IMG/VR virus record: IMGVR_UViG_3300025096_000009
Coordinates: 1-64,000 of that record
DNA: 64,000 bases
Source: a virus
Direction: 5' to 3' (one strand)
Below are positions 1 through 64,000 of this stretch, in pieces. Position numbers and translations under genes: made by a program. Below the pieces are notes generated by a model. The model saw nothing but the letters and a program-made list of their open reading frames with translations, ran no database searches and was not told the origin of the DNA. Positions within the stretch are counted from its first letter, which is position 1; the number at the start of each line of letters is the position of its first letter.

Positions 1-248
1 GGCTTTGTGTGCGTGGCGTCAACGATTACAGAGACATTTAAATCGGTATAGTGTTTGATATCTGAATGCAATCTCTTCTCAATATCTTTAAAATTACCTT
101 GTATCGATTCATTGCCGTACAGATCGGCTCTAATGCTATCAGTAGAGATAATTACAGAGCCTGTAACTGTTGCTAATCGCTCTGCATAGGTACTCTTACC
201 ACTGGCAGGTATGCCAACTAATAAAGAGCATTTAACACTATTAGACAT
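1..248 (-). CDS. P-loop polynucleotide/nucleoside kinase-like protein (AAA_33 type), partial
   Basis: Only the N-terminal 82 codons are present; the gene continues past the left edge. The translation starts MSNSVKCSLLVGIPASGKST, a Walker A loop (GxPxSGKST, residues 12-20). It is followed by STDSIRADLYG and then VIVDATHT, the order seen in AAA_33 kinases of the polynucleotide 5'-kinase/Pnkp type. Such phage enzymes phosphorylate DNA or RNA 5' ends and often work in nucleic-acid repair; the substrate here is inferred only. The ATG at 246-248 follows an A-rich leader. The next gene upstream on the same strand is the GP88-like gene. The C-terminal part, which could carry a phosphatase or ligase fusion, cannot be seen. 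Confidence 0.8.
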   Translation of the reverse strand, partial: MSNSVKCSLLVGIPASGKSTYAERLATVTGSVIISTDSIRADLYGNESIQGNFKDIEKRLHSDIKHYTDLNVSVIVDATHTK

Positions 249-288
249 AATAATAATTAGATAAGGTTTACAAGGGATATAAAAAGCT

Positions 289-1161
289 TTAAGCGATGCA
301 AAAAGCCTTCTTTAGTTCTGGAGTCTCATTCTTGGCCCGTTTCCATCTAAGGATCACAATGTGAGGCACTGACTTATTATCTAGAAACCTAGCGTCGTGC
401 TTGTCGCCGTCAACAGTTGGAAAGCCTAGTAGTTCAGTGGGTATTGGTTGAGACTTCTTTAAAGACATAGGAGCGGCAATGTTTAGATTATTCTCTTTAG
501 CGTACTTAATGACGTCGTGCTTACTTCCCCAACTGATAGACAAGTCATAGCCAACTTTTCTGCAAGTTTCCAAGTCTCTATCAATTCGCTTTGTATAGTC
601 ATAAAATACAACGTTTCTAGTAAGTATTTTTAAAGGTGATTTTTTGAATACTTCCATTATGTTGTTATATTTTCCAGGTACTAGGCATAAGTCAAAAGTT
701 TCTCCTATATATTCGGCAAGCTCAACGTCAACGACTACAGGCAAGGCTTCAAATTTATAATCACTAGTAGCATTTAAACGGATTGCAAACCGTTCTGAAG
801 GGTTATAGATTCCTTTAGACTTCTTATATACAAATCTTGCAACCTCTAATACTAATAAACGCATATATTCATTAGGGCGTTGATTAAATGCTTTAGACCT
901 TAAACCACGTCTAGCAATCTTATTAGACATATAAGCAGGATTGCCCGCAGTATTCAAGCAACATGCCATACAAGCCTTTGAAGCACTAGGACAAGCATTA
1001 TAGGCAACAGGTAGAAAGTGATGTCCGGCAATATGTACAGTTAAATTTTCCTTGGTCTTTACATCCTTAGAAAGTTTTGGGTTGCTATCTACTGTTAGAA
1101 CGTTTGCAGAGTTAAAAGAATAAGTTTGTCTAAGTGTTGCAAGGTCTTTAGGTAGTCTCAT
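289..1161 (-). CDS. GP88-family protein (Cys-rich N-terminal motif), function unknown
   Basis: This 290-residue protein has the signature of the phage 'gene product 88' family: a residue stretch CPSASKACMACCLNTAG (Cys57, 64, 67, 68), then an Arg/Lys-rich AR-x-x-KAF region near residues 83-92. The four clustered cysteines suggest metal or Fe-S binding. The family is common in actinophages and other phages and has no established biochemical role to my knowledge. The gene is the first of the leftward transcription unit, is followed 40 bp on by the kinase, and faces the 1162-1857 control region. Family assignment rests on the Cys motif and the length. Confidence 0.65.
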   Translation of the reverse strand: MRLPKDLATLRQTYSFNSANVLTVDSNPKLSKDVKTKENLTVHIAGHHFLPVAYNACPSASKACMACCLNTAGNPAYMSNKIARRGLRSKAFNQRPNEYMRLLVLEVARFVYKKSKGIYNPSERFAIRLNATSDYKFEALPVVVDVELAEYIGETFDLCLVPGKYNNIMEVFKKSPLKILTRNVVFYDYTKRIDRDLETCRKVGYDLSISWGSKHDVIKYAKENNLNIAAPMSLKKSQPIPTELLGFPTVDGDKHDARFLDNKSVPHIVILRWKRAKNETPELKKAFCIA

Positions 1162-1857
1162 AATTGGTCATGTATGCGATTGAATGACTTTATAATAAGC
1201 AGGCTTATGGAAGTTTTGAGCATTAATTACATAAGCTTAATACTTGTTGATTATGACTGAAATGTAACGATTTCCACAGGTTCCCCGAGAATATGGTAAT
1301 AGCTAATACCTGCATTATCTGGCGGGCCTTAGGCTAGACATATCAACTAGTACAAAGAAACTAGTCGGAATCAGTGGAAAATAGGGTATTTTGGCGCATA
1401 ATTTAGGTGATTTGTCAAACCAAATCGATGTAAAAGTTAACCTGAATAATTGGACAAGAATTGGCCAGGATTTTTCCTCGAGATCCCTTGCTATCACTGC
1501 GCTTTGAATCTTGCGTAACTGTGCGCTAGACAGTTGGGCAGAACATATGTACTACTTTGTAACGTCGAAGAAAGGTAGACGTAGGTATTTATACGTAGCA
1601 CTTGATGTAGATGATACATATGTACTACTACTTTTAGTAGATGATACGTTTGTACTACTCAGTCATGCTCGACGTGCGCCATTGTTACAGTATGTTTTCT
1701 TTTTTTGTTTTTGCTTGACATCCCCCCTGGGCTGCGCCAGACCACTCAAATTTTTTTTACCCCAAATCGGCCTTTTTTAAGAGAAAGTAGGGGGAAAGCA
1801 ATCTAACAAGTTCAGACGCCTTAAAATTAGGTCTATAGCTATAAATTTTAGATAGAA
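1162..1857. promoter_or_regulatory. Divergent intergenic control region
   Basis: About 700 bp separate the leftward GP88 unit from the rightward virion operon. Two open frames here (about 60 and 89 codons) look non-coding in composition. What can be seen: the 30-bp-spaced direct repeats listed separately (1608-1659), a related partial copy at 1543-1556 (ACATATGTACTACT), paired ACTAGT hexamers near 1350-1365, a TTGACA-like hexamer near 1716, poly-T tracts around 1690-1765, and an AT-rich TATAAAT at 1840-1846 just before the first virion gene. Promoters for both operons most likely lie here; I cannot assign start sites. Confidence 0.55.
1608..1659. repeat. Two direct repeats, 22 bp each, spaced by 30 bp
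   Basis: TAGATGATACATATGTACTACT at 1608-1629 recurs at 1638-1659 with two mismatches (GTT for ATA-type change in the centre). A third, shorter match (ACATATGTACTACT) lies at 1543-1556. The 30-bp period is close to three helical turns, so a protein bound at both copies would sit on the same DNA face. This is suggestive of operators or iterons in the divergent control region. Confidence 0.6.
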
Positions 1858-3117
1858 GTGTCTGTTTCGCCAGCGGATTTTGAGTTATATTCACGTATGA
1901 CAGGGGCTCCTATGCCCAATTCACCTCAAGAGCAGATGCAAATGGCTCCGGAGGTCTATAATTTTGTCCGAAATAGAGATTATGAACCTAGCAAGTTAAG
2001 AAAAGCTGCTAATTTTATAGGAAAAGCCGCTCTTTTAGGTGGTGCAGCCTATGCAGCGAATAAATATTTGGGAAATCAGGAAGATAATACAGAAAGAAGC
2101 TCTATTAATGTTGCTTCTGATGATATAAACGATAATGACGCGCAAGAGCAGTCTTTTTTAGCATCTTCTTCCCCAAAAGGGCCAAAAAACCCTCCAAATA
2201 GTGGAGTAGATAGGGAAGGTAGTGTGATAAACAATGTTTCGATAGAAAAAGACGACGATCCTTGGGATTTACCTAAATATGATCGAGATAAAGAGGATCC
2301 ACGACTAGTAAGACAGGAAAAAGAACCTGGTGGTAGCAGTATCCGTGAAGAAGCAGAGAATTTTGCTAATAAATACAAAATTGAGCAATATGTTCCTCTA
2401 TCAGCCATTCCTTTAGGTGGTGGTGTAGTAGCACATCAAGCTACGGACGCTGCAAAGATCATGGGAGGAATAGATCCTGCTTCTATTGGTAGTTATCATG
2501 GTTATCCCATAGGTCAGGGAGTTACAGATCTTGCAAATAGAGGTCTTACCAGTGTTGTAGACCATGTTCCCTATGTAGGTCATGGTGCAGTTGAGGCTGT
2601 TAAGGGAGTAGGGCATGGTTTAGAAGGTGCAGCAAGTAATATGCATTGGTTAGGAAATAAATTAGGAAGTATAGGAGGAGGTTTTGTAGGTGATATGGCA
2701 ACTAATGTTGCACATCTACCTCCATTCGAGGTTATGGGAAATGCTATTGATGCTGCTGGCCATGTCATTCAGACAGGAACACCGGAACTTATTCTCGGAG
2801 GTTTAGGAGTAGCAGGTGGTACTGCTGCAGTAGGTGCTGCAAGAGCTGCTTTGAAGGGAGAGAAAGATGTCAAATTCCTTAAAAATTTCGTAGGTAGACT
2901 TACTGGTAAAGGTCTTAATTTGTATGATGATCATCCTCAAATTGATGGGCCAGGTGCAGATCAGGCAAGAATTGCTCCTAGTGTAACTATTCAGCGTGAT
3001 GGTCGGATACATCCAGGAGGAGCAGCTGGTTTAGGTGCTCATGTTGAGTCTGAGGATATTCATTTAGATGGCAGTCGCGATAGATATAACGATCTTATAA
3101 ATAGTCCTTGGAGATAA
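1858..3117 (+). CDS. Putative virion protein with N-terminal membrane-type segment
   Basis: A 419-residue protein of unrecognised family that opens the 32 kb virion operon, starting at GTG. Residues about 48-68 (KAALLGGAAYAANKYLG) form a glycine/alanine-rich helix very like one in the next gene. Residues 210-330 are rich in Gly, Ala and Val with repeated small-residue stretches (GGGFVGDM, GVAGGTAAVGAARAALKG), as in glycine-zipper or membrane-penetrating internal virion proteins. A DDPWDLP motif occurs near residue 134, and the protein ends NSPWR. The internal or ejected virion role is inferred from position and composition only. Confidence 0.6.
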   Translation: MSVSPADFELYSRMTGAPMPNSPQEQMQMAPEVYNFVRNRDYEPSKLRKAANFIGKAALLGGAAYAANKYLGNQEDNTERSSINVASDDINDNDAQEQSFLASSSPKGPKNPPNSGVDREGSVINNVSIEKDDDPWDLPKYDRDKEDPRLVRQEKEPGGSSIREEAENFANKYKIEQYVPLSAIPLGGGVVAHQATDAAKIMGGIDPASIGSYHGYPIGQGVTDLANRGLTSVVDHVPYVGHGAVEAVKGVGHGLEGAASNMHWLGNKLGSIGGGFVGDMATNVAHLPPFEVMGNAIDAAGHVIQTGTPELILGGLGVAGGTAAVGAARAALKGEKDVKFLKNFVGRLTGKGLNLYDDHPQIDGPGADQARIAPSVTIQRDGRIHPGGAAGLGAHVESEDIHLDGSRDRYNDLINSPWR

Positions 3118-3121
3118 CATA

Positions 3122-4921
3122 ATGGCATATCCTTACTATCAAGATCCAGTAACTGGAGTACCTACAGGACGCTTTTCAGCTCCTATGTCTAGGGCAAATA
3201 TTAGTAATCCAATAACACCACACGGGATTCCATATTATTCCCCAACTACTGCTCCATCAAATGCTGTTCAGCCAGAGCGAAAGCCCAGCAGATTAAAACA
3301 AGCCGCTAGTTTTTTACGCAATGCTGCCCTTGTAGGTGGTGCAGCTTATTTAGCCAACCAGTTTTTTAAAGATGGTGGTGGAGATGATGGCGGAGGAGGT
3401 GGAGATAAGCCAAATTATGACGATGGAAATGTAGTAGATATGGAGCCTGTAAGGGATAAAGTACAAAAATTTTTAACGGATGGGCTACATAAGGGAGATA
3501 TAGATAGAGGTGATGTTGATCTAGAGGGTAGACCTATAAATTGGTCGTCTCCTAAACGTCCTCAATATCCAGGCGCTGGAGCATCAAGAGCAATTGGTGC
3601 AAATTATTTAAAATCTGATCCTGAAGAGTTTGGTGGTTTAAATGAAACAGGGAAGGAGCATCTTAAAGCATTTAGAAAGGAGATGAATATTCCAACTACT
3701 GAAGGTAGACCTCAAACGGGACATCCAGGCTTAGACGAAGAGATAGTAGGTATTTCTCCAAAACAAGAGGCACGTAGGGAGACGTGGGTTAATTCTCCTT
3801 GGGCAGTTAAGTCAAAACCTAAAAAAGTTGGGAAGGATGGTTTTTATACAGATGATTATTATCAAGATAGCGATTCGTATCAATTAGATCGTGATCGTTT
3901 CTTTGACCATCCCGATGTCGATGATCATGCAGGTGCTGATGAAACTCCTAATGTTGACGCCGGTCAACAGCATTTAGATAACTACACTAATGGAGCGATT
4001 GAGAAATTACTTTTCGATGAATTTGGAGAAGACTGGCCCCAGATTGTTGAAGAAAGAAGGCAGTGGAATAGGTCTTATAAGGGACCTGAAGTAGCTGGCA
4101 CCGATACTCTTACTTATCCAATAGAAGAGGGTGGTAGTGAAGCTGTTACTAAAGCTGAGCTAACTCCTGACATGGTATTAAAAGCGCAGTTTATTGAGAA
4201 ACCTACTGATGATCCAACAACATGGCGCGAGTCATCAGACGGTTATAAGTGGAATTTAGCTACTGGTGATGGACTGAATGAAGGCGATAGAAATGCGGGT
4301 ATTACACAGTTAGGTGAATTTATAGCTGATCGTATGCCAGGTACTCAACAAGGTAAAGAGAGTATGGGTGGATTGATTAATGTAGTTGAGGATGAAACTA
4401 GGCAAGAGCCAAATAAATTATATAAATTTGCACAAATGAAAAAGATTGAAGGTGATCCTAGTCTTGCAGAGAAACAAAGAGAGTATGGCGAAATTTCCAA
4501 TAGAAGAACAAAAGCAATGAATGAACGTCGCAAGGAGCTTAAAAAGGAATTGGGGGCAGTTGTACCAGATCATGGAAGAGGTCAGAGAGATTCGGCTTTT
4601 CTTGCTAAAGGTACGAAGTTCGATATGAGTGAATGGGATGAACAGCAGGATTTACCTGAAAGATCTGATACATCGGTACGTTTGGCAAGAGGTTATGACA
4701 AATCTAAGAGGAGAGGTTTAATTCCTGATTCTGCAGCTGACGATTCTACTCCAACTAGAAAGACGAGGTATACCTATCCACTTCAGGGTAATATGTCAAC
4801 AGAAAAGTATTTTGACCAGAATGCTTTTAAAATTGCGAAGTTAGCTGTTGATAATCCAGATTTTGATTCAGAGGCTTATTACGATAATAAGAGGAAGTGG
4901 ATCGAAGATCTGATGGATTAA
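3122..4921 (+). CDS. Putative virion protein, acidic, paired with upstream gene
   Basis: 599 residues, no family recognised. It starts 4 bp after the previous stop. Residues 57-83 (SRLKQAASFLRNAALVGGAAYLAN region) match the membrane-type segment of the upstream protein, and a Gly/Asp run follows. The remainder is highly charged, with DYYQDSDSYQLDRD-type acidic stretches, an NSPWAVKS motif and a C-terminal EKYFDQNA/KRKWIEDL segment. The shared segment and tight spacing suggest two partner components of one particle structure. Confidence 0.6.
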   Translation: MAYPYYQDPVTGVPTGRFSAPMSRANISNPITPHGIPYYSPTTAPSNAVQPERKPSRLKQAASFLRNAALVGGAAYLANQFFKDGGGDDGGGGGDKPNYDDGNVVDMEPVRDKVQKFLTDGLHKGDIDRGDVDLEGRPINWSSPKRPQYPGAGASRAIGANYLKSDPEEFGGLNETGKEHLKAFRKEMNIPTTEGRPQTGHPGLDEEIVGISPKQEARRETWVNSPWAVKSKPKKVGKDGFYTDDYYQDSDSYQLDRDRFFDHPDVDDHAGADETPNVDAGQQHLDNYTNGAIEKLLFDEFGEDWPQIVEERRQWNRSYKGPEVAGTDTLTYPIEEGGSEAVTKAELTPDMVLKAQFIEKPTDDPTTWRESSDGYKWNLATGDGLNEGDRNAGITQLGEFIADRMPGTQQGKESMGGLINVVEDETRQEPNKLYKFAQMKKIEGDPSLAEKQREYGEISNRRTKAMNERRKELKKELGAVVPDHGRGQRDSAFLAKGTKFDMSEWDEQQDLPERSDTSVRLARGYDKSKRRGLIPDSAADDSTPTRKTRYTYPLQGNMSTEKYFDQNAFKIAKLAVDNPDFDSEAYYDNKRKWIEDLMD

Positions 4922-4958
4922 ACTAGTTTTACTAATCCACTGTTAGTTTTACTCAGTT

Positions 4959-5495
4959 ATGGCAGGCGTTAAATTAGTTGACAATTTAGCAAGTTTTACG
5001 GATGCGTATGGCACCAATAAAAACTTTAAGAAAAGAGATAAAACTATCAAGGTAAATCCTTGGGCAGATGCTGGTTCACTTAGTAGAGATAAATATTTTG
5101 ATCCTGACAAAACAACTGGTAGTGCTCAGTGGAAAGGACTTCTTGATGATGAAAACCCAGATGTTAGTACTAATTCTTTTTATCGCGAGGCTAGATCCTT
5201 TATTGATAAAGATGAAAAAGGGTTTTCTCCAGCTGATGACGCTTATAAAAGATGGGAAGATTTTGCCTTCAATGACTTTGGCCCTGGTAACAAAACAGGA
5301 GAGTTAGCTGATCGAATTGACACCGAGGATGTTCAGACATTTTATGATAAGTATTATTCCTCTAAGTTAGTTAATGACGACGATTATGTCCCAGGAAAAC
5401 TTGCATATATATTCGGAGAACCCGCTGCTGCTGCCAGCACGGAGTCTAACCCGAATGAGGCTAATGTTTCACCTAGTACGGGGATAGTAGTGTAA
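4959..5495 (+). CDS. Hypothetical virion-operon protein
   Basis: 178 residues, hydrophilic, with no recognised domain. It carries VNPWADAG near residue 32 and DKYFDPDKT just after; both motif types recur in neighbouring proteins of this operon. The stop codon overlaps the start of the next gene (TAATG), implying translational coupling. The Ala/Ser-rich end (EPAAAASTES) looks disordered. Confidence 0.6.
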   Translation: MAGVKLVDNLASFTDAYGTNKNFKKRDKTIKVNPWADAGSLSRDKYFDPDKTTGSAQWKGLLDDENPDVSTNSFYREARSFIDKDEKGFSPADDAYKRWEDFAFNDFGPGNKTGELADRIDTEDVQTFYDKYYSSKLVNDDDYVPGKLAYIFGEPAAAASTESNPNEANVSPSTGIVV

Positions 5496-6283
5496 TGTCA
5501 AAAACAGGAGATATGGCCACTAAATTTTTAATTAACTTGGGAGCTAATGCTTTCCAAAAGGTGGCAACAGAGTTCGTAGATAGAGCATTTACAAAAACAG
5601 GAGAAGTCCTTGGTGGTATTGGTGACCAAGCTAGAGAAACTACTTATAACAAATACACTGATCCGTTTGATGTACCGACAAAACAGGGGGCTGAACAGGA
5701 TAAAACTGGTAAGTGGGTAGGAGTAAATCCAAGAGAAGTTGGAGCCTATTACACAGATAAAGGAAAGACAATAAAAGGTGGACTAAGACCAGAGGTACCT
5801 GGTGATGATCCATGGAATACCCCTGAGTATGAATCCGATACAGGTACATGGCATGGGCGTAGAACTAAAGAAGCACCTCCTGGAACAGGATGGGATAAAG
5901 GATTTTATGATAACCCTGAGTTGGCCGCACAGGTTGCCTATTATGCTGCGCCTACTACAGCTGTTGGTACAACGTTAGCTGCTGGTAGTTGGTTATTTGG
6001 TGATCGAAGAAAGCCTCAATCTGATTACAGAGTTCCAGTTCAACCAAGCAAAAATCAAGGTGGTTATAACTCAAGTGTTGAATCAGCTTTAGCATCTGCT
6101 AGTGCTAAATATGAATTACAAGAACAAAAACATGCACATGATATGGAACTTCAAAGGTTTAGGGCAGAGTCCAAAACTCCTGGTAAGCAAGGTAATAGTT
6201 ATGATCCTGCTATGCCAAACATCTCTGCTGATGGAGATCCATTAGGTAATCCTTTTGGAAATACACGTACTTACTTTAGCTAA
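5495..6283 (+). CDS. Hypothetical virion-operon protein
   Basis: 262 residues, coupled to the gene before by a one-base overlap. The N-terminal 50 residues are amphipathic (FLINLGANAFQKVATEFVD), the middle is Gly/Pro/Asp-rich with GDDPWNTPEYE, and residues 147-170 (AAQVAYYAAPTTAVGTTLAA region) form one likely membrane helix. Residues 200-230 look helical and charged (KYELQEQKHAHDMELQRF). No family recognised; internal virion role inferred from context. Confidence 0.55.
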   Translation: MSKTGDMATKFLINLGANAFQKVATEFVDRAFTKTGEVLGGIGDQARETTYNKYTDPFDVPTKQGAEQDKTGKWVGVNPREVGAYYTDKGKTIKGGLRPEVPGDDPWNTPEYESDTGTWHGRRTKEAPPGTGWDKGFYDNPELAAQVAYYAAPTTAVGTTLAAGSWLFGDRRKPQSDYRVPVQPSKNQGGYNSSVESALASASAKYELQEQKHAHDMELQRFRAESKTPGKQGNSYDPAMPNISADGDPLGNPFGNTRTYFS

Positions 6284-6320
6284 TGAAGACTATAATAAAA
6301 AAAGTAGGTAAACGTTAATC

Positions 6321-6758
6321 ATGGGATTAGGCACTGGTTTATTTGGAGGTTATGAGACCGCACCAGGGACATCTGGTTGGGGACCTGTAGCTGATGGAGA
6401 TATGTATGGTAGAAATCTTAAAAGACAGAACTGGGATGGTTTTGGAAACAATTTTACATCTGCATTTAATGCTGTAGGTAAATCACAAGGTTGGCTAGAT
6501 CAGCGTAAACAGGATCAGTCTGGTTTTTTTCCATATGCCCAAGGATTTGGAGGAAAATCAGGAGGGGGCTATCAAAAAACAGGGAATAATTCTGGAGTTT
6601 ATACGCATCCTGGACAGGATTATCAGATTATGCACGGTGGCCAGGGCGGCGGCGGTAGTAATAAATTAGGGAACGTAGCATTTGGGGCTGGAACGGGATT
6701 CCTAAAGGGAGGACCAGCTGGAGCCGTTGTTGGTGCTATTGGCGGTTTATTTGCTTAA
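6321..6758 (+). CDS. Gly-rich hypothetical virion protein
   Basis: 145 residues, extremely glycine-rich (runs of GGGG and KSGGGY). The C-terminal glycine-zipper-like helix (GAGTGFLKGGPAGAVVGAIG) could insert into membranes or pack tightly. It lies among similar Gly-rich genes in the virion operon. No family recognised. Confidence 0.5.
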   Translation: MGLGTGLFGGYETAPGTSGWGPVADGDMYGRNLKRQNWDGFGNNFTSAFNAVGKSQGWLDQRKQDQSGFFPYAQGFGGKSGGGYQKTGNNSGVYTHPGQDYQIMHGGQGGGGSNKLGNVAFGAGTGFLKGGPAGAVVGAIGGLFA

Positions 6759-6830
6759 CTACTTTATATTTAGTTCAAGGAGTTAGAGCGATTAAAATAA
6801 TTAGATATAGATATTCATTAAAAGAAAACC

Positions 6831-7637
6831 ATGTGGCAGAACGTAGCGCGGTTAGCCGGTAATCCCAAAGTATTAGGTATATTAGGGAAACTAGGCAATG
6901 TTATTAGGAACCCTGCTTTCATGCCAGTTGCAGGTGGCGCCATTGGTACTGTAAAAGGTGGAATGGAGGATGGTCTTGGTGGAGCAGTCCGAGGGGGCGT
7001 AGGTGGTGCTACTACTGGTGCCGCAATGAAGTGGGGCCTTGGTAAATTACCACCAACTATGTTGCCAATGGGTGCTGCTAAGGTTTTAGGAACAGCTGTT
7101 CCATTAGCAGGAGGAGTAATAGCAGGTGCAACAGCCGTTCCTACTGGAAATGTAGCTGGAGATGCAGCTGGAAAGGTAGCTGGTACCGGTGTGATAATGC
7201 AGCAAAATGAGCCAAACGTTGGAGGTGGATATATCGGTGGACCTGGCAGTGGATCTGGTGGTGGCTACGGTGGCGGCGGTAACGGTCCAGTACCTGTCCT
7301 CGGCGGCGACCATGGTCGAATGGTTCAAGGACCAGATGGTTCCATTTGGCAGGAAATTGATCCTAATGGATGGAAACAAGGTATGAGAGTAGGTAGTGGA
7401 TTAGATACTCAACAGAACATTTCTAATGCTAACCGTTGGTTTAAATCTAGATTCCCACAATCTGAAATGGTTAAGAAAGCTGACTGGGAACGTGAACTAG
7501 CTGCTTTACAGTTAGGCGAAAACATCAAGATGGCTAGAACAATGATGGAAGGTACTCACGCTGGTAATGTAAATATTGCAGAACAAGCTGGTGCTGATAT
7601 GGGACAGTTACTGAACAGTCGTTATCAGTACTTCTAA
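6831..7637 (+). CDS. Gly-rich putative membrane-active virion protein
   Basis: 268 residues. Residues 30-125 contain several Gly/Ala/Val hydrophobic stretches (PVAGGAIGTVKGG, GGVGGATTGAAMKWG, PLAGGVIAGATAVP) typical of glycine-zipper segments. A GSGSGGGYGGGG linker at about residues 138-153 leads to a charged helical C-terminus (WERELAALQLGENIKMARTM). This layout, a membrane-inserting head plus a flexible linker plus a helix, would suit an ejected internal virion protein; that is inference. Confidence 0.5.
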   Translation: MWQNVARLAGNPKVLGILGKLGNVIRNPAFMPVAGGAIGTVKGGMEDGLGGAVRGGVGGATTGAAMKWGLGKLPPTMLPMGAAKVLGTAVPLAGGVIAGATAVPTGNVAGDAAGKVAGTGVIMQQNEPNVGGGYIGGPGSGSGGGYGGGGNGPVPVLGGDHGRMVQGPDGSIWQEIDPNGWKQGMRVGSGLDTQQNISNANRWFKSRFPQSEMVKKADWERELAALQLGENIKMARTMMEGTHAGNVNIAEQAGADMGQLLNSRYQYF

Positions 7638-7650
7638 ATAGGAGTTAATT

Positions 7651-8490
7651 ATGGGTCAATATTTTAACCAACAGCCAGTAATCAACCTAGGTTCAGGGAC
7701 TACTTTTGGTAATGGTTATACCGATCGTAATGTCAACTTAGGAACATTTCCTATGTATGCCCAACCGCCACGGATGGTGCCTAATCCTGAATATAAAACT
7801 AATCCTTATGGGCTAGAAGATGATCAGGCTCTAGAGAAGTGGGGTAAAAGCAAGAAGATTGTTGGTAAAGATGCTCCAGAAGGACTAATGCGTAATCTTG
7901 CTGGAATTGCAGACTTTTTAACTTTTGGAGTAGGGGATATAGATAGAAGAGGTAATTTATTTGGTGGAGAACATTTACCAGGACTAAGAGGAGGATCAGG
8001 ATATGGAGGACAGGGCGAATTAGGAAATGTTCCACAGACAATGCCTGCTCCACAGATGCCTGCTCCACAGATGACTCAGGAGCCAAATGTTATGACGACA
8101 GGAGGGCCAGTACCTACTAATCAGGGTATGTATGGTCACCTAGCCCAAGCAGGTGGAATAGGAGCATTAAATCATTTTGCAGGTAGGTTTATGAATAATC
8201 AATACCTAAATGATGCATATAATATGGCTCTAAAATCTCGTCAAGCATCTGATGCTCAGAGTGTTTTAACTAGTCAAGCAATGCAAAGAACAGATAAAGG
8301 TGTGTCTGAAAGGATGGAGGAAGAGCAAAAGAGGAGGAATCTTGCCCTGCAGGGTAAATATCTAACTCGTTTAGGTTTGGAATCTATGAAGAAAGGAACG
8401 GCACTGACAAACGTAGCATATGAGCCTAGAGCAAATGCGTCTCACTCTTCCGGTCATGTTGGCAACTGGGGTGTACAAAGAATGGGTTAA
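7651..8490 (+). CDS. Hypothetical virion-operon protein
   Basis: 279 residues. A ribosome site GGAG lies about 8 bp before the ATG. It has a short tandem MPAPQ repeat (residues about 131-142), a glycine patch, and a helical C-terminal half (NDAYNMALKSRQASDAQSVL, then RMEEEQKRRNLALQGKYL). No known domain. By position it belongs with the virion components. Confidence 0.5.
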   Translation: MGQYFNQQPVINLGSGTTFGNGYTDRNVNLGTFPMYAQPPRMVPNPEYKTNPYGLEDDQALEKWGKSKKIVGKDAPEGLMRNLAGIADFLTFGVGDIDRRGNLFGGEHLPGLRGGSGYGGQGELGNVPQTMPAPQMPAPQMTQEPNVMTTGGPVPTNQGMYGHLAQAGGIGALNHFAGRFMNNQYLNDAYNMALKSRQASDAQSVLTSQAMQRTDKGVSERMEEEQKRRNLALQGKYLTRLGLESMKKGTALTNVAYEPRANASHSSGHVGNWGVQRMG

Positions 8491-8556
8491 TATCACATTA
8501 AGTTTATAACTTAACCGTTGGTAGAATCTAAGTACTGTTAATTAATAAAATTAGAA

Positions 8557-9804
8557 ATGGCTGACGATCCAGGTGGCGTTAAAGCTCAAGAAGCCGCTAA
8601 TAAAAAAGCGGATAAAAACTATACGATTGGCGGTGTTTCCTATACCGTTGATCAAGAAACGACTAACCAGTTAGTACTGGACGAAGCCGCTGCATCTCAA
8701 ACCAGGATCAACATGAAGTTGGCCGCTGATGAAGACAAGAAGTTAAAGACATATTTCACGACTGAAGAAAAAGGCATGGCGCAAACGCAGTCTGATCTTA
8801 GACGTGCAGAATATGGAACAATCGGTCAACAGGATCGACTAAAAGAAGGAGTCATTGGTTTAGAACGGCGAAAGGCGTTAGAAACTGAAGGAGCTGAAAC
8901 ACGAGAAACTGCTCAGACTGTTGGTGCACAGACTCGTTTAACTGAAACAACAAAAGGTCAACAGGAACGACTTACTCAAGCGGAAGGTCTTCAAGAAAGT
9001 GGAAGACAACAGCGAGAAACTCAAGCAGAACGTTATGTTGGAGAAAGAGGGTTAGAAGCAACTAGAGGTGCTGAAGCACGTAAGTTAACTGCAGCAACTG
9101 GCGAACAAGCAAGGGAGACACAGGCTGAGAGATACTCCGGAGAAAGGGGTCTTGTGGAAACAGGAGGAGCACAGCAAAGGCAAACTCAAGCTGAAAGATA
9201 TGTAGGAGAAAGAGGATTAGCAAGTACTGTTGCTGCTGAAGGAAGACAGACTCAAGCTGAAAAATATGCAGGGGAGAGAGGTCTTGTTGGAGCAACTGGC
9301 GAACAAGCAAGGGAGACTCAGGCTGAGAGATATGCAGGGGAGAGAGGTCTTCAGAAGGAAGGTGGTGCTCAGGCTCGACAGACACAGGCTGAAAGATATG
9401 CCGGAGAAAGGGGTCTTGTAGGGGAAGGAGGTAAGCAACAGCGTCAAACTCAAGCAGAGAAGTATGTTGGAGAAAGATCTCTTGTTGGAGCTGGTGGTAG
9501 AGAAACTAGACAGACTCAAGCTGAGCGTTATGCGGGTGAGAGAGGTTTACTTAGAACTGGTGGATCCGAGACACGAGCAACTAGACGAACTGAAGGACAG
9601 GAAACACGAGCTACTCAAGCCCAAGGTTTAAGGATTGGTGGATCAGAGACAAGGAAAACTAGACGAACTGAAGGAGGTCAAGCCAGAGCATTAGAAAGAA
9701 CCCGTGGAGGTGAGACTCGTCGTACAGACTTGCAAAGAGAATCATTCCGTAGATATAAAGAGGATAGGGATTATAGTCAAGCACGTTCTGCAACTAGAGT
9801 ATGA
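8557..9804 (+). CDS. 22-residue-repeat coiled-coil protein
   Basis: 415 residues, strongly hydrophilic and Arg/Glu/Gln-rich. Residues about 156-340 contain eight copies of an AERYxGERGL module. Seven follow each other at an exact 22-residue period (66 bp), usually joined by GGxQxRQTQ; one spacing is 33 residues. Periods of 11, 22 and 33 residues fit a long amphipathic helix of 11-residue type. The tail (TRRTEGQETRATQ) continues a looser Arg/Glu repeat. The stop overlaps the start of the presumed small terminase gene (ATGA). Possible roles are an internal scaffold, a minor capsid or a length-setting protein; none is proven. Confidence 0.6.
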   Translation: MADDPGGVKAQEAANKKADKNYTIGGVSYTVDQETTNQLVLDEAAASQTRINMKLAADEDKKLKTYFTTEEKGMAQTQSDLRRAEYGTIGQQDRLKEGVIGLERRKALETEGAETRETAQTVGAQTRLTETTKGQQERLTQAEGLQESGRQQRETQAERYVGERGLEATRGAEARKLTAATGEQARETQAERYSGERGLVETGGAQQRQTQAERYVGERGLASTVAAEGRQTQAEKYAGERGLVGATGEQARETQAERYAGERGLQKEGGAQARQTQAERYAGERGLVGEGGKQQRQTQAEKYVGERSLVGAGGRETRQTQAERYAGERGLLRTGGSETRATRRTEGQETRATQAQGLRIGGSETRKTRRTEGGQARALERTRGGETRRTDLQRESFRRYKEDRDYSQARSATRV

Positions 9805-10286
9805 TCGAATGGCTTAAGGGCCTTACCTCGAAAGATCGGGAAGCCTTTTTAGCCTTTTGTAAAAGAACTCGAAGCCCAATTCAAATGTATCTGTATGCCC
9901 GATTTTTAGGGTTTACAGGAAGCATTGTGAGTTGCGATAAATGGGCTCAGAGAAAATTCAAAAGGCGTAACTTCAATGCAGTATTAGAAGTTGAGATTGA
10001 CTCAATGCAGCAAGATATTGCTAATTTGAGAGATGGAATTCAGATGGGTATGGTTAAACAAGATATGGGTACCGCCAGGATTGCCATGCTTCAAAAAGAA
10101 TTGAGAGGTACAATTAAACAGTTAAGTGATGAGAAGGTATTACTTGACAAACAAGGTTTAATTCTTGCTGGTGCGGATAGAGCATTACGTGAAATGTTAT
10201 CTATTTTTAGAGACGATCCTGTTGAAGGACCTTTATCAGAAGCCTCAATGGGTGTTTGGACAAAGATCTTACAAGAAGAATCTTAA
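9801..10286 (+). CDS. Putative terminase small subunit
   Basis: 161 residues, directly before the large terminase gene and overlapping the previous stop by 4 bp. The N-terminal part (LTSKDREAFLAFCKRTRSP, then YARFLGFTGSIVSCDKWAQ) has the look of the helix-turn-helix DNA-recognition region of phage small terminases. The middle is a long predicted helix (residues 60-140), which would support oligomer formation. The call rests on position and general architecture, not on a clear family motif. Confidence 0.5.
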   Translation: MIEWLKGLTSKDREAFLAFCKRTRSPIQMYLYARFLGFTGSIVSCDKWAQRKFKRRNFNAVLEVEIDSMQQDIANLRDGIQMGMVKQDMGTARIAMLQKELRGTIKQLSDEKVLLDKQGLILAGADRALREMLSIFRDDPVEGPLSEASMGVWTKILQEES

Positions 10287-10310
10287 AACTTATTACGCTA
10301 TGCTACGCCA

Positions 10311-11834
10311 ATGGCAGGTACAAGCATCTATAGCGTCTACAGACGTACTGCAAGAGCAGCTGCTAAACAGCAGATAGTTAAGAAAACTTCATCTGTTGAT
10401 GTTGATCGTGCTCGTGAAGACTTCGCATATTTTTGTGATGTAGTTGGTAATAAACCACCAGCTGAGCATCATAAACAGTGGCATGAATATCTATGCACAG
10501 GGGAAAGTAGTGGTTGCTTAATTAATATTGCCGGACCAAACATAGATATTCTTGCTCCAAGGGGATCAGCTAAATCTACTGTTCTTGGTTTATTCACGGC
10601 ATGGTCTATTGGTGTACATGCTTTAAGGAGAATGCCACTAAAGATTCTCTATATTTCATACACCGTAGATGTGGCGAGACCGAAGAGTGCTGCAATTAAA
10701 AGAATTATTGAAGAGAATAAGATATACAAAGAGATTTTCCCCACAGTAAAGATTGCTAAAGGGATTAACTCAAATGAGTATTGGAGTATTGATTGGAAAT
10801 TTGCAGGTATTCGATCAACTGGTGAGGAAGAATTTAGTGTTTGTTGTGCAGGTTTGAAAGGTGCAGTTACTTCGAAACGTTCACATCTATGTATTATTGA
10901 TGACGCGATTAAAAGTGCAGATGATATAAAGAATAGGGACATTCGTCAGGCTATGGAGGATAACTGGAATGCTGTCATTGTTCCAACGATGTTTGAAGGC
11001 GGTAGAGCGGTTTGTCTCGGAACTCGTTTCCGCCACGACGATATTCATAACAGCACTTTCACTCCTGCGAATGATTGGGTGCAGATTATTCAGTCTGCTA
11101 TTACAGTGGATTCGAACGGAGACGAGATCTCTTATTGGCCGGATATGTGGTCCTTGGATTACCTTCGTGACCGCAGGAGACAAGCGCCGGTTGCTTTTAG
11201 TTTTCAGTATCAGAATCAGATTGTTCAAACTAGTGAATTATCTCTTTCACCTGATTTAATTGTTAAGGGTTCTATTGCTACTCAATTTGATGCAATGGGA
11301 GTAGGAGTTGATTTATCAGCTGGTGTGAGAGAACAGAATGATTTTACTGTTTTCGTTATGGGAGGACGTATTGGAAATAAGATTCATATCATTGATTGTA
11401 AAAGATTGAGGATAATGGGGAACTTGGAGAAGTTAGAAAGTCTTATGGAAATGATGGAAGAATGGGGAGTTATTCATGGAGAAGGAAAGAATTATTTTGC
11501 TACTGGTAGTTCAGTTCATATTTGGTCAGAAGCTGTTGCCTATCAGGCTTCTTTAGAGGCTGACTTTAAACGAATATGTCAGGGAGAGCATGGTTTATAT
11601 AATATGATTTGGCATGCAGTCAAAGGATTTCGCGGGGACAAAGTTGCTCGCTTTAGGGGAATTATGGGTCTCTTTGAACAACGTCGAATTACTTTTAATA
11701 AGTATCGAAAGTTCACTCATTTGACAGATGAAATTGTAAATTTTGGAGTTAGTTCTCATGATGACTGTGTTGACGCATTGGTATGGCTATGCAATGGATT
11801 GATGTCTAAAGGAAAACTAGAGTTAGAGTATTGA
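10311..11834 (+). CDS. terL: Terminase large subunit (DNA packaging ATPase/nuclease)
   Basis: 507 residues. It has an ATPase domain with Walker A APRGSAKST (residues 82-90), Walker B LCIIDD (193-198) and coupling motif LGTRF (236-240). An RNase H-fold nuclease domain follows, with GVDLSA (Asp334) and the C-terminal acidic cluster SHDDCVDAL (about 482-490). It pumps DNA into the empty head and cuts the concatemer. The ATP loop resembles T7-like and related podovirus/siphovirus terminases. It is preceded by the putative small subunit and followed by the AbrB-like and portal genes. Confidence 0.93.
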   Translation: MAGTSIYSVYRRTARAAAKQQIVKKTSSVDVDRAREDFAYFCDVVGNKPPAEHHKQWHEYLCTGESSGCLINIAGPNIDILAPRGSAKSTVLGLFTAWSIGVHALRRMPLKILYISYTVDVARPKSAAIKRIIEENKIYKEIFPTVKIAKGINSNEYWSIDWKFAGIRSTGEEEFSVCCAGLKGAVTSKRSHLCIIDDAIKSADDIKNRDIRQAMEDNWNAVIVPTMFEGGRAVCLGTRFRHDDIHNSTFTPANDWVQIIQSAITVDSNGDEISYWPDMWSLDYLRDRRRQAPVAFSFQYQNQIVQTSELSLSPDLIVKGSIATQFDAMGVGVDLSAGVREQNDFTVFVMGGRIGNKIHIIDCKRLRIMGNLEKLESLMEMMEEWGVIHGEGKNYFATGSSVHIWSEAVAYQASLEADFKRICQGEHGLYNMIWHAVKGFRGDKVARFRGIMGLFEQRRITFNKYRKFTHLTDEIVNFGVSSHDDCVDALVWLCNGLMSKGKLELEY

Positions 11835-11862
11835 CGATTTAAACTGGAAAGAACAACTTCCA

Positions 11863-12045
11863 ATGTCAAACAGCTATTACAACTTAGAAATCGAACAGGA
11901 CGCATATGGTTCTGTAGTCATTCCTCTCCCCGACGAACTTTGTCACGATATGGCGCTTCAGCCAAGTGAACGATTTGATGTCGAAGTTGATGATGATGTG
12001 ATCACTCTAAAAAGGTTGCATGCTGGTTATAACATTGACCAATAG
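11863..12045 (+). CDS. AbrB/MazE-like swapped-hairpin protein
   Basis: 60 residues. The sequence DAYGSVVIPLPDELCHDMAL followed by a beta-hairpin (RFDVEVDDDVITLKRL) matches the SpoVT/AbrB swapped-hairpin fold used by small dimeric DNA-binding proteins and MazE-type antitoxins. It sits between terminase and portal with short gaps on both sides, so it is co-expressed with late genes. No partner toxin is visible nearby. It may be a late transcription regulator or a packaging cofactor. Confidence 0.6.
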   Translation: MSNSYYNLEIEQDAYGSVVIPLPDELCHDMALQPSERFDVEVDDDVITLKRLHAGYNIDQ

Positions 12046-12063
12046 ACAATTCGTTAAAAACTC

Positions 12064-14322
12064 ATGAGTGATACTGCTGTTAAATCTGGTCTCGACGCCA
12101 TTATTAAGTCGGTAGTAAATCGAGATGGTGGAGGAGAGGCCGACACGATGTTGGTTAATGCTCATCTTTCTCAAATGAAAATGTTTGGGATAAGACAAGG
12201 TGTTGAGTTCTATCCCGAGCAAGACAATTTTGGAACACAGAGATTTGATTTCGTTCAACAGGTTATAAAGTTCAACAAACTAGATGCAAGGCTTGATTCA
12301 ATATGGGATAGATTTTTAGCTTATGGAAAAGGACTTTTTTATATAAGACCTACTCAGAAAACTTATCGTCTCTACTGGTTTGATAAAGATTCATATAGAA
12401 CTTATTACACACCAGAAGGTGATTTAGAAGAGGTTGTTATCATATATCCCTATAAAGTTAAGTCTTCTAAGGGGTTTAAGGGTGTTGGGTTAAATACAGA
12501 TAAGCGTTATATGCGTTTACGGATTACTCCAGAAGAGATAGAAGAGTTTCATAGTGAGCAGGAGATAACTTTTGATAATGAAAATTTAGATTATTCCACC
12601 TTTGATAAGAAGGTTCATGAGAACAGCATGGAGTTTATTCCATGTGTTGAGGTCTTTAATAATCCAGACGCTTTTGGAACTGATGGTGCTGGCGAGTTTG
12701 AGTGGTTATCTAGTCAGATAATTGCTCATGATGAGATGGTAAAGAATATTCGTGCAAACTTATCATTCTTTGGTAATCCGACTCTCTTATCTTCACGTCC
12801 GAAGCAAGATATTATTGAACAAAATTCGGATGATGCAGCTCAAAGACCTAGCATTTCAAGTCAATCTGGTTTTCAATCAAACTTTGATCTTTCCAGTTCT
12901 ACTTTTAAACAAGATCCTACAACTAGACAACAACCAGGGTACATAGGGAAACCAGGTAGTGGTTACCGTGTGCCTAGAGTTATCGCCAACTTGGAGCCAA
13001 CAGACCGTGTTGGTTTTATTACTCCTAATGCTGTAGGAACTGATCAGGCTCGCTATGCAGAACAGTTAAGAAGTGAGATACGTCTTGCTTTAGGTGGTAT
13101 TGACGACTTAAGTATTACTAATGTAACTGCTACTGAGATTAAATCAGCTTATGGTCGTGTCAGTGCAACTGCCAAGAAGAAGTGTCTCCAGTTATATACC
13201 TATGGTGTTTGTAAGTGTTTTGAGCTAATGATTTTTCAGGAAGAACAAATCTTCCGTAAGTCTCTTGCTTATCAATCAGGAATTAAATATCCGATTCCTC
13301 CAGAGGATCCTGATGACGAAATTTTATATGAGAAGTATATAAAACAAAAAGAGAGATATGAAAACAAATTGCAGAAGGCTATTGATGCTGCTGTTGAGAC
13401 TAAAGAGATTCCAGATGGTGTTGTTGGATTAGCTCCAGATGGTGATAGGACAGTTAGTTGGCGTTGGATGGGGCCCGTTTATGAGGATACTGCTCAAGAT
13501 AAATTGAACCAATCTATCTTCACTAGGAACCTACAAGAATTGGGTGTTGATAGTATAGAAGCACTGAAGTATTTATTTCCTTCCAAAACCGACGACGAGA
13601 TTGCAGGTATGCTTTCTGGTTATCCGTTTAGAATGGTAGGAGAATTACAGCGGTCATATTCTCAACTTATTGACTTAGTCAATCAAGAAATGAGAACACC
13701 ACATCCACAGCAACCGAATTTACCGATGGCTGCGGATCCAAGATTGGACCTCACTCCATTCCTATACCGAACACTCGAATCATTACAGAAGGAAGTTACT
13801 TATGCAGGACGCTACCGTAGCGCCGACCCAATCGGCACCCCAAGTATCCCAGACCCAGCCGACCAGCTACGTGGCTCCAGCAGCCCAGTCAGCAGCCCAG
13901 GCTCCGGTAGTGGGAACATCTCCCCAATGGGTGGGGACCTCCCAGCCGATGGCGGCACCCGTGGCACAAGCGCCGGGCCAGACGGCAATTCCTTACCAGA
14001 ATTCAGTCCCTACAGCGTACAGCTCCCAGGTATCCCAGGCTCCCCAACAGCAGGAGAACCCATACAAGGAGGCGTTCAACAGAGTAGTGGGCGCCCTGAG
14101 TTCACCAGTCCAATTCCCGTTCCAGGGTCAACAGTCTCCTCAGACGCAAGTAATAGACCCGGCCAGTTACGCTTCCCAACAAACGACCCAGTTCGCCAGT
14201 CAGGTAGCTCCGACCTCTATGCCTGGGATCAGCAGCAACCAGGGATACTCGGCCAATTATTCCCAAACTTCAGCGGACAACCTGGAGATAACCGCAGACC
14301 AGCTCCTAAACAACGGCGTTAG
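12064..14322 (+). CDS. Portal protein with long Pro/Gly/Ser-rich C-terminal extension
   Basis: 752 residues, placed between terminase and scaffold/capsid genes as expected for a portal. Residues 1-560 are a mixed alpha/beta body with a long helical region (EKYIKQKERYENKLQKAIDA). From about residue 580 onward it becomes low-complexity, rich in Pro, Gly and Ser. This last part (173 codons) is encoded by DNA that also encodes the start of the scaffold protein in another frame. Typical podovirus portals are nearer 530-600 residues, so the tail is extra. The family is judged from position, length and neighbours. Confidence 0.75.
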   Translation: MSDTAVKSGLDAIIKSVVNRDGGGEADTMLVNAHLSQMKMFGIRQGVEFYPEQDNFGTQRFDFVQQVIKFNKLDARLDSIWDRFLAYGKGLFYIRPTQKTYRLYWFDKDSYRTYYTPEGDLEEVVIIYPYKVKSSKGFKGVGLNTDKRYMRLRITPEEIEEFHSEQEITFDNENLDYSTFDKKVHENSMEFIPCVEVFNNPDAFGTDGAGEFEWLSSQIIAHDEMVKNIRANLSFFGNPTLLSSRPKQDIIEQNSDDAAQRPSISSQSGFQSNFDLSSSTFKQDPTTRQQPGYIGKPGSGYRVPRVIANLEPTDRVGFITPNAVGTDQARYAEQLRSEIRLALGGIDDLSITNVTATEIKSAYGRVSATAKKKCLQLYTYGVCKCFELMIFQEEQIFRKSLAYQSGIKYPIPPEDPDDEILYEKYIKQKERYENKLQKAIDAAVETKEIPDGVVGLAPDGDRTVSWRWMGPVYEDTAQDKLNQSIFTRNLQELGVDSIEALKYLFPSKTDDEIAGMLSGYPFRMVGELQRSYSQLIDLVNQEMRTPHPQQPNLPMAADPRLDLTPFLYRTLESLQKEVTYAGRYRSADPIGTPSIPDPADQLRGSSSPVSSPGSGSGNISPMGGDLPADGGTRGTSAGPDGNSLPEFSPYSVQLPGIPGSPTAGEPIQGGVQQSSGRPEFTSPIPVPGSTVSSDASNRPGQLRFPTNDPVRQSGSSDLYAWDQQQPGILGQLFPNFSGQPGDNRRPAPKQRR

Positions 14323-14848
14323 TCCTGAAAGTATTCAAGTAATTGATCATTTTGGTCCTGACACTGCAGGTATCCTTAATGACTATTCATGTCAACTAGA
14401 AGACGCAGTATCATCTACTCATGGTCAGTTAAATGAAGCAGCAGGTCTACTTCAAGAGCTCTCTCAAGAGCATAGGGTTTACGAAAGAATCCTTACTGAT
14501 CCTGATATTCTTGCTGATTACACTTGTGAGTTCTTCGGTGAAAATGGTCCTTATCCTGTTCCCACCCAGCAGTATGCAGCTCCTCATGGTCAGGCAGTAG
14601 GTCAACAGTTCGCTAATGCTCCTCAGGTTACTGGTCAGCCTAACGTTACTGGACAAGCTCCAGCAGCAGCTCCAACACGCCCTGAGATGCCTGTACCTCC
14701 ACAGCCTCAACAGCAAGGGAACCCAACTGATTTCTGGAATAACTTCGGAAGTGCAGCTGATAGAGACCCACAGAATGCATGGCGTTATTTAAATGCAGCT
14801 CAACAGAGTCCTGAGATCTTCCGCCAGAAGCTTCTGGTAATGGAGTGA
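13802..14848 (+). CDS. Capsid assembly scaffold protein (overlaps portal frame)
   Basis: 348 residues in a different frame from the portal for its first 521 bp. A purine-rich ribosome site (AAGGAAG) lies 8 bp before the ATG and supports internal initiation. The N-terminal 170 residues are Gln/Pro/Ala-rich and probably disordered. Residues 175-250 are acidic and helical (SADNLEITADQLL..., QLEDAVSSTHGQLNEAAGLLQ), and the end is short and basic. Acidic, Gln/Pro-rich proteins just upstream of the major capsid gene are typical phage scaffolds that guide shell assembly and then leave. A hairpin terminator follows it. Confidence 0.72.
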   Translation: MQDATVAPTQSAPQVSQTQPTSYVAPAAQSAAQAPVVGTSPQWVGTSQPMAAPVAQAPGQTAIPYQNSVPTAYSSQVSQAPQQQENPYKEAFNRVVGALSSPVQFPFQGQQSPQTQVIDPASYASQQTTQFASQVAPTSMPGISSNQGYSANYSQTSADNLEITADQLLNNGVSPESIQVIDHFGPDTAGILNDYSCQLEDAVSSTHGQLNEAAGLLQELSQEHRVYERILTDPDILADYTCEFFGENGPYPVPTQQYAAPHGQAVGQQFANAPQVTGQPNVTGQAPAAAPTRPEMPVPPQPQQQGNPTDFWNNFGSAADRDPQNAWRYLNAAQQSPEIFRQKLLVME

Positions 14849-14864
14849 TCGAATAACTAAATGA

Positions 14865-14896
14865 GGGGTAGATGTCTACCCCCTATTCATTTTTAC
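14865..14896 (+). terminator. Hairpin terminator or attenuator after scaffold gene
   Basis: A perfect 8-bp inverted repeat GGGGTAGA-TG-TCTACCCC (14865-14882) is followed by TATTCATTTTT. It lies between the scaffold gene and the next gene, whose ATG is at 14898. It could reduce read-through or act as a processing/stability hairpin that separates scaffold from capsid expression. Confidence 0.65.
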
Positions 14897-14897
14897 A

Positions 14898-15302
14898 ATG
14901 GCAAAAAAGAAAGCTAGCGCACAAGATAAAGCAGATGCATTCCTTGCGGGGTTAGGCACAGCTGGAGGAGCAATTGGTGCGCCTGGGTTAGTTACCTTCG
15001 GTGCAGGAGATACGCAGCGTCAGTTGATGACTGGAACTATGGATAATAATTGGGCAGTAAAAGAACAACAGCTAGTTGAAGATGCTCCAATGCCTCAGAA
15101 TTTAGATGCTTCATATTTAAAATTAAATCTTCCAGGTTCACCTTTACCTATGAATGGTTTGTTATCTAACCAGAACCTCGATGCTAGTATTAGCAATCAG
15201 AAGATGTTTCTTGCACAATACCAAATGACGTTGGCACAGATGATGCCGCCAGCTGCATTTCAACAGCTCCCAATGGGCTATCCACCTCTTAAGAAAAAAT
15301 GA
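14898..15302 (+). CDS. Hypothetical head-region protein
   Basis: 134 residues, unrecognised. The Lys-rich start (MAKKKASAQDK) is followed by a Gly/Ala stretch, and the end is Met/Gln/Pro-rich and finishes with KKK. It lies between scaffold and major capsid genes, and its stop overlaps the next start (ATGA). A head-associated role is inferred from position. Confidence 0.55.
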   Translation: MAKKKASAQDKADAFLAGLGTAGGAIGAPGLVTFGAGDTQRQLMTGTMDNNWAVKEQQLVEDAPMPQNLDASYLKLNLPGSPLPMNGLLSNQNLDASISNQKMFLAQYQMTLAQMMPPAAFQQLPMGYPPLKKK

Positions 15303-15487
15303 GCAAAGCTAAGGCCGCAGAGGCAATCCAGAAGTCGGAAGACTATAAGAATATAATGATGGCTCTTGCTGCAGAACAAGAGGCTTCTCAGTCAGATTTA
15401 CAGCCTACAAATATTAATCCAAATCCAAAACCTGATGGACAAACAGTTGTACCTACAACTGGTTATTCACAGTACAACATGGTTTAG
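15299..15487 (+). CDS. Small hypothetical head-region protein
   Basis: 62 residues, translationally coupled to the upstream gene (ATGA overlap). The N-terminal half is helical (KAAEAIQKSEDYKNIMMALA) and the rest is polar and Pro/Asn-rich. No known family. Confidence 0.5.
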   Translation: MSKAKAAEAIQKSEDYKNIMMALAAEQEASQSDLQPTNINPNPKPDGQTVVPTTGYSQYNMV

Positions 15488-15512
15488 TAGACGTAAAACT
15501 TATATAAGGCGG

Positions 15513-15617
15513 TTGATAAACTCATATTATAATTATCTCAATGGAATTATTCCAGATATAGAGAATTTACGTCCTCTTCTCGAGGATTTTGTTCTCAGAT
15601 ATCAGCAAACTACATAA
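15513..15617 (+). CDS. Possible very small protein upstream of capsid gene
   Basis: A 34-residue frame from TTG: it reads MINSYYNYLNGIIPDIENLR and continues for 14 more residues. An AAGG lies just before the start. The composition is protein-like, but the start is weak and the frame overlaps nothing conserved that I recognise. It may instead be part of the 5' leader of the capsid gene. Confidence 0.27.
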   Translation: MINSYYNYLNGIIPDIENLRPLLEDFVLRYQQTT

Positions 15618-15632
15618 CGCTGAAAAACCCCA

Positions 15633-16778
15633 ATGTTTATTGACAATGATTTCCCGAAGCTGTTGGGTGCGGAACTATACCGTCCCCATCCAGCTTATAT
15701 AGTGGAAATGGCTGCAGAGCCAGTCGTCGTACACGACTTTACTAAGCAACCGGGTCAAACTGTTCAGCTAGATCGTTACCGTTTCTTCGGTAACCCTGGC
15801 ACGAAGACACAACGTGAGCGTACTCAGGATCAAACCATCGGTACAGCAAACAGTAGGTCTATCGTTAAGGACAAAGTACTTGTATCTCTTCGTGAGTATA
15901 CAGGTCCTGCTGACCCAAATAATAACGCTCTCCCTAGCACATTCAAAATTGCTCGTGAGACATTAATGACCGCTCAGCGTTTGCTGCTTGATACTGGGAA
16001 CCTTAATATGTTCCACCAGTCAATAGGTAGCCTTACGCTTCTTGATGACTACCGGAGATGGAGAGATAGAGTCTTCATTGACGAACTTTTCAAGACTGAA
16101 TCACGTGGTCAAAGTAGTGATTCACAAGGTGGATACTACTACCCTAATAACAAGGCTAAGACAAACTCAACTACTCTTACTGCTTATACAGCTACAGAGT
16201 ACGCTTCTGAGCGCTTTAAGTTCAATGTAAAAACTGACCTTCTAGAAGTTGTTAAGAGTCTACGTAAGCGTCACGTACCAGTTTTCGCAGATGGCTACTA
16301 TCGTTGCATAGCAGATCCTTCACTTATGAAAGATCTTCGTGCTGATCAAGGCTTCCGTGAAGTTGCACGTTACCCAGGAATGGGCGCTCCTAACCCTCTT
16401 ATGGGTGCACAAGCTCCTAACTCAGCTATCTACGGTGGCGGCCAATTCGGTCAGGCACAATTCGTAGCTGGAGAGCCAGTTATGCCATCAGGCTTCGTTT
16501 TTGAAGGTGTAAGATTCTTCGAATCTACAAACTTCCCAGGAAAAACTATCACGGTCGACATCGGTGATGGTAATGGAGCCGTTTCAAAAGACACTCCTGC
16601 AGGATTATTCTTCGGTCCTCAGGCAATCGGTGTAGGTATTGGTGGTCCAAATGCTCAAGTTCTAATTAATAACAACGATGACTTCTCAAGATTCATCATT
16701 CTTATTTGGCAGCTTTATGCTGGTTTTGCGAACTTGAATAAGGACTTCATCACTACAGCCTTCACTGTATCTGAGTAA
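15633..16778 (+). CDS. Major capsid protein
   Basis: 381 residues. Position after portal and scaffold, size and composition fit an HK97-fold shell protein. An N-terminal arm is followed by VSLREYTGPAD, a YYRCIADPSLMKDLRAD segment and a GxFFxxxxFPG-type strand region (VRFFESTNFPG), a pattern also seen in N4-gp56-type capsid proteins. Codons look more uniform and C-ending at Phe/Tyr/Asn than in neighbours, as expected for a highly expressed gene. The next gene has a strong ribosome site directly after the stop. Confidence 0.82.
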   Translation: MFIDNDFPKLLGAELYRPHPAYIVEMAAEPVVVHDFTKQPGQTVQLDRYRFFGNPGTKTQRERTQDQTIGTANSRSIVKDKVLVSLREYTGPADPNNNALPSTFKIARETLMTAQRLLLDTGNLNMFHQSIGSLTLLDDYRRWRDRVFIDELFKTESRGQSSDSQGGYYYPNNKAKTNSTTLTAYTATEYASERFKFNVKTDLLEVVKSLRKRHVPVFADGYYRCIADPSLMKDLRADQGFREVARYPGMGAPNPLMGAQAPNSAIYGGGQFGQAQFVAGEPVMPSGFVFEGVRFFESTNFPGKTITVDIGDGNGAVSKDTPAGLFFGPQAIGVGIGGPNAQVLINNNDDFSRFIILIWQLYAGFANLNKDFITTAFTVSE

Positions 16779-16793
16779 GGAGGTATTTAACTA

Positions 16794-17615
16794 ATGGCAA
16801 CTTACAAATCTAGCGCTGGAGCTATTCTTCAGCCAGGTAACCAGATCAATAGACTATCTGGTTATAACGACGAAGGCGTTTTCGGCCTTCCCGGTGTTGA
16901 AGCATTCGAACTTGTTGGTTATGCAAAAGTTACTAACGTAGCTGCTGACAAAGCCTCTTACAAGAGTTTTAGCATCACAGTACCTTCTCCTGATCGCCGT
17001 AGTGGCGATAGAGTTCGGAATGATCGTACTAGCCTTGTTGTACAAGCTAGTGCTGAGCGTCCAGCTTATGTTTATGGCGCTTCAATCGCTATAGGACAGG
17101 ATGTTCCTTCACTTGCTGCAGATCGCGCAGGCTTCCCTGCTGCACCTGTAACAGCTGATTTAGGAGCAACAAGTACTGAACTATTACTTCTAGGACCTGA
17201 TAACAGTGGTGCACCAATTGGTGTTCCAGCCACTCAACTATTAGGAAATGCTGCTGCTTCTAGTTCTATCACCGCTGCTTCTAGTGCTTTCGCTCAAGGA
17301 GCTTCTGACGTAACAACAGGCAACCTACCATTCTGGTCAAGCGTAACTAGCACAATTGCTGCTGCTGACGCTGCTGATTCCATGATGTATAAGGTTGTAG
17401 CAGATACCACATTTAAGGTATACAACGTAAACGCAATCACTAACACTTCTGTGACTGGTGACGGTGTTTATATTAGTGCTGACGACTCAACTGCTGGTCG
17501 CGCTGGCTACATTCTGTGCCGCGTGAACTATCTACGTCCTGCTGCTGGTGTTTCTTGGAATGATATTCAAGGCTATATCGACTTTGCTTCTCAGCTAGGC
17601 GGTAACGACGAGTAA
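16794..17615 (+). CDS. Putative abundant head protein (capsid decoration or second shell protein)
   Basis: 273 residues, beginning MATYKSSAGAILQPGNQINR. A near-perfect ribosome site (AAGGAGGT) sits about 8 bp before the ATG, stronger than most in the window. It lies directly after the capsid gene and is followed by a terminator, and its codon use resembles that of the capsid gene. Ala/Ser/Thr-rich, beta-type composition fits a virion surface protein. No family recognised; alternatives are a tail tube or cement protein. Confidence 0.55.
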   Translation: MATYKSSAGAILQPGNQINRLSGYNDEGVFGLPGVEAFELVGYAKVTNVAADKASYKSFSITVPSPDRRSGDRVRNDRTSLVVQASAERPAYVYGASIAIGQDVPSLAADRAGFPAAPVTADLGATSTELLLLGPDNSGAPIGVPATQLLGNAAASSSITAASSAFAQGASDVTTGNLPFWSSVTSTIAAADAADSMMYKVVADTTFKVYNVNAITNTSVTGDGVYISADDSTAGRAGYILCRVNYLRPAAGVSWNDIQGYIDFASQLGGNDE

Positions 17616-17638
17616 TATCTTTTTAGATTAAAAGAATT

Positions 17639-17667
17639 AGGCGGGTCCTTGTGGCTCGCTTTTTTCT
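17639..17667 (+). terminator. Rho-independent terminator after capsid/decoration genes
   Basis: A 7-bp stem with two G-U pairs (AGGCGGG pairing with CTCGCTT across TCCTTGTGG) is followed by TTTTC. It lies 24 bp after the stop of the presumed decoration gene, where high-level capsid transcription would need to be capped. Confidence 0.65.
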
Positions 17668-17699
17668 TGTCTATACTCTTTATATCTAGTTTCTCCTCT

Positions 17700-17792
17700 A
17701 TGATCTCCTTAGCTCTTGCTCTAATAATTGGAATTACTATTCTCTTTTGGATTTTGATTAATGATAATTCCCATCCGAATCACCCTGCGTGA
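17700..17792 (+). CDS. Possible 30-residue membrane peptide
   Basis: ATG at 17700 encodes MISLALALIIGITILFWILI followed by a short polar tail and TGA. It is a single strong membrane helix. There is no good ribosome site, and it lies directly after a terminator, so coding status is doubtful. Confidence 0.25.
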   Translation: MISLALALIIGITILFWILINDNSHPNHPA

Positions 17793-17847
17793 TGTTGAAA
17801 GCAAGGGTTTACTTTGGTAAGCTAATCAGAGACTAACAAATCGTTTT

Positions 17848-18288
17848 ATGTTGTACCAGTACAGAGTCACAGGTGGTCTTGTGGAAGTCATATCAAAACA
17901 TGGCGATGGGATCATGATGTGTCTTGATGCCCAAGATGAAGTTCTTTACGTAGACGAGGGAGATTTAACTCCCCATTTAGATGCTACTAATGAGAAGTTG
18001 CGTACAGAAGAGAGGCTTACTGCAGAGTTAGCAGCTGAAGGAGTAAAGCCTGCTAAGTTAACTACGCGAGAGACATTCCCAGTCGATGTACGTGTCAATA
18101 TTAATAATGCTTCTGCACGTCAAATTGCGGATGCATTACCTGGAGTTGGTCTTAAAACAGCTAGGGACATCAAAGATCTTCAAACTTCTCAGTCTGGAGA
18201 AAAGTTCCAAAAACTAGAGCAGTTGAGAAATATTAAAAGAGTAGATTGGGATCAGATTTTCAAAGAGAACTTAGTCCGAGTAGACTGA
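17848..18288 (+). CDS. Helix-hairpin-helix (ComEA-like) protein in head-completion position
   Basis: 146 residues. Residues 83-138 read as a ComEA-type double helix-hairpin-helix DNA-binding unit: VNINNASARQIADALPGVGL then TARDIKDL and GEKFQKLEQLRNIKRV. The N-terminal 50 residues look like a small beta domain. Such a domain binds DNA backbone without sequence preference. Its place between the capsid and connector genes suggests contact with packaged DNA at the neck, or a head-closure role; this is inference. Confidence 0.65.
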   Translation: MLYQYRVTGGLVEVISKHGDGIMMCLDAQDEVLYVDEGDLTPHLDATNEKLRTEERLTAELAAEGVKPAKLTTRETFPVDVRVNINNASARQIADALPGVGLKTARDIKDLQTSQSGEKFQKLEQLRNIKRVDWDQIFKENLVRVD

Positions 18289-18314
18289 TACTAGGCTCGT
18301 TTTAATGTTGATTA

Positions 18315-18794
18315 ATGAAGCTTGATACATATGTACAATCTAAAGTCCGTTGGCATTTAGGTTATAACTTAACTTCGGTCCCTGCTGGTGACCAAGCACG
18401 TCTTGAAGAAGCAATGAATAATGTTCAAGACTCCTTTTGGTATGACAAAATTGTTGAGCAGATAGGTCGTTGTGACGAAGCTGAAAAGCGTACCGATATG
18501 ACTGGTAGTGTCAATAATGATTCAGTACCAAAAAGTCGTATTGAAAGTATTTTGGGTGACGTTGACCGTACAATTTCGACATCTGATTTCAAGGATACAT
18601 TAAAGACTTGGACACAGATTTATTTATATGAAACAGATCGTTTAGCATTACACTTATATGTTCCTAATTATAGGAATCCAGAGCAAGCTCGATATCGTTT
18701 TAATCGAGAAGGTGCTGAATTTATTCAGGCTTTACCTGGACCAGCAGATGTTGCTGTTGGTACAAGGATTGTTCTTGAAACCTCTCATCGTTAA
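18315..18794 (+). CDS. Putative head-tail connector protein
   Basis: 159 residues, mainly helical at the N-terminus (MKLDTYVQSKVRWHLGYNL) and beta-rich at the end (ADVAVGTRIVLETSHR). It is in the slot where podoviruses carry adaptor or tail tubular A proteins, but I recognise no family motif. It has a normal ATG, with a ribosome site for the next gene (AAAGGAG) at its end. Confidence 0.4.
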   Translation: MKLDTYVQSKVRWHLGYNLTSVPAGDQARLEEAMNNVQDSFWYDKIVEQIGRCDEAEKRTDMTGSVNNDSVPKSRIESILGDVDRTISTSDFKDTLKTWTQIYLYETDRLALHLYVPNYRNPEQARYRFNREGAEFIQALPGPADVAVGTRIVLETSHR

Positions 18795-18809
18795 AGGAGA
18801 TTTTTAATC

Positions 18810-19853
18810 ATGGCTACTGGTCGACTTACTGAATCTGATTTTAGAAGAATGTCCGATGATGATCCTCGGAAACAGAGTTGGAATAAAGTTCAAAAGAAAT
18901 ATGGAGAACAAGGACGTCATCACGATAAGAAAAAAGATATGGAAGCGGCGAGAGCTCGTGCCGGTGGTTCTTCGCCTGAGAGTACTGAAGCATCTAGATC
19001 TGTAGGAATAGCTGCAGCTGAGAATACAGAGAGGAGGTCTACTGCTAAGGATTTAGCTGCTGGACACCGTGGAGCACAACAAGTGAAAAGTCGCGAAGCT
19101 GCTGATAGGAGAAATGTTAGACGAACCGAAATTGATAATAGTAGGTTCGAAAGGGGTAATCAAAGAAGATATGAAGATACAAAGTCAGCTTTAGAAGGTC
19201 AGACTGCAGGACGAGTTCAAGGTAGAACTGCTCAAGCGGCAGAAGGTCGTGGACGTGGAGGATATGGTAGACATGGAGAACTACTAGGAGGAGATCCTAG
19301 ACAGATGAGAGATAGAGGAAGAGGAGGAGTTTCTTCTAATCCTTTTAGAAGAGGAGGAAGAGGAGGTAGTAGAGGAATGGTAGACCAAGCAACAGTAGAT
19401 AATATTGGATCACATGTCTCAGATCAAATAAACAAGCAGAATCAAGCAAAAGGTGGACCAACATTTAAACATAAATCTTCTGGACCTGTAAGTAAAGAAA
19501 AACTTGATGCATTTGCAGATCATATGAAAGTGCAAATGGATAAAGCTAACAAAACGAATACAACTAGACAGAGTTGGCCGCCACCACCGAGAAAAGTTCC
19601 ACAGAAGACTAAAACCACTGGTCTTTCTTCTGATCAAGAGAGAAGGAATTTATTAACCGGTGGTGCATCACAATCTCCTCATGAGATTCTACAAAGTAAA
19701 TATGGCGGTCTACAAACACAGAAGACTAAAGCCCCTGGTCTTTCTTCTGATCAAGAGAGAAGGAATTTATTAACCGGTGGTGCATCACAATCTTCTGATT
19801 ACGATAGAGGAAAGAGTTTTATTAGTGATTATGTCTCTGGTTATCGTCGTTAG
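18810..19853 (+). CDS. Arg/Gly-rich protein with duplicated C-terminal segment
   Basis: 347 residues, very basic and low in hydrophobics, starting after a good GGAG site. Residues 120-190 are Arg/Gly-rich (GRGRGGYGR, RDRGRGGV, RRGGRGGSRG), an RGG-like composition known to bind nucleic acid. The C-terminal part contains two near-identical blocks around GLSSDQERRNLLTGGASQS. It may be a DNA-associated virion or ejected protein; the function is unknown. Confidence 0.55.
   Translation: MATGRLTESDFRRMSDDDPRKQSWNKVQKKYGEQGRHHDKKKDMEAARARAGGSSPESTEASRSVGIAAAENTERRSTAKDLAAGHRGAQQVKSREAADRRNVRRTEIDNSRFERGNQRRYEDTKSALEGQTAGRVQGRTAQAAEGRGRGGYGRHGELLGGDPRQMRDRGRGGVSSNPFRRGGRGGSRGMVDQATVDNIGSHVSDQINKQNQAKGGPTFKHKSSGPVSKEKLDAFADHMKVQMDKANKTNTTRQSWPPPPRKVPQKTKTTGLSSDQERRNLLTGGASQSPHEILQSKYGGLQTQKTKAPGLSSDQERRNLLTGGASQSSDYDRGKSFISDYVSGYRR
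19601..19796 (+). repeat. In-frame direct duplication of about 79 bp within the Arg/Gly-rich gene
   Basis: The segment at 19601-19679 recurs at 19718-19796 with only a few base differences (offset 117 bp, a multiple of three). High DNA identity, not only protein identity, indicates a recent duplication. Confidence 0.8.
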
Positions 19854-19864
19854 AGGTACCTATT

Positions 19865-20170
19865 ATGCCACTTGATCCAGTTGCTAAAAGAGAAAGAGCT
19901 AAACGATTAGCTACAGATTATTCTGCTTCTCAAAATGAAAGGGATAACCAAGACCGTGCAAGAGGTTCTCAAAGACGTGGTGCTATAGCGGAAGGTGCAG
20001 AAAGGATGAGTAGCGGGAGTATGGATAGGGAGACTGAAAGAGTTGATAGACCACCACTGAGTGAGACTACTGAAGTGGAACGTGAACTACATTCATCTAA
20101 TAGGAATCCAAGGGTTGCAAGACCAACAACTACTAGACCTGAGATGTTAAAAAACAGGTCTCAACTCTAA
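19865..20170 (+). CDS. Small charged hypothetical protein
   Basis: 101 residues, rich in Arg, Glu and Ser (KRERAKRLATDYSASQNERD), composition similar to the preceding gene. No known domain. It is followed after 10 bp by another small gene with a GGAG site. Confidence 0.5.
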   Translation: MPLDPVAKRERAKRLATDYSASQNERDNQDRARGSQRRGAIAEGAERMSSGSMDRETERVDRPPLSETTEVERELHSSNRNPRVARPTTTRPEMLKNRSQL

Positions 20171-20180
20171 GGAGAAATTT

Positions 20181-20381
20181 ATGTCTATTATGGATGACCT
20201 CGACTGGGGTAGTGATGATTATGGAACTAAGGATACTAAAAAGGATCCTAAATCTTTAGGTGGTTATAAGAGATGGACTTCCGATTCAGATAGGTCAGCT
20301 ACCACTAAAAAAAGTAAGGGTAAAGAGTTTCTAGGTATTTTTAAATCTAAGTTTAAGAATAAGTTCCGTGATAGCAGGTAG
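20181..20381 (+). CDS. Small Lys/Asp-rich hypothetical protein
   Basis: 66 residues: an acidic start (MSIMDDLDWGSDDYGTKD) and a basic end (KFKNKFRDSR). The ATG is preceded by AAGGAGA. No family recognised. Confidence 0.5.
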   Translation: MSIMDDLDWGSDDYGTKDTKKDPKSLGGYKRWTSDSDRSATTKKSKGKEFLGIFKSKFKNKFRDSR

Positions 20382-20424
20382 CATTTCCCCCTGTTATTCT
20401 AGTTGGTAGGCTTAGTTTAATTTC

Positions 20425-20769
20425 ATGGCGATAACTTATTTTCAGGACACTATTTTCAGTATTGAGAGTACCTTAACTGCTCCAGCTGCTGGAACTGCTT
20501 TGCAGGTAGCCGTTAATAACCTTTTTTCTACAAAAGATTACACTCTCATTGTTACTGTCGCTAGTGTAGATACAAATGTAATTGTTGGTTTAGAAGGTAG
20601 TGTTGATGGTACAACTTATGCTCCAATTATTGCTAATCAAACAATAACTGCTAACGGTACGACTGTTTATAGTGTTTCTGGTAGACCAGTTAAATGGATT
20701 CGAACAAATTGGGTGAGTGAGTCAGGAGGAACTGCTGCCACTGTAACCTTCAATGTAGCGGCTGCATAA
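20425..20769 (+). CDS. Small beta-rich virion protein
   Basis: 114 residues, Thr/Val/Ala-rich, beta-type (DYTLIVTVASVDTNVIVGLE; ending GTAATVTFNVAAA). Its style resembles small cyanophage tail or capsid surface proteins. The next gene begins almost at the stop. Confidence 0.5.
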   Translation: MAITYFQDTIFSIESTLTAPAAGTALQVAVNNLFSTKDYTLIVTVASVDTNVIVGLEGSVDGTTYAPIIANQTITANGTTVYSVSGRPVKWIRTNWVSESGGTAATVTFNVAAA

Positions 20770-20770
20770 G

Positions 20771-21094
20771 ATGGCAGGCCGTTTTAACGCTGTTCAACCT
20801 ACGACTAGGAACGGCTATCTGTTTGGTGCGAGAAGAGAAAATATACCTTGGGAATCTGAAGGACCTGACACTGGTAGACGTTTTCAACAAGGTAGGGCGA
20901 CAAGAATGGCAGGGCAGAAAGATATCTCCGATCTTCAATTAGGATACAAAGATGCTCCTCAAGGTGTAGGACGTGGATTTGTTCCTAAAGATAGTGATGC
21001 TTGGGAAACACAGGAAAAGGATGATGCATATACCCAGGATGATCCTTGGAGAACCTTTGAAGAAGATTTAGATCCAAAAGTAGCTCGTTGGTAA
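20771..21094 (+). CDS. Small hypothetical virion-operon protein with DDPW motif
   Basis: 107 residues, hydrophilic. The C-terminus contains YTQDDPWRTFEED, the Pro-Trp motif shared with several other virion-type genes here, and ends KVARW. No domain recognised. Confidence 0.5.
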   Translation: MAGRFNAVQPTTRNGYLFGARRENIPWESEGPDTGRRFQQGRATRMAGQKDISDLQLGYKDAPQGVGRGFVPKDSDAWETQEKDDAYTQDDPWRTFEEDLDPKVARW

Positions 21095-21139
21095 AAAACC
21101 TTCGGCTATAATTAGTTCTAAGTCTATCTGTAAATAAAC

Positions 21140-21934
21140 GTGTCAAGCAGTAGTTCAAATAAACAGCCATTAATGGTGGATCGTCCGGCAACGGGTTCGA
21201 CCTTACTGACTGTTGCTTCAGGACAATTATTCTCTACAAGTCTTATCCCAACTTCTGTTGGTAATGCGACAAAAATTTTCGACGTTGACTCTGCGTTAAC
21301 TGATACATCTATTAGTGGAGCCTATATAGATGAAATTTGGTTTCGATATTCCAAACGAGTAAAGGAAGCTATTGATGCAAAGTCAGCTACTGCAGGTACA
21401 TATTCTGCTGCTTCTACAACGGTTACGGTAACTATTACTGCTGGACATAATATAGAAGTTGGTCAGGAAGTATTTTTAAATTTCACAAGTTATAACTCCG
21501 GTACTGTACCAATTGATGGTAAGTTTACAGTTTTAACTATTACTTCTACTACATTTACAGCTACGATTCCTAATATTGCTAGTGGAACAATTACAGGTAA
21601 CGTAGATGTTTATGTTCCTATTGATTTCTGTTTCTACTTAGTAAGTACCGGTATACTCACTAATATTAACCAATTTTTCCCTTTATTTGTCGCCAGTATT
21701 GAATCTGTTGCTTCAAAACAGTCTTGCAGTTTGACTATGAAGGAGGTACTTCCTCTTATTAATCATCCTACTGTTCAGTCTGGTGCTGCAAACTGGGGAT
21801 CGGCTAATAATGAGATAGCTCCTAAACAGAGAGGTTTAATGCTTAAGCGTGGACAAGCTTTGTATGTTTCTGCAAGTGGAACTGCGGCATTAACTAACGG
21901 TTTCTATTGTAATGTACAAGGTGGATACTATTAA
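21140..21934 (+). CDS. Structural protein with beta-sandwich module
   Basis: 264 residues, GTG start. Residues about 87-159 form a Thr-rich beta module (AGTYSAASTTVTVTITAGHN onwards, then TITSTTFTATIP) that matches three modules in the next gene. The N-terminus is Ser-rich. It probably contributes to the tail; partner of the following large protein. Confidence 0.55.
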   Translation: MSSSSSNKQPLMVDRPATGSTLLTVASGQLFSTSLIPTSVGNATKIFDVDSALTDTSISGAYIDEIWFRYSKRVKEAIDAKSATAGTYSAASTTVTVTITAGHNIEVGQEVFLNFTSYNSGTVPIDGKFTVLTITSTTFTATIPNIASGTITGNVDVYVPIDFCFYLVSTGILTNINQFFPLFVASIESVASKQSCSLTMKEVLPLINHPTVQSGAANWGSANNEIAPKQRGLMLKRGQALYVSASGTAALTNGFYCNVQGGYY

Positions 21935-21942
21935 AGAGAACA

Positions 21943-24210
21943 ATGCCTTTCGGTGTAGGAAAGTTTGATAATTCATCGAAGTTAAAGTTCGATACTGATT
22001 TTTCAAAAAACATTGATGGTAGTGGAGCTTTTTCTATTACCGAAAGTGGTGGAAGAAGTTATAAAAATAGTGAAGTTAGATTTTATAATACTGATTCTTT
22101 ATGGAGTCGCTGGAGGCGTGGCTATGAATTATATTCTTTAACCCAAAGTTTATTAGGTTCTACAGCTGGCGAAAGACAACGCCGTGGAGATTATCGTTTA
22201 TATTTTACTTTTCAGCAGTTTCCGGGTGTCTTTATACCAGCTAGGATTTTTACTTTTCCTTCTACTAATCAGGAATTAGGGGAACAAATGGTTGGAATGC
22301 GAGACACTGACGCATTTAGTTTTTATGATTATGGTCTTCCTATTCTTGGTGTTAGATATTTAGGTAAGTCGGTAAGTGCTACTTATAGTCAATCAGGTAC
22401 AACATTAGTTGTCACTAAACTAGATCATGGATTATATCCAGGTGAGAGTGTTTGGCTAGATATTTCAACAGGAGGAGGTGTTGATGAAACACTTTTAATT
22501 GTTAGTACTACACAAAATACATTTACTGTAACTACTTCTGCATCAGCTACAAACAATGGGAATGTCACTTATTATTTATCGACTACTTTTGGGGACTCAC
22601 GTTGGACCACTACACGAACTCGCCTTCGTTATTTGCCTACAGAACTTTCTTTCTTTTCAGGCGAACGTTTAGCTGATCGTATTATTGAAAAAGATCCAGG
22701 TCTTGCTTCTACGTATTCAAGGAGTGGGTCTACTGTTACAGTTGTTTGCCCTTCAGCTCATGGTTTATCTACAGGAAATAAGGTTTTTGTTGATGTTACT
22801 AGTGGCGACGTCGCTTCTGGTAGATATACAATTACTGTTACCAGTACTACTCAATTCACAGTAACAACAATAACGAGTGGAACTACGTCTGGAAATCTAA
22901 CAGTTAGTAGATTATTGCGTGGTCGTGATTATAAAAACTATGTTGGCTACACGGTTACAGGACTTGATGCCGCCACAAAAGAAATAATTTTCCAAAGGAA
23001 GGATAGTTATGGTGCAACAACTGCTGATGAAAAAACGTCAACTGTAGTTCCTGCTCATAGGGGTTTTACTATCGGGAGATATTTAACTACTGAATTGCGT
23101 TGGCAATGTTCTTGTCAAGATTTTGCAAGACGTGATAGCTATGACTTATATAGTGATCTACGCAATAAAAAGTTTCCTCGTACTTCAGTAAGGTCTACAA
23201 AACCTGGACAAGTTTTACAGACTGATGGAACATTAAGTGATGAGAGAGATATTCCAGGTACTTTCCGAGATCTCGGTTTTGTAGCTATTAATAATTTTTA
23301 TGAACTGCCTGAGTACGAAGATACGACTGATACTGACTTTCAAAGCTTAATGTATTACCAAATACGTTGGTGTAAACATATTTATGCAGCTATGTTCGCC
23401 ATTACTCATGATGAAGGTAATGAACCTATTAAATTAGCGGCAAAATACACTCAGACTGGTCCAAATATCACTATTAACGTTGATAATCACGGTTTAGAAG
23501 TCGATACTAAGATTGAACTAGCTTTTACAAGTGGAAATGCAGTTTCTGGTGAATATACGATCACTTCGGTACCTGATCCGAACAGTTTCACTGTTATTTA
23601 TCCTTTTAGCGAGTCTGCTAGTGGTTATTGCAGTGTTACTAACCTAAAAAAACATGATTATGTGCGTTCTTGGTTGCTTGAACCAAGTGATAAGCCTATT
23701 GGGGATGGTTTAAAGCGCTTCGAGAAGACTTTTGAGAGAGAAAGAGAGCGTTTAGAAGGTGCTTTTGAATTATTGAAGCTAACTCAACAGAATACACCTT
23801 GGAGTGGGGGTAAAAATGTTACTGGAAACAGAAATCAGCCTCAATCAGTCGCAGATTTTGATCCATCACTTATTGGGATGACTCTTACTGATGGTTTGAA
23901 GCGTGATGCTGATGGCAATTTAAGTCGTAGTGGAAAAGCTGTTAATACTACTAATCGAATGATTACGTTAATTAATAAGTTGTTTAATCGATCTCCAACG
24001 CTGTTAGAAGATATAAAACTGGGTATAGTTGATAAACCTGTTGATGAATATGGTACAAACTTTGAAGCAGGAGTTGTAGATGCAGGAGAATACCTTAATG
24101 GTACTCCTATTGAAGTATTGGCTTCAAACAGTACAATAGACAGTAGTACTTACAGTCCTATTACCGATCAGGATGTAGTTGTTGATTCTGATCTATACAT
24201 TAACGTTTAA
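21943..24210 (+). CDS. Large tail protein with SWIM-like zinc motif and three beta modules
   Basis: 755 residues, comparable in length to podovirus tail tubular B proteins, although no motif proves that. Three related beta modules lie at about residues 146-212, 256-323 and 500-566 (pattern HGL...G..V....TSG...YTI...TFTVT). Between the second and third are WQCSCQDFARR (Cys389, Cys391) and RWCKHIY (Cys477, His479), the CxC...CxH arrangement of SWIM zinc motifs with a long insert. The C-terminal 180 residues are charged and helical (RFEKTFERERERLEGAF). I recall similar CSC...CKH tail proteins in marine phages, function unknown. Confidence 0.65.
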   Translation: MPFGVGKFDNSSKLKFDTDFSKNIDGSGAFSITESGGRSYKNSEVRFYNTDSLWSRWRRGYELYSLTQSLLGSTAGERQRRGDYRLYFTFQQFPGVFIPARIFTFPSTNQELGEQMVGMRDTDAFSFYDYGLPILGVRYLGKSVSATYSQSGTTLVVTKLDHGLYPGESVWLDISTGGGVDETLLIVSTTQNTFTVTTSASATNNGNVTYYLSTTFGDSRWTTTRTRLRYLPTELSFFSGERLADRIIEKDPGLASTYSRSGSTVTVVCPSAHGLSTGNKVFVDVTSGDVASGRYTITVTSTTQFTVTTITSGTTSGNLTVSRLLRGRDYKNYVGYTVTGLDAATKEIIFQRKDSYGATTADEKTSTVVPAHRGFTIGRYLTTELRWQCSCQDFARRDSYDLYSDLRNKKFPRTSVRSTKPGQVLQTDGTLSDERDIPGTFRDLGFVAINNFYELPEYEDTTDTDFQSLMYYQIRWCKHIYAAMFAITHDEGNEPIKLAAKYTQTGPNITINVDNHGLEVDTKIELAFTSGNAVSGEYTITSVPDPNSFTVIYPFSESASGYCSVTNLKKHDYVRSWLLEPSDKPIGDGLKRFEKTFERERERLEGAFELLKLTQQNTPWSGGKNVTGNRNQPQSVADFDPSLIGMTLTDGLKRDADGNLSRSGKAVNTTNRMITLINKLFNRSPTLLEDIKLGIVDKPVDEYGTNFEAGVVDAGEYLNGTPIEVLASNSTIDSSTYSPITDQDVVVDSDLYINV

Positions 24211-24212
24211 TT

Positions 24213-24644
24213 ATGGCGGTACAAATTCTTTCTCGTCGTTCTAGTACTCTTTATGACCGGCCTTTTCCTATTCGTCTCGGTGCTGCTGAGCTGGCTATTA
24301 ATAATAATGCAGGGGAGCCAGGACTATTTTTTGCTGACAACACTGCTTCTCCTTCGACAGGGTTAGTTAAAGTTGGTCCAATAGCTATAAGTTCTACAGC
24401 TCCTAATACTTCAGCGGTTGGTTTTACATCTTCTAGTAAAGGTGAATCATGGTTGGATACTGCCAGTACTCAGATACACAAAATCTTTGATGGATCAGCT
24501 TGGCAAACAGTAAAAGCTGTTGCGTCAGTTGCTGCAGGTTATCCAGCGAACCCTGTAGATGGTCAATTACACTACAACACATCCACTAGTAAGTTAACCA
24601 TTTATCTACTTGCCAGTGCCTCTTGGGTTGTTATAGGTCCTTAG
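24213..24644 (+). CDS. Tail fibre/receptor-binding-type protein
   Basis: 143 residues starting MAVQILSRRSSTLYDRPFPI; LGAAELAINNNAGEPGLFFAD and LHYNTSTSKLTIYL are typical of N-terminal adaptor modules of cyanophage tail fibres. It is followed by an opposite-strand gene that overlaps its stop. Confidence 0.55.
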   Translation: MAVQILSRRSSTLYDRPFPIRLGAAELAINNNAGEPGLFFADNTASPSTGLVKVGPIAISSTAPNTSAVGFTSSSKGESWLDTASTQIHKIFDGSAWQTVKAVASVAAGYPANPVDGQLHYNTSTSKLTIYLLASASWVVIGP

Positions 24645-24886
24645 TGTTGAGATAGGAGATGATCTAGTATGCGGTCCAGTTTGTTATGAACTGCTTGCAT
24701 TTCTCTTAGGAAGTCTTCTTTTAACACGTAATCACAAACAACACGATTTTGTAGGTTATCAAGATCACGTTCGATTACTTCAAAACGTTTATCTAGTTTT
24801 CTATTAAAATTAGAGAGTGCTCTAGTTATTCCTGCGAAAGCACCGATGCTTCCCGATATGATAGCTGCTAGGACTTCTGTTGACAT
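24641..24886 (-). CDS. Small membrane-anchored coiled-coil protein (holin-like), antisense
   Basis: 81 residues. N-terminal hydrophobic segment (VLAAIISGSIGAFAGITRAL) followed by a charged helix (KLDKRFEVIERDLDNLQNRV, then LKEDFLREMQAVHNKLDRIL). This one-helix-plus-coiled-coil type is familiar from marine cyanophages. It is the only minus-strand gene inside the plus-strand virion operon. A role in lysis or membrane association is possible but unproven. Confidence 0.65.
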   Translation of the reverse strand: MSTEVLAAIISGSIGAFAGITRALSNFNRKLDKRFEVIERDLDNLQNRVVCDYVLKEDFLREMQAVHNKLDRILDHLLSQH

Positions 24887-24953
24887 TTTAATTACCTATA
24901 TTTCTATTCTAAAGGAGTTTACAAATTAAAATGATACTTAGTAAGTAAAGATT

Positions 24954-25487
24954 ATGGCTACAGGATACGAACCAAATGTAGAAGGGGCTATAACAGTCAT
25001 GGTTGATCTGTTAGATGCAAACTCTTTTACCAAAACTAGACAACCTTATGAACCTAATTATCGTGGTCTAGTAGATGCATTAATCGATTTAAAAGAAGGA
25101 TTCCCTACTTTTGCACCAACACGACTAAGTTTTGACGCGACTGCATTTGAAAATGTAGCGGAGGGAGATGCTTTATATATGAGAGCTGCGGATGGTCAGG
25201 TAGGAAAAGCTAGTGCTGCTAATGGTTCTTTAGAGAATTGTCACGTTATTGGACTTGCTGATGCAGCAACTTCTGCTTCAGGTACATGTAAAGTAATTAC
25301 AACAGGTGTGAAAACGATGCCTAGTACTGTTGATCCAGGAGATATTTATTATTTAAGTGCTTCAACTGCAGGAGCTATATCAACTACTATTCCTTCATCT
25401 TCTGGACAAGCTGTTGTAGTAATAGGTGAAGGTGCAACGACTTCTGTTTTTAGCATCCGTATAGAACCACCTATCAGGTTAGATTAA
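24954..25487 (+). CDS. Tail fibre-associated protein, paralogue of next gene
   Basis: 177 residues. It shares with the next gene the order Y-EPN-(Y/F)-GL-(V/I)-LIDLK, then AFENV-x-(E/Q)-G-(D/E)-ALY and DGQVGKA, and a C-terminal IRIEPP/IKIEAP strand. The two are adjacent duplicates (stop and start overlap, TAATG). Beta-rich; likely a distal tail component. Confidence 0.55.
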   Translation: MATGYEPNVEGAITVMVDLLDANSFTKTRQPYEPNYRGLVDALIDLKEGFPTFAPTRLSFDATAFENVAEGDALYMRAADGQVGKASAANGSLENCHVIGLADAATSASGTCKVITTGVKTMPSTVDPGDIYYLSASTAGAISTTIPSSSGQAVVVIGEGATTSVFSIRIEPPIRLD

Positions 25488-25951
25488 TGTCAGGCGCAAA
25501 AGATCAAGAACCTTATGAATCTAATTTTGAAGGTTTAATAGGAGTCTTAATAGATTTAAAAACAACAATAGCTGGTAAGCAGGTTTACTCTGTTATAGGG
25601 TTTTCAGCTCCTGCGTTTGAGAATGTATCTCAAGGTGAGGCTTTATATTCACGTTCTAGTGATGGCAAAGTAGGTAAAGCAATAGCAAACGATACTGTTG
25701 ATAAAGCAAGTTGTATAGGGTTTGCTCAGACTTCGAAGTTGACAGGTGAAACAGTAAACTGTGTAACTCTTGGTCAATTAGCCTCTTCAGGACTGACTAG
25801 AGCTAGTGATTACTATTTATCTGGGGCAAGCGCGGGTGGTATAACTACAACACCTCCAACTGGAAGTGATAAATATCTAGTCCGTGTAGGTAGAGCATCT
25901 AGTACAACTCAATTAATTATCAAAATAGAAGCACCTATGGTTAGAAATTAA
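25487..25951 (+). CDS. Tail fibre-associated protein, paralogue of previous gene
   Basis: 154 residues, shorter than its neighbour by loss of an N-terminal stretch. Shared elements: EPYESNFEGLIGVLIDLK, FENVSQGEALYSRSSDGKVG and VRVGRASS. The pair may build a hetero-oligomeric part of the tail. Confidence 0.55.
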   Translation: MSGAKDQEPYESNFEGLIGVLIDLKTTIAGKQVYSVIGFSAPAFENVSQGEALYSRSSDGKVGKAIANDTVDKASCIGFAQTSKLTGETVNCVTLGQLASSGLTRASDYYLSGASAGGITTTPPTGSDKYLVRVGRASSTTQLIIKIEAPMVRN

Positions 25952-26025
25952 GGGCTATATCCTTGGTAAGATAGATAGAATAACAGTTCTTTTGAAATAT
26001 ATGCAGAACTGCGTTGGATTGAGGT

Positions 26026-28317
26026 ATGGCAACTAGAAAGTCACTTGTAATAGTCAGTGGATTATTCCAGGAGTTAAATACTTCTTCGGATAAGTTAGAT
26101 TTCGGTGGAAATACAACAGCTGATCTTACTGAGAATACTAATCTTTATTACACAACTGCACGAGCACGGGGTGCTGTAAGTATTGCCTCTGGTGAGGGAT
26201 TAACATATAACTCGTCTACAGGTGTATTAGGAACAAGTGCAATTCCTAATGCTCAATTAGCTAATAGTTCGGTAACCATTGGTAGCACTGCTGTTGCTCT
26301 AGGTGCGACTGTTACTACCTTTACTGGTATAACAGCGTTAACAGCAACGACTGGTAATGTCACCACGTTAAATATAGGTACAGATGCTGCTGCTAACTCT
26401 TTAAAGTTAACAACTAGTGGGCTGACTTTTGAAGGGGCTACGGCAGATGCTTATGAGACAACATTAACGGCTACTGATCCAACAGCTGATCGCACAATTA
26501 CACTTCCAAATGAAACTGGAACTGTATTAACGAGTGCGACTTCGATTGGAAATAGTAACCTTGCAAATAGTGCAGTAACTATTGGTAGCACCAGTGTCAG
26601 TCTTGGTGCAACAGTAACTACTTTTGTAGGACTCAGTTCTTTAACTTCGACTTCAGTAATAGGTACGACATTATATGCAGGAGCTATAGATGCTGCTAAT
26701 ACAATTAGCATTGGCAGTGGGAATATTATTTTTGAAGGTTCTACAGCGGATGCCTATGAAACGACCCTAACTGTTACAGATGCGACTGCAGATAGAACGA
26801 TTACATTCCCTAATGCAACCGGTACAGTTGCACTCCTTAGTTCTATTTCAGTTACAGATGCTGGTGGGGATGGAAGTCTTGCTTATAACAATTCAACAGG
26901 TGTTATCACATATACAGGACCTTCAGCTTCTGAAGTTAGGGCTCATATTAGTGTTGCTTCCGGTTCTGGGTTAACTTACTCCTCTGGAGAGATAGGAACA
27001 AATGCCATACCTAATGCCAAGTTAGCTAATAGCTCTATAACTATAGGTGGTTCAAGTGTTGCTTTAGGAAGCAGTCTTGCAACTATTACTGGTGTAACAT
27101 CGATCACATCAGCGGCTGTAGTTACTGATGATAGTGGATTCAGAATTAGAGATAACTCAGACAATACAAAACAATTAGCTTTTGAATGTTCAGGAATATC
27201 TGGTAGTACTACTAGAACTCTTACTGCACCAAACGTAAGCGGAACACTGTCTTTAATAGATGCAGCTGAGACTCTAACAAATAAGACATTAACTAGTGCT
27301 GTTCTAAACAGTACTATTTCAGGAACATCTATTAAGGATGAGGATAATATGTCTAGCGACTCTGCTAGTCATTTAGCTACACAGCAGAGTATTAAGGCGT
27401 ATGTAGACACGAAGATAACAGCTGAAGATTTAGATATTCAAACTGATTCTGGAAATATTGATATTGATTTAGATTCAGAGGCTTTAGTTCTTACTGGTGG
27501 TACAGGTATTGATACCAGTGCTACGGGAACTACAGTTACTTACGCTATTGATTCCACAGTTGCTACGCTATCTGGATCACAGACTTTAACTAATAAGACA
27601 TTAACTGCTCCTCTTGCTACTAGTATCCTTCTTACTGACTCAAATCTTATCTTTGAAGGGAATACTGCAGATGCTCATGAGACAACTCTGACCGTTTCTG
27701 ATCCGACTGCAGATCGTACAATCACGCTCCCGAATGCTACAGATACACTTGTTGGTAAGGCCACCACAGATACGCTAACAAATAAAACTTTAACCAGTGC
27801 TGTTTTAAATGACGCCATATCAGGAACGTCTATTAAAGATGAAGATAATATGTCGAGTGATTCGGCTACTCATTTAGCTACTCAGCAAAGTATTAAGGCA
27901 TATGTTGATACAAAAATTACAGCTGAGGACTTAGATGTTCAATCTGATTCTGGATCAATATCTATTGATTTGGATTCAGCAACATTAGTTCTTACTGGTG
28001 GCACTGGAATTGATACTAGCGCTACAGGATCAACAGTTACTTATGCCATTGATTCCACAGTGGCAACGTTAACTGGATCACAAACTCTAACTAATAAATC
28101 ATTAACTGCTCCTACAATTACAGGTGCAGTTACTGCTACTAGTGCTGTATTTACAGGAGCTAGTCCTCTCGTATTCGAAGGAGCCACAGCTAACGCTTAC
28201 GAAACTACTCTTGCAGTTACTGATCCAACTGCGGATCGAACTATTACATTACCAGATGATTCTGGAACTATGGCAACTGAAAGTTTCGCTACTGCAATAG
28301 CAGTTGCATTAGGATAG
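26026..28317 (+). CDS. Long tail fibre with internal repeats
   Basis: 763 residues of repeating beta-type sequence. Several copies of DRTITLPN-x-(T/S)GT and TLTNKTLT occur, as in phage fibres with trimeric beta-helical shafts. Residues about 417-530 and 583-696 are near duplicates. It is Thr/Ser-rich and cysteine-poor. A receptor-contact or shaft role is inferred; its C-terminus lacks an S74-type chaperone domain. Confidence 0.75.
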   Translation: MATRKSLVIVSGLFQELNTSSDKLDFGGNTTADLTENTNLYYTTARARGAVSIASGEGLTYNSSTGVLGTSAIPNAQLANSSVTIGSTAVALGATVTTFTGITALTATTGNVTTLNIGTDAAANSLKLTTSGLTFEGATADAYETTLTATDPTADRTITLPNETGTVLTSATSIGNSNLANSAVTIGSTSVSLGATVTTFVGLSSLTSTSVIGTTLYAGAIDAANTISIGSGNIIFEGSTADAYETTLTVTDATADRTITFPNATGTVALLSSISVTDAGGDGSLAYNNSTGVITYTGPSASEVRAHISVASGSGLTYSSGEIGTNAIPNAKLANSSITIGGSSVALGSSLATITGVTSITSAAVVTDDSGFRIRDNSDNTKQLAFECSGISGSTTRTLTAPNVSGTLSLIDAAETLTNKTLTSAVLNSTISGTSIKDEDNMSSDSASHLATQQSIKAYVDTKITAEDLDIQTDSGNIDIDLDSEALVLTGGTGIDTSATGTTVTYAIDSTVATLSGSQTLTNKTLTAPLATSILLTDSNLIFEGNTADAHETTLTVSDPTADRTITLPNATDTLVGKATTDTLTNKTLTSAVLNDAISGTSIKDEDNMSSDSATHLATQQSIKAYVDTKITAEDLDVQSDSGSISIDLDSATLVLTGGTGIDTSATGSTVTYAIDSTVATLTGSQTLTNKSLTAPTITGAVTATSAVFTGASPLVFEGATANAYETTLAVTDPTADRTITLPDDSGTMATESFATAIAVALG
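27271..28113 (+). repeat. In-frame duplication of 342 bp inside the tail fibre gene
   Basis: 27271-27612 and 27772-28113 encode nearly the same 114 residues (TLTNKTLTSAVLN ... SQTLTNK-x-LTAP), offset 501 bp. Many codons differ at third positions, so the duplication is older than the 19601 one. Confidence 0.75.
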
Positions 28318-28321
28318 TCTT

Positions 28322-28726
28322 ATGGCCACCCAAGTACAATTCCGTCGAGGATCAACAACTCAAACTTCCACCTTTATTGGTGCAGTCGGAGAAGTCACTG
28401 TAGATACAGATAAAAAAGTCTGTGTTGTTCATGATAACTCTACTAGTGGAGGTATAGCATTATTAAGAGAAGATGGTACCAATGCTTCTTTTGGACTCGG
28501 TTCGTTAACAAGCTGCGCTCTTAAATTTGCAAGTGATCCAAATACAGGACTTTATTCTCCTGGTTCTGATCAGGTAGCACTAGTTACTGGAGGTGTTGCT
28601 CAGCTTACAATAGATGGATCGGGCTCAGTAACCATGCCAGGTAACGTTTCTATTACAGGAAGCTTAACTGTCAATGGGCTGTTTAATTCCAACGACAACA
28701 TCGCTCTCATCGTCGCTCTAGGCTGA
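28322..28726 (+). CDS. Tail fibre adaptor/receptor-binding-type protein
   Basis: 134 residues. It starts MATQVQFRRGSTTQTSTFIG, a start shared by many phage receptor-binding proteins (Mtd-N-like). SDPNTGLYSPG is a frequent fibre motif that also occurs, as NDDNTGLYS, in the 29444 gene. Beta-rich throughout. Confidence 0.6.
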   Translation: MATQVQFRRGSTTQTSTFIGAVGEVTVDTDKKVCVVHDNSTSGGIALLREDGTNASFGLGSLTSCALKFASDPNTGLYSPGSDQVALVTGGVAQLTIDGSGSVTMPGNVSITGSLTVNGLFNSNDNIALIVALG

Positions 28727-28727
28727 T

Positions 28728-29069
28728 ATGGCAAATACCTTCAAACAATCAACTAAATCTAGCTTGGTTACGGATGCTGTAAGTAGTTCGAACGCCAACA
28801 TAGTAACTGCTGGTAACACTTCGACTCTTATTATTCTGAATGCACTTGTAGCTAATAAAACAAGTACTAGTGCCAACGTTGACGTCTATCTAGTCACTGA
28901 CAGTGGCGATGATGTCTATCTACTAAAGAGTGTACCAGTACCAGCTGGATCTTCTTTGGAGTTGATTACAGGAAGTAAAATTATTCTCGAATCTAGTGAC
29001 GTACTAAGGGCGCGTGCAGATACGGCATCAGCTTTAGATCTGACAATTAGTTACTTAGATCAGACTTAA
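28728..29069 (+). CDS. Small tail protein
   Basis: 113 residues, beta-rich (TSTLIILNALVANKTSTSANVDVYLV, split here for length: the first 20 residues are the strand core). It resembles short cyanophage tail-tip proteins with VYLLKSVPVPAGSSLEL. It begins right after the previous stop. Function unproven. Confidence 0.5.
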   Translation: MANTFKQSTKSSLVTDAVSSSNANIVTAGNTSTLIILNALVANKTSTSANVDVYLVTDSGDDVYLLKSVPVPAGSSLELITGSKIILESSDVLRARADTASALDLTISYLDQT

Positions 29070-29073
29070 TGTT

Positions 29074-29394
29074 ATGGGCTTATCTACTTTCGGAGATATA
29101 GGGGCTCTTCAAAGACAGTTTGAAGATATTAAAGTTGAGATTGACAAACAGTTTGATAAGGCGATTTTAAAATTAGATGAGACAAGTTGGGAGATTATTC
29201 GTAAGAAAAGGGATTTTTTAATACGGACTACTGATTGGACAATGACACCAGGTTGTACTGTTGATCAAGCTGCTTGGTCTGCCTATAGACAGTCTTTGAG
29301 AGACATCCCACAAACTTATAGTGATTATGGAAGTGTCGTTTGGCCAAAAGCACCTACAACAAATGGTCCAAATACTAAATTTGAAGCGGAATAG
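29074..29394 (+). CDS. Tail fibre assembly chaperone-like protein
   Basis: 106 residues. KRDFLIRTTDWTMTPGC, AWSAYRQSLRDIPQTY and VVWPKAP follow the pattern of phage tail assembly chaperones (Phag_tailAPC type: R-L-x-TDW, YRQxLRDIP, WP). Such proteins help fold or attach fibres. It sits directly before the longest fibre gene. Confidence 0.7.
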   Translation: MGLSTFGDIGALQRQFEDIKVEIDKQFDKAILKLDETSWEIIRKKRDFLIRTTDWTMTPGCTVDQAAWSAYRQSLRDIPQTYSDYGSVVWPKAPTTNGPNTKFEAE

Positions 29395-29443
29395 ATAAAT
29401 AGACTTCAAATACAATAGAGGATATAAGGTTTACTAAATACAA

Positions 29444-32323
29444 ATGTATATTGGGAATGATCTGCAAGTTGCGGAATCAGGCAACAAAATTATTGATGAT
29501 ATAAGCTCTAGTTTTAACGGGAGTACAACATCATTCGCGTTGCTGGTAGGTGGGGCAGCTCCTGTTCCTTTTCCAATCAATACTCAGCAGATTTATATAT
29601 CGGTCAACGGTGTACTTCAGGAACCAGATCCAACTGGTAGCGCAGGTTTTAAACTATTAGGAAATAATATTGTATTCAGTTCAGCTCCAGCTAATGGACA
29701 TGCTTTCTTTGGTGTCATCTTATCTGGTGCAGATTACGTCACAGTAGGTACGGAGTTCCCTGCAGGCAGTGCTACCGCTCCCTCTATTACCTTTGGAAAC
29801 GACGACAACACAGGACTATATTCTGTAACTGGTGGAACAGTAGGTTTCACTTCAGATGGTGTTCAAACCTTCACCATGGATAGTAATGGTTTTAACTTCC
29901 CTGATAGTAAGAAAGTAAACCTTGGATCTTCGTCGGATTTACAGCTTTATCATGACGGCTCCAATTCATACATAGAGGAAGCAGGAACAGGTAGTTTGTT
30001 TCTCCGAGCAACACCTTCTATTGAATTTAGAAAGGCAGGTGGTACTGAAAAGATGCTCTATGCGGAGCCTGATGCTCAAGTAGAACTCTATTATGACAAC
30101 ACCAAGCGTTTTGAAACCACTAACACAGGAACAAATGTTATCGGAATTCACGTAGACGATGGTGCTACACACGACGGAGATGTAACGTTTACTGGTGCAG
30201 CTGCTAGTGTTACGTGGGATAAGTCAGCAGATGATTTGATATTTAATGACAATGCAAAAGCCGCATTCGGTACTTCATCGGATTTAAATATCTATCATGA
30301 TGGATCTCATAGCTATATAGACAGTACTGGTACAGGTTATCTTCTTATACAAGACTCAGGAAACATATATATCAGAACTAATGATTTCCGTGTTCAAACA
30401 TCAGGTGGCAGTGAAACATGTATTACCTGTAGTGCAAACGGAGCAGTATCACTTAATTTTGACAATAGCACAAAATTTGCCACTACTTCAAGTGGTGCAA
30501 CGATAACAGGAGACCTAATTGTTGGTCAAATAACATCATCAGGTAACATAACGTCTAATGGTACGTACTTAACATTAACGGGTAATAGTTATAACGCATG
30601 GTGGGACAAAGCTGCTAGTGCTCTTGAGTTTCAAGATAATGCTAAGGCAACTTTTGGGACAGCAAATGATCTTCAAATTTATCATGATGGATCTAACTCA
30701 TATATAAAAGATGCAGGTACAGGTAATCTTTATATTTTCTCCGAAAACTTACGCATAGAAAATGCAGATGGAAGTGAGTCTTATATAGAAGCTAATGTTA
30801 ATGGGTCCGTAGAACTTTATTACGACAACTCAAAGAAATTTGAGACAACTTCAACGGGGGCTAAGGTCTCTAATGTTCTGGAAATAAATAGTAATGGAAC
30901 TTCAATTGCTGAAAATAATTTAAACTTCGAACCTTCTGGAAATGTTTATATTGATCATAGGACTACTTCACAAGATATAATTTTTAGGATGTCTAATTCT
31001 TCGGCGTTAGACACAACAGCATTAACAATAAAAGCTGACGGGTCTACTACACATCCCGATGCTATTAAGTCTAAATGGGGTGCTGGAGATGATCTTCAAA
31101 TCTACCATGATGGATCTAATAGTTATGTTCATAATGATAATGGATCTGGTAACTTCTATATACAAGGCGATGCTATTAGACTCAGATCAAAAACTGGTAC
31201 TGAAGATTATATAGTAGCTAATCATAATGGATCCGTAGAACTCTATTACGATAACGCTAAAACTTTTGAAACAGGTACAACAGGAGCAATCCTTAAAGGT
31301 GGTAATACAGGCGCAGCAACTGAATTACAAATTTTTGGTAATGAAGGTCAACGCGGTATATTACTGTTGGCTGCTGATGATGGAGATGATAATGCAGATT
31401 ATTGGCATTTTGAAGCAGGAACTGATGGAAACTTAAATATTCAAAATTACAGTGGAGGTTCTTGGGAAAATAGTTTACTTTTAAAAAGTGGTGCAGCCGT
31501 AGAACTCTATTATGATGACGCTAAGAAGTTAGAGACAACTTCAGCAGGTGCAACTGTAACAGGTAGTCAAAACTCAGCAGTTGAACTTAGGATAGAAAAT
31601 ACTAATAATAGTCAAAATGCTGCAATTGCAAAATTAAGCCTACATGGTGGTGATGCTGCAAACCAAGGACCAATAATAGAATTAGATAGAAATGGTGCTT
31701 ATCATCAAATAGAAGAAGATGCTTCTGGAAATTTAGATTTTAGTGATAACGGCACAGTTAAATATATAATGGAATCCGATGGTGATTTCCAAATATGTGA
31801 TGGCGATCTAATCATAGGAACTTCTGGTCACGGTATTGACTTTAGTGCTACAGGTGGTCCTACTGGTACCGGGGCTTCAAGTGATTCAGAAGTTCTTTCG
31901 GACTATGAACATGGGACATGGGTTCCTCTTTTAAGGAATGGAACTAATGAGATTACCTATACAACTGGTAATGCTTCTACAAAGTTTACCTACGTAAAAA
32001 TTGGTAGATTAGTCCATTTAACTTTTTGCTTAAACAATGAAACTACAGCAGGAACTACAGGTGGTAGTAGCAGTTTCCAAATACTAAATGCTCCTTTTGC
32101 TCCCGCTGCTGAGAGGATTATAAGTACACAAGTGCTTTGGTATGCTACTGGATTGCGTATAAACCAAACACCTATCTTTATGCACCTTCATACCGCTGGT
32201 AATTTTGAGGCATATAGAATGGTTTCTGCTACTGGTGGTTATACTTCAAATAATTGTGAAGTTGAGCAGGTCGGAGCTAGTAGTTATATGTTCTGGCGTA
32301 TGAGTTATGAAACCAGTTCATAG
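29444..32323 (+). CDS. Very long tail fibre with YHDGSNSYI repeats
   Basis: 959 residues. The N-terminus (DDISSSFNGSTTSF) matches that of the 49773 gene and is probably the virion-attachment part. The middle repeats the unit DLQIYHDGSNSYI ... SVELYYDN(S/A)KKFET about five to six times. The C-terminal end has GTSGHGIDFSA and a unique head likely to contact the receptor. Several repeats are nearly identical in DNA to those in the 47479 gene. A tail fibre is a confident call; the receptor is unknown. Confidence 0.82.
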   Translation: MYIGNDLQVAESGNKIIDDISSSFNGSTTSFALLVGGAAPVPFPINTQQIYISVNGVLQEPDPTGSAGFKLLGNNIVFSSAPANGHAFFGVILSGADYVTVGTEFPAGSATAPSITFGNDDNTGLYSVTGGTVGFTSDGVQTFTMDSNGFNFPDSKKVNLGSSSDLQLYHDGSNSYIEEAGTGSLFLRATPSIEFRKAGGTEKMLYAEPDAQVELYYDNTKRFETTNTGTNVIGIHVDDGATHDGDVTFTGAAASVTWDKSADDLIFNDNAKAAFGTSSDLNIYHDGSHSYIDSTGTGYLLIQDSGNIYIRTNDFRVQTSGGSETCITCSANGAVSLNFDNSTKFATTSSGATITGDLIVGQITSSGNITSNGTYLTLTGNSYNAWWDKAASALEFQDNAKATFGTANDLQIYHDGSNSYIKDAGTGNLYIFSENLRIENADGSESYIEANVNGSVELYYDNSKKFETTSTGAKVSNVLEINSNGTSIAENNLNFEPSGNVYIDHRTTSQDIIFRMSNSSALDTTALTIKADGSTTHPDAIKSKWGAGDDLQIYHDGSNSYVHNDNGSGNFYIQGDAIRLRSKTGTEDYIVANHNGSVELYYDNAKTFETGTTGAILKGGNTGAATELQIFGNEGQRGILLLAADDGDDNADYWHFEAGTDGNLNIQNYSGGSWENSLLLKSGAAVELYYDDAKKLETTSAGATVTGSQNSAVELRIENTNNSQNAAIAKLSLHGGDAANQGPIIELDRNGAYHQIEEDASGNLDFSDNGTVKYIMESDGDFQICDGDLIIGTSGHGIDFSATGGPTGTGASSDSEVLSDYEHGTWVPLLRNGTNEITYTTGNASTKFTYVKIGRLVHLTFCLNNETTAGTTGGSSSFQILNAPFAPAAERIISTQVLWYATGLRINQTPIFMHLHTAGNFEAYRMVSATGGYTSNNCEVEQVGASSYMFWRMSYETSS

Positions 32324-32347
32324 ACCGTAGCTAAATCTTTAAATAAG
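32321..32347 (+). repeat. Post-fibre conserved tract, copy 1
   Basis: TAGACCGTAGCTAAATCTTT begins at the stop codon of the fibre gene. A close copy follows the fibre gene at 49773-51392 (19 of the first 22 bases match). See the paired entry at 51398. Confidence 0.65.
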
Positions 32348-32354
32348 GAGAGTA

Positions 32355-32846
32355 ATGAAAGCACCAACTACTAATAATTGCTATAATTTTCGAGTTATAT
32401 CGATAGATAAGATTGTAGATGGTGACACAATAGATGTCACTTTCGATTTAGGCTTTGGTATTTGTAAATCTGAAAGAATTAGAGTAGCTGGTATTGATAG
32501 TCCAGAGAAAAGAACACGTAATCTTGAAGAGAAAGAATTAGGAATAGAAGCGAGTGAATGGCTTGAATGTCAATTAGAAGGCGCCATAGCAGGTGATGAA
32601 GATTTAGTGATTAAAACTGAATTAGAAGGAGGTAAAGGTAAATTCGGAAGGCTTTTAGGTTGGCTTTATATTGGCTATCCTGAATGTGAAAAAGATTGTA
32701 AGTGTAATTGCCATCATCAAGTCTCTATCAACGAGACAATGGTGGAAAAGGGATATGCATGGGAGTATGATGGCGGTACCAAATCCAAAGATCTCGAATC
32801 TTTAAGAGAAGTTCGTAGATCTCAGGGTACATTAATTTCTGAGTAA
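32355..32846 (+). CDS. Thermonuclease (staphylococcal nuclease)-like protein
   Basis: 163 residues. VDGDTIDV (residues 21-28), RIRVAGIDSPE (41-51) and GKFGRLLG (95-102) supply the SNase calcium site and the catalytic Arg43, Glu51 and Arg99. SNases cut DNA and RNA. A Cys/His cluster (Cys111, 115, 117, 119, His120, 121) is inserted in the C-terminal part and is not usual for the family. It has a ribosome site AAGGAG and no signal peptide. Likely role: host or foreign nucleic acid degradation. Confidence 0.85.
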   Translation: MKAPTTNNCYNFRVISIDKIVDGDTIDVTFDLGFGICKSERIRVAGIDSPEKRTRNLEEKELGIEASEWLECQLEGAIAGDEDLVIKTELEGGKGKFGRLLGWLYIGYPECEKDCKCNCHHQVSINETMVEKGYAWEYDGGTKSKDLESLREVRRSQGTLISE

Positions 32847-32849
32847 ATC

Positions 32850-33092
32850 ATGCAAAAAGTTGTTAACATCATCGCTATTTCGTCTGGTGTTGTATCTCTT
32901 GCCGTTATTGGGAGTGGTTTATTTATATACCTACAAAGAGATAAACTCGTTGATAGCGTTAAGACTCAAGTACTTAAATCAGTTGGTGGAGCACTACCTG
33001 GTTTAGTTGATACGAAGCTTCCCAGCATGACAGGACCTGCATTAGCTCCACCAGCTGCTCCTGCGCCTAAAGGCTTTGGTATACCTAGATAG
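32850..33092 (+). CDS. Cyanophage single-pass membrane protein
   Basis: 80 residues. The hydrophobic segment at residues 8-27 (IAISSGVVSLAVIGSGLFIY) is followed by a charged helix and a Pro/Ala-rich end finishing FGIPR. I recognise this as a conserved small cyanophage protein that precedes the gene found next here. The function is unknown. Confidence 0.65.
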   Translation: MQKVVNIIAISSGVVSLAVIGSGLFIYLQRDKLVDSVKTQVLKSVGGALPGLVDTKLPSMTGPALAPPAAPAPKGFGIPR

Positions 33093-33859
33093 TGGACGAG
33101 ATACCTGATATTCAGGTTGAACCAATAAATACATTTTTTGTTCCAGTAAGTACTCTTCCAACTGAGTTTCTACTTCCTGCTGCACCTCCTGTAACTGTAA
33201 TTATTGGTATTCCTGTAGTAGAGATGCCGGGATGTGTTGAATGGCATCCTGATGATAAGAGAGCAGGTAATTTACCGATAGAAGATGATAAAGGCGTAAG
33301 AACTTTATGCCCCAATGGACAGTATCCAAGCTTTAATGCGATGGATTACTCTCCAGAGGATTTACTTTATACGTCGGAGGCGCCACCACCTGCATATAAG
33401 TCTCCACCACCTCCTGAAGCTCCTGAGACAGGCGTTCCTGAGATTCCTAAGGAAGAAGTACCATGCCCTGGTCCTAATGCTCCTCGTATAGGAGACGTTG
33501 CTCAGAACCAGAAAGAGAAGGTTTCAGGGTTCAAATTAAATGAGAGTAAAACTATTTGCATTACGTTGTACGAAGATATAGGACCCGTTGAACAATTCCT
33601 ACCATCTCCTCAAGTTGTAGCAACAACTGCTACGATTGCGACGGTGGCCACGACATCGGCCCTCCTAGCAAAGCCTTTGGCTGATCTTCTTCTGAAGGTT
33701 GTGAAGCCTGCCGTGAAAAAGGCCATCGGAGCCATCCAAACCAAGCTTGGTCGGAAACCTCGGAAGTTATCTCTTTCGGAGATACAGGCGAATCGTTATC
33801 GGGAGAAGAAGGGTTTACTTCCGTTGAAGGAGTTGAAGAAGAAGAAGAAGGTGAAATAG
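33092..33859 (+). CDS. Conserved cyanophage membrane protein with basic C-terminus
   Basis: 255 residues, GTG start overlapping the previous stop. Pro-rich N-terminal half with MPGCVEWHPDD and EPPPEAPETG-like stretches. The conserved hydrophobic segment VATTSALLAKPLADLLLKVV (about residues 182-201) and Lys-rich end (KELKKKKKVK) are characteristic of a protein I know from T4-like cyanophages, where it is regarded as structural. The last 230 bp are antisense to the 33630 gene. Confidence 0.65.
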   Translation: MDEIPDIQVEPINTFFVPVSTLPTEFLLPAAPPVTVIIGIPVVEMPGCVEWHPDDKRAGNLPIEDDKGVRTLCPNGQYPSFNAMDYSPEDLLYTSEAPPPAYKSPPPPEAPETGVPEIPKEEVPCPGPNAPRIGDVAQNQKEKVSGFKLNESKTICITLYEDIGPVEQFLPSPQVVATTATIATVATTSALLAKPLADLLLKVVKPAVKKAIGAIQTKLGRKPRKLSLSEIQANRYREKKGLLPLKELKKKKKVK

Positions 33860-34511
33860 TATGTTGGTGAGGACCTACTACACCTGGTGGATTTACTAAT
33901 ATTACGTCTGAACATATCACTGCTGATTTGGATTTTGGATGAAAGCGTATTCCAGCCTTTAGGAGTTCAGCACAATTTTTAAGTCTTGCAATTTCGAAAT
34001 CTAATCTTTTATTAGCAACTAGTTGATTGGTATATTTAATTCTTGAATCCACGGCCCTTTTACATCTTGACTGCAATGATCCATCGAGGGGAATTGAGAT
34101 GGTAGCGGAGAGCCCATAATTAAAGTTGAACTGATCCTTCTGTCCTGTTCTTGTGGGTACATGATACAAGATGGATCCTGGATTATCGACGACCCCATCG
34201 TTATTGCCGTCAGAAACGTCGTATACAGGATCATTATAGTAATATTCTCTTGGTTCCTGCCAGCTGGTGCTGTCGGTCAAAAATGGCGTGATGTTTAGAG
34301 TAGGACCCTGACAGCTGATTCCGTCCCCATAGGTGTTGGTAATGTACGGTCCTTGCAAAACCTGGATGGCTTGGTTGGTAACAGAACCTGAGCTATTAGC
34401 CACAGGATTAGCAGTGGCGCTAACACCGCCAACGTCGCCCGCGCGTACTGCTGTGGGGAATAGTGCATTCGCATTGAGTAATACTAATAGAAGGTAGCTT
34501 AGTTGCTGAAC
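33630..34511 (-). CDS. Secreted cyanophage protein without a visible start codon
   Basis: Clear coding frame of about 290 residues: a hydrophobic leader (QQLSYLLLVLLNANALFPTA), then GDVGGVSATANPVANSSGSV, FNFNYGLSATISIP, ANKRLDFEIARLKNCAELLK and PPGVVGPHQH. I know closely similar secreted proteins from T4-like cyanophages. No ATG, GTG or TTG lies at the expected start; the only in-frame ATG (34668-34670) would add about 53 residues that are a shadow of the upstream gene. The coordinate given is therefore approximate. Possibilities are an unusual start, a frameshift from the upstream gene, or a sequence error. Confidence 0.6.
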   Translation of the reverse strand, partial: VQQLSYLLLVLLNANALFPTAVRAGDVGGVSATANPVANSSGSVTNQAIQVLQGPYITNTYGDGISCQGPTLNITPFLTDSTSWQEPREYYYNDPVYDVSDGNNDGVVDNPGSILYHVPTRTGQKDQFNFNYGLSATISIPLDGSLQSRCKRAVDSRIKYTNQLVANKRLDFEIARLKNCAELLKAGIRFHPKSKSAVICSDVILVNPPGVVGPHQHTISPSSSSSTPSTEVNPSSPDNDSPVSPKEITSEVSDQAWFGWLRWPFSRQASQPSEEDQPKALLGGPMSWPPSQS

Positions 34512-34930
34512 GTTGACGTTGTATCTGTGACGCTTTGGATCTCTGTGACTCTCTGAATTATTGTCTGGTTGACCATTCCGGGTGCTCGATACGTTTCGGT
34601 GAATTGGAAGCTGCCACCAGGATTTGCTATCGTCCAATTGGGTTTGTTTGCAGCATCTAGACCCGTCCATGTCGAAGTAACGCCTTGAAGAGTGTTGCTA
34701 TTTCCTGTTACTGAATCAGGAGATATACTTGCACCTGAATGCTGAACATTTGTGCCGGTCACAGTATACTGCCACCCTGTTTGGTAATCAATCGCATTAA
34801 TTGTCTCTGTCACTTTCGATGTAGTTTCCGTATGGCTAGTCATACCTCCTTGCGTGAAGTTTGGAATTACGGGAACTGCTCCAGCTTCAGGTATAAACAG
34901 TAGTGATAAGAAGAATAATAGCCGTTTCAT
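34499..34930 (-). CDS. Secreted protein with signal peptide
   Basis: 143 residues. Signal peptide MKRLLFFLSLLFIPEAGA, then a Thr/Ser-rich beta-type domain (TETINAIDYQTGWQYTVTGT; FTETYRAPGMVNQTIIQ). It is the middle gene of three secreted proteins on the minus strand. The end overlaps the frame of the next gene by about a dozen bases. Confidence 0.65.
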   Translation of the reverse strand: MKRLLFFLSLLFIPEAGAVPVIPNFTQGGMTSHTETTSKVTETINAIDYQTGWQYTVTGTNVQHSGASISPDSVTGNSNTLQGVTSTWTGLDAANKPNWTIANPGGSFQFTETYRAPGMVNQTIIQRVTEIQSVTDTTSTFSN

Positions 34931-34939
34931 AGTAGCTCA

Positions 34940-35452
34940 TTAATCTCCGATAACTACCTCGCTAACGAATTGACCCGTAGCTGTAGTACCAGCGCCTCCA
35001 GCGGTTAGCGTAACCACACCAGCACTAGTAAGAGTCCCTGCCAAAGTACCTGCCACACCACCAGATTGCGTAGTCTGTACACCATATGCTGGCATGTCTG
35101 CTACAACTCCAGCCGTAACGTCAACACCTGCACCCATTGCATTTATGGCGTCTCCTTGATTATAGCTAGTTGAAAAACTGAAGGCAGATCCTGCGGTATT
35201 TATGTCATAAGTACCTACATCAAGAGTCGGTGCAGCAGTGGCGCTACCAGCAGTTAGAGCACCGAAGTGACCACTATTTGAAGTATCTACTTTTATATTT
35301 GATCCTGAGACTGTATAAGTTGAACCTAATCTAGTTCCACTTGTTGCTGCTCCATTAACTGTGAGCTGAGTACTTGTCGATAAGCGATGAACGAGATCTG
35401 CTCTTACCGGAGAGGCACTAAACAATATTAATAATGGGATTAACTTCCACAT
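34940..35452 (-). CDS. Secreted beta-rich protein with signal peptide
   Basis: 170 residues. Signal peptide MWKLIPLLILFSASPVRA, then a Gly/Thr/Ala-rich domain (TVSGSNIKVDTSNSGHFGAL; GGVAGTLAGTLTSAG). First of the three-gene secreted unit; related gene sets occur in T4-like cyanophages. The products may act in the periplasm or at the outer membrane, or in the virion. Confidence 0.65.
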   Translation of the reverse strand: MWKLIPLLILFSASPVRADLVHRLSTSTQLTVNGAATSGTRLGSTYTVSGSNIKVDTSNSGHFGALTAGSATAAPTLDVGTYDINTAGSAFSFSTSYNQGDAINAMGAGVDVTAGVVADMPAYGVQTTQSGGVAGTLAGTLTSAGVVTLTAGGAGTTATGQFVSEVVIGD

Positions 35453-35523
35453 GATGAGTAATAATTCTTTGGCGCAATATAAGTTTACCTGAGGTTAAAC
35501 TTAATACGTATTGCTACTATACG

Positions 35524-35988
35524 ATGCCTGAGAATGTAATTAAAGATCCTATAAAAGAGGATAGTTCTAAGAAGAAAAGTGTTCTTGGAAAAATGAAAGA
35601 TGCCCTTCTTCCTGATCAAGAAGAACAGGCCGCAATCATATCTACAGGTGTGAGAATCGTAGTACTTGGGTGGTCCGGTGCGATCTTGACTTTAAACTAC
35701 GTTTCCATCCCAGGAATACCTCAACAGAAAATAGATCCAACCTTCATAGCTTCAGTGTTCACGGGGGTTTTGGCGTCTTTTGGGATCGCTACAGCTAGTA
35801 AAAAAGGCGATGGCACGATGAAAATGAATGGTGATAGTAATGGGCAAGTAAGTAAGAAAGATATGGAGTCAATGATTGAAAAAGCAACTGCTAATTCTGC
35901 TGTACAAACTATTAGAATTGAGCAAGCTCCGTTAGTAATTAAGGCTGAAAGTCCTAATTCTAAAGATCCTACAAAATATGAGTTGTAA
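35524..35988 (+). CDS. Two-helix membrane protein (holin-like candidate)
   Basis: 154 residues. A charged N-terminus (KKKSVLGKMKDALLPDQEEQ) is followed by two membrane segments around residues 41-62 (GVRIVVLGWSGAILTLNYV) and 74-92 (FIASVFTGVLASFGIATA). A polar C-terminus carries IRIEQAPLVIKAE. The type is known from cyanophages. Length and topology fit a holin, but evidence is indirect. Confidence 0.5.
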   Translation: MPENVIKDPIKEDSSKKKSVLGKMKDALLPDQEEQAAIISTGVRIVVLGWSGAILTLNYVSIPGIPQQKIDPTFIASVFTGVLASFGIATASKKGDGTMKMNGDSNGQVSKKDMESMIEKATANSAVQTIRIEQAPLVIKAESPNSKDPTKYEL

Positions 35989-36032
35989 TTGAGTAAGGTC
36001 TAGGTAATATATGGACAGCATTTCATCTTCAT

Positions 36033-36830
36033 GTGCCGAACCTTCATTGGGGATGGGTTTCTGTGGTGTCCAAGAGCCCTACTTGGTTAAAGAAGCGTCC
36101 TGTCGATGTAAGTGATCTTGAGTCCGATGAAAAAGCTGAAGTATGTCCAGCTAGGCCAATAAGGCGCTGTAAAGTTTTAGATCGTAAAAATGACCATACA
36201 CAGTTAGAAACAGGTTTAGGGAAGTGGTGGATATCTGATGAGCATTGGTATGGTTTAACTGATGAGACGCCAGATGTCCCTTATTCAATAGATAGAGATT
36301 TGATCTATTTGAAGGACTTTCCTTACTATTATCAAGAGTCTGATAAGTGGGATGATAGTGCAGTTTTTACATTTTCAATGTGTTTGAAATACCTTAAAAC
36401 ACCTAGTATTAACGGTGTTATGGATTATCTAGATGTCCTTAATAAGCATGGTAAGAGTACTTCTAGAGAGGCAAATATGAAGTCTTTAGTCGAGTTTGGT
36501 AGGAAAGCTACTTTCACATATTCTGCTGATCCTCAAGACGTTAAGGACCAGATAAATAGAGGGTTACCAGTAGCAGCTAGTCTCTTATCCAAGGGTGATA
36601 TTACAAACCCAAATAGAGGAACACATCTTGTAGCTATTACTGGATATGGCGATGGATATTGGTTAGTTCAGGATCCTTTCGGAGAAATGGATCTAATTAA
36701 TGGCTTATGGTCTGATAGAAGTCCTAGGTCTGGTCAGAATGTTAAATATAATTTTGAGCAGATGGATAGACGTTTATTTGCTAGTGGCGGGGCATCCGGT
36801 TGGTGTTGGGTTAATTTCCGAAAATGTTGA
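36033..36830 (+). CDS. C39-peptidase-like protein, probably lacking the catalytic Cys
   Basis: 265 residues. Residues 92-260 follow the C39/papain-like layout: FPYYYQESDKWDDSAVFTFS, then GTHLVAITGYGDGYWLVQDP (His198, Asp214). At the position where related proteins carry the nucleophile Cys, this one appears to have Ser109 (WDDSAVF); the nearest Cys is 117. The N-terminal 90 residues may be an SH3-like wall-binding domain. A cell-wall or binding role is inferred. Confidence 0.55.
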   Translation: MPNLHWGWVSVVSKSPTWLKKRPVDVSDLESDEKAEVCPARPIRRCKVLDRKNDHTQLETGLGKWWISDEHWYGLTDETPDVPYSIDRDLIYLKDFPYYYQESDKWDDSAVFTFSMCLKYLKTPSINGVMDYLDVLNKHGKSTSREANMKSLVEFGRKATFTYSADPQDVKDQINRGLPVAASLLSKGDITNPNRGTHLVAITGYGDGYWLVQDPFGEMDLINGLWSDRSPRSGQNVKYNFEQMDRRLFASGGASGWCWVNFRKC

Positions 36831-36892
36831 GTCCTCTGTAAAGATTAGGGAGGGTTATTCTCATCTGAGATGTCAATTTACACTTTCGAATC

Positions 36893-37099
36893 ATGACCGA
36901 CGCTCCGAAATCATTAGATGATCAGTTACAAGATCAGCGTGAGCAACTAGAGACAACAATAAAAGATCTTGAAGCGCAGATTATGCGCGCTAAAGAAGCT
37001 TATTTGAAAATTTTAGGTGCTCAGGAATTCTCTGCAATTCAAAAACAACAAGCTGCAGCAGCTGAAGAAAACACCACTACCGAGGTCGTAGACCCCTAG
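36893..37099 (+). CDS. Small coiled-coil protein
   Basis: 68 residues. A heptad-like helix runs from about residue 8 to 52 (LDDQLQDQREQLETTIKDLE). Tail Ala/Glu/Thr-rich. No known domain; common small cyanophage type. Confidence 0.5.
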   Translation: MTDAPKSLDDQLQDQREQLETTIKDLEAQIMRAKEAYLKILGAQEFSAIQKQQAAAAEENTTTEVVDP

Positions 37100-37103
37100 A
37101 ACC

Positions 37104-37340
37104 ATGTTAGGCGAGTTGAACAAAAGTAGATATCGTGCCCTCGAGTTACTAGCGGAGCATGTACGTGCTCCATCTCGTGAACTCTCCATTAACGCAATCG
37201 TTAGTGATATTAGTGACGAAGACCTCCGCTGGGTTACTGATCGTATTCATTACTATCTTCTTAAATTATTGGAAGATGCGGAGAATGATCCAATAGAAGA
37301 GGAAATTATAACTATTTCAGAAGAAGCAGAGATTTGTTAA
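37104..37340 (+). CDS. Small acidic helical protein
   Basis: 78 residues starting MLGELNKSRYRALELLAEHV, helical and acidic at the end. Close to the previous gene, so likely in one unit. Unrecognised. Confidence 0.5.
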   Translation: MLGELNKSRYRALELLAEHVRAPSRELSINAIVSDISDEDLRWVTDRIHYYLLKLLEDAENDPIEEEIITISEEAEIC

Positions 37341-37370
37341 ACTGAAGTATTCGATTAATTATTTTTTCTC

Positions 37371-37544
37371 GTGGAACCTAAACGTGATCCTTATGAATTT
37401 TTACGTGAGAGAGCGTTAAAAGTTGCTGATGAGATGGAAGATCATAGAAATGAGAGAGACGTGAATATTGGACGTCGGGCAATTGCAGGTGAAAAGCCAT
37501 CTACTGTCAGAGAAAAGATGGATGACAGAGTCATTACTACTTAA
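37371..37544 (+). CDS. Small hydrophilic protein, GTG start
   Basis: 57 residues from GTG at 37371: MEPKRDPYEFLRERALKVAD and onward, with GRRAIAGEKPSTVREKMDDR. Composition is clearly protein-like and it fills the gap between two small genes on the same strand. Function unknown. Confidence 0.5.
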   Translation: MEPKRDPYEFLRERALKVADEMEDHRNERDVNIGRRAIAGEKPSTVREKMDDRVITT

Positions 37545-37558
37545 TTGAGGATAGTGCT

Positions 37559-37813
37559 ATGAATGAACCATTGTGGGGGCCATTAAAGAAAGAGCACAGT
37601 TCCGGTACGAATTCATGGGGGTCTAGTCAATGGGCTAAATCTTTAGGTGCTGCTAATGCATTTCAAAGTCTTCGCGCTAGCGATTTATTAAAACAAATGG
37701 ATAGACAATATATTCCAAAGTCAACTCTTTTAGGACAATATTGGGATCAAGCCGGAAACCCTACAGATGGTCCAGCTTTGCACGAATCTGGTTTAACTAA
37801 GTTTGGATTCTAA
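37559..37813 (+). CDS. Small hypothetical protein
   Basis: 84 residues, starting MNEPLWGPLKKEHSSGTNSW; polar with Trp/Gly/Ser. It ends one base before the oxygenase gene on the other strand. Similar in style to virion-type small proteins here. Confidence 0.45.
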   Translation: MNEPLWGPLKKEHSSGTNSWGSSQWAKSLGAANAFQSLRASDLLKQMDRQYIPKSTLLGQYWDQAGNPTDGPALHESGLTKFGF

Positions 37814-38620
37814 TTAAATTAGTGACCAGCTCCTCCACCATTTAGTTATTACATACTTATTACCTTTTATTGGAGGTAAAGCTTCGTGCATAGTTTTATA
37901 GTTAGGTTTTCCATTTTGATATAAATTATTCCATGCAAGTAGAAGACCTTGTTCTGGCCGAACTTTTAGATTAAGGCGTTTGAAATAAGTTTCTCCTCCC
38001 TCTTCAACGTCATTTAAGTAAATCAGGGTTGTCCATGTACGTTGCCCCATCCATTCGCAATACACTTGATATTGTTTCTTACTCCTTGGTGGGAAGAAAT
38101 CCCAATGCTCTTTATAATACTGGCCTGGACTATATTTTTGAGCTTGTAAAGCTTCTCCTAAGAAAGGATCTAGCTCCATTAAGTCTTCTAGCTTCTCGTC
38201 TAAATCTAAAATTAACTCTGCTGGAAAGTCATGTAAATCTGCCGTTTCGCTAGTTCTATAGTCAGATGTTAGAGCTGAATCAGTGTCGTTTGCGAGAGTA
38301 GATTTTCTAGTAGATTTATTTATACATTCAATTATGTCTTTGCATTCTCCAGGGGAGAGAAATTCATTATATGCATACACTTGTGTAAAGGGATAGTTAA
38401 GTTTATCTGCCTTTTCTTCTATGGGATTGTCATAGAATGCTCCATAGTTAATCCATTCAGGTTCCTCTTTGAAGTTACACAGTTGAAGTAGATCTTCAAT
38501 ATCTTGATCACTTAGTTCGTAGGCTTCTTTAAAAGATCTTAAGAGTTGTTTCTTAGTAACACCACATAATGCAGATCTAGTAAGAGGTTTGACTAATGAT
38601 GCTAATTCAGAGGTATTCAT
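37814..38620 (-). CDS. 2-oxoglutarate/Fe(II) oxygenase (prolyl 4-hydroxylase-like)
   Basis: 268 residues with a typical double-stranded beta-helix. YRTSE (121-125), HWDFF (His172, Asp174 iron ligands), WTTLIYLNDVEEGGETYF (195-213 region) and HEALPP (His245, third iron ligand), then GNKYVITKWWR with the 2-oxoglutarate-binding basic residue. The N-terminal 75 residues are helical and have no known domain. Such enzymes hydroxylate proteins or nucleic-acid-linked substrates and are common in cyanophages. The substrate is unknown. Opposite strand to both neighbours. Confidence 0.88.
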   Translation of the reverse strand: MNTSELASLVKPLTRSALCGVTKKQLLRSFKEAYELSDQDIEDLLQLCNFKEEPEWINYGAFYDNPIEEKADKLNYPFTQVYAYNEFLSPGECKDIIECINKSTRKSTLANDTDSALTSDYRTSETADLHDFPAELILDLDEKLEDLMELDPFLGEALQAQKYSPGQYYKEHWDFFPPRSKKQYQVYCEWMGQRTWTTLIYLNDVEEGGETYFKRLNLKVRPEQGLLLAWNNLYQNGKPNYKTMHEALPPIKGNKYVITKWWRSWSLI

Positions 38621-38745
38621 TTTTAAGTTCCATTACTCGTAGAATATGTGAGTGTAACTATATGTGCAAGTGGAGTTAATTGTTCTCAACTTCATAGTAA
38701 TATTTGGAGGAAGCTACGGAATAAGTACGCTTCTTCTTAGCCGTA

Positions 38746-39051
38746 GTGAAAAGAAACGCAGTGGTAGCCGTTCTAGGCGAGGAATTGCAGCGTCAGTTCA
38801 TCGCTGGTAATATAAAGATAAGGTTCAAACTTTTTATGGATGCATTAGAGCTTCCGGTTGACGTAGAATTCACTATTCACGCTGCCTCTCTAGCGATTCA
38901 AAATCTGGATCGCTCAGATCTAGAGGAGGCTTTCGTTGAAATGCTCCACCAAAAAGCGTTAGATAAGCAGATGTTTTTTAACATTCTGAAGGACCACGGC
39001 ATTGATGCCGACATTAAATTCAACATCTCCACGATGGGACAGATCTCCTAA
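38746..39051 (+). CDS. Small hypothetical protein, GTG start
   Basis: 101 residues: KRNAVVAVLGEELQRQFIAG, then alternating helix and strand. GTG at 38746 fits the coding frame best. Followed 5 bp later by the next plus gene. No family recognised. Confidence 0.5.
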   Translation: MKRNAVVAVLGEELQRQFIAGNIKIRFKLFMDALELPVDVEFTIHAASLAIQNLDRSDLEEAFVEMLHQKALDKQMFFNILKDHGIDADIKFNISTMGQIS

Positions 39052-39056
39052 ATACC

Positions 39057-39440
39057 ATGGCTACTCGCACCATTGAAGGCACTCTAGACACACAAAGCGT
39101 TGACGCTGGCTCTGAGATTACTTATCTCGGTTCTACAGCTGCAGCAAATCCTGGCGAAGCTATTAGAGGGTTTCGTATTAATCCAGGTGGCACTGGCGAC
39201 ATCAAGGTAACACTTGACCGCAGTAACTCCATCAATACTATGGAGATTTTCCAAGAGGATGCTTATACAGGCGGAAGTGCACCTAACGGCTATAAAAAAT
39301 TTACTAATATTGCTAGAGATGGAAAAGGTAAAGGGGCAGTAGCAGTAACAGTAACTAATGCAGCTAAGAATTATGTTGTTCTCTTGAAGTTAGACGGCTA
39401 TTCTAGTGTTAGCTACAGCGGAAGCGTTGTCGTCCCATAA
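39057..39440 (+). CDS. Small beta-rich virion-type protein
   Basis: 127 residues, beta-rich and Gly/Thr/Asn-rich (EITYLGSTAAANPGEAIRGF; ending SVSYSGSVVVP). Resembles surface proteins in the main virion operon. Its end overlaps the start of the lysozyme-like gene. Confidence 0.5.
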   Translation: MATRTIEGTLDTQSVDAGSEITYLGSTAAANPGEAIRGFRINPGGTGDIKVTLDRSNSINTMEIFQEDAYTGGSAPNGYKKFTNIARDGKGKGAVAVTVTNAAKNYVVLLKLDGYSSVSYSGSVVVP

Positions 39441-40173
39441 GAAAAAGAAAGTTCAAGATAGGTGGAAAGAACATCCTTTTCTCACCAGAAGGGGTATTAA
39501 TTTAATAAAAACTCACTCAATGCCTCGTACTCACATCGGTATGGGGCGTTATGCTGCTTATAAGGACTATGGGGAGGATATTTGGCGTATTGGATATGGA
39601 AGTACAAAATTAGGGAAAAGATGGCTCAGTGCTTCAGATAAGGCTACTAGGGAAGAGATTGATTTACAGCTTGAAGAAGATTTAAAAGAGTTCTCTGATT
39701 TAGTAGCTAAATATGTTTTAGTACCTTTAAACCTTAATAGAAGAGCAGCTGTTCTTAGCTTTGCTCATAGCATTGGGATATCATCGTTAAAGACTTGTCG
39801 TTTATTAGAACTAATTAACGGTTCTGCCAGTAAGAACACGCTTATTAAGGAGTGGAGTCCTTATATCAACAGAATTTGGATGTCTGGTGGGGATCTGATG
39901 AGAGATAGACGTCGGGTTGAGCTTGATACCTATTTTTCGGCGGATAAGGATATTCCCACTCTTGTTCCTCATCACTGTCGGTTGAAGAAATGCTTATTAA
40001 ATCTCCCTGAGACTTATACTGGGGCTCCCAATCAGTTGAAAGCAATTGAATATCTTGAGAGAAAGTTACTTCAGTGGGATCCTTCTGAAGAGACTCTTCG
40101 TCAGTTTTTCCGGTATTGGACTCAGAAGCCCACTGGTCTAGGATCTCCGCCGCCTCGGGCTCGAAATGTTTAA
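39406..40173 (+). CDS. GH24 lysozyme-like protein, catalytic Glu not evident
   Basis: 255 residues if GTG at 39406 is used; TTG at 39427 would also fit, giving 248. The region RYAAYKDYGEDIWRIGYGST and NLNRRAAVLSFAHSIGIS match the T4-type lysozyme fold that cuts peptidoglycan. At the expected Glu position (before YAAYKD) the sequence reads HSMPRTHIGMGRY, with no Glu. A second C-terminal segment (YTGAPNQLKAIEYLERKLLQ and RQFFRYWTQKP) is extra. The last 308 bp overlap an opposite-strand frame. May be a virion-associated or inactive lysozyme homologue. Confidence 0.6.
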   Translation: MLATAEALSSHKKKKVQDRWKEHPFLTRRGINLIKTHSMPRTHIGMGRYAAYKDYGEDIWRIGYGSTKLGKRWLSASDKATREEIDLQLEEDLKEFSDLVAKYVLVPLNLNRRAAVLSFAHSIGISSLKTCRLLELINGSASKNTLIKEWSPYINRIWMSGGDLMRDRRRVELDTYFSADKDIPTLVPHHCRLKKCLLNLPETYTGAPNQLKAIEYLERKLLQWDPSEETLRQFFRYWTQKPTGLGSPPPRARNV

Positions 40174-40240
40174 GCATGTCTAGTGCATCCATCAGTTGGA
40201 GTTCAGGAGTGTAATTTTCTATGAAGGTTTTGTACTGCAT
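39866..40240 (-). CDS. Possible small protein antisense to lysozyme-like gene
   Basis: 124 residues starting MQYKTFIENYTPELQLMDAL, with a plausible helical start and an acidic, Ser/Asp-rich remainder. Most of it is antisense to the 39406 gene (308 bp), so it may be a shadow. It begins inside the end of the 40219 gene, in the order expected for the minus unit. Confidence 0.3.
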   Translation of the reverse strand: MQYKTFIENYTPELQLMDALDMLKHFEPEAAEILDQWASESNTGKTDEESLQKDPTEVTFSQDIQLLSTDWEPQYKSQGDLISISSTDSDEEQEWEYPYPPKNRYQAQPDVYLSSDPHQTSKFC

Positions 40241-40539
40241 GAAGGAAGAGCCTTTGGTTGATCTGCTTGATTCTTTAAACCTATTTTAAGCAGTACTAAA
40301 TAGCCGATTAAGTCCATAATGACGTCTTCATCCTCGCCAATCAACCCCACTCCTTTCTGAATTCGGTTTAATTTGTCGTCAATTCTGACTAATAACTGCT
40401 CAACTGCACTTGATTTACTAAATATACGAGCTGGTTCAAGAGCAGAATTGCCATATTTCTTATTTTTGTACAGTAAAAGTTCTTTTACATCATCACAGAC
40501 AGCTGCTATTTCAAGTTGAGTTCCTGTCATTTCTAACAT
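40219..40539 (-). CDS. DUF1599/Nmad1-like nucleotide-modification-associated protein
   Basis: 106 residues. LLLYKNKKYGNSALEP and RIDDKLNRIQ plus EDVIMDLIGYLVLLKI match the small Nmad1/DUF1599 domain found with modified-nucleotide gene sets and thymidylate-type enzymes in phages. It is followed by, or overlaps, a possible small gene. A role in nucleotide metabolism is likely, exact activity unknown. Confidence 0.6.
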   Translation of the reverse strand: MLEMTGTQLEIAAVCDDVKELLLYKNKKYGNSALEPARIFSKSSAVEQLLVRIDDKLNRIQKGVGLIGEDEDVIMDLIGYLVLLKIGLKNQADQPKALPSCSTKPS

Positions 40540-40557
40540 GGATCTTAAAATCTCAAT

Positions 40558-41184
40558 TTAGCAGATAACTCTGCCTAAATTAGAAAAAATTTCTTCAAAT
40601 CTCTTGGTTTGATCAAAACCAAACTCCAAACTTGGTAGATATATAAAGTAGCCCCAATACATTGGTGATTTCAAGGTATATAACTTCTTTCCATGTATAG
40701 TATTTGCCCTATCAGTCGGTATGCAGACTGGAAAATCCCACATTTCGGGACAAATTCTAATCATTTCCGGATAAATTGTATAAAAGAGAGCTTCTGGTAT
40801 ATTTCTGAGCTTCCATTCTTTTACTAAACGTCTAAACCAAATTACAGAGGGTGCTTTAGCGGCTGCACCAGCTCTTACGCTCCATCTCCACGTCCCTCTT
40901 TCCTTACTGAACGAACAACGGCCAAATGTTGGTGGAAATAAGTATGTTTTACCTGTCCAAGGTTCTTGAATATTTAAACCATCTTCTTTTAGGGTATATA
41001 TTTTTTTAGCCCTTAAAAACTCAGCATTTGCGCTGTGAGTGGAACATGGATCTAAGTCAATATCACCTAGAAGAGCATAGATATAGGGTAAATATTCAGC
41101 AGGAGTTAGCCAGTCGTCATTAAGGTGAGCTATTCGTCCTAAGACAAATTTATAATTCGCCCACCGTAGCTTTTTCTTATTCAC
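40558..41184 (-). CDS. Dam-like N6-adenine methyltransferase family protein, altered motif
   Basis: 208 residues. DDWLTPAEYL, DIDLDPCSTHSANAEFLRAK and EDGLNIQEPW follow the phage DNA N6-adenine methyltransferase family (PF05869 type). The active motif (D/N)PPY is replaced by FPPTFG (residues 83-88) in the right place. It may be an inactive relative or may act on another substrate. Its start overlaps the end of the next upstream gene by a few bases. Confidence 0.6.
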   Translation of the reverse strand: MNKKKLRWANYKFVLGRIAHLNDDWLTPAEYLPYIYALLGDIDLDPCSTHSANAEFLRAKKIYTLKEDGLNIQEPWTGKTYLFPPTFGRCSFSKERGTWRWSVRAGAAAKAPSVIWFRRLVKEWKLRNIPEALFYTIYPEMIRICPEMWDFPVCIPTDRANTIHGKKLYTLKSPMYWGYFIYLPSLEFGFDQTKRFEEIFSNLGRVIC

Positions 41185-41588
41185 ATCATTTTTATAAAAT
41201 CAGCCCCTTCATTGTCATGTTTGTAGTGTATAAGTTCCATTTTCTCTTGATCTTGGATGATAAATAGTGATTCCTTACCAAATTCTAGTTTTTCAGCGTG
41301 AGTTATTGCCTTCTGCATCACCTCTGCAACTCCAGTCATATCCCTGTTATTAAAGTCATTAAGAGCATTCATTAAGTGATCTACGGTTAAATAGAACATG
41401 CTTTTCTTCTCTGGTGCATCTGGAACATAAACCATTGCTCCAGGTCCTTCTTTTTTATAGAACTCGGCATAGAACTCACACATATCGGCACAGATGCGCT
41501 CGATAGTTAATTTCAGTAGTTTTGCTTCATCGTCATTTTTCACCGTGTGAAGAAGTTTTTTTAGTAGCTTGTTACGTCTGTTTGTCAT
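41181..41588 (-). CDS. Hypothetical protein
   Basis: 135 residues, mostly helical, Lys/Glu-rich with NKLLKKLLHTVKNDDEAKLL at the N-terminus. ATG precedes the Dam-like gene; stop and start overlap (ATGA). No family recognised. Confidence 0.5.
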   Translation of the reverse strand: MTNRRNKLLKKLLHTVKNDDEAKLLKLTIERICADMCEFYAEFYKKEGPGAMVYVPDAPEKKSMFYLTVDHLMNALNDFNNRDMTGVAEVMQKAITHAEKLEFGKESLFIIQDQEKMELIHYKHDNEGADFIKMM

Positions 41589-41613
41589 AAGATTCTCTAA
41601 CTGATTAAGTTTA

Positions 41614-42207
41614 TCAAGATTTTTCTTTATTTCCAGGCTTTTCTCTCAAGACTGATTTGATGAGGTGTCCTAATCCTGATTTTTTTAAGGTTTCTAAGAG
41701 CTTAGGTAGAGGTTGATATAGGACTACAGCTTTCTGCATGTTGCCAATTTTTTTTATTAATTTGCCATTTTCATCTCTTAATTTTGTCAATTCACCTTGG
41801 CGTATTAAATATTCTGCGACACATCGATAGCGACGTTTTTCTGCCAAGTTGATTTCTGGGTAGCGATCACAGATAGTACTTGTTCTCATATCGCTGAAGG
41901 TTAATCTGATTTGATCTGCTAAAGAGAGACCAAGCATTAAGTCTGTTGTACTCGTTTCATAGCTGCATATCAATTCAAGATACCTGTGTAGGTCTGCGTT
42001 TTCAAAGCTACCTGATGGAGGTATGAATATCTCTACTTGTTCGATTAGTGAATCTACTAAGAGGTCTCTATAGTTCTTAACTGTGACTGTGTTTATATCT
42101 AATTCGGAGAATCGATAACTTTGATAGACATTTTCATCTGTATCTATCGGTTCATATTCTGTTTGATTTAAAGCTTCAATCCACGCCTCGTTTTTTATAA
42201 CTGTCAT
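41614..42207 (-). CDS. Hypothetical protein
   Basis: 197 residues, mixed helix/strand, ending in a basic tail (SVLREKPGNKEKS). It includes DRYPEINLAEKRRYRCVAEY and RDENGKLIKKIGNMQKAV. No family recognised. Part of the leftward accessory unit. Confidence 0.45.
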   Translation of the reverse strand: MTVIKNEAWIEALNQTEYEPIDTDENVYQSYRFSELDINTVTVKNYRDLLVDSLIEQVEIFIPPSGSFENADLHRYLELICSYETSTTDLMLGLSLADQIRLTFSDMRTSTICDRYPEINLAEKRRYRCVAEYLIRQGELTKLRDENGKLIKKIGNMQKAVVLYQPLPKLLETLKKSGLGHLIKSVLREKPGNKEKS

Positions 42208-42224
42208 TCGAGGTCCGAGGTTAT

Positions 42225-42614
42225 CTAAAGCTTAGCGGAGTTTTTATAATTATTCCATTGTTGGCGATGATCTATTTGAAGAACATACTCATAATATTCT
42301 CGAATATCTGCCATATGTTCGTCTATTGAGGTAACTAAATACCATTTAGATCCGTGAATTTCTTTTAGTCTTTTTTCGCATTTGGTTCTTGATCCACCAT
42401 AGTTTTCGGCTTCCCATATAGCTTTAGCAAAGTTTTTTTGAGTATGTGTAAGTAGGTTATTTTCCAAGTCATCTATAGACACTTGTGCTATAAGTTGGTT
42501 AAACTCTTTAAGGAAAGGATACTGTTTATCATGCGCCGACCCATTACTTATGCTGAGTTGCTCTTGATCCTCGCACTTTTGCCTGTTGGCGTTATCGGTG
42601 TTCAACATTTGCAC
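42225..42614 (-). CDS. Hypothetical protein
   Basis: 129 residues, helical, with YGGSRTKCEKRLKEIHGSKW and a Gln/Asn-rich end. The start is uncertain: the N-terminal 30 residues look weak and later starts are possible. It faces the plus-strand gene at 42663. Confidence 0.4.
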   Translation of the reverse strand: MQMLNTDNANRQKCEDQEQLSISNGSAHDKQYPFLKEFNQLIAQVSIDDLENNLLTHTQKNFAKAIWEAENYGGSRTKCEKRLKEIHGSKWYLVTSIDEHMADIREYYEYVLQIDHRQQWNNYKNSAKL

Positions 42615-42662
42615 GGGTTTGTGACAGATAGAATCAGTATAGAAGTTAAGCTTAAATAGACA

Positions 42663-43289
42663 ATGGGTAGGAAGTCACCTCCACCACCACAGGTTATAAT
42701 GCCTCCACCACCGCCACCTTCGACGATTGTGACGGATGTGACTCCTACGGAGACATACCAGGATGCAACGGATTATTTAAGACGTTTAGATGCACGTGAA
42801 GAAGCAATCGAGAAAAGAAGGTGGGATGCTGGAGAAACTCCTGGGAATATAAGATCCTCTCATGCAGCTATTAATTTACGAAATGCTGAATTAGCAAATA
42901 ATTTAGATCGTGGATCTTCATTCCCTGGAACACCTAATTTTGGATCTCAGACTAATCCAGGACTAATGTCTGGTACAGGTGCTGTTATGAGTACTTTAGG
43001 TACAGGTGCTAATACTGGTAGTACTAGTAGACAAGCACGAATTAGACCAGATCAAATGTCACCTACTGCTCAGGCAGCTGCTGTTACTGGACCTGAGGCT
43101 CGTCTTGCTAATGCTCAAAAAGCCTATTGGTTAGCGGAGCAACAGAAGAACAATGAGCAGTTTTCTTATCCTGATTTTGAAGAGCCTTCATGGGCTGATC
43201 GTGACTGGTATCCAGTTGTTGATAAATGGAAAGAACGGAGCGATAAAATTGAAGTAGATGACTCTCCACCTAGAGTAGTTTCTATGTAA
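42663..43289 (+). CDS. Pro-rich N-terminus virion-type protein
   Basis: 208 residues. Starts with polyproline tracts (PPPPQVIMPPPPPPS), then helical and Gly/Thr-rich parts and a Trp-rich end (EEPSWADRDWYP). It is a lone plus-strand gene between minus-strand genes, and its style matches the main virion operon rather than its neighbours. Confidence 0.5.
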   Translation: MGRKSPPPPQVIMPPPPPPSTIVTDVTPTETYQDATDYLRRLDAREEAIEKRRWDAGETPGNIRSSHAAINLRNAELANNLDRGSSFPGTPNFGSQTNPGLMSGTGAVMSTLGTGANTGSTSRQARIRPDQMSPTAQAAAVTGPEARLANAQKAYWLAEQQKNNEQFSYPDFEEPSWADRDWYPVVDKWKERSDKIEVDDSPPRVVSM

Positions 43290-43294
43290 TAGTC

Positions 43295-43972
43295 TTATTC
43301 GTCCACTTCTCCAAAGTTCAATATTTCATCATAGGTTTGTGTAATTAGGCCGAAGTTTATAGCTAAGTCATGACTATCTTTTACTAATCCCCAGTCGAGA
43401 ACATTGACGTTAATACTGATTGAATAGGTGGTTTCGAGATAACGTATATCATTTGTAATTAAGAATAGATATTCCCCAGGGTTTAACTTAGTAATGGGAT
43501 AGTCATCAGTTCCAATTTCGACCTCATCATCTAAGTAGTCAACAGCTCCTTCGTTATATACATAGCCATCATCATTAATTGGGAGTTCTTCTCGACGCTT
43601 ATCTTCAGTTATGCGATAAAAAGCTAGTAGTGTATTTTTATTTGTCTGCTCTTCGTAGGAAAATTGAGAATAATCTTGAGTAAATTGGACAGAGCGTGGC
43701 TCTACTAATTTTATTTTATAGAAAGTTGTTTGCTTACGAGATAATCCTCCATGAGAGTTCTTGATCGTGAATGATCGAAACACAGATGAGAAATCCCCTA
43801 AGTCAATCGGGTTATTAAGGTTATCTCCGTGCTCTTGAGGAAGTGGATCTGAACCATAATATGAATTAGGACCATAAGCAGTAGGACCTGCTCCACCAGT
43901 AGGATACGCTTCAACTGTTCCTAAGTTATAGAAACCTGTATTATTCGGAATTGTTGTCAGATACCTGCTCAT
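43295..43972 (-). CDS. Cyanophage virion-type beta-rich protein
   Basis: 225 residues with KIKLVEPRSVQFTQDYSQFS, LPINDDGYVYNEGAVDYLDD and NPGEYLFLITNDIRYLE. I know this type of sequence from cyanophage tail or surface proteins, so it may be structural despite its position on the minus strand. Start overlaps the upstream gene by about 32 bp. Confidence 0.5.
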   Translation of the reverse strand: MSRYLTTIPNNTGFYNLGTVEAYPTGGAGPTAYGPNSYYGSDPLPQEHGDNLNNPIDLGDFSSVFRSFTIKNSHGGLSRKQTTFYKIKLVEPRSVQFTQDYSQFSYEEQTNKNTLLAFYRITEDKRREELPINDDGYVYNEGAVDYLDDEVEIGTDDYPITKLNPGEYLFLITNDIRYLETTYSISINVNVLDWGLVKDSHDLAINFGLITQTYDEILNFGEVDE

Positions 43973-44369
43973 ATTCTTCTTTTAAGCCAGTAAATAGTCC
44001 ATGCATAGGATGATCAGGGTCATCTCTGCCGGATTCTGTATATCGTTCATACATTATTCTAACTCGTTCAGCCATAGCCTTAACTCCTTCTCTGCCGGTG
44101 CCTTCTTCTTGCATTGTGGGGTAAGAATCATAATCTAAGGCAATTTCTAAATGTTTTAAAGCCCATTCAGCCCTTTCCTGATCTTCTGAGTCAAACCAAG
44201 CAGTGTAATGTGATTCACCACCTAATGTAACTACACCTGCATATTGTTTTTCATCTAAATGATAATTACTTGGGAAGACTTGACTACTTTTCGCTACTAT
44301 TTTTGGCCTCTTTGTCCTTGTGGTGCTGGAAGATGTCTCCATGGTTGAGTCTGATTCTCTCAATTTCAT
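43941..44369 (-). CDS. Conserved cyanophage hypothetical protein
   Basis: About 142 residues from ATG at 44369, which has a GGAG 4 bp upstream; a longer version from 44477 would overlap the HNH gene much more and looks unlikely. Key region: YAGVVTLGGESHYTAWFDSE and PMHGLFTGLKEEYEQV. Known cyanophage type without function. It still overlaps the HNH gene by 86 bp. Confidence 0.5.
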   Translation of the reverse strand: MKLRESDSTMETSSSTTRTKRPKIVAKSSQVFPSNYHLDEKQYAGVVTLGGESHYTAWFDSEDQERAEWALKHLEIALDYDSYPTMQEEGTGREGVKAMAERVRIMYERYTESGRDDPDHPMHGLFTGLKEEYEQVSDNNSE

Positions 44370-45417
44370 TTGGCTCCGGATAATTTTTGAGTTCTTTGAT
44401 TGTAAGGTGTGTTGGGTTACAACAGAAGGCTTTGCATGTTGGTCTGCTAAAAATCCTATATTTACCTGTATAGCCACGACTTAACCAGAACGCCACCCTT
44501 GATGCTGATTGGGTTTTAGCTGAGTGGAAAGGAGACCCAGGAAAATAAGCTGTTGATTCAGTATTGTTTTTTCTTGTAGCACCTTGCCATAGCCAGCATT
44601 CATCGATTTCTTTTATATCAACTTGATCCCAGAAAGTTTTTACTTGCCAATACCAAGTTCGAAAATCAAAATTAGTGACATCTATGGAGCACCTTCCTTT
44701 TTTTATCTCCTCCATACAGTCAAGGCACTCTCCCATGAGCCCAAAATTACCTTTGTGGGTTGATTCTCCTTTTTGATGCCAAGGGCACTCTAATTCTTGT
44801 GTCATGTGATAGGCGAGATTAAATTTTTTAGCTTCAGTTGGGTAAGCAGTTGTTAGTTTTTCGCATGTTAGAAGCACTCCCTCCCAGATTTCCGTTAGAT
44901 TATCGGACTTAGGAGCATTTGCAACTTCTTCATATGTCTCATTATTACAGAGACGTCTAACAGTATGATAAGGAATTTTATAAACTTTAGATAATTTCAA
45001 ACTACTTATCCCTTCTTCACTTTCCACTCTTAATTTAGTTATTAAGTCATTATTTAAACCTATTTCTCTTTTTTGTGCATTTTCATATGCCACATCATTC
45101 CTAGTTCCCCAATAGTAATGAGATGGGTTTAAACAATACTGAGAGGTACAACAGGCTCTTCGAACAACTATTGAGTTATTTCCTTCACTATATTTTCCCG
45201 CCATTGAAAGCAATAGTGGTCGAGCATCTTTATTTTTATAGCGAAGTATCCTTGTTTTACTAGTTTTAAAACCTTGAAAGACAGCATTAGTATGCTTTTT
45301 CATGCACCAGCATTTATCTTTTCCTACGCCTTGGAATAAGATTTGAAATGCTTTAGCAAAGGCGATTTGGTCCTCTGGTGTAAGGGAGTCATCTAAAAAA
45401 GGAGAAGATTGGCTCAT
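44284..45417 (-). CDS. Double HNH-like protein with internal helix-turn-helix
   Basis: 377 residues. Two regions have an HNH_3-type layout: residues about 36-113 (ending CLNPSHYYWGTRNDVAYEN) and 272-341 (CWLWQGATRKN ... CCNPTHL). Between them residues about 126-158 form a helix-turn-helix (GISSLKLSKVYKIPYHTVRR). In both halves the first His of H-x-C is replaced by Arg (around residues 87 and 325), so activity is uncertain. Homing endonuclease or a regulator are both possible. Confidence 0.6.
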   Translation of the reverse strand: MSQSSPFLDDSLTPEDQIAFAKAFQILFQGVGKDKCWCMKKHTNAVFQGFKTSKTRILRYKNKDARPLLLSMAGKYSEGNNSIVVRRACCTSQYCLNPSHYYWGTRNDVAYENAQKREIGLNNDLITKLRVESEEGISSLKLSKVYKIPYHTVRRLCNNETYEEVANAPKSDNLTEIWEGVLLTCEKLTTAYPTEAKKFNLAYHMTQELECPWHQKGESTHKGNFGLMGECLDCMEEIKKGRCSIDVTNFDFRTWYWQVKTFWDQVDIKEIDECWLWQGATRKNNTESTAYFPGSPFHSAKTQSASRVAFWLSRGYTGKYRIFSRPTCKAFCCNPTHLTIKELKNYPEPNEIERIRLNHGDIFQHHKDKEAKNSSEK

Positions 45418-45785
45418 GCTGAGTAGGGTGAGGAATAGAGATTAACATAAAAGCCTGTCAGAGACAAGAAAATCATTCAACAGTCAAGTAGGAATTTTTT
45501 ACCCCTATATTATTTACTTCTAAGGATAGTGAGGTTAGGTACATGACTGTCAATATTTATATATACACTCTTATACCTAACCACAACATACACATACTTA
45601 AGTGAAACCCCCTTTATTTTTTTAAACTTGGGTGTTGATATCAAATCAGTTGTTGTGGAATAAGTTTCGAAGGAAGTGGAGTTGTTTTGTCGAGTTCCCC
45701 TACCCTGTTTTTAGGGTATTTTTAGCCTATTTTTAAATATCTGTACTTTGGGTTAGGTATTTGACTGTTAAATTTTGATTGAAAG
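45418..45785. promoter_or_regulatory. AT-rich control region with repeats
   Basis: No gene is seen here. It holds a 9-bp inverted repeat GGTTAGGTA/TACCTAACC (45533-45541, 45574-45582) around an AT-rich core; a second copy of the left unit at 45751-45776 (GGTTAGGTA-TTTGACTGTT-AAATTTT, 21 of 26 matches with 45533-45558); and a reverse-strand copy of the TTGACTGTT core at 45475-45490. A likely promoter/operator set for the leftward accessory unit, or a replication start. Confidence 0.6.
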
Positions 45786-45986
45786 TTATATTACACTCAG
45801 GACCCTAACCTCAACATGCTTTGAGAATTCTTCGAAGGTATCAGCAAATATAGTGGCTTCATCTTCGGTTTTTGCATAGCGGCACATTCCGCCTCCGTTA
45901 GAGCAGACTAAATGTCTTTTATGTCCTCTATTTTCAAAGACTTCTATTGTTGTTCCGTGCGGTAAGATTGTCATCTTATCTACCAT
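45786..45986 (-). CDS. Small hypothetical protein
   Basis: 66 residues: MVDKMTILPHGTTIEVFENR, then CSNGGGMCRYAKTEDEA. Two Cys spaced by six. Its gene borders the repeat-rich region downstream and the plus-strand structural unit upstream. Function unknown. Confidence 0.45.
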   Translation of the reverse strand: MVDKMTILPHGTTIEVFENRGHKRHLVCSNGGGMCRYAKTEDEATIFADTFEEFSKHVEVRVLSVI

Positions 45987-46035
45987 TTCCCGATGATAAT
46001 ATTATAAGAGAAACCTTACGAATTATTGAGTAGAC

Positions 46036-46935
46036 ATGTCAGTATATGATAAATATCAAAAAGCCTGGGGTATTGAAAGCGGTTTACAAGCTGGTAAATC
46101 TTTTTTAAATAAATTTGTTCCTCGTGTTTTAGGTAACCCTGCTGTTAGAGGTGTTTTAAATAATCCAGTTGTAAGAGTAGGTGGTGGGGCTGCTTCAAAA
46201 TTATTTAGTCTTCCTGCTCAATTGTTTATTCATGAAGTAGCTAAGCCTAATCCTTGGGGTGATAAGAATTCTCCAATGTATGGCAAAGGACCAGGGAGTT
46301 TGGAATATGCAGCAGCTATAGAGAGGGCAAATGCAGCTGGTAGGAATAACCCTATTGAAGAAGATTATCTTATAACTCCCCCAGTAGAGGGATCAACGTC
46401 TGGGCCTAAAATATCTAACATTGGTGAAACACCTAAAGAGTTTCAAGTAGGTGGTAAGTATGGTCCTAGTGAAGAGGCTTTAATAGATATTGCGGATGAT
46501 GCAACTCTTTATAATGCGAAGGGTGACTATACAGGCGGTGTTTTACCAGAAGGAGATGGTATAGATCATCGTGCTACTTGGCTACACAATAGTCGTAATA
46601 GTCCGGCTGCTAAAGCGGGTCTTTCAGAAGATGCTAGATGGGGAACATATCTAGGGAATCAGGCATGGAGAAAAGATCAAGGTAGAAGCTATGACACATC
46701 TATAGATCATTTATTAAAGCCTTCTTCTGAGAATAAGAGACATTGGGATGTATTTGGTAATAAAGTTGTAATGGATGATAATCAGTCTGCTGTATCCCAG
46801 AAGGTAGATGCTTTTTTAGATACTGTTCCTGCAGAGGTTATTGAAGCAAATATAGCTAAGAATGATGCGGATAAAGCTAAGGTTAATAGTGGTGCGATGA
46901 CTGCTGCGGAATACTTCGGAACTAATATAAGATAG
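46036..46935 (+). CDS. Putative virion protein, glycine-zipper N-terminus
   Basis: 299 residues. N-terminal stretch VLGNPAVRGVLNNPVVRVGG then GGAASKLFSLPAQLFIHE resembles the Gly-rich start of the 6831 gene (NPKVLGILGKLGNVIRNPAF). It has PNPWGDKNS near residue 72 and a C-terminal AAEYFGTNIR. Virion role inferred from this likeness and the Pro-Trp motif. Confidence 0.5.
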   Translation: MSVYDKYQKAWGIESGLQAGKSFLNKFVPRVLGNPAVRGVLNNPVVRVGGGAASKLFSLPAQLFIHEVAKPNPWGDKNSPMYGKGPGSLEYAAAIERANAAGRNNPIEEDYLITPPVEGSTSGPKISNIGETPKEFQVGGKYGPSEEALIDIADDATLYNAKGDYTGGVLPEGDGIDHRATWLHNSRNSPAAKAGLSEDARWGTYLGNQAWRKDQGRSYDTSIDHLLKPSSENKRHWDVFGNKVVMDDNQSAVSQKVDAFLDTVPAEVIEANIAKNDADKAKVNSGAMTAAEYFGTNIR

Positions 46936-46973
46936 TTATAGCCTTATAATTAGTATAAATAGTTAATAAAGTA

Positions 46974-47195
46974 ATGAACGGCGCAGGATTTGATCCATCT
47001 GGTTTTGACATGACTGATATTGGTGATCCTCGGCGCCAATCGAAGTTACCTGGTGGGTATGCAACTCAGGGACAAGCAGTTAGTGCACCTTATGCGGATG
47101 CAAATAAGGCAGCAGCTGCAAAAACTAATCCTATGAATGCTGCTTCCCAAGGGATAGGCGATAGGGTTGATCATTTTCTTAGTCAATTGGGCTAA
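46974..47195 (+). CDS. Small hypothetical protein
   Basis: 73 residues, Gly/Ala/Pro-rich, ending GIGDRVDHFLSQLG. Stop overlaps the next start by one base. Virion-type composition. Confidence 0.45.
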   Translation: MNGAGFDPSGFDMTDIGDPRRQSKLPGGYATQGQAVSAPYADANKAAAAKTNPMNAASQGIGDRVDHFLSQLG

Positions 47196-47422
47196 TGGGC
47201 GATAATGATTTCCCAGCAGTAATGGCCAACGGTGGTTGGGATGAAGCCAAAGATAAGGCATCTAAATGGAAGTCATATAGAAGTGGTTCATCTTCATATA
47301 GTCAATCTGGTACAGATATTCCTACTGGAGGCATGTATTCGAGGGGTGAAGCTACTGATGGATCCGACATAGCACCATATGGATATGAGGAATTTGGAGT
47401 TACTCCTAGTTTGTTAGGGTAA
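47195..47422 (+). CDS. Small Ser/Gly-rich hypothetical protein
   Basis: 75 residues, Ser/Gly/Tyr/Asp-rich (SYRSGSSSYSQSGTDIPTGG). Coupled to the upstream gene. No family recognised. Confidence 0.45.
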   Translation: MGDNDFPAVMANGGWDEAKDKASKWKSYRSGSSSYSQSGTDIPTGGMYSRGEATDGSDIAPYGYEEFGVTPSLLG

Positions 47423-47478
47423 GTAGTAGGTTTTCTAAGCGTAAAATTAGATATATAGACTAAAGATTAGGCTGGTAG

Positions 47479-49644
47479 ATGTCACAAACAAAAGCACAAT
47501 TACTTGACAATATCAAGGACAATGTTCAGCTAGATGCACGAAACTCTTTACGGTTCGCTGATACTGACTCAAGTCATTACGTAGCTTTCAAGGCTCCAGC
47601 TACAGTTTCGAGTAATGTTACTTGGACTTTACCTGCAGCAGATGGCAGTGCAAATTACGTATTAGCTACGGATGGTAGTGGAACTTTAAGTTGGATTGCT
47701 GATCCAGCTGGGCAATGGGTTACTAGTGGAAGCAATATTTATTTCACCGGAGGCAATGTAGGAATAGGAGATAGTTCGCCAAGTAATCCTCTATCCGTGA
47801 CAGGTGTTGCAGCTTTTAATGGAGATGTAACTTTTACTGGTGCGAGTTATAACGCTCTTTGGGATAAATCGGATAACGCTCTTGAGTTTGCGGATAATGT
47901 GAAAGTGATTTTGGGGAGTGGAGACGACACACATCTTTACCACAACGGTAGCCATACTTATATTTCACATAGAGGTACAGGTGATTTAATTCTTGAACCT
48001 AAAGAAGGTGAAAATGGTGTAGTTTTAAAAGCTGACGGAGCCGTAGAACTCTATTACGATAATTCTCGAATGTTACGCACCACTGCAACAGGGGGCATTC
48101 TTTCGGGTAACTGGTCTCTAACAGATGACAATAAAATGATGTTCGGGACAGGGGATGATTTATATGTTTATCATGATGGATCTACAAATATAATTGATGG
48201 TCGATATCATCCTATTGAACTAAGACATCAATCAGAAGTACATATCAAATGTGTAGATGATGGAGCCGTAGAACTCTATTACGATAACAGTAAGAAATTT
48301 GAAACTGATTCAAATGGTATCTGGGTTAGCGGAGCGTTACGTGGTGAGTCTGTTGACTTAGCAGATGACAAGAAAATTCTATTAGGTTCTGGAGATGATC
48401 TTGAAATCTATCATAGTGGTAATCAGAACCTTATTAAATCTACTAATGGAAGGATTAATTTATTAGCTGCTGAAACTCGTATGGAGTCAGCTAGTGGTTC
48501 TGAAGTTCTAGCAAAGTTTATTGAAAACGGAGCCGTAGAACTCTTTCATGACAATGTAAAGAAATTAGAGACAGCGAGTACTGGTATAGAAGTAAACGGT
48601 GGAAAAATAGAACTTAAAGGTGCTGAAGGTGGAGAAGCTCAACTACAATTAAAAGCTGACGAAGGTGATGATAATGATGATTCTTGGCGAATTGTAGCAA
48701 ATACAGATAATAATTTAATTCTTGGCAACTTAGCTTCTGGTACTTGGGAAAATTCTATAAAAGCTATTGGTAATGGAGCCGTAGAACTCTATTACGACAA
48801 CTCAAAGAAATTAGAGACAGATTCAAGCGGAGTTTCCGTTTGGGGCAACTTAATGCTTGAGAGTGATGATGATATTCTTTATATTGGTCATGGTTCAGAT
48901 ATAAGGATCTGGCATGATGGGGCTAACTCTCACTTTCGTAGTTATACAGGTGAATTGAGAATAGAACCTGATAATGGGCAAACTTTAAGTATTAATAATC
49001 AAGCTAATACTGTAGATTCAGCTAAATTTATTATCGGTGGATCCGTAGAACTCTATTACGACAACTCAAAGAAATTAGAGACAGATAGTTTTGGGACCTC
49101 TATTCAAGGTGATTGTTTAAAAGTTCCTGATGGTACAGCTGGTAGTCCTGGCTTTACTTGGAATAATGAGGGTAATGCTGATACAGGTATTTTCCGTCCA
49201 GGTGCTAATATTATCGCGTTTAGTAACGCTGGTACTGAAAATTTCCGTATTGCAGCTAACGGTGATCTAACAGCTACTGATACTACTATTGGGTCTAATT
49301 CTGACCAAAGATTGAAAACTAATATTAATGATTTTACCTATGATTTAGCTAAATTTAAGCAATTTAAACCTAAAACATTTGATTGGAAAAATCCTGGTGA
49401 ACATGGAAACAAAACAGGTCAGAGAGGATTCTTAGCACAAGATGTTGAATCTATTGATAACTATTTAGTTGGAGAATGTTTCATACATGATGATGATCCA
49501 GATCGCTCATTAGTAGATTCAGATGGAAAATTTAAAACATCTAAATTAGGTAAGAATGATGCTATGTATATTTCAGTTATAAATCAATTGATAACAAAAA
49601 TAGAAACCTTAGAAACAAAAGTAGCTGCGTTAGAAAGTGCATAA
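47479..49644 (+). CDS. Tail fibre with C-terminal S74 intramolecular chaperone
   Basis: 721 residues. N-terminal Ala/Ser-rich part, then about five repeats of the YHDGS ... AVELYYDNSKKLET type. Residues 608-721 (SDQRLKTNINDF ... GFLAQDVES ... VINQLITKIETLETKVAALE) are a peptidase S74 domain. Ser608 and Lys612 form the usual self-cleaving dyad that releases the chaperone after trimer folding. The gene ends within a 26-bp tandem repeat. Confidence 0.88.
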   Translation: MSQTKAQLLDNIKDNVQLDARNSLRFADTDSSHYVAFKAPATVSSNVTWTLPAADGSANYVLATDGSGTLSWIADPAGQWVTSGSNIYFTGGNVGIGDSSPSNPLSVTGVAAFNGDVTFTGASYNALWDKSDNALEFADNVKVILGSGDDTHLYHNGSHTYISHRGTGDLILEPKEGENGVVLKADGAVELYYDNSRMLRTTATGGILSGNWSLTDDNKMMFGTGDDLYVYHDGSTNIIDGRYHPIELRHQSEVHIKCVDDGAVELYYDNSKKFETDSNGIWVSGALRGESVDLADDKKILLGSGDDLEIYHSGNQNLIKSTNGRINLLAAETRMESASGSEVLAKFIENGAVELFHDNVKKLETASTGIEVNGGKIELKGAEGGEAQLQLKADEGDDNDDSWRIVANTDNNLILGNLASGTWENSIKAIGNGAVELYYDNSKKLETDSSGVSVWGNLMLESDDDILYIGHGSDIRIWHDGANSHFRSYTGELRIEPDNGQTLSINNQANTVDSAKFIIGGSVELYYDNSKKLETDSFGTSIQGDCLKVPDGTAGSPGFTWNNEGNADTGIFRPGANIIAFSNAGTENFRIAANGDLTATDTTIGSNSDQRLKTNINDFTYDLAKFKQFKPKTFDWKNPGEHGNKTGQRGFLAQDVESIDNYLVGECFIHDDDPDRSLVDSDGKFKTSKLGKNDAMYISVINQLITKIETLETKVAALESA

Positions 49645-49711
49645 AAGTTGACGGGTTAGAAAGTGCATAAAAGTTGACGGGTTAGAAAGTGCATAAAAGT
49701 TGACGGGTTAG
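49630..49711 (+). repeat. Three perfect tandem copies of a 26-bp unit
   Basis: Unit TTAGAAAGTGCATAAAAGTTGACGGG at 49630-49655, 49656-49681 and 49682-49707, with a partial TTAG after. The first copy contains the last codons and stop of the fibre gene. Each copy holds a TTGACG hexamer. Confidence 0.95.
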
Positions 49712-49772
49712 TGATCTTACAATGAATAGAAAGCTCTGCAAAGGGTAAGTATCATTTTTGTTTGATATCTAA

Positions 49773-51392
49773 ATGGCATACATTGGTAGACAACTTGTAC
49801 GAGGTCAGAATCGTGTTCTTGATGACATCTCAAGTAGTTTTAATGGCAGTACGACTGCTTTCAACTTAACGGTTTCGAGTTCATCGTCTCCTCCAGCGAG
49901 TGTTAATCAACTCTGGATAATTCTCGGTGGTGTTATACAGAAGCCAGGGACTGACTTTACGGTTGCCGATGCTGTTATTACATTTACGACTGCTCCAGCT
50001 TCTACTTTAAGTTTCTGGGGGATGATTCAAGGTGATACTTCAGACATTAACTCACCAGCTGATGCTTCAGTCACGCCTTCTAAGATTGCTAATAGTGGGG
50101 ATTTTGCTTTTCCGGCTGACGTTAGATTTAAAGATGCAGATGCCTCACATTATGTAGGTTTACAAGCACCATCTACTGTAAGTAGTAATTTAGTTTGGAC
50201 ATTACCTGCGGCGGATGGCTCGGCTAATCAAGTACTTAAAACAGATGGATCAGGGGCATTAGGGTGGGCTTCTGATGCTAATGCACCGGAAGGTACAGCT
50301 GTATTGTCTACTGGTGAAACTGGAACGACTAAATATTTAAGAGTAGATGGAGATAATACTTGTTCTTGGCAACTCGCAGTCGATGCAACAAAGATGCCTC
50401 TTGCTGGTGGTACGTTCACAGGAGATGTCACATTTACAGGTGATAGCAGTAATGGGTTATGGGATAAGTCAGCGAATGCGTTTGTTGCAAACTTAACTGG
50501 TACGGCCTCTGGAAATGCTGTTCTAACAGGTTCGACTAATAATACCATTACTACGGTTACCGGAGCCGATGCAATTCAAGGAGAGGCCAATCTTACTTTT
50601 GATGGTAATAATTTAACTCAAACTATTGATGCAGATGGTGAAGGAATTGTTATTACAGGAGGATCATCAAATATTAAGGCGATGCTTACTGGTAATACAA
50701 ATAGATCCTCCGCTAATAACACTATATTTGGAGTAAGTGGAAAATGGAATAGTACCGAAGTAGGTAGGATTGCTTTTGAGGCTGGTGCTGATACAACCAA
50801 TAAAGATGATGGACATATAAATTTTTATACAACTCCTTCTGGTGGAAGTCTTACATCAAGATTTGATATACAAGCTGATGGTAATGTAAAAATAGCTGAC
50901 GGTGATCTAGTAATAGGAACGTCTGGTCACGGTATTGACTTTAGTGCTAACTCTCACGCTGGAGGTATGACAAGTGAGACGTTGGACGCGTATGAAGAAG
51001 GAACATTTACACCTACATACGTATTTCATAGTAGTACAGGAACATTTGGGTATAGTACTCAGACTGGTACATACACCAAAATAGGTAATAGGGTTTTCTT
51101 TTCAGTAGTTATCATTGCAAGTTCACATAGTGGTACAAGTACTGGAAACCTTATGTTAGCTGGTTTACCTTATGCAGTACCTTCGACAACACCTATTCCC
51201 GGTAGTTGTTTCTTTATTATTGGTGGTAATTTTACTACAGATTATGGTGTTGCTCTACAAACAAATCAAAGTGAGAGAATAGAATTCTATAGACAAGTAC
51301 AAAGCACAGGTGCTAATTATTCTCCTGTAGACGCTTCTGAGGTAAGTTTAGGTAGTTTATATATAAAATGCCAAGGACAATATCTAACCTAA
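49773..51392 (+). CDS. Tail fibre sharing ends with the 29444 fibre
   Basis: 539 residues. N-terminal DDISSSFNGSTTAF matches the 29444 fibre. The middle has TWDLP-like beta motifs (WTLPAADGSANQVL) also seen near the start of the 47479 gene. Near residue 390 GTSGHGIDFSA again matches 29444, then a distinct C-terminal head likely contacts the receptor. No S74 domain. Confidence 0.78.
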   Translation: MAYIGRQLVRGQNRVLDDISSSFNGSTTAFNLTVSSSSSPPASVNQLWIILGGVIQKPGTDFTVADAVITFTTAPASTLSFWGMIQGDTSDINSPADASVTPSKIANSGDFAFPADVRFKDADASHYVGLQAPSTVSSNLVWTLPAADGSANQVLKTDGSGALGWASDANAPEGTAVLSTGETGTTKYLRVDGDNTCSWQLAVDATKMPLAGGTFTGDVTFTGDSSNGLWDKSANAFVANLTGTASGNAVLTGSTNNTITTVTGADAIQGEANLTFDGNNLTQTIDADGEGIVITGGSSNIKAMLTGNTNRSSANNTIFGVSGKWNSTEVGRIAFEAGADTTNKDDGHINFYTTPSGGSLTSRFDIQADGNVKIADGDLVIGTSGHGIDFSANSHAGGMTSETLDAYEEGTFTPTYVFHSSTGTFGYSTQTGTYTKIGNRVFFSVVIIASSHSGTSTGNLMLAGLPYAVPSTTPIPGSCFFIIGGNFTTDYGVALQTNQSERIEFYRQVQSTGANYSPVDASEVSLGSLYIKCQGQYLT

Positions 51393-51397
51393 CATCT

Positions 51398-51425
51398 TAG
51401 ACCGTCGCTAAGTCTCTAAACTAAG
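51398..51425 (+). repeat. Post-fibre conserved tract, copy 2
   Basis: TAGACCGTCGCTAAGTCTCT follows this fibre gene and resembles copy 1 after the 29444 fibre (32321-32347). It suggests both fibre genes, with their downstream flank, derive from one ancestral unit. Confidence 0.65.
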
Positions 51426-51459
51426 CCATAAACCTGTTTCGTTCGGAGAACGTCCCTAA

Positions 51460-51759
51460 ATGGCAATCACAAAAACAACTGAAAACGACAAAATAGAGGT
51501 CGTTTCAAAATGGAACATACAAGTTAGAACTGCAACCGTTATCAAAGAAGATGGCACAGAACTGACTCGTTCATTCCATAGAAAGGTACTTACACCTGGA
51601 ACACTTAAAGGTGGTTCAGGATCTGATAAAGATGATCTAGTAGCTACTGATCTATCTGGAGAAGATGCAGATGTTCAGGCAATCTGTAATGCAGCTTGGA
51701 CTAGTCAAGTGAAGACAGATTTTACTGCCTTCCTTGTAGCCAATAAAGCTGCTGAATAG
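51460..51759 (+). CDS. Conserved small cyanophage protein
   Basis: 99 residues, beginning MAITKTTENDKIEVVSKWNI. GGAG-like site before ATG. Small beta then helical protein found after tail genes in cyanophages; function unknown. Ends one base before the Hli gene on the other strand. Confidence 0.55.
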   Translation: MAITKTTENDKIEVVSKWNIQVRTATVIKEDGTELTRSFHRKVLTPGTLKGGSGSDKDDLVATDLSGEDADVQAICNAAWTSQVKTDFTAFLVANKAAE

Positions 51760-51760
51760 A

Positions 51761-51952
51761 TTACCAGATTCCTGGAATAATTTGCCCTGTGAAGGCATAG
51801 GTTCCTAGAGCTGCAAAAATACCAATCATTGCCCAACGGCCATTAGCCTTTTCTGCTGCTTCAATGTAGGAGGATTCTCCTTCCATTACAGCGATTTGAG
51901 GCTCTTTGCCGAATATATTCTGGCGTCCACCAGATTCATTAGTAACTGTCAT
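51761..51952 (-). CDS. hli: High-light-inducible (Hli) chlorophyll-binding protein
   Basis: 63 residues. The membrane helix contains EKANGRWAMIGIFAALGTYA, matching the ExxNGR-x-AMIG chlorophyll-binding motif (Glu34, Asn37, Arg39). Hli proteins sit in thylakoid membranes and protect photosystem components by binding chlorophyll and dissipating energy. Phage copies are thought to support the host's photosynthesis during infection. This is the clearest marker that the host is a cyanobacterium. Confidence 0.95.
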   Translation of the reverse strand: MTVTNESGGRQNIFGKEPQIAVMEGESSYIEAAEKANGRWAMIGIFAALGTYAFTGQIIPGIW

Positions 51953-52021
51953 TTGTAGTAGAGAAATTGACTCTTCTATATTACATGAAGTTTTGTTAAG
52001 TTTGAGTATAAATACCTATTA

Positions 52022-52306
52022 CTATATCTTATAAAATGTATATTTCAAAAATAACTCTTCGCCTTTTTTTATAGTTTTGATAGTTCTTATAAAGTAGAAA
52101 TCATCCTCACAATATTTCAGGCAATTAGGTTCATCAGAATGATTTATAAATCCACCTAAAGGTGTTCTATATATCAGCTCATCTATGACGATATGAGACA
52201 TACCTAAGTAGGTTCCGGAAGGGATCTCCTCCTTAGCGAAAAGACCTTGACCTGCTATGGGGCTGTCTTGTATATGTAGACTTTCTGGTAGTGCTTGATA
52301 GCTCAT
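52022..52306 (-). CDS. Compact SET-domain protein
   Basis: 94 residues, nearly all SET domain. SPIAGQGLFAKEEIPSGTYL (GxG at residues 19-21), GFINHSDEPNC (Asn55-His56-Ser57, Asn61) and KKGEELFLKYTFY (Gly82-Glu83, Tyr89). These are the SAM-binding and catalytic motifs of SET lysine methyltransferases. The protein lacks pre- and post-SET parts. The target is unknown; host ribosomal, photosynthetic or nucleoid proteins are possible. Confidence 0.8.
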   Translation of the reverse strand: MSYQALPESLHIQDSPIAGQGLFAKEEIPSGTYLGMSHIVIDELIYRTPLGGFINHSDEPNCLKYCEDDFYFIRTIKTIKKGEELFLKYTFYKI

Positions 52307-52313
52307 AAAAATA

Positions 52314-52337
52314 CCCTACTAAAGAAGATTAGCAGGG
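52314..52337 (-). terminator. Hairpin terminator of the outer-membrane-like gene
   Basis: Stem CCCTACTAA-agaaga-TTAGCAGGG (one G-U pair) lies between the SET and barrel genes. On the minus strand it is followed by TATTTTTATG; on the plus strand by a T-rich stretch, so it may work both ways. It would end transcripts of the 52362 gene. Confidence 0.65.
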
Positions 52338-52361
52338 CACCTTTTGTTTTTTAAAGTTTGA

Positions 52362-52748
52362 TTAGAACTTATATTTGGCTCCTAACTTAGTTCCCCAAGA
52401 AGAGTCATCTGAAGTGTCTGAATCAGCAGTTAGTAGTGATACTTCACCGTAGAAGTTTAGCTTTTCAGTAGCGTCAACATTGGCGCCAACCTTACCAGAG
52501 AATCTCCAGTCGCTATCAACACCATCAGCAGCAACGATTGCTGGACCACCTTGAACATAATATCCAAAACCTTCATTACCACCTTCATACCCTACGTGCA
52601 GGTCGGTAGTTGTGTTTGTATAATTGCTCCCACTATATGAGGAGTTGGCTTCAGTATTAACATAAAGTCCACCAGCAAAAGCAGCAGGGGCAGCTATAGA
52701 AGCAGCAGCTGCAAGCATTAAAGGTTTAATCATTGTTTTTTTGATCAA
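52362..52748 (-). CDS. Secreted outer-membrane-like beta protein
   Basis: 128 residues. Signal peptide of about 25 residues (KPLMLAAAASIAAPAAFA), then alternating strands (GFGYYVQGGPAIVAADGVD; KVGANVDATEKLNFYGEVSL) and a terminal Phe, as in outer-membrane proteins. The number of strands is small for a complete barrel. Similar secreted proteins occur in cyanophages. A role at the host surface is likely. Confidence 0.6.
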   Translation of the reverse strand: MIKKTMIKPLMLAAAASIAAPAAFAGGLYVNTEANSSYSGSNYTNTTTDLHVGYEGGNEGFGYYVQGGPAIVAADGVDSDWRFSGKVGANVDATEKLNFYGEVSLLTADSDTSDDSSWGTKLGAKYKF

Positions 52749-52807
52749 AAAATTTTAAGATACTGCTACGCTAACATCCCAAAACCCAGATGTAGGAAGG
52801 GTTTTGC

Positions 52808-55396
52808 TTATGCCAATTTATTTTCTGGCAGTATGGTAGGAGCATCCTCATGTTTCTGATCTGATTTTCTGACGGCTAAACCTTTGATAAAAGGTCGTCC
52901 CTGCTTGGTGAAATGGCTTATATTTTTCATATCTAATTGGTTCTTACAGCAGTCAAGCAGTAGTGCAATAAAACGTTTTTGACCTACCGGTTTTGATCCT
53001 GTGTCCTCACAGTAAGAGCAATAGCTTGCATAGAGATGATAGCTACTATTGCAATAACGCTCCTTAGCATCTTTCGCAGCTGGTATTTTTTTACCAACGG
53101 AAGAAACGACGTCAGGATTGTGAATTACTTCAGACTGGAGCCATTCAATTAGGTTGTTGCTATTGAGAAGAATCTCATTACGAACTCTCTTTAATGAATG
53201 TACTTTTTCGTAGGTATCGAGGAGATATTCGCGCATCGATTCGGTCTTCATTTCCAAAACCCAGTTAACTAATCCTGGTAAATAGTTCTTCCATAAGCCT
53301 TTTACAACACCACTTTCGAGTTTGATCATCTCTTTGGCTTCAGAATTTTTATCCCATAATGACCGGTTAAACTCGACAGTTAGGCGGCGACGTGTCAGGC
53401 CAGAAGTGTTGTCGGTTGTCTGGATTGGTTCATTGGCGCAGACCATAACCATGCCTGTATAGACGAAAGGTTCACCAACATTTTTATTTTTTTCTTCAAA
53501 TCTTAGATTGTCTCCTCCAGTTAGAGCTTTGAAAATTTGAGCTGATCCTCCATAACGTTCTGAGTCATTAATTAGAGTTAGCCGCTTACCTTTAATGGAT
53601 GCAACTTCGAAACGACTTTGCTCTAGCTGATTCAATGTTGTACTGGCATAGTTACCATTTCCAACGAGTGCACAGCATAAATTGGCGAAGGTTGACTTTC
53701 CTCTACCACCTGGACCTATGACTTCTAAGAATCGTTGTAGCTCATGCCCCTGACCGATCAGGCATGCCTTTAACCAAGCTCGTAGAACTTGTACCCTTTC
53801 TTCATCTCCGAACTGTGTACGCTTCAACCAGTCGATGATGGGACCGGGGGTTGCATTTGGATCATAGTCAAAATCTAATCCCCAAGTTAGGTAATGTTCG
53901 GCGTTGTGCTCGAGAAATTCTCCAGTACTTACTTCGAGTACTCCATTACGGAAGGCGAGACGATCATCATCGTCATCCCAGTAGGTGTGAGTGATATAAG
54001 CCTGTGTCAGATTAACTACATCGTTGAGTAAATGAGATGTAAAACCACCTGGGGTAGGGATATTTTCCCTTAAAAAGAGGTCCTGTACGAAGTGTTTGTA
54101 TTCTTGTCGATAGTCTTCACGTCTCCATGTTCCTTTACTGTTCTGATAGAACATGAAGGTGTCGAATTTAGGGTCATAGCGCCAACCACATTCGATCACC
54201 ATTCCAGTAACGAATTCGGCTAGTTCGGAGGCGGGTGGTGTCTTTGGTTTTCTTCTACCTTTGACAGCTTGTTCTATCTCTGAGACATCTTCTTTCGTTG
54301 GCGTACCAATTATTTCTTTTAGTGCGGTGTTTAAATCTTGGATCTGTTTTTTCTGTGGAGTTCCTTTCTCCTTAAAGAGAGCTTTAGCGCGTTGAGCTAA
54401 TACTTCAGGGGAAGATTCGACAACAAAGCCACCAAATTCAACGAATCCATCTTCTTTAGCTTTTGCTCTGAGTGTTTGTAGTCCTGCACCTCCTTCTGGG
54501 TTTGGTCCACCAGGCATTCTCTCAAAAGTTTCCCATTTTTGTTCACAGACACCGACTTCAAAGTTAGGTGCCTCAGAAGACCATTCGACCCATTCTGCTA
54601 ATAAGGTTTCATCAATTTGATGTAGGGCAGCTCCTACAGTTATCCATTCTTCATAGTCAATTGCTCGTTCTGGTTTGAGGTGGTCCAGATAGACTTTAGT
54701 TTCAGCTAGTAAGTCCTCTTTCTGATATTCAGATCCGTCTTCATAGCTGATATTAACTTGTTGAGTAACAACGCCAGATGATGGAGTTTTGCGATACTTA
54801 TTAGTTGGGAAACTCTTAGCAATTGCTTGATATAGCCATTCTGGTAGTTCAGGAGGATTCTTTGCATGTTCAAATCCACCATTAGTAGTAGTGTGATAGC
54901 CCTCTGTATCAGGGTGACTACCCATAATTGCTCCCTGACGAGAGCGGAAGAGTATTTCGAATGCTGGAATATCAATCTTAATAGTTGCTTTATCTGGTAA
55001 TAAGCGAATCTTTGAAGATGGAATGCTATATAGCATCCTCTGACGTCCTGGTTTTCCAGATGAGATTGTTAAGGTTGGAGGAAATATTGCATCTAATGGA
55101 GCCCCACCTAATTTTTCAAGTTCAGGGATAGCTTCAGGTCCATCTATATCAATCCAAATAAGACCGCCTTCATTAGAGCATTGACCGCTAATTAGACCTA
55201 CACCAGTTGCATTTCCGGCTTCTAGTTCTTGTTTTATGCGCTCTACAGAGTAAGGATGGGACGTCCAGCCAGCTATATAAGCTCTCTTATCTTTTAAAGG
55301 AGTCAACGGCCAATGAGCCGGAATCAGGTCGAGATTGATCTCTCCTGGCTTTAAATTGCTATCAGGTTTTTGCGGATCTGGTGAGGCGATTGGCAC
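52808..55396 (-). CDS. Primase-polymerase/D5-type helicase
   Basis: 862 residues. Residues about 28-200 are a prim-pol domain (WIDIDG, Asp83 and Asp85). Residues 240-312 form a PriCT-2-type segment (YEEWITVGAALHQ). Residues 460-720 are a D5/SF3-like helicase with Walker A GPGGRGKST (561-569) and LINDSE (608-613). One protein would lay primers and unwind the fork. It follows the exonuclease gene. Confidence 0.88.
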   Translation of the reverse strand: MPIASPDPQKPDSNLKPGEINLDLIPAHWPLTPLKDKRAYIAGWTSHPYSVERIKQELEAGNATGVGLISGQCSNEGGLIWIDIDGPEAIPELEKLGGAPLDAIFPPTLTISSGKPGRQRMLYSIPSSKIRLLPDKATIKIDIPAFEILFRSRQGAIMGSHPDTEGYHTTTNGGFEHAKNPPELPEWLYQAIAKSFPTNKYRKTPSSGVVTQQVNISYEDGSEYQKEDLLAETKVYLDHLKPERAIDYEEWITVGAALHQIDETLLAEWVEWSSEAPNFEVGVCEQKWETFERMPGGPNPEGGAGLQTLRAKAKEDGFVEFGGFVVESSPEVLAQRAKALFKEKGTPQKKQIQDLNTALKEIIGTPTKEDVSEIEQAVKGRRKPKTPPASELAEFVTGMVIECGWRYDPKFDTFMFYQNSKGTWRREDYRQEYKHFVQDLFLRENIPTPGGFTSHLLNDVVNLTQAYITHTYWDDDDDRLAFRNGVLEVSTGEFLEHNAEHYLTWGLDFDYDPNATPGPIIDWLKRTQFGDEERVQVLRAWLKACLIGQGHELQRFLEVIGPGGRGKSTFANLCCALVGNGNYASTTLNQLEQSRFEVASIKGKRLTLINDSERYGGSAQIFKALTGGDNLRFEEKNKNVGEPFVYTGMVMVCANEPIQTTDNTSGLTRRRLTVEFNRSLWDKNSEAKEMIKLESGVVKGLWKNYLPGLVNWVLEMKTESMREYLLDTYEKVHSLKRVRNEILLNSNNLIEWLQSEVIHNPDVVSSVGKKIPAAKDAKERYCNSSYHLYASYCSYCEDTGSKPVGQKRFIALLLDCCKNQLDMKNISHFTKQGRPFIKGLAVRKSDQKHEDAPTILPENKLA

Positions 55397-55510
55397 TTTG
55401 TCGTTCTTCGTATATTAGGTAATTACACCAGCAGTAGCGTAGCTCTTTTTCGCCGATGCGCTAGGTGTGCTGCATCACTAATTTATAGGGAGTGCATTTA
55501 TCCTTCAATT

Positions 55511-56344
55511 TTAGGCGGCATCTCCATCTATTCCTTCCATTTCAACTTTTGCTGCTTCTTGAGCTGGAAGGATCTCGTTGTAGTACTTGTTGACTGCCTC
55601 AAGCCACTTTTGTTTGTATTTTTCGATCGTTGTGTTTTGGATTACAAATACTTGACTGCTATCTCGTGTTGCAACGAACGTCATACACAATTCAGGTTTA
55701 AAACCAATGGTGTGTTCTAGGGCTAATGCATAAGCTGCAAGTTGTAATTGACACTTTGTATATTTCATAAATCCTGCTCGTCTCTTCCCATACTCTGCTT
55801 TAGGAGTATCGGATCCTGGCCATCTGGAGTAGTACGGCCCATTACTTGTTTTCAAATCTCCGAGTACTAATTGACCCTTATATTCAGCGACAATATCGGG
55901 TGCACCTGCCCATCCTTGTTTTTGCTCTTCATCCATCCCTGGATGCCATACACGGGAGATTCCATCGCCTCCCATTGTCCAACCATAGTCATCAGGTTTA
56001 ACAGGATTCTCTGCCCATATAACGTTCTCTAATTTATCAAGATTATCTGATAGTCCATCCCAAAATTCTGCAATTTCTGGATTATCAATTTGAGGATTTT
56101 TTTCAACGCCTAATAAATATTCTTCCATGAGCGAGTGAACTTTTGTTCCTCTAGCTGCAGCTGCTTCTCTTCCACCAGGATTCTTTTTAGCCCATCTTTC
56201 TAAGGCTGCTTTACTTCCAGAGGTAGCTGAAAGAATTGTAGTAACAGAAGGTAGTGCTCCATAGGGAGTTTTGTAGTGTCTTGACCCACCAATTGTTACT
56301 CGAGTGTCTCCTTTGGAGCGATAATCCAAATCATTACTAGACAC
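55511..56344 (-). CDS. RecB-like PD-(D/E)XK exonuclease
   Basis: 277 residues. AARGTKVHSLMEEYL (His70), GAPDIVAEY (Asp150), LGDLKTS (Asp163, Lys165) and QLQLAAYALA are the motifs of RecB/Cas4-like nucleases. Phage homologues recombine, repair or degrade host DNA. It lies between small genes and the primase-helicase. Confidence 0.8.
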   Translation of the reverse strand: MSSNDLDYRSKGDTRVTIGGSRHYKTPYGALPSVTTILSATSGSKAALERWAKKNPGGREAAAARGTKVHSLMEEYLLGVEKNPQIDNPEIAEFWDGLSDNLDKLENVIWAENPVKPDDYGWTMGGDGISRVWHPGMDEEQKQGWAGAPDIVAEYKGQLVLGDLKTSNGPYYSRWPGSDTPKAEYGKRRAGFMKYTKCQLQLAAYALALEHTIGFKPELCMTFVATRDSSQVFVIQNTTIEKYKQKWLEAVNKYYNEILPAQEAAKVEMEGIDGDAA

Positions 56345-56399
56345 GTCGCTCGATATATAGATCTAAAGGAGAATAACCCTCCTAAATCTTGGCTATCTT

Positions 56400-56597
56400 C
56401 TATGCTCTATACATATCCTCTTCAAGTTGTAAATCAACTAGATGTTCTTTAGCTTCTTCTATGTTGTTAAAGAATTTACAGATACCTGTGTAGCAACTTA
56501 GATATCTCTCGAATGTTGTCTTTCCGCCTGTTAAAGGATAGCTATGAACTGTACCTCCTTTAGGGGTTGTTAGTAGTAGTTGTGGCATGTCATTCAT
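56400..56597 (-). CDS. Small hypothetical protein
   Basis: 65 residues: beta start (MNDMPQLLLTTPKGGTVHSY), helical end (NIEEAKEHLVDLQLEEDMYR). Start overlaps the previous gene's stop. Confidence 0.45.
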   Translation of the reverse strand: MNDMPQLLLTTPKGGTVHSYPLTGGKTTFERYLSCYTGICKFFNNIEEAKEHLVDLQLEEDMYRA

Positions 56598-56926
56598 CAG
56601 TCATGCTCCACTTCTGGTGGTCTTTCTTTTGGACCTTCTTTCGGTCCTTCTACAAAGCAGTTTTCAATGTTTTGGGCAAATTGCATACTTTGAAATTGTC
56701 CTACGTGTGCTTGTATTCTTGCATGGATGTCAAATGCTGACTTAATAGCGTCTTCTGGACTAATCATTAGCTTTGAGTTAGCAAGTAGACCGGAAGTTAA
56801 GATCGTGATTGCTAATTCCTGAGAATTAATGGTGAAAGCACGGAGAGATTTACCATTATCAGTGAAGGATGATACTAAAAAATCTAGGTGTTCCAGATTT
56901 GGATCAGGGGTGGCATGTTCGGGCAT
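56597..56926 (-). CDS. Small helical hypothetical protein
   Basis: 109 residues, helical middle and an acidic, Pro-rich tail (EGPKEGPKERPPEVEHD). No domain recognised; in the replication unit. Confidence 0.45.
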   Translation of the reverse strand: MPEHATPDPNLEHLDFLVSSFTDNGKSLRAFTINSQELAITILTSGLLANSKLMISPEDAIKSAFDIHARIQAHVGQFQSMQFAQNIENCFVEGPKEGPKERPPEVEHD

Positions 56927-56928
56927 AA

Positions 56929-57171
56929 TTAGTCTTCTAAATTGCGAATGTGATATAGAGCGATGGTACTTCTTCTAATTACAGGGGTTAAGAGTCCTTC
57001 GTCTTTAAGGGCATGGATTCGACGTTGAATAGTCCTGTGATTGCGACCAAATTTTTTAACTACTTCCGTTATAGGTATGAGCACTAAGTGATTCCCTTCG
57101 AAATCAGTGGATACTTCTAGGAGGTAGGTATGGATATCCTTGGCCAGATCATCCATGAGATTTGCCATCAT
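56929..57171 (-). CDS. Helix-turn-helix protein
   Basis: 80 residues. ITEVVKKFGRNHRTIQRRIH and ALKDEGLLTPVIRR form a helix-turn-helix plus wing. A small transcription regulator, possibly of the replication unit itself. Confidence 0.6.
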   Translation of the reverse strand: MMANLMDDLAKDIHTYLLEVSTDFEGNHLVLIPITEVVKKFGRNHRTIQRRIHALKDEGLLTPVIRRSTIALYHIRNLED

Positions 57172-57205
57172 TTTTTTCTCGTGTATTTTTGATTCTACGG
57201 TTGTC

Positions 57206-57433
57206 TTACTCTTCTTCTTCTGAACGTTGCTGGTACTTCAGTACGTTATTTTTAGCTGTTTGAAGATCCATGGTCCAACAGTCTTCCCAGTCATAGACTT
57301 TGCTGGGATATTTAAAGAGGACGTGGCCTGTGTTTCCATGTTTTAAACTTTTTATTTCGTAATCAGAGAATATTACTGAATCGAGGATTTCCGATGGTCC
57401 TCCTCGATAGCGGAGTTTTTTCGAATGTCTCAC
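57206..57433 (-). CDS. Small hypothetical protein
   Basis: 75 residues: RYRGGPSEILDSVIFSDYEI, then YDWEDCWTMDLQTAKNNVLK. No family recognised. Confidence 0.45.
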   Translation of the reverse strand: MRHSKKLRYRGGPSEILDSVIFSDYEIKSLKHGNTGHVLFKYPSKVYDWEDCWTMDLQTAKNNVLKYQQRSEEEE

Positions 57434-57475
57434 TGTTGAGCTGCAACAACAAGACTACAATATCTGGCCTAATCT

Positions 57476-57721
57476 TTACCGGTCGTAGAGATCATACTGA
57501 TCTTCAAGACTTCTGTTTGACTGAGCCATTTTGATGGCTTTTTGACTAGGTCTATTAGGTGGAGTCAGATCCCACTTAGACTTTTCGTTTTTCTTTTTTG
57601 CAGAGTTCTCGATGAGGTCGTGCATTCTTTTCCTATGCGGTTCCATTGATTTTAGTAACAGTGAATGTGTAATCACCTTTAGGTTTTTTGTATCTTTATT
57701 AATAATATGGGATTGATACAA
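57476..57721 (-). CDS. Small basic hypothetical protein
   Basis: 81 residues, Lys/Arg/Asn-rich, ending EDQYDLYDR. No family recognised. Confidence 0.42.
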   Translation of the reverse strand: MYQSHIINKDTKNLKVITHSLLLKSMEPHRKRMHDLIENSAKKKNEKSKWDLTPPNRPSQKAIKMAQSNRSLEDQYDLYDR

Positions 57722-57737
57722 GTTGCCAATTATTTCT

Positions 57738-58340
57738 TTACACTCCTTTTTTTATTCTCTTTCTCAAGCCATAAATAAGTGAGACTCTTTGGACTAGACG
57801 TGAGGATTCTGGTGCTTCTTTTGGATGATTTGATAGGACTTTTCGGATTTGATCTCGGTCTGGAAGTTCCTCTTGTTTTTGATCAAGTATTGAATTATCG
57901 ATCGCTCTGGAGATTACGGTTCTTTTGTAGAGGCTATATTTTTCTTTCTCGGTACGAGACCATTTATCGAAGTTGTCTACGAGTTTTGATTTGACTGGTC
58001 TGATTGTTGCTTGATACTTGCTTCCAGTAGGTTTTGAGCTTATTAATTGTCTTTCATATGCCATTTTAATAATGTTAATAACATTCTTTCTTTTCTTTTT
58101 CCAGTACTCATAGGTATTTTTGATCTCCCGAGATTCCTTTTCTAGTTGATCTAAGCATTTATCACATTCTTTAATAACACCAATAATGGCGTCAAATTTC
58201 GACTCTTCTCGAGATTTTAGAGCTTGCCAGACTTCTTCTAGCTCAGCTTTTTCTTCTTCATTTAGGTCCGGTAGTTCTAATAGGTAGTCAATTTGTTTGC
58301 CCTGTTCTAAAAGCTGTAGATAGGAGACTGGATCTGCCAT
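57738..58340 (-). CDS. Gp157-like protein (Siphovirus Gp157 family)
   Basis: 200 residues. The charged helical pattern EEKAELEEVWQALKSREES, KFDAIIGVIKECDKCLDQLE and a central coiled coil fits the Gp157 family found in phage replication modules, sometimes with resistance functions. Function unresolved. The ATG directly abuts the stop of the upstream 38-residue gene. Confidence 0.5.
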   Translation of the reverse strand: MADPVSYLQLLEQGKQIDYLLELPDLNEEEKAELEEVWQALKSREESKFDAIIGVIKECDKCLDQLEKESREIKNTYEYWKKKRKNVINIIKMAYERQLISSKPTGSKYQATIRPVKSKLVDNFDKWSRTEKEKYSLYKRTVISRAIDNSILDQKQEELPDRDQIRKVLSNHPKEAPESSRLVQRVSLIYGLRKRIKKGV

Positions 58341-58457
58341 CTATTTTCCTTGACCTCTATACTTCTTTTTACCTTTCCATGCATAGGAGCCTCTTTTACG
58401 TCTACCATTTCCGATAGAGGTTTTTTTAGGTACACTATCTGAGACTTTCTTAAGCAT
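58341..58457 (-). CDS. 38-residue basic cyanophage protein
   Basis: MLKKVSDSVPKKTSIGNGRR then KRGSYAWKGKKKYRGQGK: very basic, Lys/Arg/Gly-rich. I recall similar short proteins in cyanophages. Stop and the next start are adjacent (TAG-ATG). May bind nucleic acid. Confidence 0.55.
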   Translation of the reverse strand: MLKKVSDSVPKKTSIGNGRRKRGSYAWKGKKKYRGQGK

Positions 58458-58544
58458 TCTTTACTAAAAGATGTGCATTAATCTTAGAGTTTGTTCGGGG
58501 TATGTCAATAACCTTAGGTAGACTTAGTAATAGGTCTTTTATTT

Positions 58545-58793
58545 ATGGCATCTTTTCAGCTAATAGAACTTTCCTTTGAGCCCATCGATTTCGAACCTAC
58601 TTTGGAAGATGAGTTCACTATGAAAGCAGTCTCAAATGAGATTGAAGCGGTGGAAGATATTGAACATTTACGTACTGGCGCAATGAATTTATTAAAGATT
58701 TCAATGCATCGTCAGGCTGTTATCCGTGGCCTCTGTAGGAGGTTGGCAGAGCTAGAAACTAAGGGCGTTACTACAACACAACATAGAGATTGA
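58545..58793 (+). CDS. Conserved picocyanobacterial/cyanophage small protein
   Basis: 82 residues, plus strand within a minus region. LEDEFTMKAVSNEIEAVEDI and HLRTGAMNLLKISMHRQAVI form two helices. The layout distantly recalls NblA (phycobilisome degradation) but no decisive motif is seen. Ends with TGA overlapping the next TTG start. Confidence 0.5.
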   Translation: MASFQLIELSFEPIDFEPTLEDEFTMKAVSNEIEAVEDIEHLRTGAMNLLKISMHRQAVIRGLCRRLAELETKGVTTTQHRD

Positions 58794-58930
58794 ATCCAAA
58801 AAAACAGCATAAAAAATTGGTCAGATTAACGACCAAAGCAGAGTTATGTCTTTCTAGGAAAGAAGCAAAGAAGATTATTAGTAAAGCCGATAAGGCTCAA
58901 TCTAAGTTATCTTCCTCAGTTAATCCTTGA
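58790..58930 (+). CDS. 46-residue Lys-rich protein, TTG start
   Basis: TTG at 58790 overlaps the previous TGA (TTGA). Encodes NPKKQHKKLVRLTTKAELCL then SRKEAKKIISKADKAQ: strongly basic and helical. Overlap coupling and composition suggest it is real. Confidence 0.45.
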   Translation: MNPKKQHKKLVRLTTKAELCLSRKEAKKIISKADKAQSKLSSSVNP

Positions 58931-59034
58931 AGCGAAAGTCCAATTAAGCTCACGATCAAGACAGCAGCCCCTGCTCCTATGGATAGGAACAGAAGCTTTG
59001 TCATGACAACGTATAGAGTTGTTTCTTGAAGCAT
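58897..59034 (-). CDS. 45-residue single-pass membrane protein
   Basis: MLQETTLYVVMTKLLFLSIG then AGAAVLIVSLIGLSLQ: one strong membrane helix, acidic tail. ATG directly follows the stop of the 348-residue gene (TAAATG). Overlaps the plus-strand 58790 gene by 34 bp. Photosystem-type small proteins were considered but no match is convincing. Confidence 0.45.
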   Translation of the reverse strand: MLQETTLYVVMTKLLFLSIGAGAAVLIVSLIGLSLQGLTEEDNLD

Positions 59035-60081
59035 TTACTTCAGGCCACCAGCGAGTGCACCGGTTTCGTCTCGTTCTCCTATGGATGGAGCAAGGATTGC
59101 TACAGTCCCTTGAGGTTGTAATGCTGGAACTCCATCAGCAATTCCATAAGCACCTGCAAGTTTTGCAGCTTCTTGTGCACTATGCTTATTAATATAATCG
59201 CTTAGAAAATCATCTTTTTGTTGTTGCCAAGCTAACTCCCAATCTTTTTTATGAAGAGTATATTTAAATACCTCTTGTTCTGCTGATTTTCTATCTGTAT
59301 ATTCAGGAGTCAATACACTTTCAACGCCAGCATAAGAATATGTTTTTCCAGTTAGCTCATTTGTATCTTTGATAATTTTAAATCTAGGGCAAAAAGCATA
59401 GATAACGTGTGCTTCTTTGGAGAATTTTGCTGCAGCTCCTAGATCTTGTGCTCTGCTCATACATTTATCCATGTTGTTATAGAATTTTGTTAGAGATTCG
59501 CTAACACTGCGACTTACTGAAGGACTAAGTGTTAGAACAATAGGAACTTCATGTGCTAATTCATTCTCTTTGGTAAGAATGTTAACTAGATATTTCCGTC
59601 TAGTACTATATTTTGATTGTCTTGGATTGGGTTTTGCGTTAGCAGCTGCAATTTTCTCTGCGTTAAATGCGTCTTTTATAGGCTCCATACTGAGATCACC
59701 GACGGTAATATTCATGCTTCTCCCCTTATTGTTTTTAATAGAATTATCAATTACGAGTATTCCAGAGGCATGAATAATTTGGAGACGTGGAGCAACAAAG
59801 CAATGCATTGTTTCTCTATCTCCTCCGTCGAAAATATGTACACGATTCCAATGAACCGTATTTTCTTCAAAATCGTCTTCTTTAGCAGTCCATTTACATC
59901 CTTTTAGATCTGATTCTCTAATAGCAAGATAAGCAAGGTCGTCTCTTGTATCATAAAGAGGCTGTAATGTTCCTAGACCTTGGATACCTTCTCTGTATTC
60001 TGGACTATTGAACATTGCAAAGTCGTCAAAACTGCGTGTTTCAAGAGAAGAGTTGTTTTTAGTTGTTTTAGCTGGGGTCAT
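59035..60081 (-). CDS. Replication-module protein, cyanobacterial DUF5895-like
   Basis: 348 residues. FDDFAMFNSPEYREGIQGLG, DETHRVHIFDGG-type acidic start and RLQIIHASGILVIDN fit a family seen in cyanobacteria and their phages, tentatively DUF5895. It follows the SSB-like gene. Possibly a DNA-binding or annealing protein. Confidence 0.4.
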   Translation of the reverse strand: MTPAKTTKNNSSLETRSFDDFAMFNSPEYREGIQGLGTLQPLYDTRDDLAYLAIRESDLKGCKWTAKEDDFEENTVHWNRVHIFDGGDRETMHCFVAPRLQIIHASGILVIDNSIKNNKGRSMNITVGDLSMEPIKDAFNAEKIAAANAKPNPRQSKYSTRRKYLVNILTKENELAHEVPIVLTLSPSVSRSVSESLTKFYNNMDKCMSRAQDLGAAAKFSKEAHVIYAFCPRFKIIKDTNELTGKTYSYAGVESVLTPEYTDRKSAEQEVFKYTLHKKDWELAWQQQKDDFLSDYINKHSAQEAAKLAGAYGIADGVPALQPQGTVAILAPSIGERDETGALAGGLK

Positions 60082-60129
60082 TGCTTGGATGATTAGTGTT
60101 TGTTAAAAGGATAGCGATGTTTGGGATTT

Positions 60130-60849
60130 TTAGAAAGGGATATCATCCTTAGGAGGATTTTTAATATCCACAGGTTTTGCAATTGCTTGTTGATGAGGTG
60201 AGTCAAAAATCTCAGCCTTATCAAAGGATGCAATTGGTGGATTCTTTTCTTCAGTCTTTTGATTCTTACCAAAGAAGGAATACTGAGCAGATCTAACTCT
60301 GATTTTGTAGTTAGTTCTTACATTGCCTTCTTTGTCAGTCCAATGATCAAATTTAAGAGTTCCTCCTAAGGACATTTGTCTACCTACAAAGAGGAATTTC
60401 TTCATACGTCCTGCATCGTCACCCCAGCTTTCAATACGGAAGCCAAGACTGTCTTGCCAATCATGCTTAAGGGTTTTCTGTTTAGGAGCTTGGCACATTA
60501 AGCCAAAGTTAAAGCAGTCTTCTCTGCGTTGTTCTCCTATAAAACCAACTCCACCTGCTAGGTGAACATGATTCAGAGTTGTGCCTTCTTTGATTATCTG
60601 TAGAGGCTGAACTGGGACGATATACATCTTTTGATCTTCATTCGGATAAAGACGTCCATTTATTAGTACGTTTAAACCTTCTGTGAAGGCACCCGGAGCA
60701 CAGCTATCTCCAGCTGCATAACTAGGGATAACGAAGATCGGTATTATAGGAGTTTTTCCAGTACTTGGAATTTCAAAGCGCAGTGTTCGTAGACCTGACT
60801 CCATTGCGGAATCTCCGGTGTACTTGGCGCATGCATTAATAATGTTCAT
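60130..60849 (-). CDS. Single-stranded DNA-binding-like protein
   Basis: 239 residues. Beta-rich body (IPIFVIPSYAAGDSCAPGAF; RMKKFLFVGRQMSLGGTLKF) compatible with OB folds, then a Pro/Lys-rich linker and the C-terminal tip KDDIPF. SSB proteins end in DDIPF, which binds partner enzymes. No classic SSB motif seen in the body. Confidence 0.6.
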   Translation of the reverse strand: MNIINACAKYTGDSAMESGLRTLRFEIPSTGKTPIIPIFVIPSYAAGDSCAPGAFTEGLNVLINGRLYPNEDQKMYIVPVQPLQIIKEGTTLNHVHLAGGVGFIGEQRREDCFNFGLMCQAPKQKTLKHDWQDSLGFRIESWGDDAGRMKKFLFVGRQMSLGGTLKFDHWTDKEGNVRTNYKIRVRSAQYSFFGKNQKTEEKNPPIASFDKAEIFDSPHQQAIAKPVDIKNPPKDDIPF

Positions 60850-60851
60850 AG

Positions 60852-61022
60852 TTAGGCAACTAGGTCAAATTTTTTTTCTAATCGAGATTGGAACTCTCTC
60901 AAGATTGCTTCAATGTTGAAGTTTGCATGATCTCGCAGATCTAGAAAACCTTCTTGGAGCGAGTTTAATTCTTCATCAGACATTTCGGAGAGTGAGTGGT
61001 GCTTTTTGGTTCGTGGTGGCAT
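60852..61022 (-). CDS. 56-residue charged protein
   Basis: MPPRTKKHHSLSEMSDEELN and a helix (EGFLDLRDHANFNIEAIL), Lys/Glu-rich end. Between the SSB-like gene and the plus-strand island; same strand as the former. Confidence 0.5.
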   Translation of the reverse strand: MPPRTKKHHSLSEMSDEELNSLQEGFLDLRDHANFNIEAILREFQSRLEKKFDLVA

Positions 61023-61093
61023 GAGATATTTTTGTTCATAAGGACTGTACTTGGATAATCTAAAATAAACAAGAGATATTAATTAAAAAAATA

Positions 61094-61516
61094 ATGACTG
61101 AAGGATTTAACAGGGTTGCATCTCTTTTAGACCGATTACCAGGGATGGAGGATGACAAATGGGGAAAGGTAGGACCGATTGGTACTGCACCAATTAGGAA
61201 AAGTGAAATGGAAGGTGTAGAGCCAATTGGTGTTGCACCTTTCGGTGAACGCAAGCTTCAACCAGCACATCCGGGTTTTGGATCGAACTCGATTGTAGCT
61301 CCTCAGCCATTGCCTCTTCCTTACCCCCGTCGTAAACCTGAAGGATTTCCACCTATAGGTAAAGATGGGGGTGAATGGAAAATGGAATGTCGACAGGTAC
61401 CTTCATCAGGACCTTGGGGAAGAGCCCCTGGAAGAACACCTGACTTTAATCCAAGACTACCTGATTATGGTGGAGTGTTTAATCCAACGTTTAATAATGT
61501 CCAATCCAATTACTGA
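61094..61516 (+). CDS. Pro/Gly-rich virion-type protein
   Basis: 140 residues, Pro/Gly-rich (PIGTAPIRKS; PLPLPYPRRKPEGFPPIG) with SSGPWGRAPG. PIG(T/V)APxxx occurs twice. Plus-strand island inside the minus replication region. Virion role inferred from composition. Confidence 0.45.
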   Translation: MTEGFNRVASLLDRLPGMEDDKWGKVGPIGTAPIRKSEMEGVEPIGVAPFGERKLQPAHPGFGSNSIVAPQPLPLPYPRRKPEGFPPIGKDGGEWKMECRQVPSSGPWGRAPGRTPDFNPRLPDYGGVFNPTFNNVQSNY

Positions 61517-61820
61517 TTGGTTCTTTAGAGGGCAGAATACACGTATTCCCAATGAGGCTGCTGCTAGTTTAGGCGAGCTTTTTAGGGATGATTGGGCTCA
61601 AAGAGGTAAGTTTGGAAAAGATGGATCTCAAGGTGGTTGGGATTTTACAAGAGGATTTAGACCTGGGGTATCCGCTGATGAAGGAGGATTTACATCCGGC
61701 CCAACTCCATTAGCTCGTCAAGCTGTTTTGCGAAGTTTAAATGCTGTACTTGGTCAAAATAATCCTTTAACTGATCACCCTGATCTACCACCTGGTGAAG
61801 ACGATAATAGGTTTTCTTAA
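61497..61820 (+). CDS. Virion-type small protein
   Basis: 107 residues from ATG at 61497, overlapping the previous gene by 20 bp: MSNPITDWFFRGQNTRIPNE, then a Gly/Pro-rich stretch. Same island and style as the gene before. Confidence 0.5.
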   Translation: MSNPITDWFFRGQNTRIPNEAAASLGELFRDDWAQRGKFGKDGSQGGWDFTRGFRPGVSADEGGFTSGPTPLARQAVLRSLNAVLGQNNPLTDHPDLPPGEDDNRFS

Positions 61821-62137
61821 ATTCTCGGGATTCTATTTAAGGCTGGTGCTAAATCTCTTTCTACAATTGTCTTAGTTTTCTCTGCAATATCGTCCAAGAT
61901 ATTAACGTCAATATCCATGAATGGTGGAATGATACCAAGTATGCGAAGTAGTCCATCAACAAATAGTGCTAAACAAATAAATCCCAAAATCATACTAATA
62001 ATAGTGGCCTTGAAATTATGCTCTGCCATTGAAGCTTCATCAATTGCTCTAGCTTCTTCAAGAGCAGCTGCAACCATGGCATCTACTTCACCTTTGGTGT
62101 AAAAGTCACCTATAAAAGGTATGTCGTGCTTGTCCAT
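61817..62137 (-). CDS. Membrane protein, one or two helices
   Basis: 106 residues; helix TIISMILGFICLALFVDGLL then a Pro-rich turn. Acidic flanks. Function unknown. Overlaps the plus-strand gene end by 4 bp. Confidence 0.5.
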   Translation of the reverse strand: MDKHDIPFIGDFYTKGEVDAMVAAALEEARAIDEASMAEHNFKATIISMILGFICLALFVDGLLRILGIIPPFMDIDVNILDDIAEKTKTIVERDLAPALNRIPRI

Positions 62138-62208
62138 ATTATTTCTTTATATTTTTTTGAGAACTTTTACTCATGACTTTTTTACCTCTTTAACGATAAA
62201 GTGTTGAG

Positions 62209-62343
62209 ATGAACACACATGATCCAGTCGAAACTTACTTTGAATGCATTTCTCATTGTTACATAGACGATGAGGAAGAAAAATGTCTCAACGTTTGCGT
62301 GGAGCGTCTGAAGGAGGATCAAATCGGAGTACACCCTGTTTGA
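62209..62343 (+). CDS. 44-residue twin Cx3C protein
   Basis: MNTHDPVETYFECISHCYID then EEEKCLNVCVERLKED: two Cx3C motifs (Cys13/17 and 26/30) on predicted helices. The layout of a disulfide-bonded helical hairpin. Resembles short cyanophage proteins I recall. End overlaps the minus-strand gene at 62288 by 56 bp. Confidence 0.55.
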   Translation: MNTHDPVETYFECISHCYIDDEEEKCLNVCVERLKEDQIGVHPV

Positions 62344-62467
62344 TTGTCTCTGACATTTCTCTATAGCCAGTTCCAACATAAATTTGTCCAGCTACTACGG
62401 AAGCTGACATAATGCTCCAAAAGATGTAGTACCAAGAAGATTTGACTTGGTGCTTCTTTTTTTTCAT
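62288..62467 (-). CDS. Small membrane protein
   Basis: 59 residues from ATG at 62467, which has GGAG 8 bp before it and overlaps the polymerase stop (TAATG-type). Basic start (MKKKKHQVKSSW), helix (YIFWSIMSASVVAGQIYVG), basic tail. Function unknown. Confidence 0.5.
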   Translation of the reverse strand: MKKKKHQVKSSWYYIFWSIMSASVVAGQIYVGTGYREMSETIKQGVLRFDPPSDAPRKR

Positions 62468-64000
62468 TAGTGAGTCTCCATCCAATTTTTACCTTCTTTA
62501 GCTTCACCAGTTAGAGGGCATTTCAAGTTGTAATACTCTCCAGCTTTACGGAATGAGTCAATCGCTAAGCTTTTATAAAGGTCTTCAAACTGGGGCTTAA
62601 CAAGAGATTGAATCTCATCATGGATGTGAGCAACAAAGGCAAAGTGACAAGCCCATCTTAAACCGGCTTCGTACAAATCTTTGTATAGGATACATGTAGC
62701 TTTTTTAACTGCAATAGCACCGGTTGATTGCAATAACTGGTTTAATGCGGAATGTCGTGATCTGATTTGTAGATGTCTACCATCTATCCCAGTTAAATAT
62801 CCTCGTTGTGTGACACGTTCATCAACTTTGTCTTTTAGTTGTTTAATAGCAGGAAGATTTTTATAGAAAGTATTGATAGTTTCATAACCTAATTCTTTTT
62901 GTTTATGTTCACTTAAAGAGACATCTAATATAGAACCTAACTTCTGGGCCCCGGCTCCATAAAGTACCGCATAAATCATAGTCTTCGCAAGCTCTCTCGT
63001 CTTTTTATCTATTTTTCCTTTACCATCAAATATGCCAAATAGTTTTGCATTATGGGTATGAATATCAAAGTCATCAGTACTAACTAACTTCGCATATTCT
63101 CCTTCATCAAAGTAAGCTAATTGGGCACCTAGACCACGCAGTTCTAAACCACTAGCATCGGCTCCTATTAGTAGCCAACCTGGTGTTGCATAGAATAGGG
63201 CTCTACATTCTGCGCCATATTGGTGACCAACTCTCGGAATTTGAGCCATATTGGGACCTCGATGGCTACATCTACCGCTGACACAGGCATTTGTAATAAC
63301 TGATCCATGTATTCGTCCATCTTTATATTTTTGACTATGCTTCAACCATGCTTCCTTGCCTTCTGCAATTTGGCCTAATCTTTTGTTGAGTAATTGATAT
63401 TCAGCTAGAAGAGCAGCTTCTGGATATTTTTTACCCAAGATCTCCAAGACGTCATCATCGACCTTAACATTCCCTTTTTCCGTCTTGTTGAATCGTATCT
63501 CAGGGTATTTCTCCCGTAGTCGCTCGGCAGTCTGCTTCCTTGAAGCGGGATTAAACGTTGTGACTTTGTCCTTAAGTCGCTTCCCCGTTTTCGTCGAAAT
63601 ACGTTCTTCCGTAATGGGAGGGAAAACCTTTTGTAGCTGTTCATCAATCTCCGTATGTCGTGTTTTAAGAGTGTTAACCAGAGCGAACGCTGCCTTTTCG
63701 TCAAAAGGAAATCCATAATCCTCTTGCAAGGTCATAAGGATGGCGAAGGAGTGTTCTAGCTCGTAGCATCGTGGGTCTAGTTCCTGAGCGTTGAGGTAAT
63801 TGTAGAGTTCTAATGAGACTAGGGTGTCATTTTCACAATACGTTTGCATTTCAGGAGTCCACTTATCCCACTTGTCAGCTCCAGCCTCTACTGGAAAATC
63901 AGATTTATTGACATTCAGTCTTGCACCCCATGCACCTAGAGAATGCTTACCTTTATATTTAGCTTCAATATGAGAGAACTTTTGCTCATCTACTGGCTCT
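62467..64000 (-). CDS. T7-type family A DNA polymerase, partial
   Basis: The frame runs off the right edge, so the N-terminal exonuclease part is missing, but YCENDT (Exo III) is visible near 63835. Polymerase motifs: A, GADASGLELRG (about 63130-63165); B, RELAKTMIYAVLYGAG (about 62950-62996) with Tyr at the Pol I 762 position (codon 62971-62973); C, HIHDEIQ. It copies the genome. A short membrane protein gene follows. Confidence 0.93.
   Translation of the reverse strand, partial: EPVDEQKFSHIEAKYKGKHSLGAWGARLNVNKSDFPVEAGADKWDKWTPEMQTYCENDTLVSLELYNYLNAQELDPRCYELEHSFAILMTLQEDYGFPFDEKAAFALVNTLKTRHTEIDEQLQKVFPPITEERISTKTGKRLKDKVTTFNPASRKQTAERLREKYPEIRFNKTEKGNVKVDDDVLEILGKKYPEAALLAEYQLLNKRLGQIAEGKEAWLKHSQKYKDGRIHGSVITNACVSGRCSHRGPNMAQIPRVGHQYGAECRALFYATPGWLLIGADASGLELRGLGAQLAYFDEGEYAKLVSTDDFDIHTHNAKLFGIFDGKGKIDKKTRELAKTMIYAVLYGAGAQKLGSILDVSLSEHKQKELGYETINTFYKNLPAIKQLKDKVDERVTQRGYLTGIDGRHLQIRSRHSALNQLLQSTGAIAVKKATCILYKDLYEAGLRWACHFAFVAHIHDEIQSLVKPQFEDLYKSLAIDSFRKAGEYYNLKCPLTGEAKEGKNWMETH

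Follow-up and report, generated by a model that had tools for sequence, protein, structure and literature searches.

Probable dual coding in a 521 bp overlap of the portal gene and a putative scaffolding protein gene in cyanophages of the S-EIV1 lineage

In cyanophages related to Synechococcus phage S-EIV1, the 3' end of the portal gene and the 5' part of the following gene, which probably encodes the scaffolding protein, occupy the same DNA in different reading frames. The best explanation of the evidence as a whole is a same-strand, long-standing dual-coding overlap of two head-assembly genes, to which a probability of roughly 0.9 can be attached; that the overlap is a genuine and conserved dual-coding region appears, on comparative grounds, highly likely. 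Comparison of relatives has shown both frames to be open and, to judge from their substitution patterns, under purifying selection in both clades of the lineage, with the start and ribosome sites of the second gene conserved. The shared DNA accounts for half of the coding sequence of the probable scaffold and for almost one-quarter of that of the portal.

The window, as the whole stretch of 64,000 nucleotides analysed here is called, is part of a 79,617-base (79.6 kb) virus record and is a member of the S-EIV1 lineage of cyanophages, which is widespread but has received little study. Among named phages, the closest to the window is S-EIV1 itself (KJ410740; L081 in the coordinates given below), an isolate of a high-arctic lake, with which it shares 63% identity in the terminase, 52% in the portal, 69% in the capsid protein and 39% in the second protein. 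Hundreds of relatives are present in IMG/VR and split into two clades, one window-like (W) and the other S-EIV1-like, the portal cores of which are approximately 55% identical; the two clades have been found in fresh, brackish and marine metagenomes. The order of genes in the window is large terminase, a small gene, portal, the second ORF, two small genes and the major capsid protein. Several other features of the neighbourhood were recorded. An ORF of 415 aa upstream of the terminase (8557-9804) contains degenerate repeats such as QTQAERYAGERGL, and DNA repeat units of 66 and 132 bp lie within it at 9093-9477. A helix-hairpin-helix domain protein (PF12836, E=6.5e-7) is encoded at 17848-18288, inside the structural gene cluster. 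The large terminase of S-EIV1 (L081 2532-5072) carries an intein splicing domain (Pfam PF14890, residues 202-526), an insert that is missing from the window terminase (507 aa, against 846 aa in S-EIV1).

The identity of the first gene product as a portal protein is well supported. Profile searches matched it to phrog_20475 (virion structural protein, head and packaging; E=3.8e-213) and, over residues 59-241, to the portal family phrog_64 (E=1.2e-5), and all Foldseek matches in the PDB at E<=0.001 were portals (best VIA Z 8.0), obtained with a poor model (pLDDT 39.8) of which only residues ~55-207 align. Searches with this protein against Pfam, and with its profile against PDB sequences, returned no match. 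The portal tail comprises 170-185 codons and is of low complexity, and its last residues are basic and variable in length. The second protein had no match in PHROGs, Pfam or BFVD, only a meaningless one among PDB sequences, and none by hhalign to gp9 of T7 or P-SSP7; scaffolds diverge fast, and the model used is weak. In its predicted structure (mean pLDDT 48.7), the N-terminal half is disordered, residues 188-232 form a 45-residue helix and further helices lie at the C terminus (308-347); the gene sits between the portal and major capsid genes. Position, size, the predicted combination of disorder and helices, and the lack of any other candidate before the capsid gene make it probable that the second protein is the scaffold. 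That label had already been given in a first-pass annotation made from the sequence alone, and position and predicted helices fit it; it should be read as likely rather than proven.

Table 1. Features of the portal and second-gene region (positions in the window)
Feature	Position	Strand	Description
Portal gene	12064..14322	+	752 aa; core to ~residue 585, followed by a Pro/Gly/Ser-rich tail
Synonymous-constrained portal stretch	13540..13801	+	candidate cis-acting element upstream of the second start codon
Most conserved block, GTTGATAGYATWGAAGCACTGAA	13546..13568	+	23 nt, nearly invariant synonymous sites
Second conserved block, TTACCGATGGCTGCGGATCC	13720..13739	+	CUGCG could pair with UGCAG at the second start codon
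Shine-Dalgarno sequence of second gene, AGGAAG	13790..13795	+	within portal Lys-Glu codons
Second ORF (probable scaffolding protein gene)	13802..14848	+	348 aa; starts inside the portal gene, +1 frame relative to portal
Probable dual-coding overlap	13802..14322	+	521 bp, GC island; two open frames, each under purifying selection
Second-frame motif NPYKEAFNRVVGALSSPVQFPFQG (residues 86-109)	14057..14128	+	contains the one helix (87-100) predicted within the overlap
Portal-frame motif TSPIPVPGST (residues 681-690)	14104..14133	+	bases partly shared with the NPYKEAFNRVVGALSSPVQFPFQG motif
Portal-frame motif QPGILGQLFPN (residues 725-735)	14236..14268	+	just 5' of the variable basic C terminus
Major capsid gene	15633-16778		assigned by phrog_1357

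The positions and frames that the first-pass annotation had assigned to the two ORFs proved exact on recheck, and its hand counts of GC (20, 39, 44 and 33 of 60) were reproduced exactly. The GC content is 0.593 in the overlap, 0.384 in the upstream portal sequence and 0.462 in the downstream part of the second gene. The jump in GC had been noted to coincide with the overlap, and this is borne out across the lineage: the overlap exceeds either flank in 192/192 loci. These are the distinct related loci, among the matches listed, in which both the portal and the second gene are complete, and in all of them both frames are open and the second gene begins with ATG. In the 128 aligned loci, the overlap measures between 512 and 635 bp and the ATG site is common to all; not one of these 128 has an open third frame. 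Both products look disordered within the overlap, as had been anticipated. The comparison of homologues that the first-pass annotation had recommended therefore finds both frames conserved in the 192 distinct loci, with three exceptions. In one contig (L178, 3000-3700, reversed), a deletion joins the second frame to that of the portal, so that both genes are broken, which indicates either a defective genome or an assembly fault; a second locus (L360) has many indels in both genes, and in a third (L211) the second gene is shortened. Relatives with a portal ending near 13800, which had been named as the observation that would speak against dual coding, were absent from the matches listed, and L178 stops early only through its deletion.

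Open length by itself, in a single genome, is weak evidence of coding. When the amino acids of the portal were kept and its codons redrawn in one genome, the +1 frame was open in 10-17% of draws, so the earlier caveat that GC-rich DNA contains fewer chance stops is a fair one. When the scaffold amino acids were kept, the portal frame was open in 0/20,000 draws under genome codon usage and in 2.6% when the segment's own codons were permuted. The evidence that goes beyond chance is comparative and consists of the 192 loci open in both frames, the third frame open in 0/128 and the signature of purifying selection in both frames.

Following the approach of OLGenie, substitutions in 125 pairs were sorted according to what they change in each frame. 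The portal-frame dS is 1.27 upstream but only 0.18 within the overlap, and the second-frame dS, which is 0.94 downstream, is reduced to 0.27 there. With the effect of the other frame held constant, omega was 0.41 (0.31-0.54) for the portal frame (w_portal) and 0.26 (0.21-0.34) for the second frame (w_scaf), while non-coding control frames of the same genes gave 0.71 (portal upstream) and 0.99 (second gene downstream). Disjoint pairs yielded a w_portal of 0.40 and a w_scaf of 0.32 in the W clade only, and 0.45 and 0.24, respectively, in the S-EIV1 clade only. The dual-frame synonymous-rate test proposed at the outset, run in this form, thus indicates constraint in both frames, and a frame lacking constraint, the other observation named as speaking against dual coding, was not encountered. 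Inside the overlap, double-silent sites (dSS) are saturated and sites that alter either protein are not; because the double-silent sites are saturated, the low dS reflects neither a low mutation rate nor a general nucleotide constraint.

Evolution was also simulated with one frame coding at a time. Portal-only evolution gave a w_scaf of 0.82-0.89, with a lower bound of 0.63, and scaffold-only evolution gave a w_portal of 0.70, with a lower bound of 0.54; the other frame remained open in only 14-38% of lineages (14-19% under scaffold-only evolution). Single-frame simulations fail to reproduce the observed pattern. The portal frame gives the weaker signal, as the observed w_portal has an upper bound (0.54) that just reaches the lower bound of the scaffold-only null (0.54). 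By omega alone this is the closer call, but it is accompanied by 23 residues of the tail that do not vary and by a frame that every intact relative keeps open. This evidence bears on the proposal that the scaffold frame alone codes, the portal effectively ending near 13800 and its tail being open by chance in GC-rich DNA. Such a reading would accommodate the lower omega of the scaffold frame and the low complexity and variable end length of the portal tail, but it is hard to reconcile with a portal frame open in 192 distinct loci, with intact relatives free of a portal stop near 13800, with the draws that so rarely leave this frame open (0/20,000, or 2.6% with permuted codons), with the simulated values (frame kept in 14-19% of lineages; w_portal 0.70 against the observed 0.41) or with the invariance across clades of the 23 residues between P649 and N735, and is considered very unlikely.

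The constraint on the two frames is not divided into separate territories of the overlap. The second-frame motif NPYKEAFNRVVGALSSPVQFPFQG and the portal motif TSPIPVPGST share bases within 14062-14139; w_scaf is 0.08 there, and the synonymous codon diversity of the portal drops to 0.01-0.02 of expectation at ~14080. Residues P87, A91, F92, V95, V96, L99, S100, P102, V103, P106 and F107 of the second-frame motif are invariant, as are S682, I684, P685, P687, G688 and T690 of TSPIPVPGST (alignment A4). The bases of QPGILGQLFPN, in which Q725, P726, G727, L732, F733, P734 and N735 are invariant in the same alignment, also encode the second-frame region around NYSQTS, towards the 3' end of the overlap. 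In all, 23 residues of the portal tail, from P649 to N735, are invariant across the clades.

The start of the second gene is also conserved. Its ATG occupies an identical site in 128/128 aligned loci, and residues M1 and Q2 of its product are invariant. At the site matching the Shine-Dalgarno sequence of the window, relatives have AGGAG, GAGGT or AGGA (in the contexts AAGGAG, AAGGAA or AAAGAGGT), and AAA GAA, which is the commonest Lys-Glu codon pair elsewhere in the portal, is found there in 0/128 loci. The ribosome site is maintained through alternative synonymous codons, and the good ribosome site that the first-pass annotation had described for a scaffold start at 13802 is upheld by the conservation of both ATG and Shine-Dalgarno. 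The start corresponds to portal codon 580, within the last predicted helix of the portal (564-583) and just before the unstructured tail.

These start signals bear on two further alternatives. If the portal frame alone coded and the second gene began later, at about residue 193, the S-EIV1 GenBank record, whose annotation begins at 8315 in L081, would be correct, and chance alone could leave the +1 frame open (10-17% of draws, one genome). A w_scaf of 0.26, against 0.82-0.89 under the portal-only null, the invariant M1 and Q2, the conserved ribosome site and the invariant helix-like motif at residues 86-110 all contradict this view, which has the lowest probability of the alternatives considered. 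Programmed frameshifting from the portal into the second frame would make use of a long and open +1 frame, and the resulting portal-scaffold fusion would provide a neat assembly nucleator through its fused scaffold domain. Against it stand a second-frame stop located directly upstream of the ATG (3 nt) in 122/129 loci, the conservation of ATG and Shine-Dalgarno, and a portal stop whose position varies (overlap of 512-635 bp), and frameshifting of this kind is highly improbable, slightly more so than coding by the scaffold frame alone, though a shift within the overlap itself is conceivable.

The constraint at the DNA level begins before the overlap. In both clades, the synonymous codon diversity of the portal gene falls abruptly near 13540, ~260 nt ahead of the scaffold ATG, and the constraint on 13540-13801, where there is no other open frame, suggests a putative cis-acting element. 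In its most conserved block, GTTGATAGYATWGAAGCACTGAA, which is present as a single copy in the window, the codons GTT, GAT, GCA and CTG are invariant across both clades, bar one frame-shifted alignment row. The CUGCG/UGCAG pair involving the second block hardly varies, and covariation speaks neither for nor against the pairing. The RNA folding energy of 13530-13831 is below that of shuffled controls (z -3.7 here and -2.9 in S-EIV1). Windows of 120 nt from ~13500 to 13920 have a mean z of -1.1 to -1.2, compared with mostly -0.3 to -1.0 elsewhere in the portal, where one window further upstream reaches -1.5; the key pairs given by RNAalifold are nearly unvarying, so that the covariation evidence for a structure is thin. 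A search of the window against Rfam found no match. Two other candidates were rejected for 13540-13800: a hidden third gene, since all other frames are interrupted by one or more stops in each locus, and a promoter, since a scan gave no plus-strand sigma-70 site and a possible -10 hexamer is not conserved.

These observations are also the ones that favour a nucleotide-level constraint, such as RNA structure or a packaging signal, of which the open frames would be a side effect: synonymous constraint starts 260 nt before the second ATG, where the second frame is not open, and folding energy is low over 13530-13831 (z -3.7 in the window, -2.9 in S-EIV1). Inside the overlap, however, fold z-scores are near zero past the first 120 nt, and a nucleotide-level constraint would slow double-silent and protein-changing sites alike, whereas the former are saturated and the latter are not. 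The double-silent sites largely refute this explanation, which ranks between frameshifting and portal-only coding in probability. The stretch at 13540-13800 is better regarded as a candidate control element for scaffold expression, a role that is unproven. It may be speculated that a conserved RNA or DNA element in this stretch, including GTTGATAGYATWGAAGCACTGAA and a possible start-codon hairpin, sets the ratio of scaffold to portal, while the shared dual-coded tails let both proteins meet in head assembly; this is a tentative proposal, rather doubtful at present, and if true, one piece of DNA would tie the portal/scaffold expression ratio to the physical partnership of the two proteins.

The first-pass annotation had further supposed that one of the two tails was created by overprinting. 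This is not established, as both clades carry the overlap and an outgroup without it was not found. The queries used were the portal, alignments, an unbiased portal motif and a scaffold C-terminal motif, together with tblastn searches with the portal, second protein, capsid and terminase, and no outgroup lacking the overlap was present among the matches listed (IMG/VR viral contigs, genome contigs and a phage collection). Outside the two clades, the matches listed include only a terminase in MW202426 (20% identity) and capsid matches that are weak and partial. Because all relatives listed fall in the two overlap-bearing clades, the ancestral frame is not polarised. On one reading, the ancestral portal ended near 13800 beside the scaffold start, as in P-SSP7, and was later extended into the scaffold gene; on another, the scaffold acquired an upstream start within a pre-existing portal tail. 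Chance openness and codon usage lean slightly towards the second of these, a new upstream scaffold start, but the two frames have evolved together for so long that both indications are confounded. Within the overlap, neither frame follows the codon usage typical of the phage; in 110/128 loci the portal frame comes slightly nearer to it. Codon usage was set aside as a guide to the older frame, given how small this difference is, the relatedness of the loci and the distortion of both frames by long co-evolution. The rise in GC need not signal a recent origin either, as Pro/Gly/Ser/Ala/Gln codons that satisfy two frames account for it.

Under dual coding, the scaffold gene would start where the folded core of the portal ends, and its N-terminal half would be encoded by the bases of the portal tail. 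One mRNA may yield both proteins, with ribosomes reading through the portal gene to make the portal tail and initiating internally, or by coupling, to make the scaffold. One DNA stretch can serve two proteins presumably because both products are disordered there. The two disordered tails presumably face the interior of the procapsid, where the C-terminal helices of the scaffold would bind the coat protein and its N-terminal half would meet the portal. The portal is present in ~12 copies and the scaffold is needed in far more, so simple coupled translation alone does not give the right ratio.

In S-EIV1, the gene order, the overlap (portal L081:5989-8292, second ORF 7739-8716) and the ATG site are as in the window. 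Its GenBank record lists both genes as hypothetical proteins and annotates the second only at its 3' end (8315-8716), which covers the last 133 of the 325 residues of the second protein (from residue 193). Because only this 3' end is annotated, the overlap is invisible in the public record. The major capsid gene of S-EIV1 also seems to be mis-annotated: the homologous ORF is L081 9311-10462 (383 aa, GTG start), and GenBank has at this locus an antisense CDS (9236-9997) and only the 3' part of the gene (9992-10462). A truncated second gene has thus hidden the overlap in the sole sequenced isolate, an annotation blind spot that may conceal similar cases in other phages. An earlier description of a portal/scaffold overlap, of overprinting in tailed phages or of translational coupling of this kind was not found in the open-licence literature; overlapping genes are of a known kind, and it is their portal-scaffold setting for which no earlier report was found. 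The gene pair is a natural test case for asking how a single sequence accommodates two disordered tails, and whether portal and scaffold touch via these tails.

Genes 8 and 9 of T7 and their P-SSP7 counterparts show the same order as the window, with portal, scaffold and major capsid genes on one strand, and profile comparison of both window proteins with these counterparts detected no similarity. The junctions differ, as the portal and scaffold genes are separated by a 99-nt gap in T7 and overlap by 1 nt in P-SSP7, against 521 bp in the window. The lambda C/Nu3 pair also consists of a head-assembly gene and a scaffold that share DNA, the scaffold arising from an internal start in the same frame and sharing its amino-acid sequence with the larger product; the window pair, in contrast, lies in different frames, and its proteins share no amino-acid sequence. 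Overprinted overlapping genes, in which two proteins are encoded in different frames and both are under selection, have been described for small viruses (PMC8227390, a review of small eukaryotic viruses that mentions neither scaffolds nor tailed phages). Unlike those cases, the present one involves a large tailed dsDNA phage and a terminal overlap of head-assembly genes rather than a nested gene. Gene compression is not usually regarded as a need of large tailed phages, yet the overlap persists across two clades, and head-assembly genes can evidently maintain long out-of-frame overlaps, probably owing to the disorder of both products in this region.

Follow-up and report, generated by a model that had tools for sequence, protein, structure and literature searches.

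The 755-residue protein encoded by the virus record IMGVR_UViG_3300025096_000009 (79,617 bases) contains a real and conserved split SWIM-like motif, in which a CxC pair and a CxH pair are separated by a long insert. With a probability of roughly 0.6, C389, C391, C477 and H479 of this motif bind zinc in a structural role and clamp an inserted subdomain at its base, in an S-EIV1-like virion protein that is probably a tail protein. Zinc as the metal, the closeness of the four ligands, the virion or tail location and the structural role are what we infer. The open reading frame (ORF) lies in the window, which is the whole stretch of 64,000 nucleotides analysed (positions 1 to 64,000 of the record), and its features are listed in Table 1. 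The segments WQCSCQDFARR and RWCKHIY and the four residues named in the preliminary description are all present in the sequence, and the span given there, 23107-23379, is exact: the codon for C389 starts at 23107 and that for H479 ends at 23379. The window has 85 ORFs with a length of 100 residues or more; one of them contains an ordered CxC...CxH at comparable spacing, compared with 0.11 expected from shuffling, and this order arises in 0.01% of shuffles of the 755-residue protein.

Table 1. Features of the zinc-motif ORF and of the gene upstream of it (positions in the window)
Feature	Positions	Strand	Evidence or remark
Partner gene, 264 residues, homologue of S-EIV1 AHV82236	21140..21934	+	Related beta-repeat
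ORF, 755 residues, S-EIV1 AHV82237 family	21943..24210	+	Homologues; synteny with S-EIV1
WxRWRRGxE motif, W54-E62, near the N-terminus	22102..22128	+	Invariant columns
Beta-repeat 1, residues 145-217	22375..22593	+	Cross-matches with the upstream ORF and the other repeats
Beta-repeat 2, residues 254-321	22702..22905	+	Same cross-matches; alignment
C389-S-C391, ligand pair 1	23107..23115	+	Predicted beta-hairpin ends there; strand end in the homologue model
Insert, 85 residues, between the ligand pairs	23116..23370	+	Gap lengths; conserved insert columns
C477-K-H479, ligand pair 2	23371..23379	+	Invariant; predicted helix start in both models
Beta-repeat 3, residues 498-567	23434..23643	+	Contains the PF12195 End_beta_barrel match

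Conservation of the four ligands

Homologues were collected by scans of IMG/VR, which gave hundreds of loci, together with four from bacterial genome bins. Of the 248 distinct homologues, 246 extend to the motif and the remaining two are truncated copies. All four ligands are kept in 246 of these 246, including L202, in which the second pair reads AYCKH with both ligands retained. The ligand codons vary only synonymously (TGT/TGC and CAT/CAC), and both codons are used at each ligand site. Thinning at 90% identity leaves 99 sequences with 25 invariant columns. Four of these columns are the ligands, which are the only Cys or His columns invariant across both clades of the family. The first clade contains the window-like proteins, with about 755 residues and 85 residues separating CxC and CxH. 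The second contains the S-EIV1-like proteins, with about 520 residues and 143-173 residues separating the pairs. The clades are about 28% identical to each other; the window protein and S-EIV1 AHV82237 share 28% identity over 333-486 (E 2e-10), and the motif is kept.

In both clades the WxRWRRGxE motif shows the same invariance as the four ligands. The gene is also present on contigs (L106, L107, L108 and L109) from bacterial metagenome bins, which bear the titles Bacteroidetes, Aliivibrio and 'bacterium'. Because these contigs carry a phage gene, they are probably phage contigs that ended up in these bins.

Relationship to SWIM zinc fingers

The SWIM zinc finger (PF04434) was reportedly described by Makarova, Aravind and Koonin in 2002, and its spacer extends up to about 25 residues. 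In 20 cellular SWIM domains collected from Pseudomonadota the spacer is 4-8 residues, compared with 85-173 in the phage family, so that the insert is indeed unusually long, as the preliminary description had remarked. Comparison with the PF04434 profile, the check proposed there, gives the window protein 11.0 bits (E 0.32), which is below the curated Pfam cut-off of 19.6 bits. PF04434 matches are obtained in 25 of 33 family members, with a best E of 0.066, and none of the members tested exceeds the cut-off. Scores below the cut-off would be expected of a domain that is split by an insert.

The two conserved blocks of the family were therefore compared, with the insert omitted, with the 20 cellular SWIM domains. 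The profile-profile score is 24.4 with a probability of 67%; omission of the insert favours a SWIM match, and the controls were handled identically. In these controls, 150 other segment pairs of the same family score 10.9 or less against the cellular SWIM domains, and only one of 150 permutations, in which the ligand columns are fixed and the other columns are shuffled, attains 24.4. These results indicate that the resemblance exceeds the four ligands and includes their flanks, CSCxD[F/W] and CKH[I/V]xA.

The order of the predicted secondary structure elements is also that of a SWIM domain. An AlphaFold2 model of a homologue, built with 99 aligned sequences, has a pLDDT of 78 and a pTM of 0.78. 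DSSP assigns two strands in this model, 251-254 and 257-260, which lead up to C260-x-C262, and a helix that begins at 408, at C407-x-H409. The model thus suggests a strand-strand-helix arrangement, with a hairpin ending at CxC and a helix starting from CxH. The pLDDT drops to 53-65 directly after CxC, and most of the insert is modelled at a pLDDT above 70. The AlphaFold model of the window protein is poor (pLDDT 54), and CxH is located at a helix start there too. Fold searches, which barely probe the zinc region, give no relative at E 0.001 or better. VIA-align gives Z scores of up to 6.3, which are in the common range, for residues 114-257 against HerA, L3 and ATP-synthase-type barrels; this region resembles common small barrels. 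Profile searches of the PDB give a single match, which was disregarded (E 0.11).

The motif is thus SWIM-like, as supported by the invariant ligand order, the profile similarity and the predicted order of the elements. It is not assigned to PF04434, because the spacer is not short in either clade and no member tested reaches the cut-off. The resemblance proposed in the preliminary description therefore stands for the ligands, the profile and the predicted elements, but not for the Pfam score or the spacer. A search for SWIM domains in the virus's own genome as translated DNA gives no match. Single-sequence Pfam searches miss a SWIM-like finger of this kind, in which a conserved insert separates the two halves.

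Role of the putative zinc site

The best explanation of these results is that the 755-residue protein would be a structural protein conserved among S-EIV1-like tailed phages, probably located in the short tail or at the portal vertex, and that the four ligands would together form a single tetrahedral Zn(II) site of the SWIM type. This site would take up its metal while the protein folds in the cytoplasm of the host. CxC would close a beta-hairpin downstream of a beta-barrel, CxH would open a helix leading to the C-terminal part, and the residues between them would constitute an inserted subdomain. Because the two pairs flank this subdomain, zinc would clamp its two ends together and anchor it to the core. 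The insert contains conserved positions (FP, KPG, RDxPG and P-x-Y-x-D among the 99 thinned sequences), and these positions, together with its acidic character in the window protein, would be more in keeping with a folded insert than with a loop that binds DNA.

E. coli glutamyl-tRNA synthetase contains a SWIM-type 98CxCx24CxH site, in which zinc has three S ligands and one N ligand (PMC4381286). Like the phage protein, in which the site is putative, it has a SWIM-type Cys3His site inside a larger protein; unlike the phage protein, it is a tRNA-binding enzyme with a spacer of 24 residues. This enzyme serves as a precedent for a longer-spacer SWIM-type site within a larger protein. Metal ions in tailed-virus proteins are reported in a study of HFTV1, in which those of the tail fibres and the THP protein are assigned as zinc; the assignment is made via histidine ligands, with octahedral sites in the tail fibres and a pseudotetrahedral site in a predicted deacylase (PMC12494034). 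They are comparable to the phage candidate in this respect, but the passage on them mentions no SWIM finger. In the part of the literature on SWIM domains and zinc in phage tails that was covered, no SWIM-type site is described in a phage virion protein. The motif provides a testable metal site for an unannotated, probably structural protein that is present in hundreds of environmental sequences of S-EIV1-lineage phages.

It is possible, though doubtful, that the finger is mainly an interaction surface, with the helix held by zinc and the basic residues of RR and CKH binding another virion protein, such as the partner protein or the fibres, or a molecule of the host surface. Cellular SWIM domains bind proteins or DNA (PMC4381286), the partner gene is located immediately upstream in 303 of the 305 loci whose flanks are long enough (these loci include repeats of a single contig), and the residues around the site that are invariant without being ligands (Q/D393, R397, R379, K478 and Y481) would be consistent with such a surface. 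However, residues in a structural core would be expected to be just as invariant. The broader proposal that a split SWIM-type finger has been fixed in a tail protein of a widespread aquatic phage lineage, with metal binding governing tail assembly or DNA release, is unlikely.

It is slightly less likely still that the two pairs are separate conserved features that do not share a metal, such as a CxC with a redox or disulfide function and a CKH that independently caps a helix. The separation of the pairs by an insert of variable length and the invariance of many other residues would be consistent with this possibility, but both halves fit the SWIM profile in one alignment, the predicted elements are in SWIM order, and no further Cys or His is common to the clades, which is what a single site made up of all four residues would predict.

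A role in packaging or ejection, in which the site would bind the phage DNA inside the channel of the tail or portal, is improbable. DNA binding is among the roles of cellular SWIM domains, basic residues (R386, R396, R397, R475 and K478) are close to the ligands, and the S-EIV1 homologue has a pI of 8.1. In contrast, the insert has an acidic pI of 4.6 and the complete window protein one of 5.4, and no positive evidence is found for DNA binding in ejection, which the preliminary description had suggested. Its other suggestion, that the site stabilises the protein, is better supported, and here too we infer the structural role.

Genome context and location of the protein

A tblastn search of 50,697 named phage records identifies S-EIV1 as the sole relative of the 755-residue protein; the other rows were dismissed (E 4 or worse). 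Synechococcus phage S-EIV1 is listed with short-tailed phages (PMC7156551). Synteny between the window and S-EIV1 includes the terminase (65% identical), portal-like (53%), major capsid (70%) and connector-like (58%) genes, and continues through the partner gene to the zinc-site gene. The gene that is 58% identical belongs to a family of unknown function and is connector-like in our reading. Homology of the core, shared gene order and the upstream partner place the window protein in the family of AHV82237. This hypothetical protein has the same motif and gene order, but it consists of 527 residues, has a longer insert, lacks the three beta-repeats and has no annotated function.

The zinc-site gene follows the capsid and connector-like genes, and matches to fibre and fibre-assembly proteins follow it in the window. 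This gene order and the synteny with S-EIV1 make it plausible that the protein is located in the virion, probably in the tail. Pfam and PHROGs searches give no assignment for the core of the protein, and PHROG matches annotated as 'virion structural' or 'tail spike' were rejected as its identity, because they are weak and confined to the repeats. The three inserted beta-repeats are present in the window clade and in none of the S-EIV1 clade; the PF12195 match has 36.6 bits against a cut-off of 35 (E 4.6e-9), with its best stretch at 509-554. That the protein is no part of the virion but uses a structural zinc finger as a factor in tail or head assembly is highly unlikely, because, even though fold searches give no significant structural relative, its gene is located among virion genes and the window clade bears phage-type beta-repeats known from endosialidase tailspikes.

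The beta-repeat common to the partner ORF and the zinc-site protein is detected at 21200-21610 with 39% identity (E 3e-9). The portal-like gene (12064-14322) and the next ORF (13802-14848) overlap by about 520 bases in different frames. The extended frame of the latter matches an equally overlapping frame of S-EIV1 (39% over 370 residues), in which the annotated counterpart begins after the portal. A helix-hairpin-helix protein (17848-18288; PF12836, E 6.5e-7) is encoded downstream of the capsid gene and upstream of the connector-like gene, a position that its homologue also has in S-EIV1. Near the tail region, genes for a Staphylococcal-nuclease-like protein, a C39-like peptidase and a 2OG-Fe(II) oxygenase are located at 32355-32846, 36033-36830 and 37814-38620, respectively.
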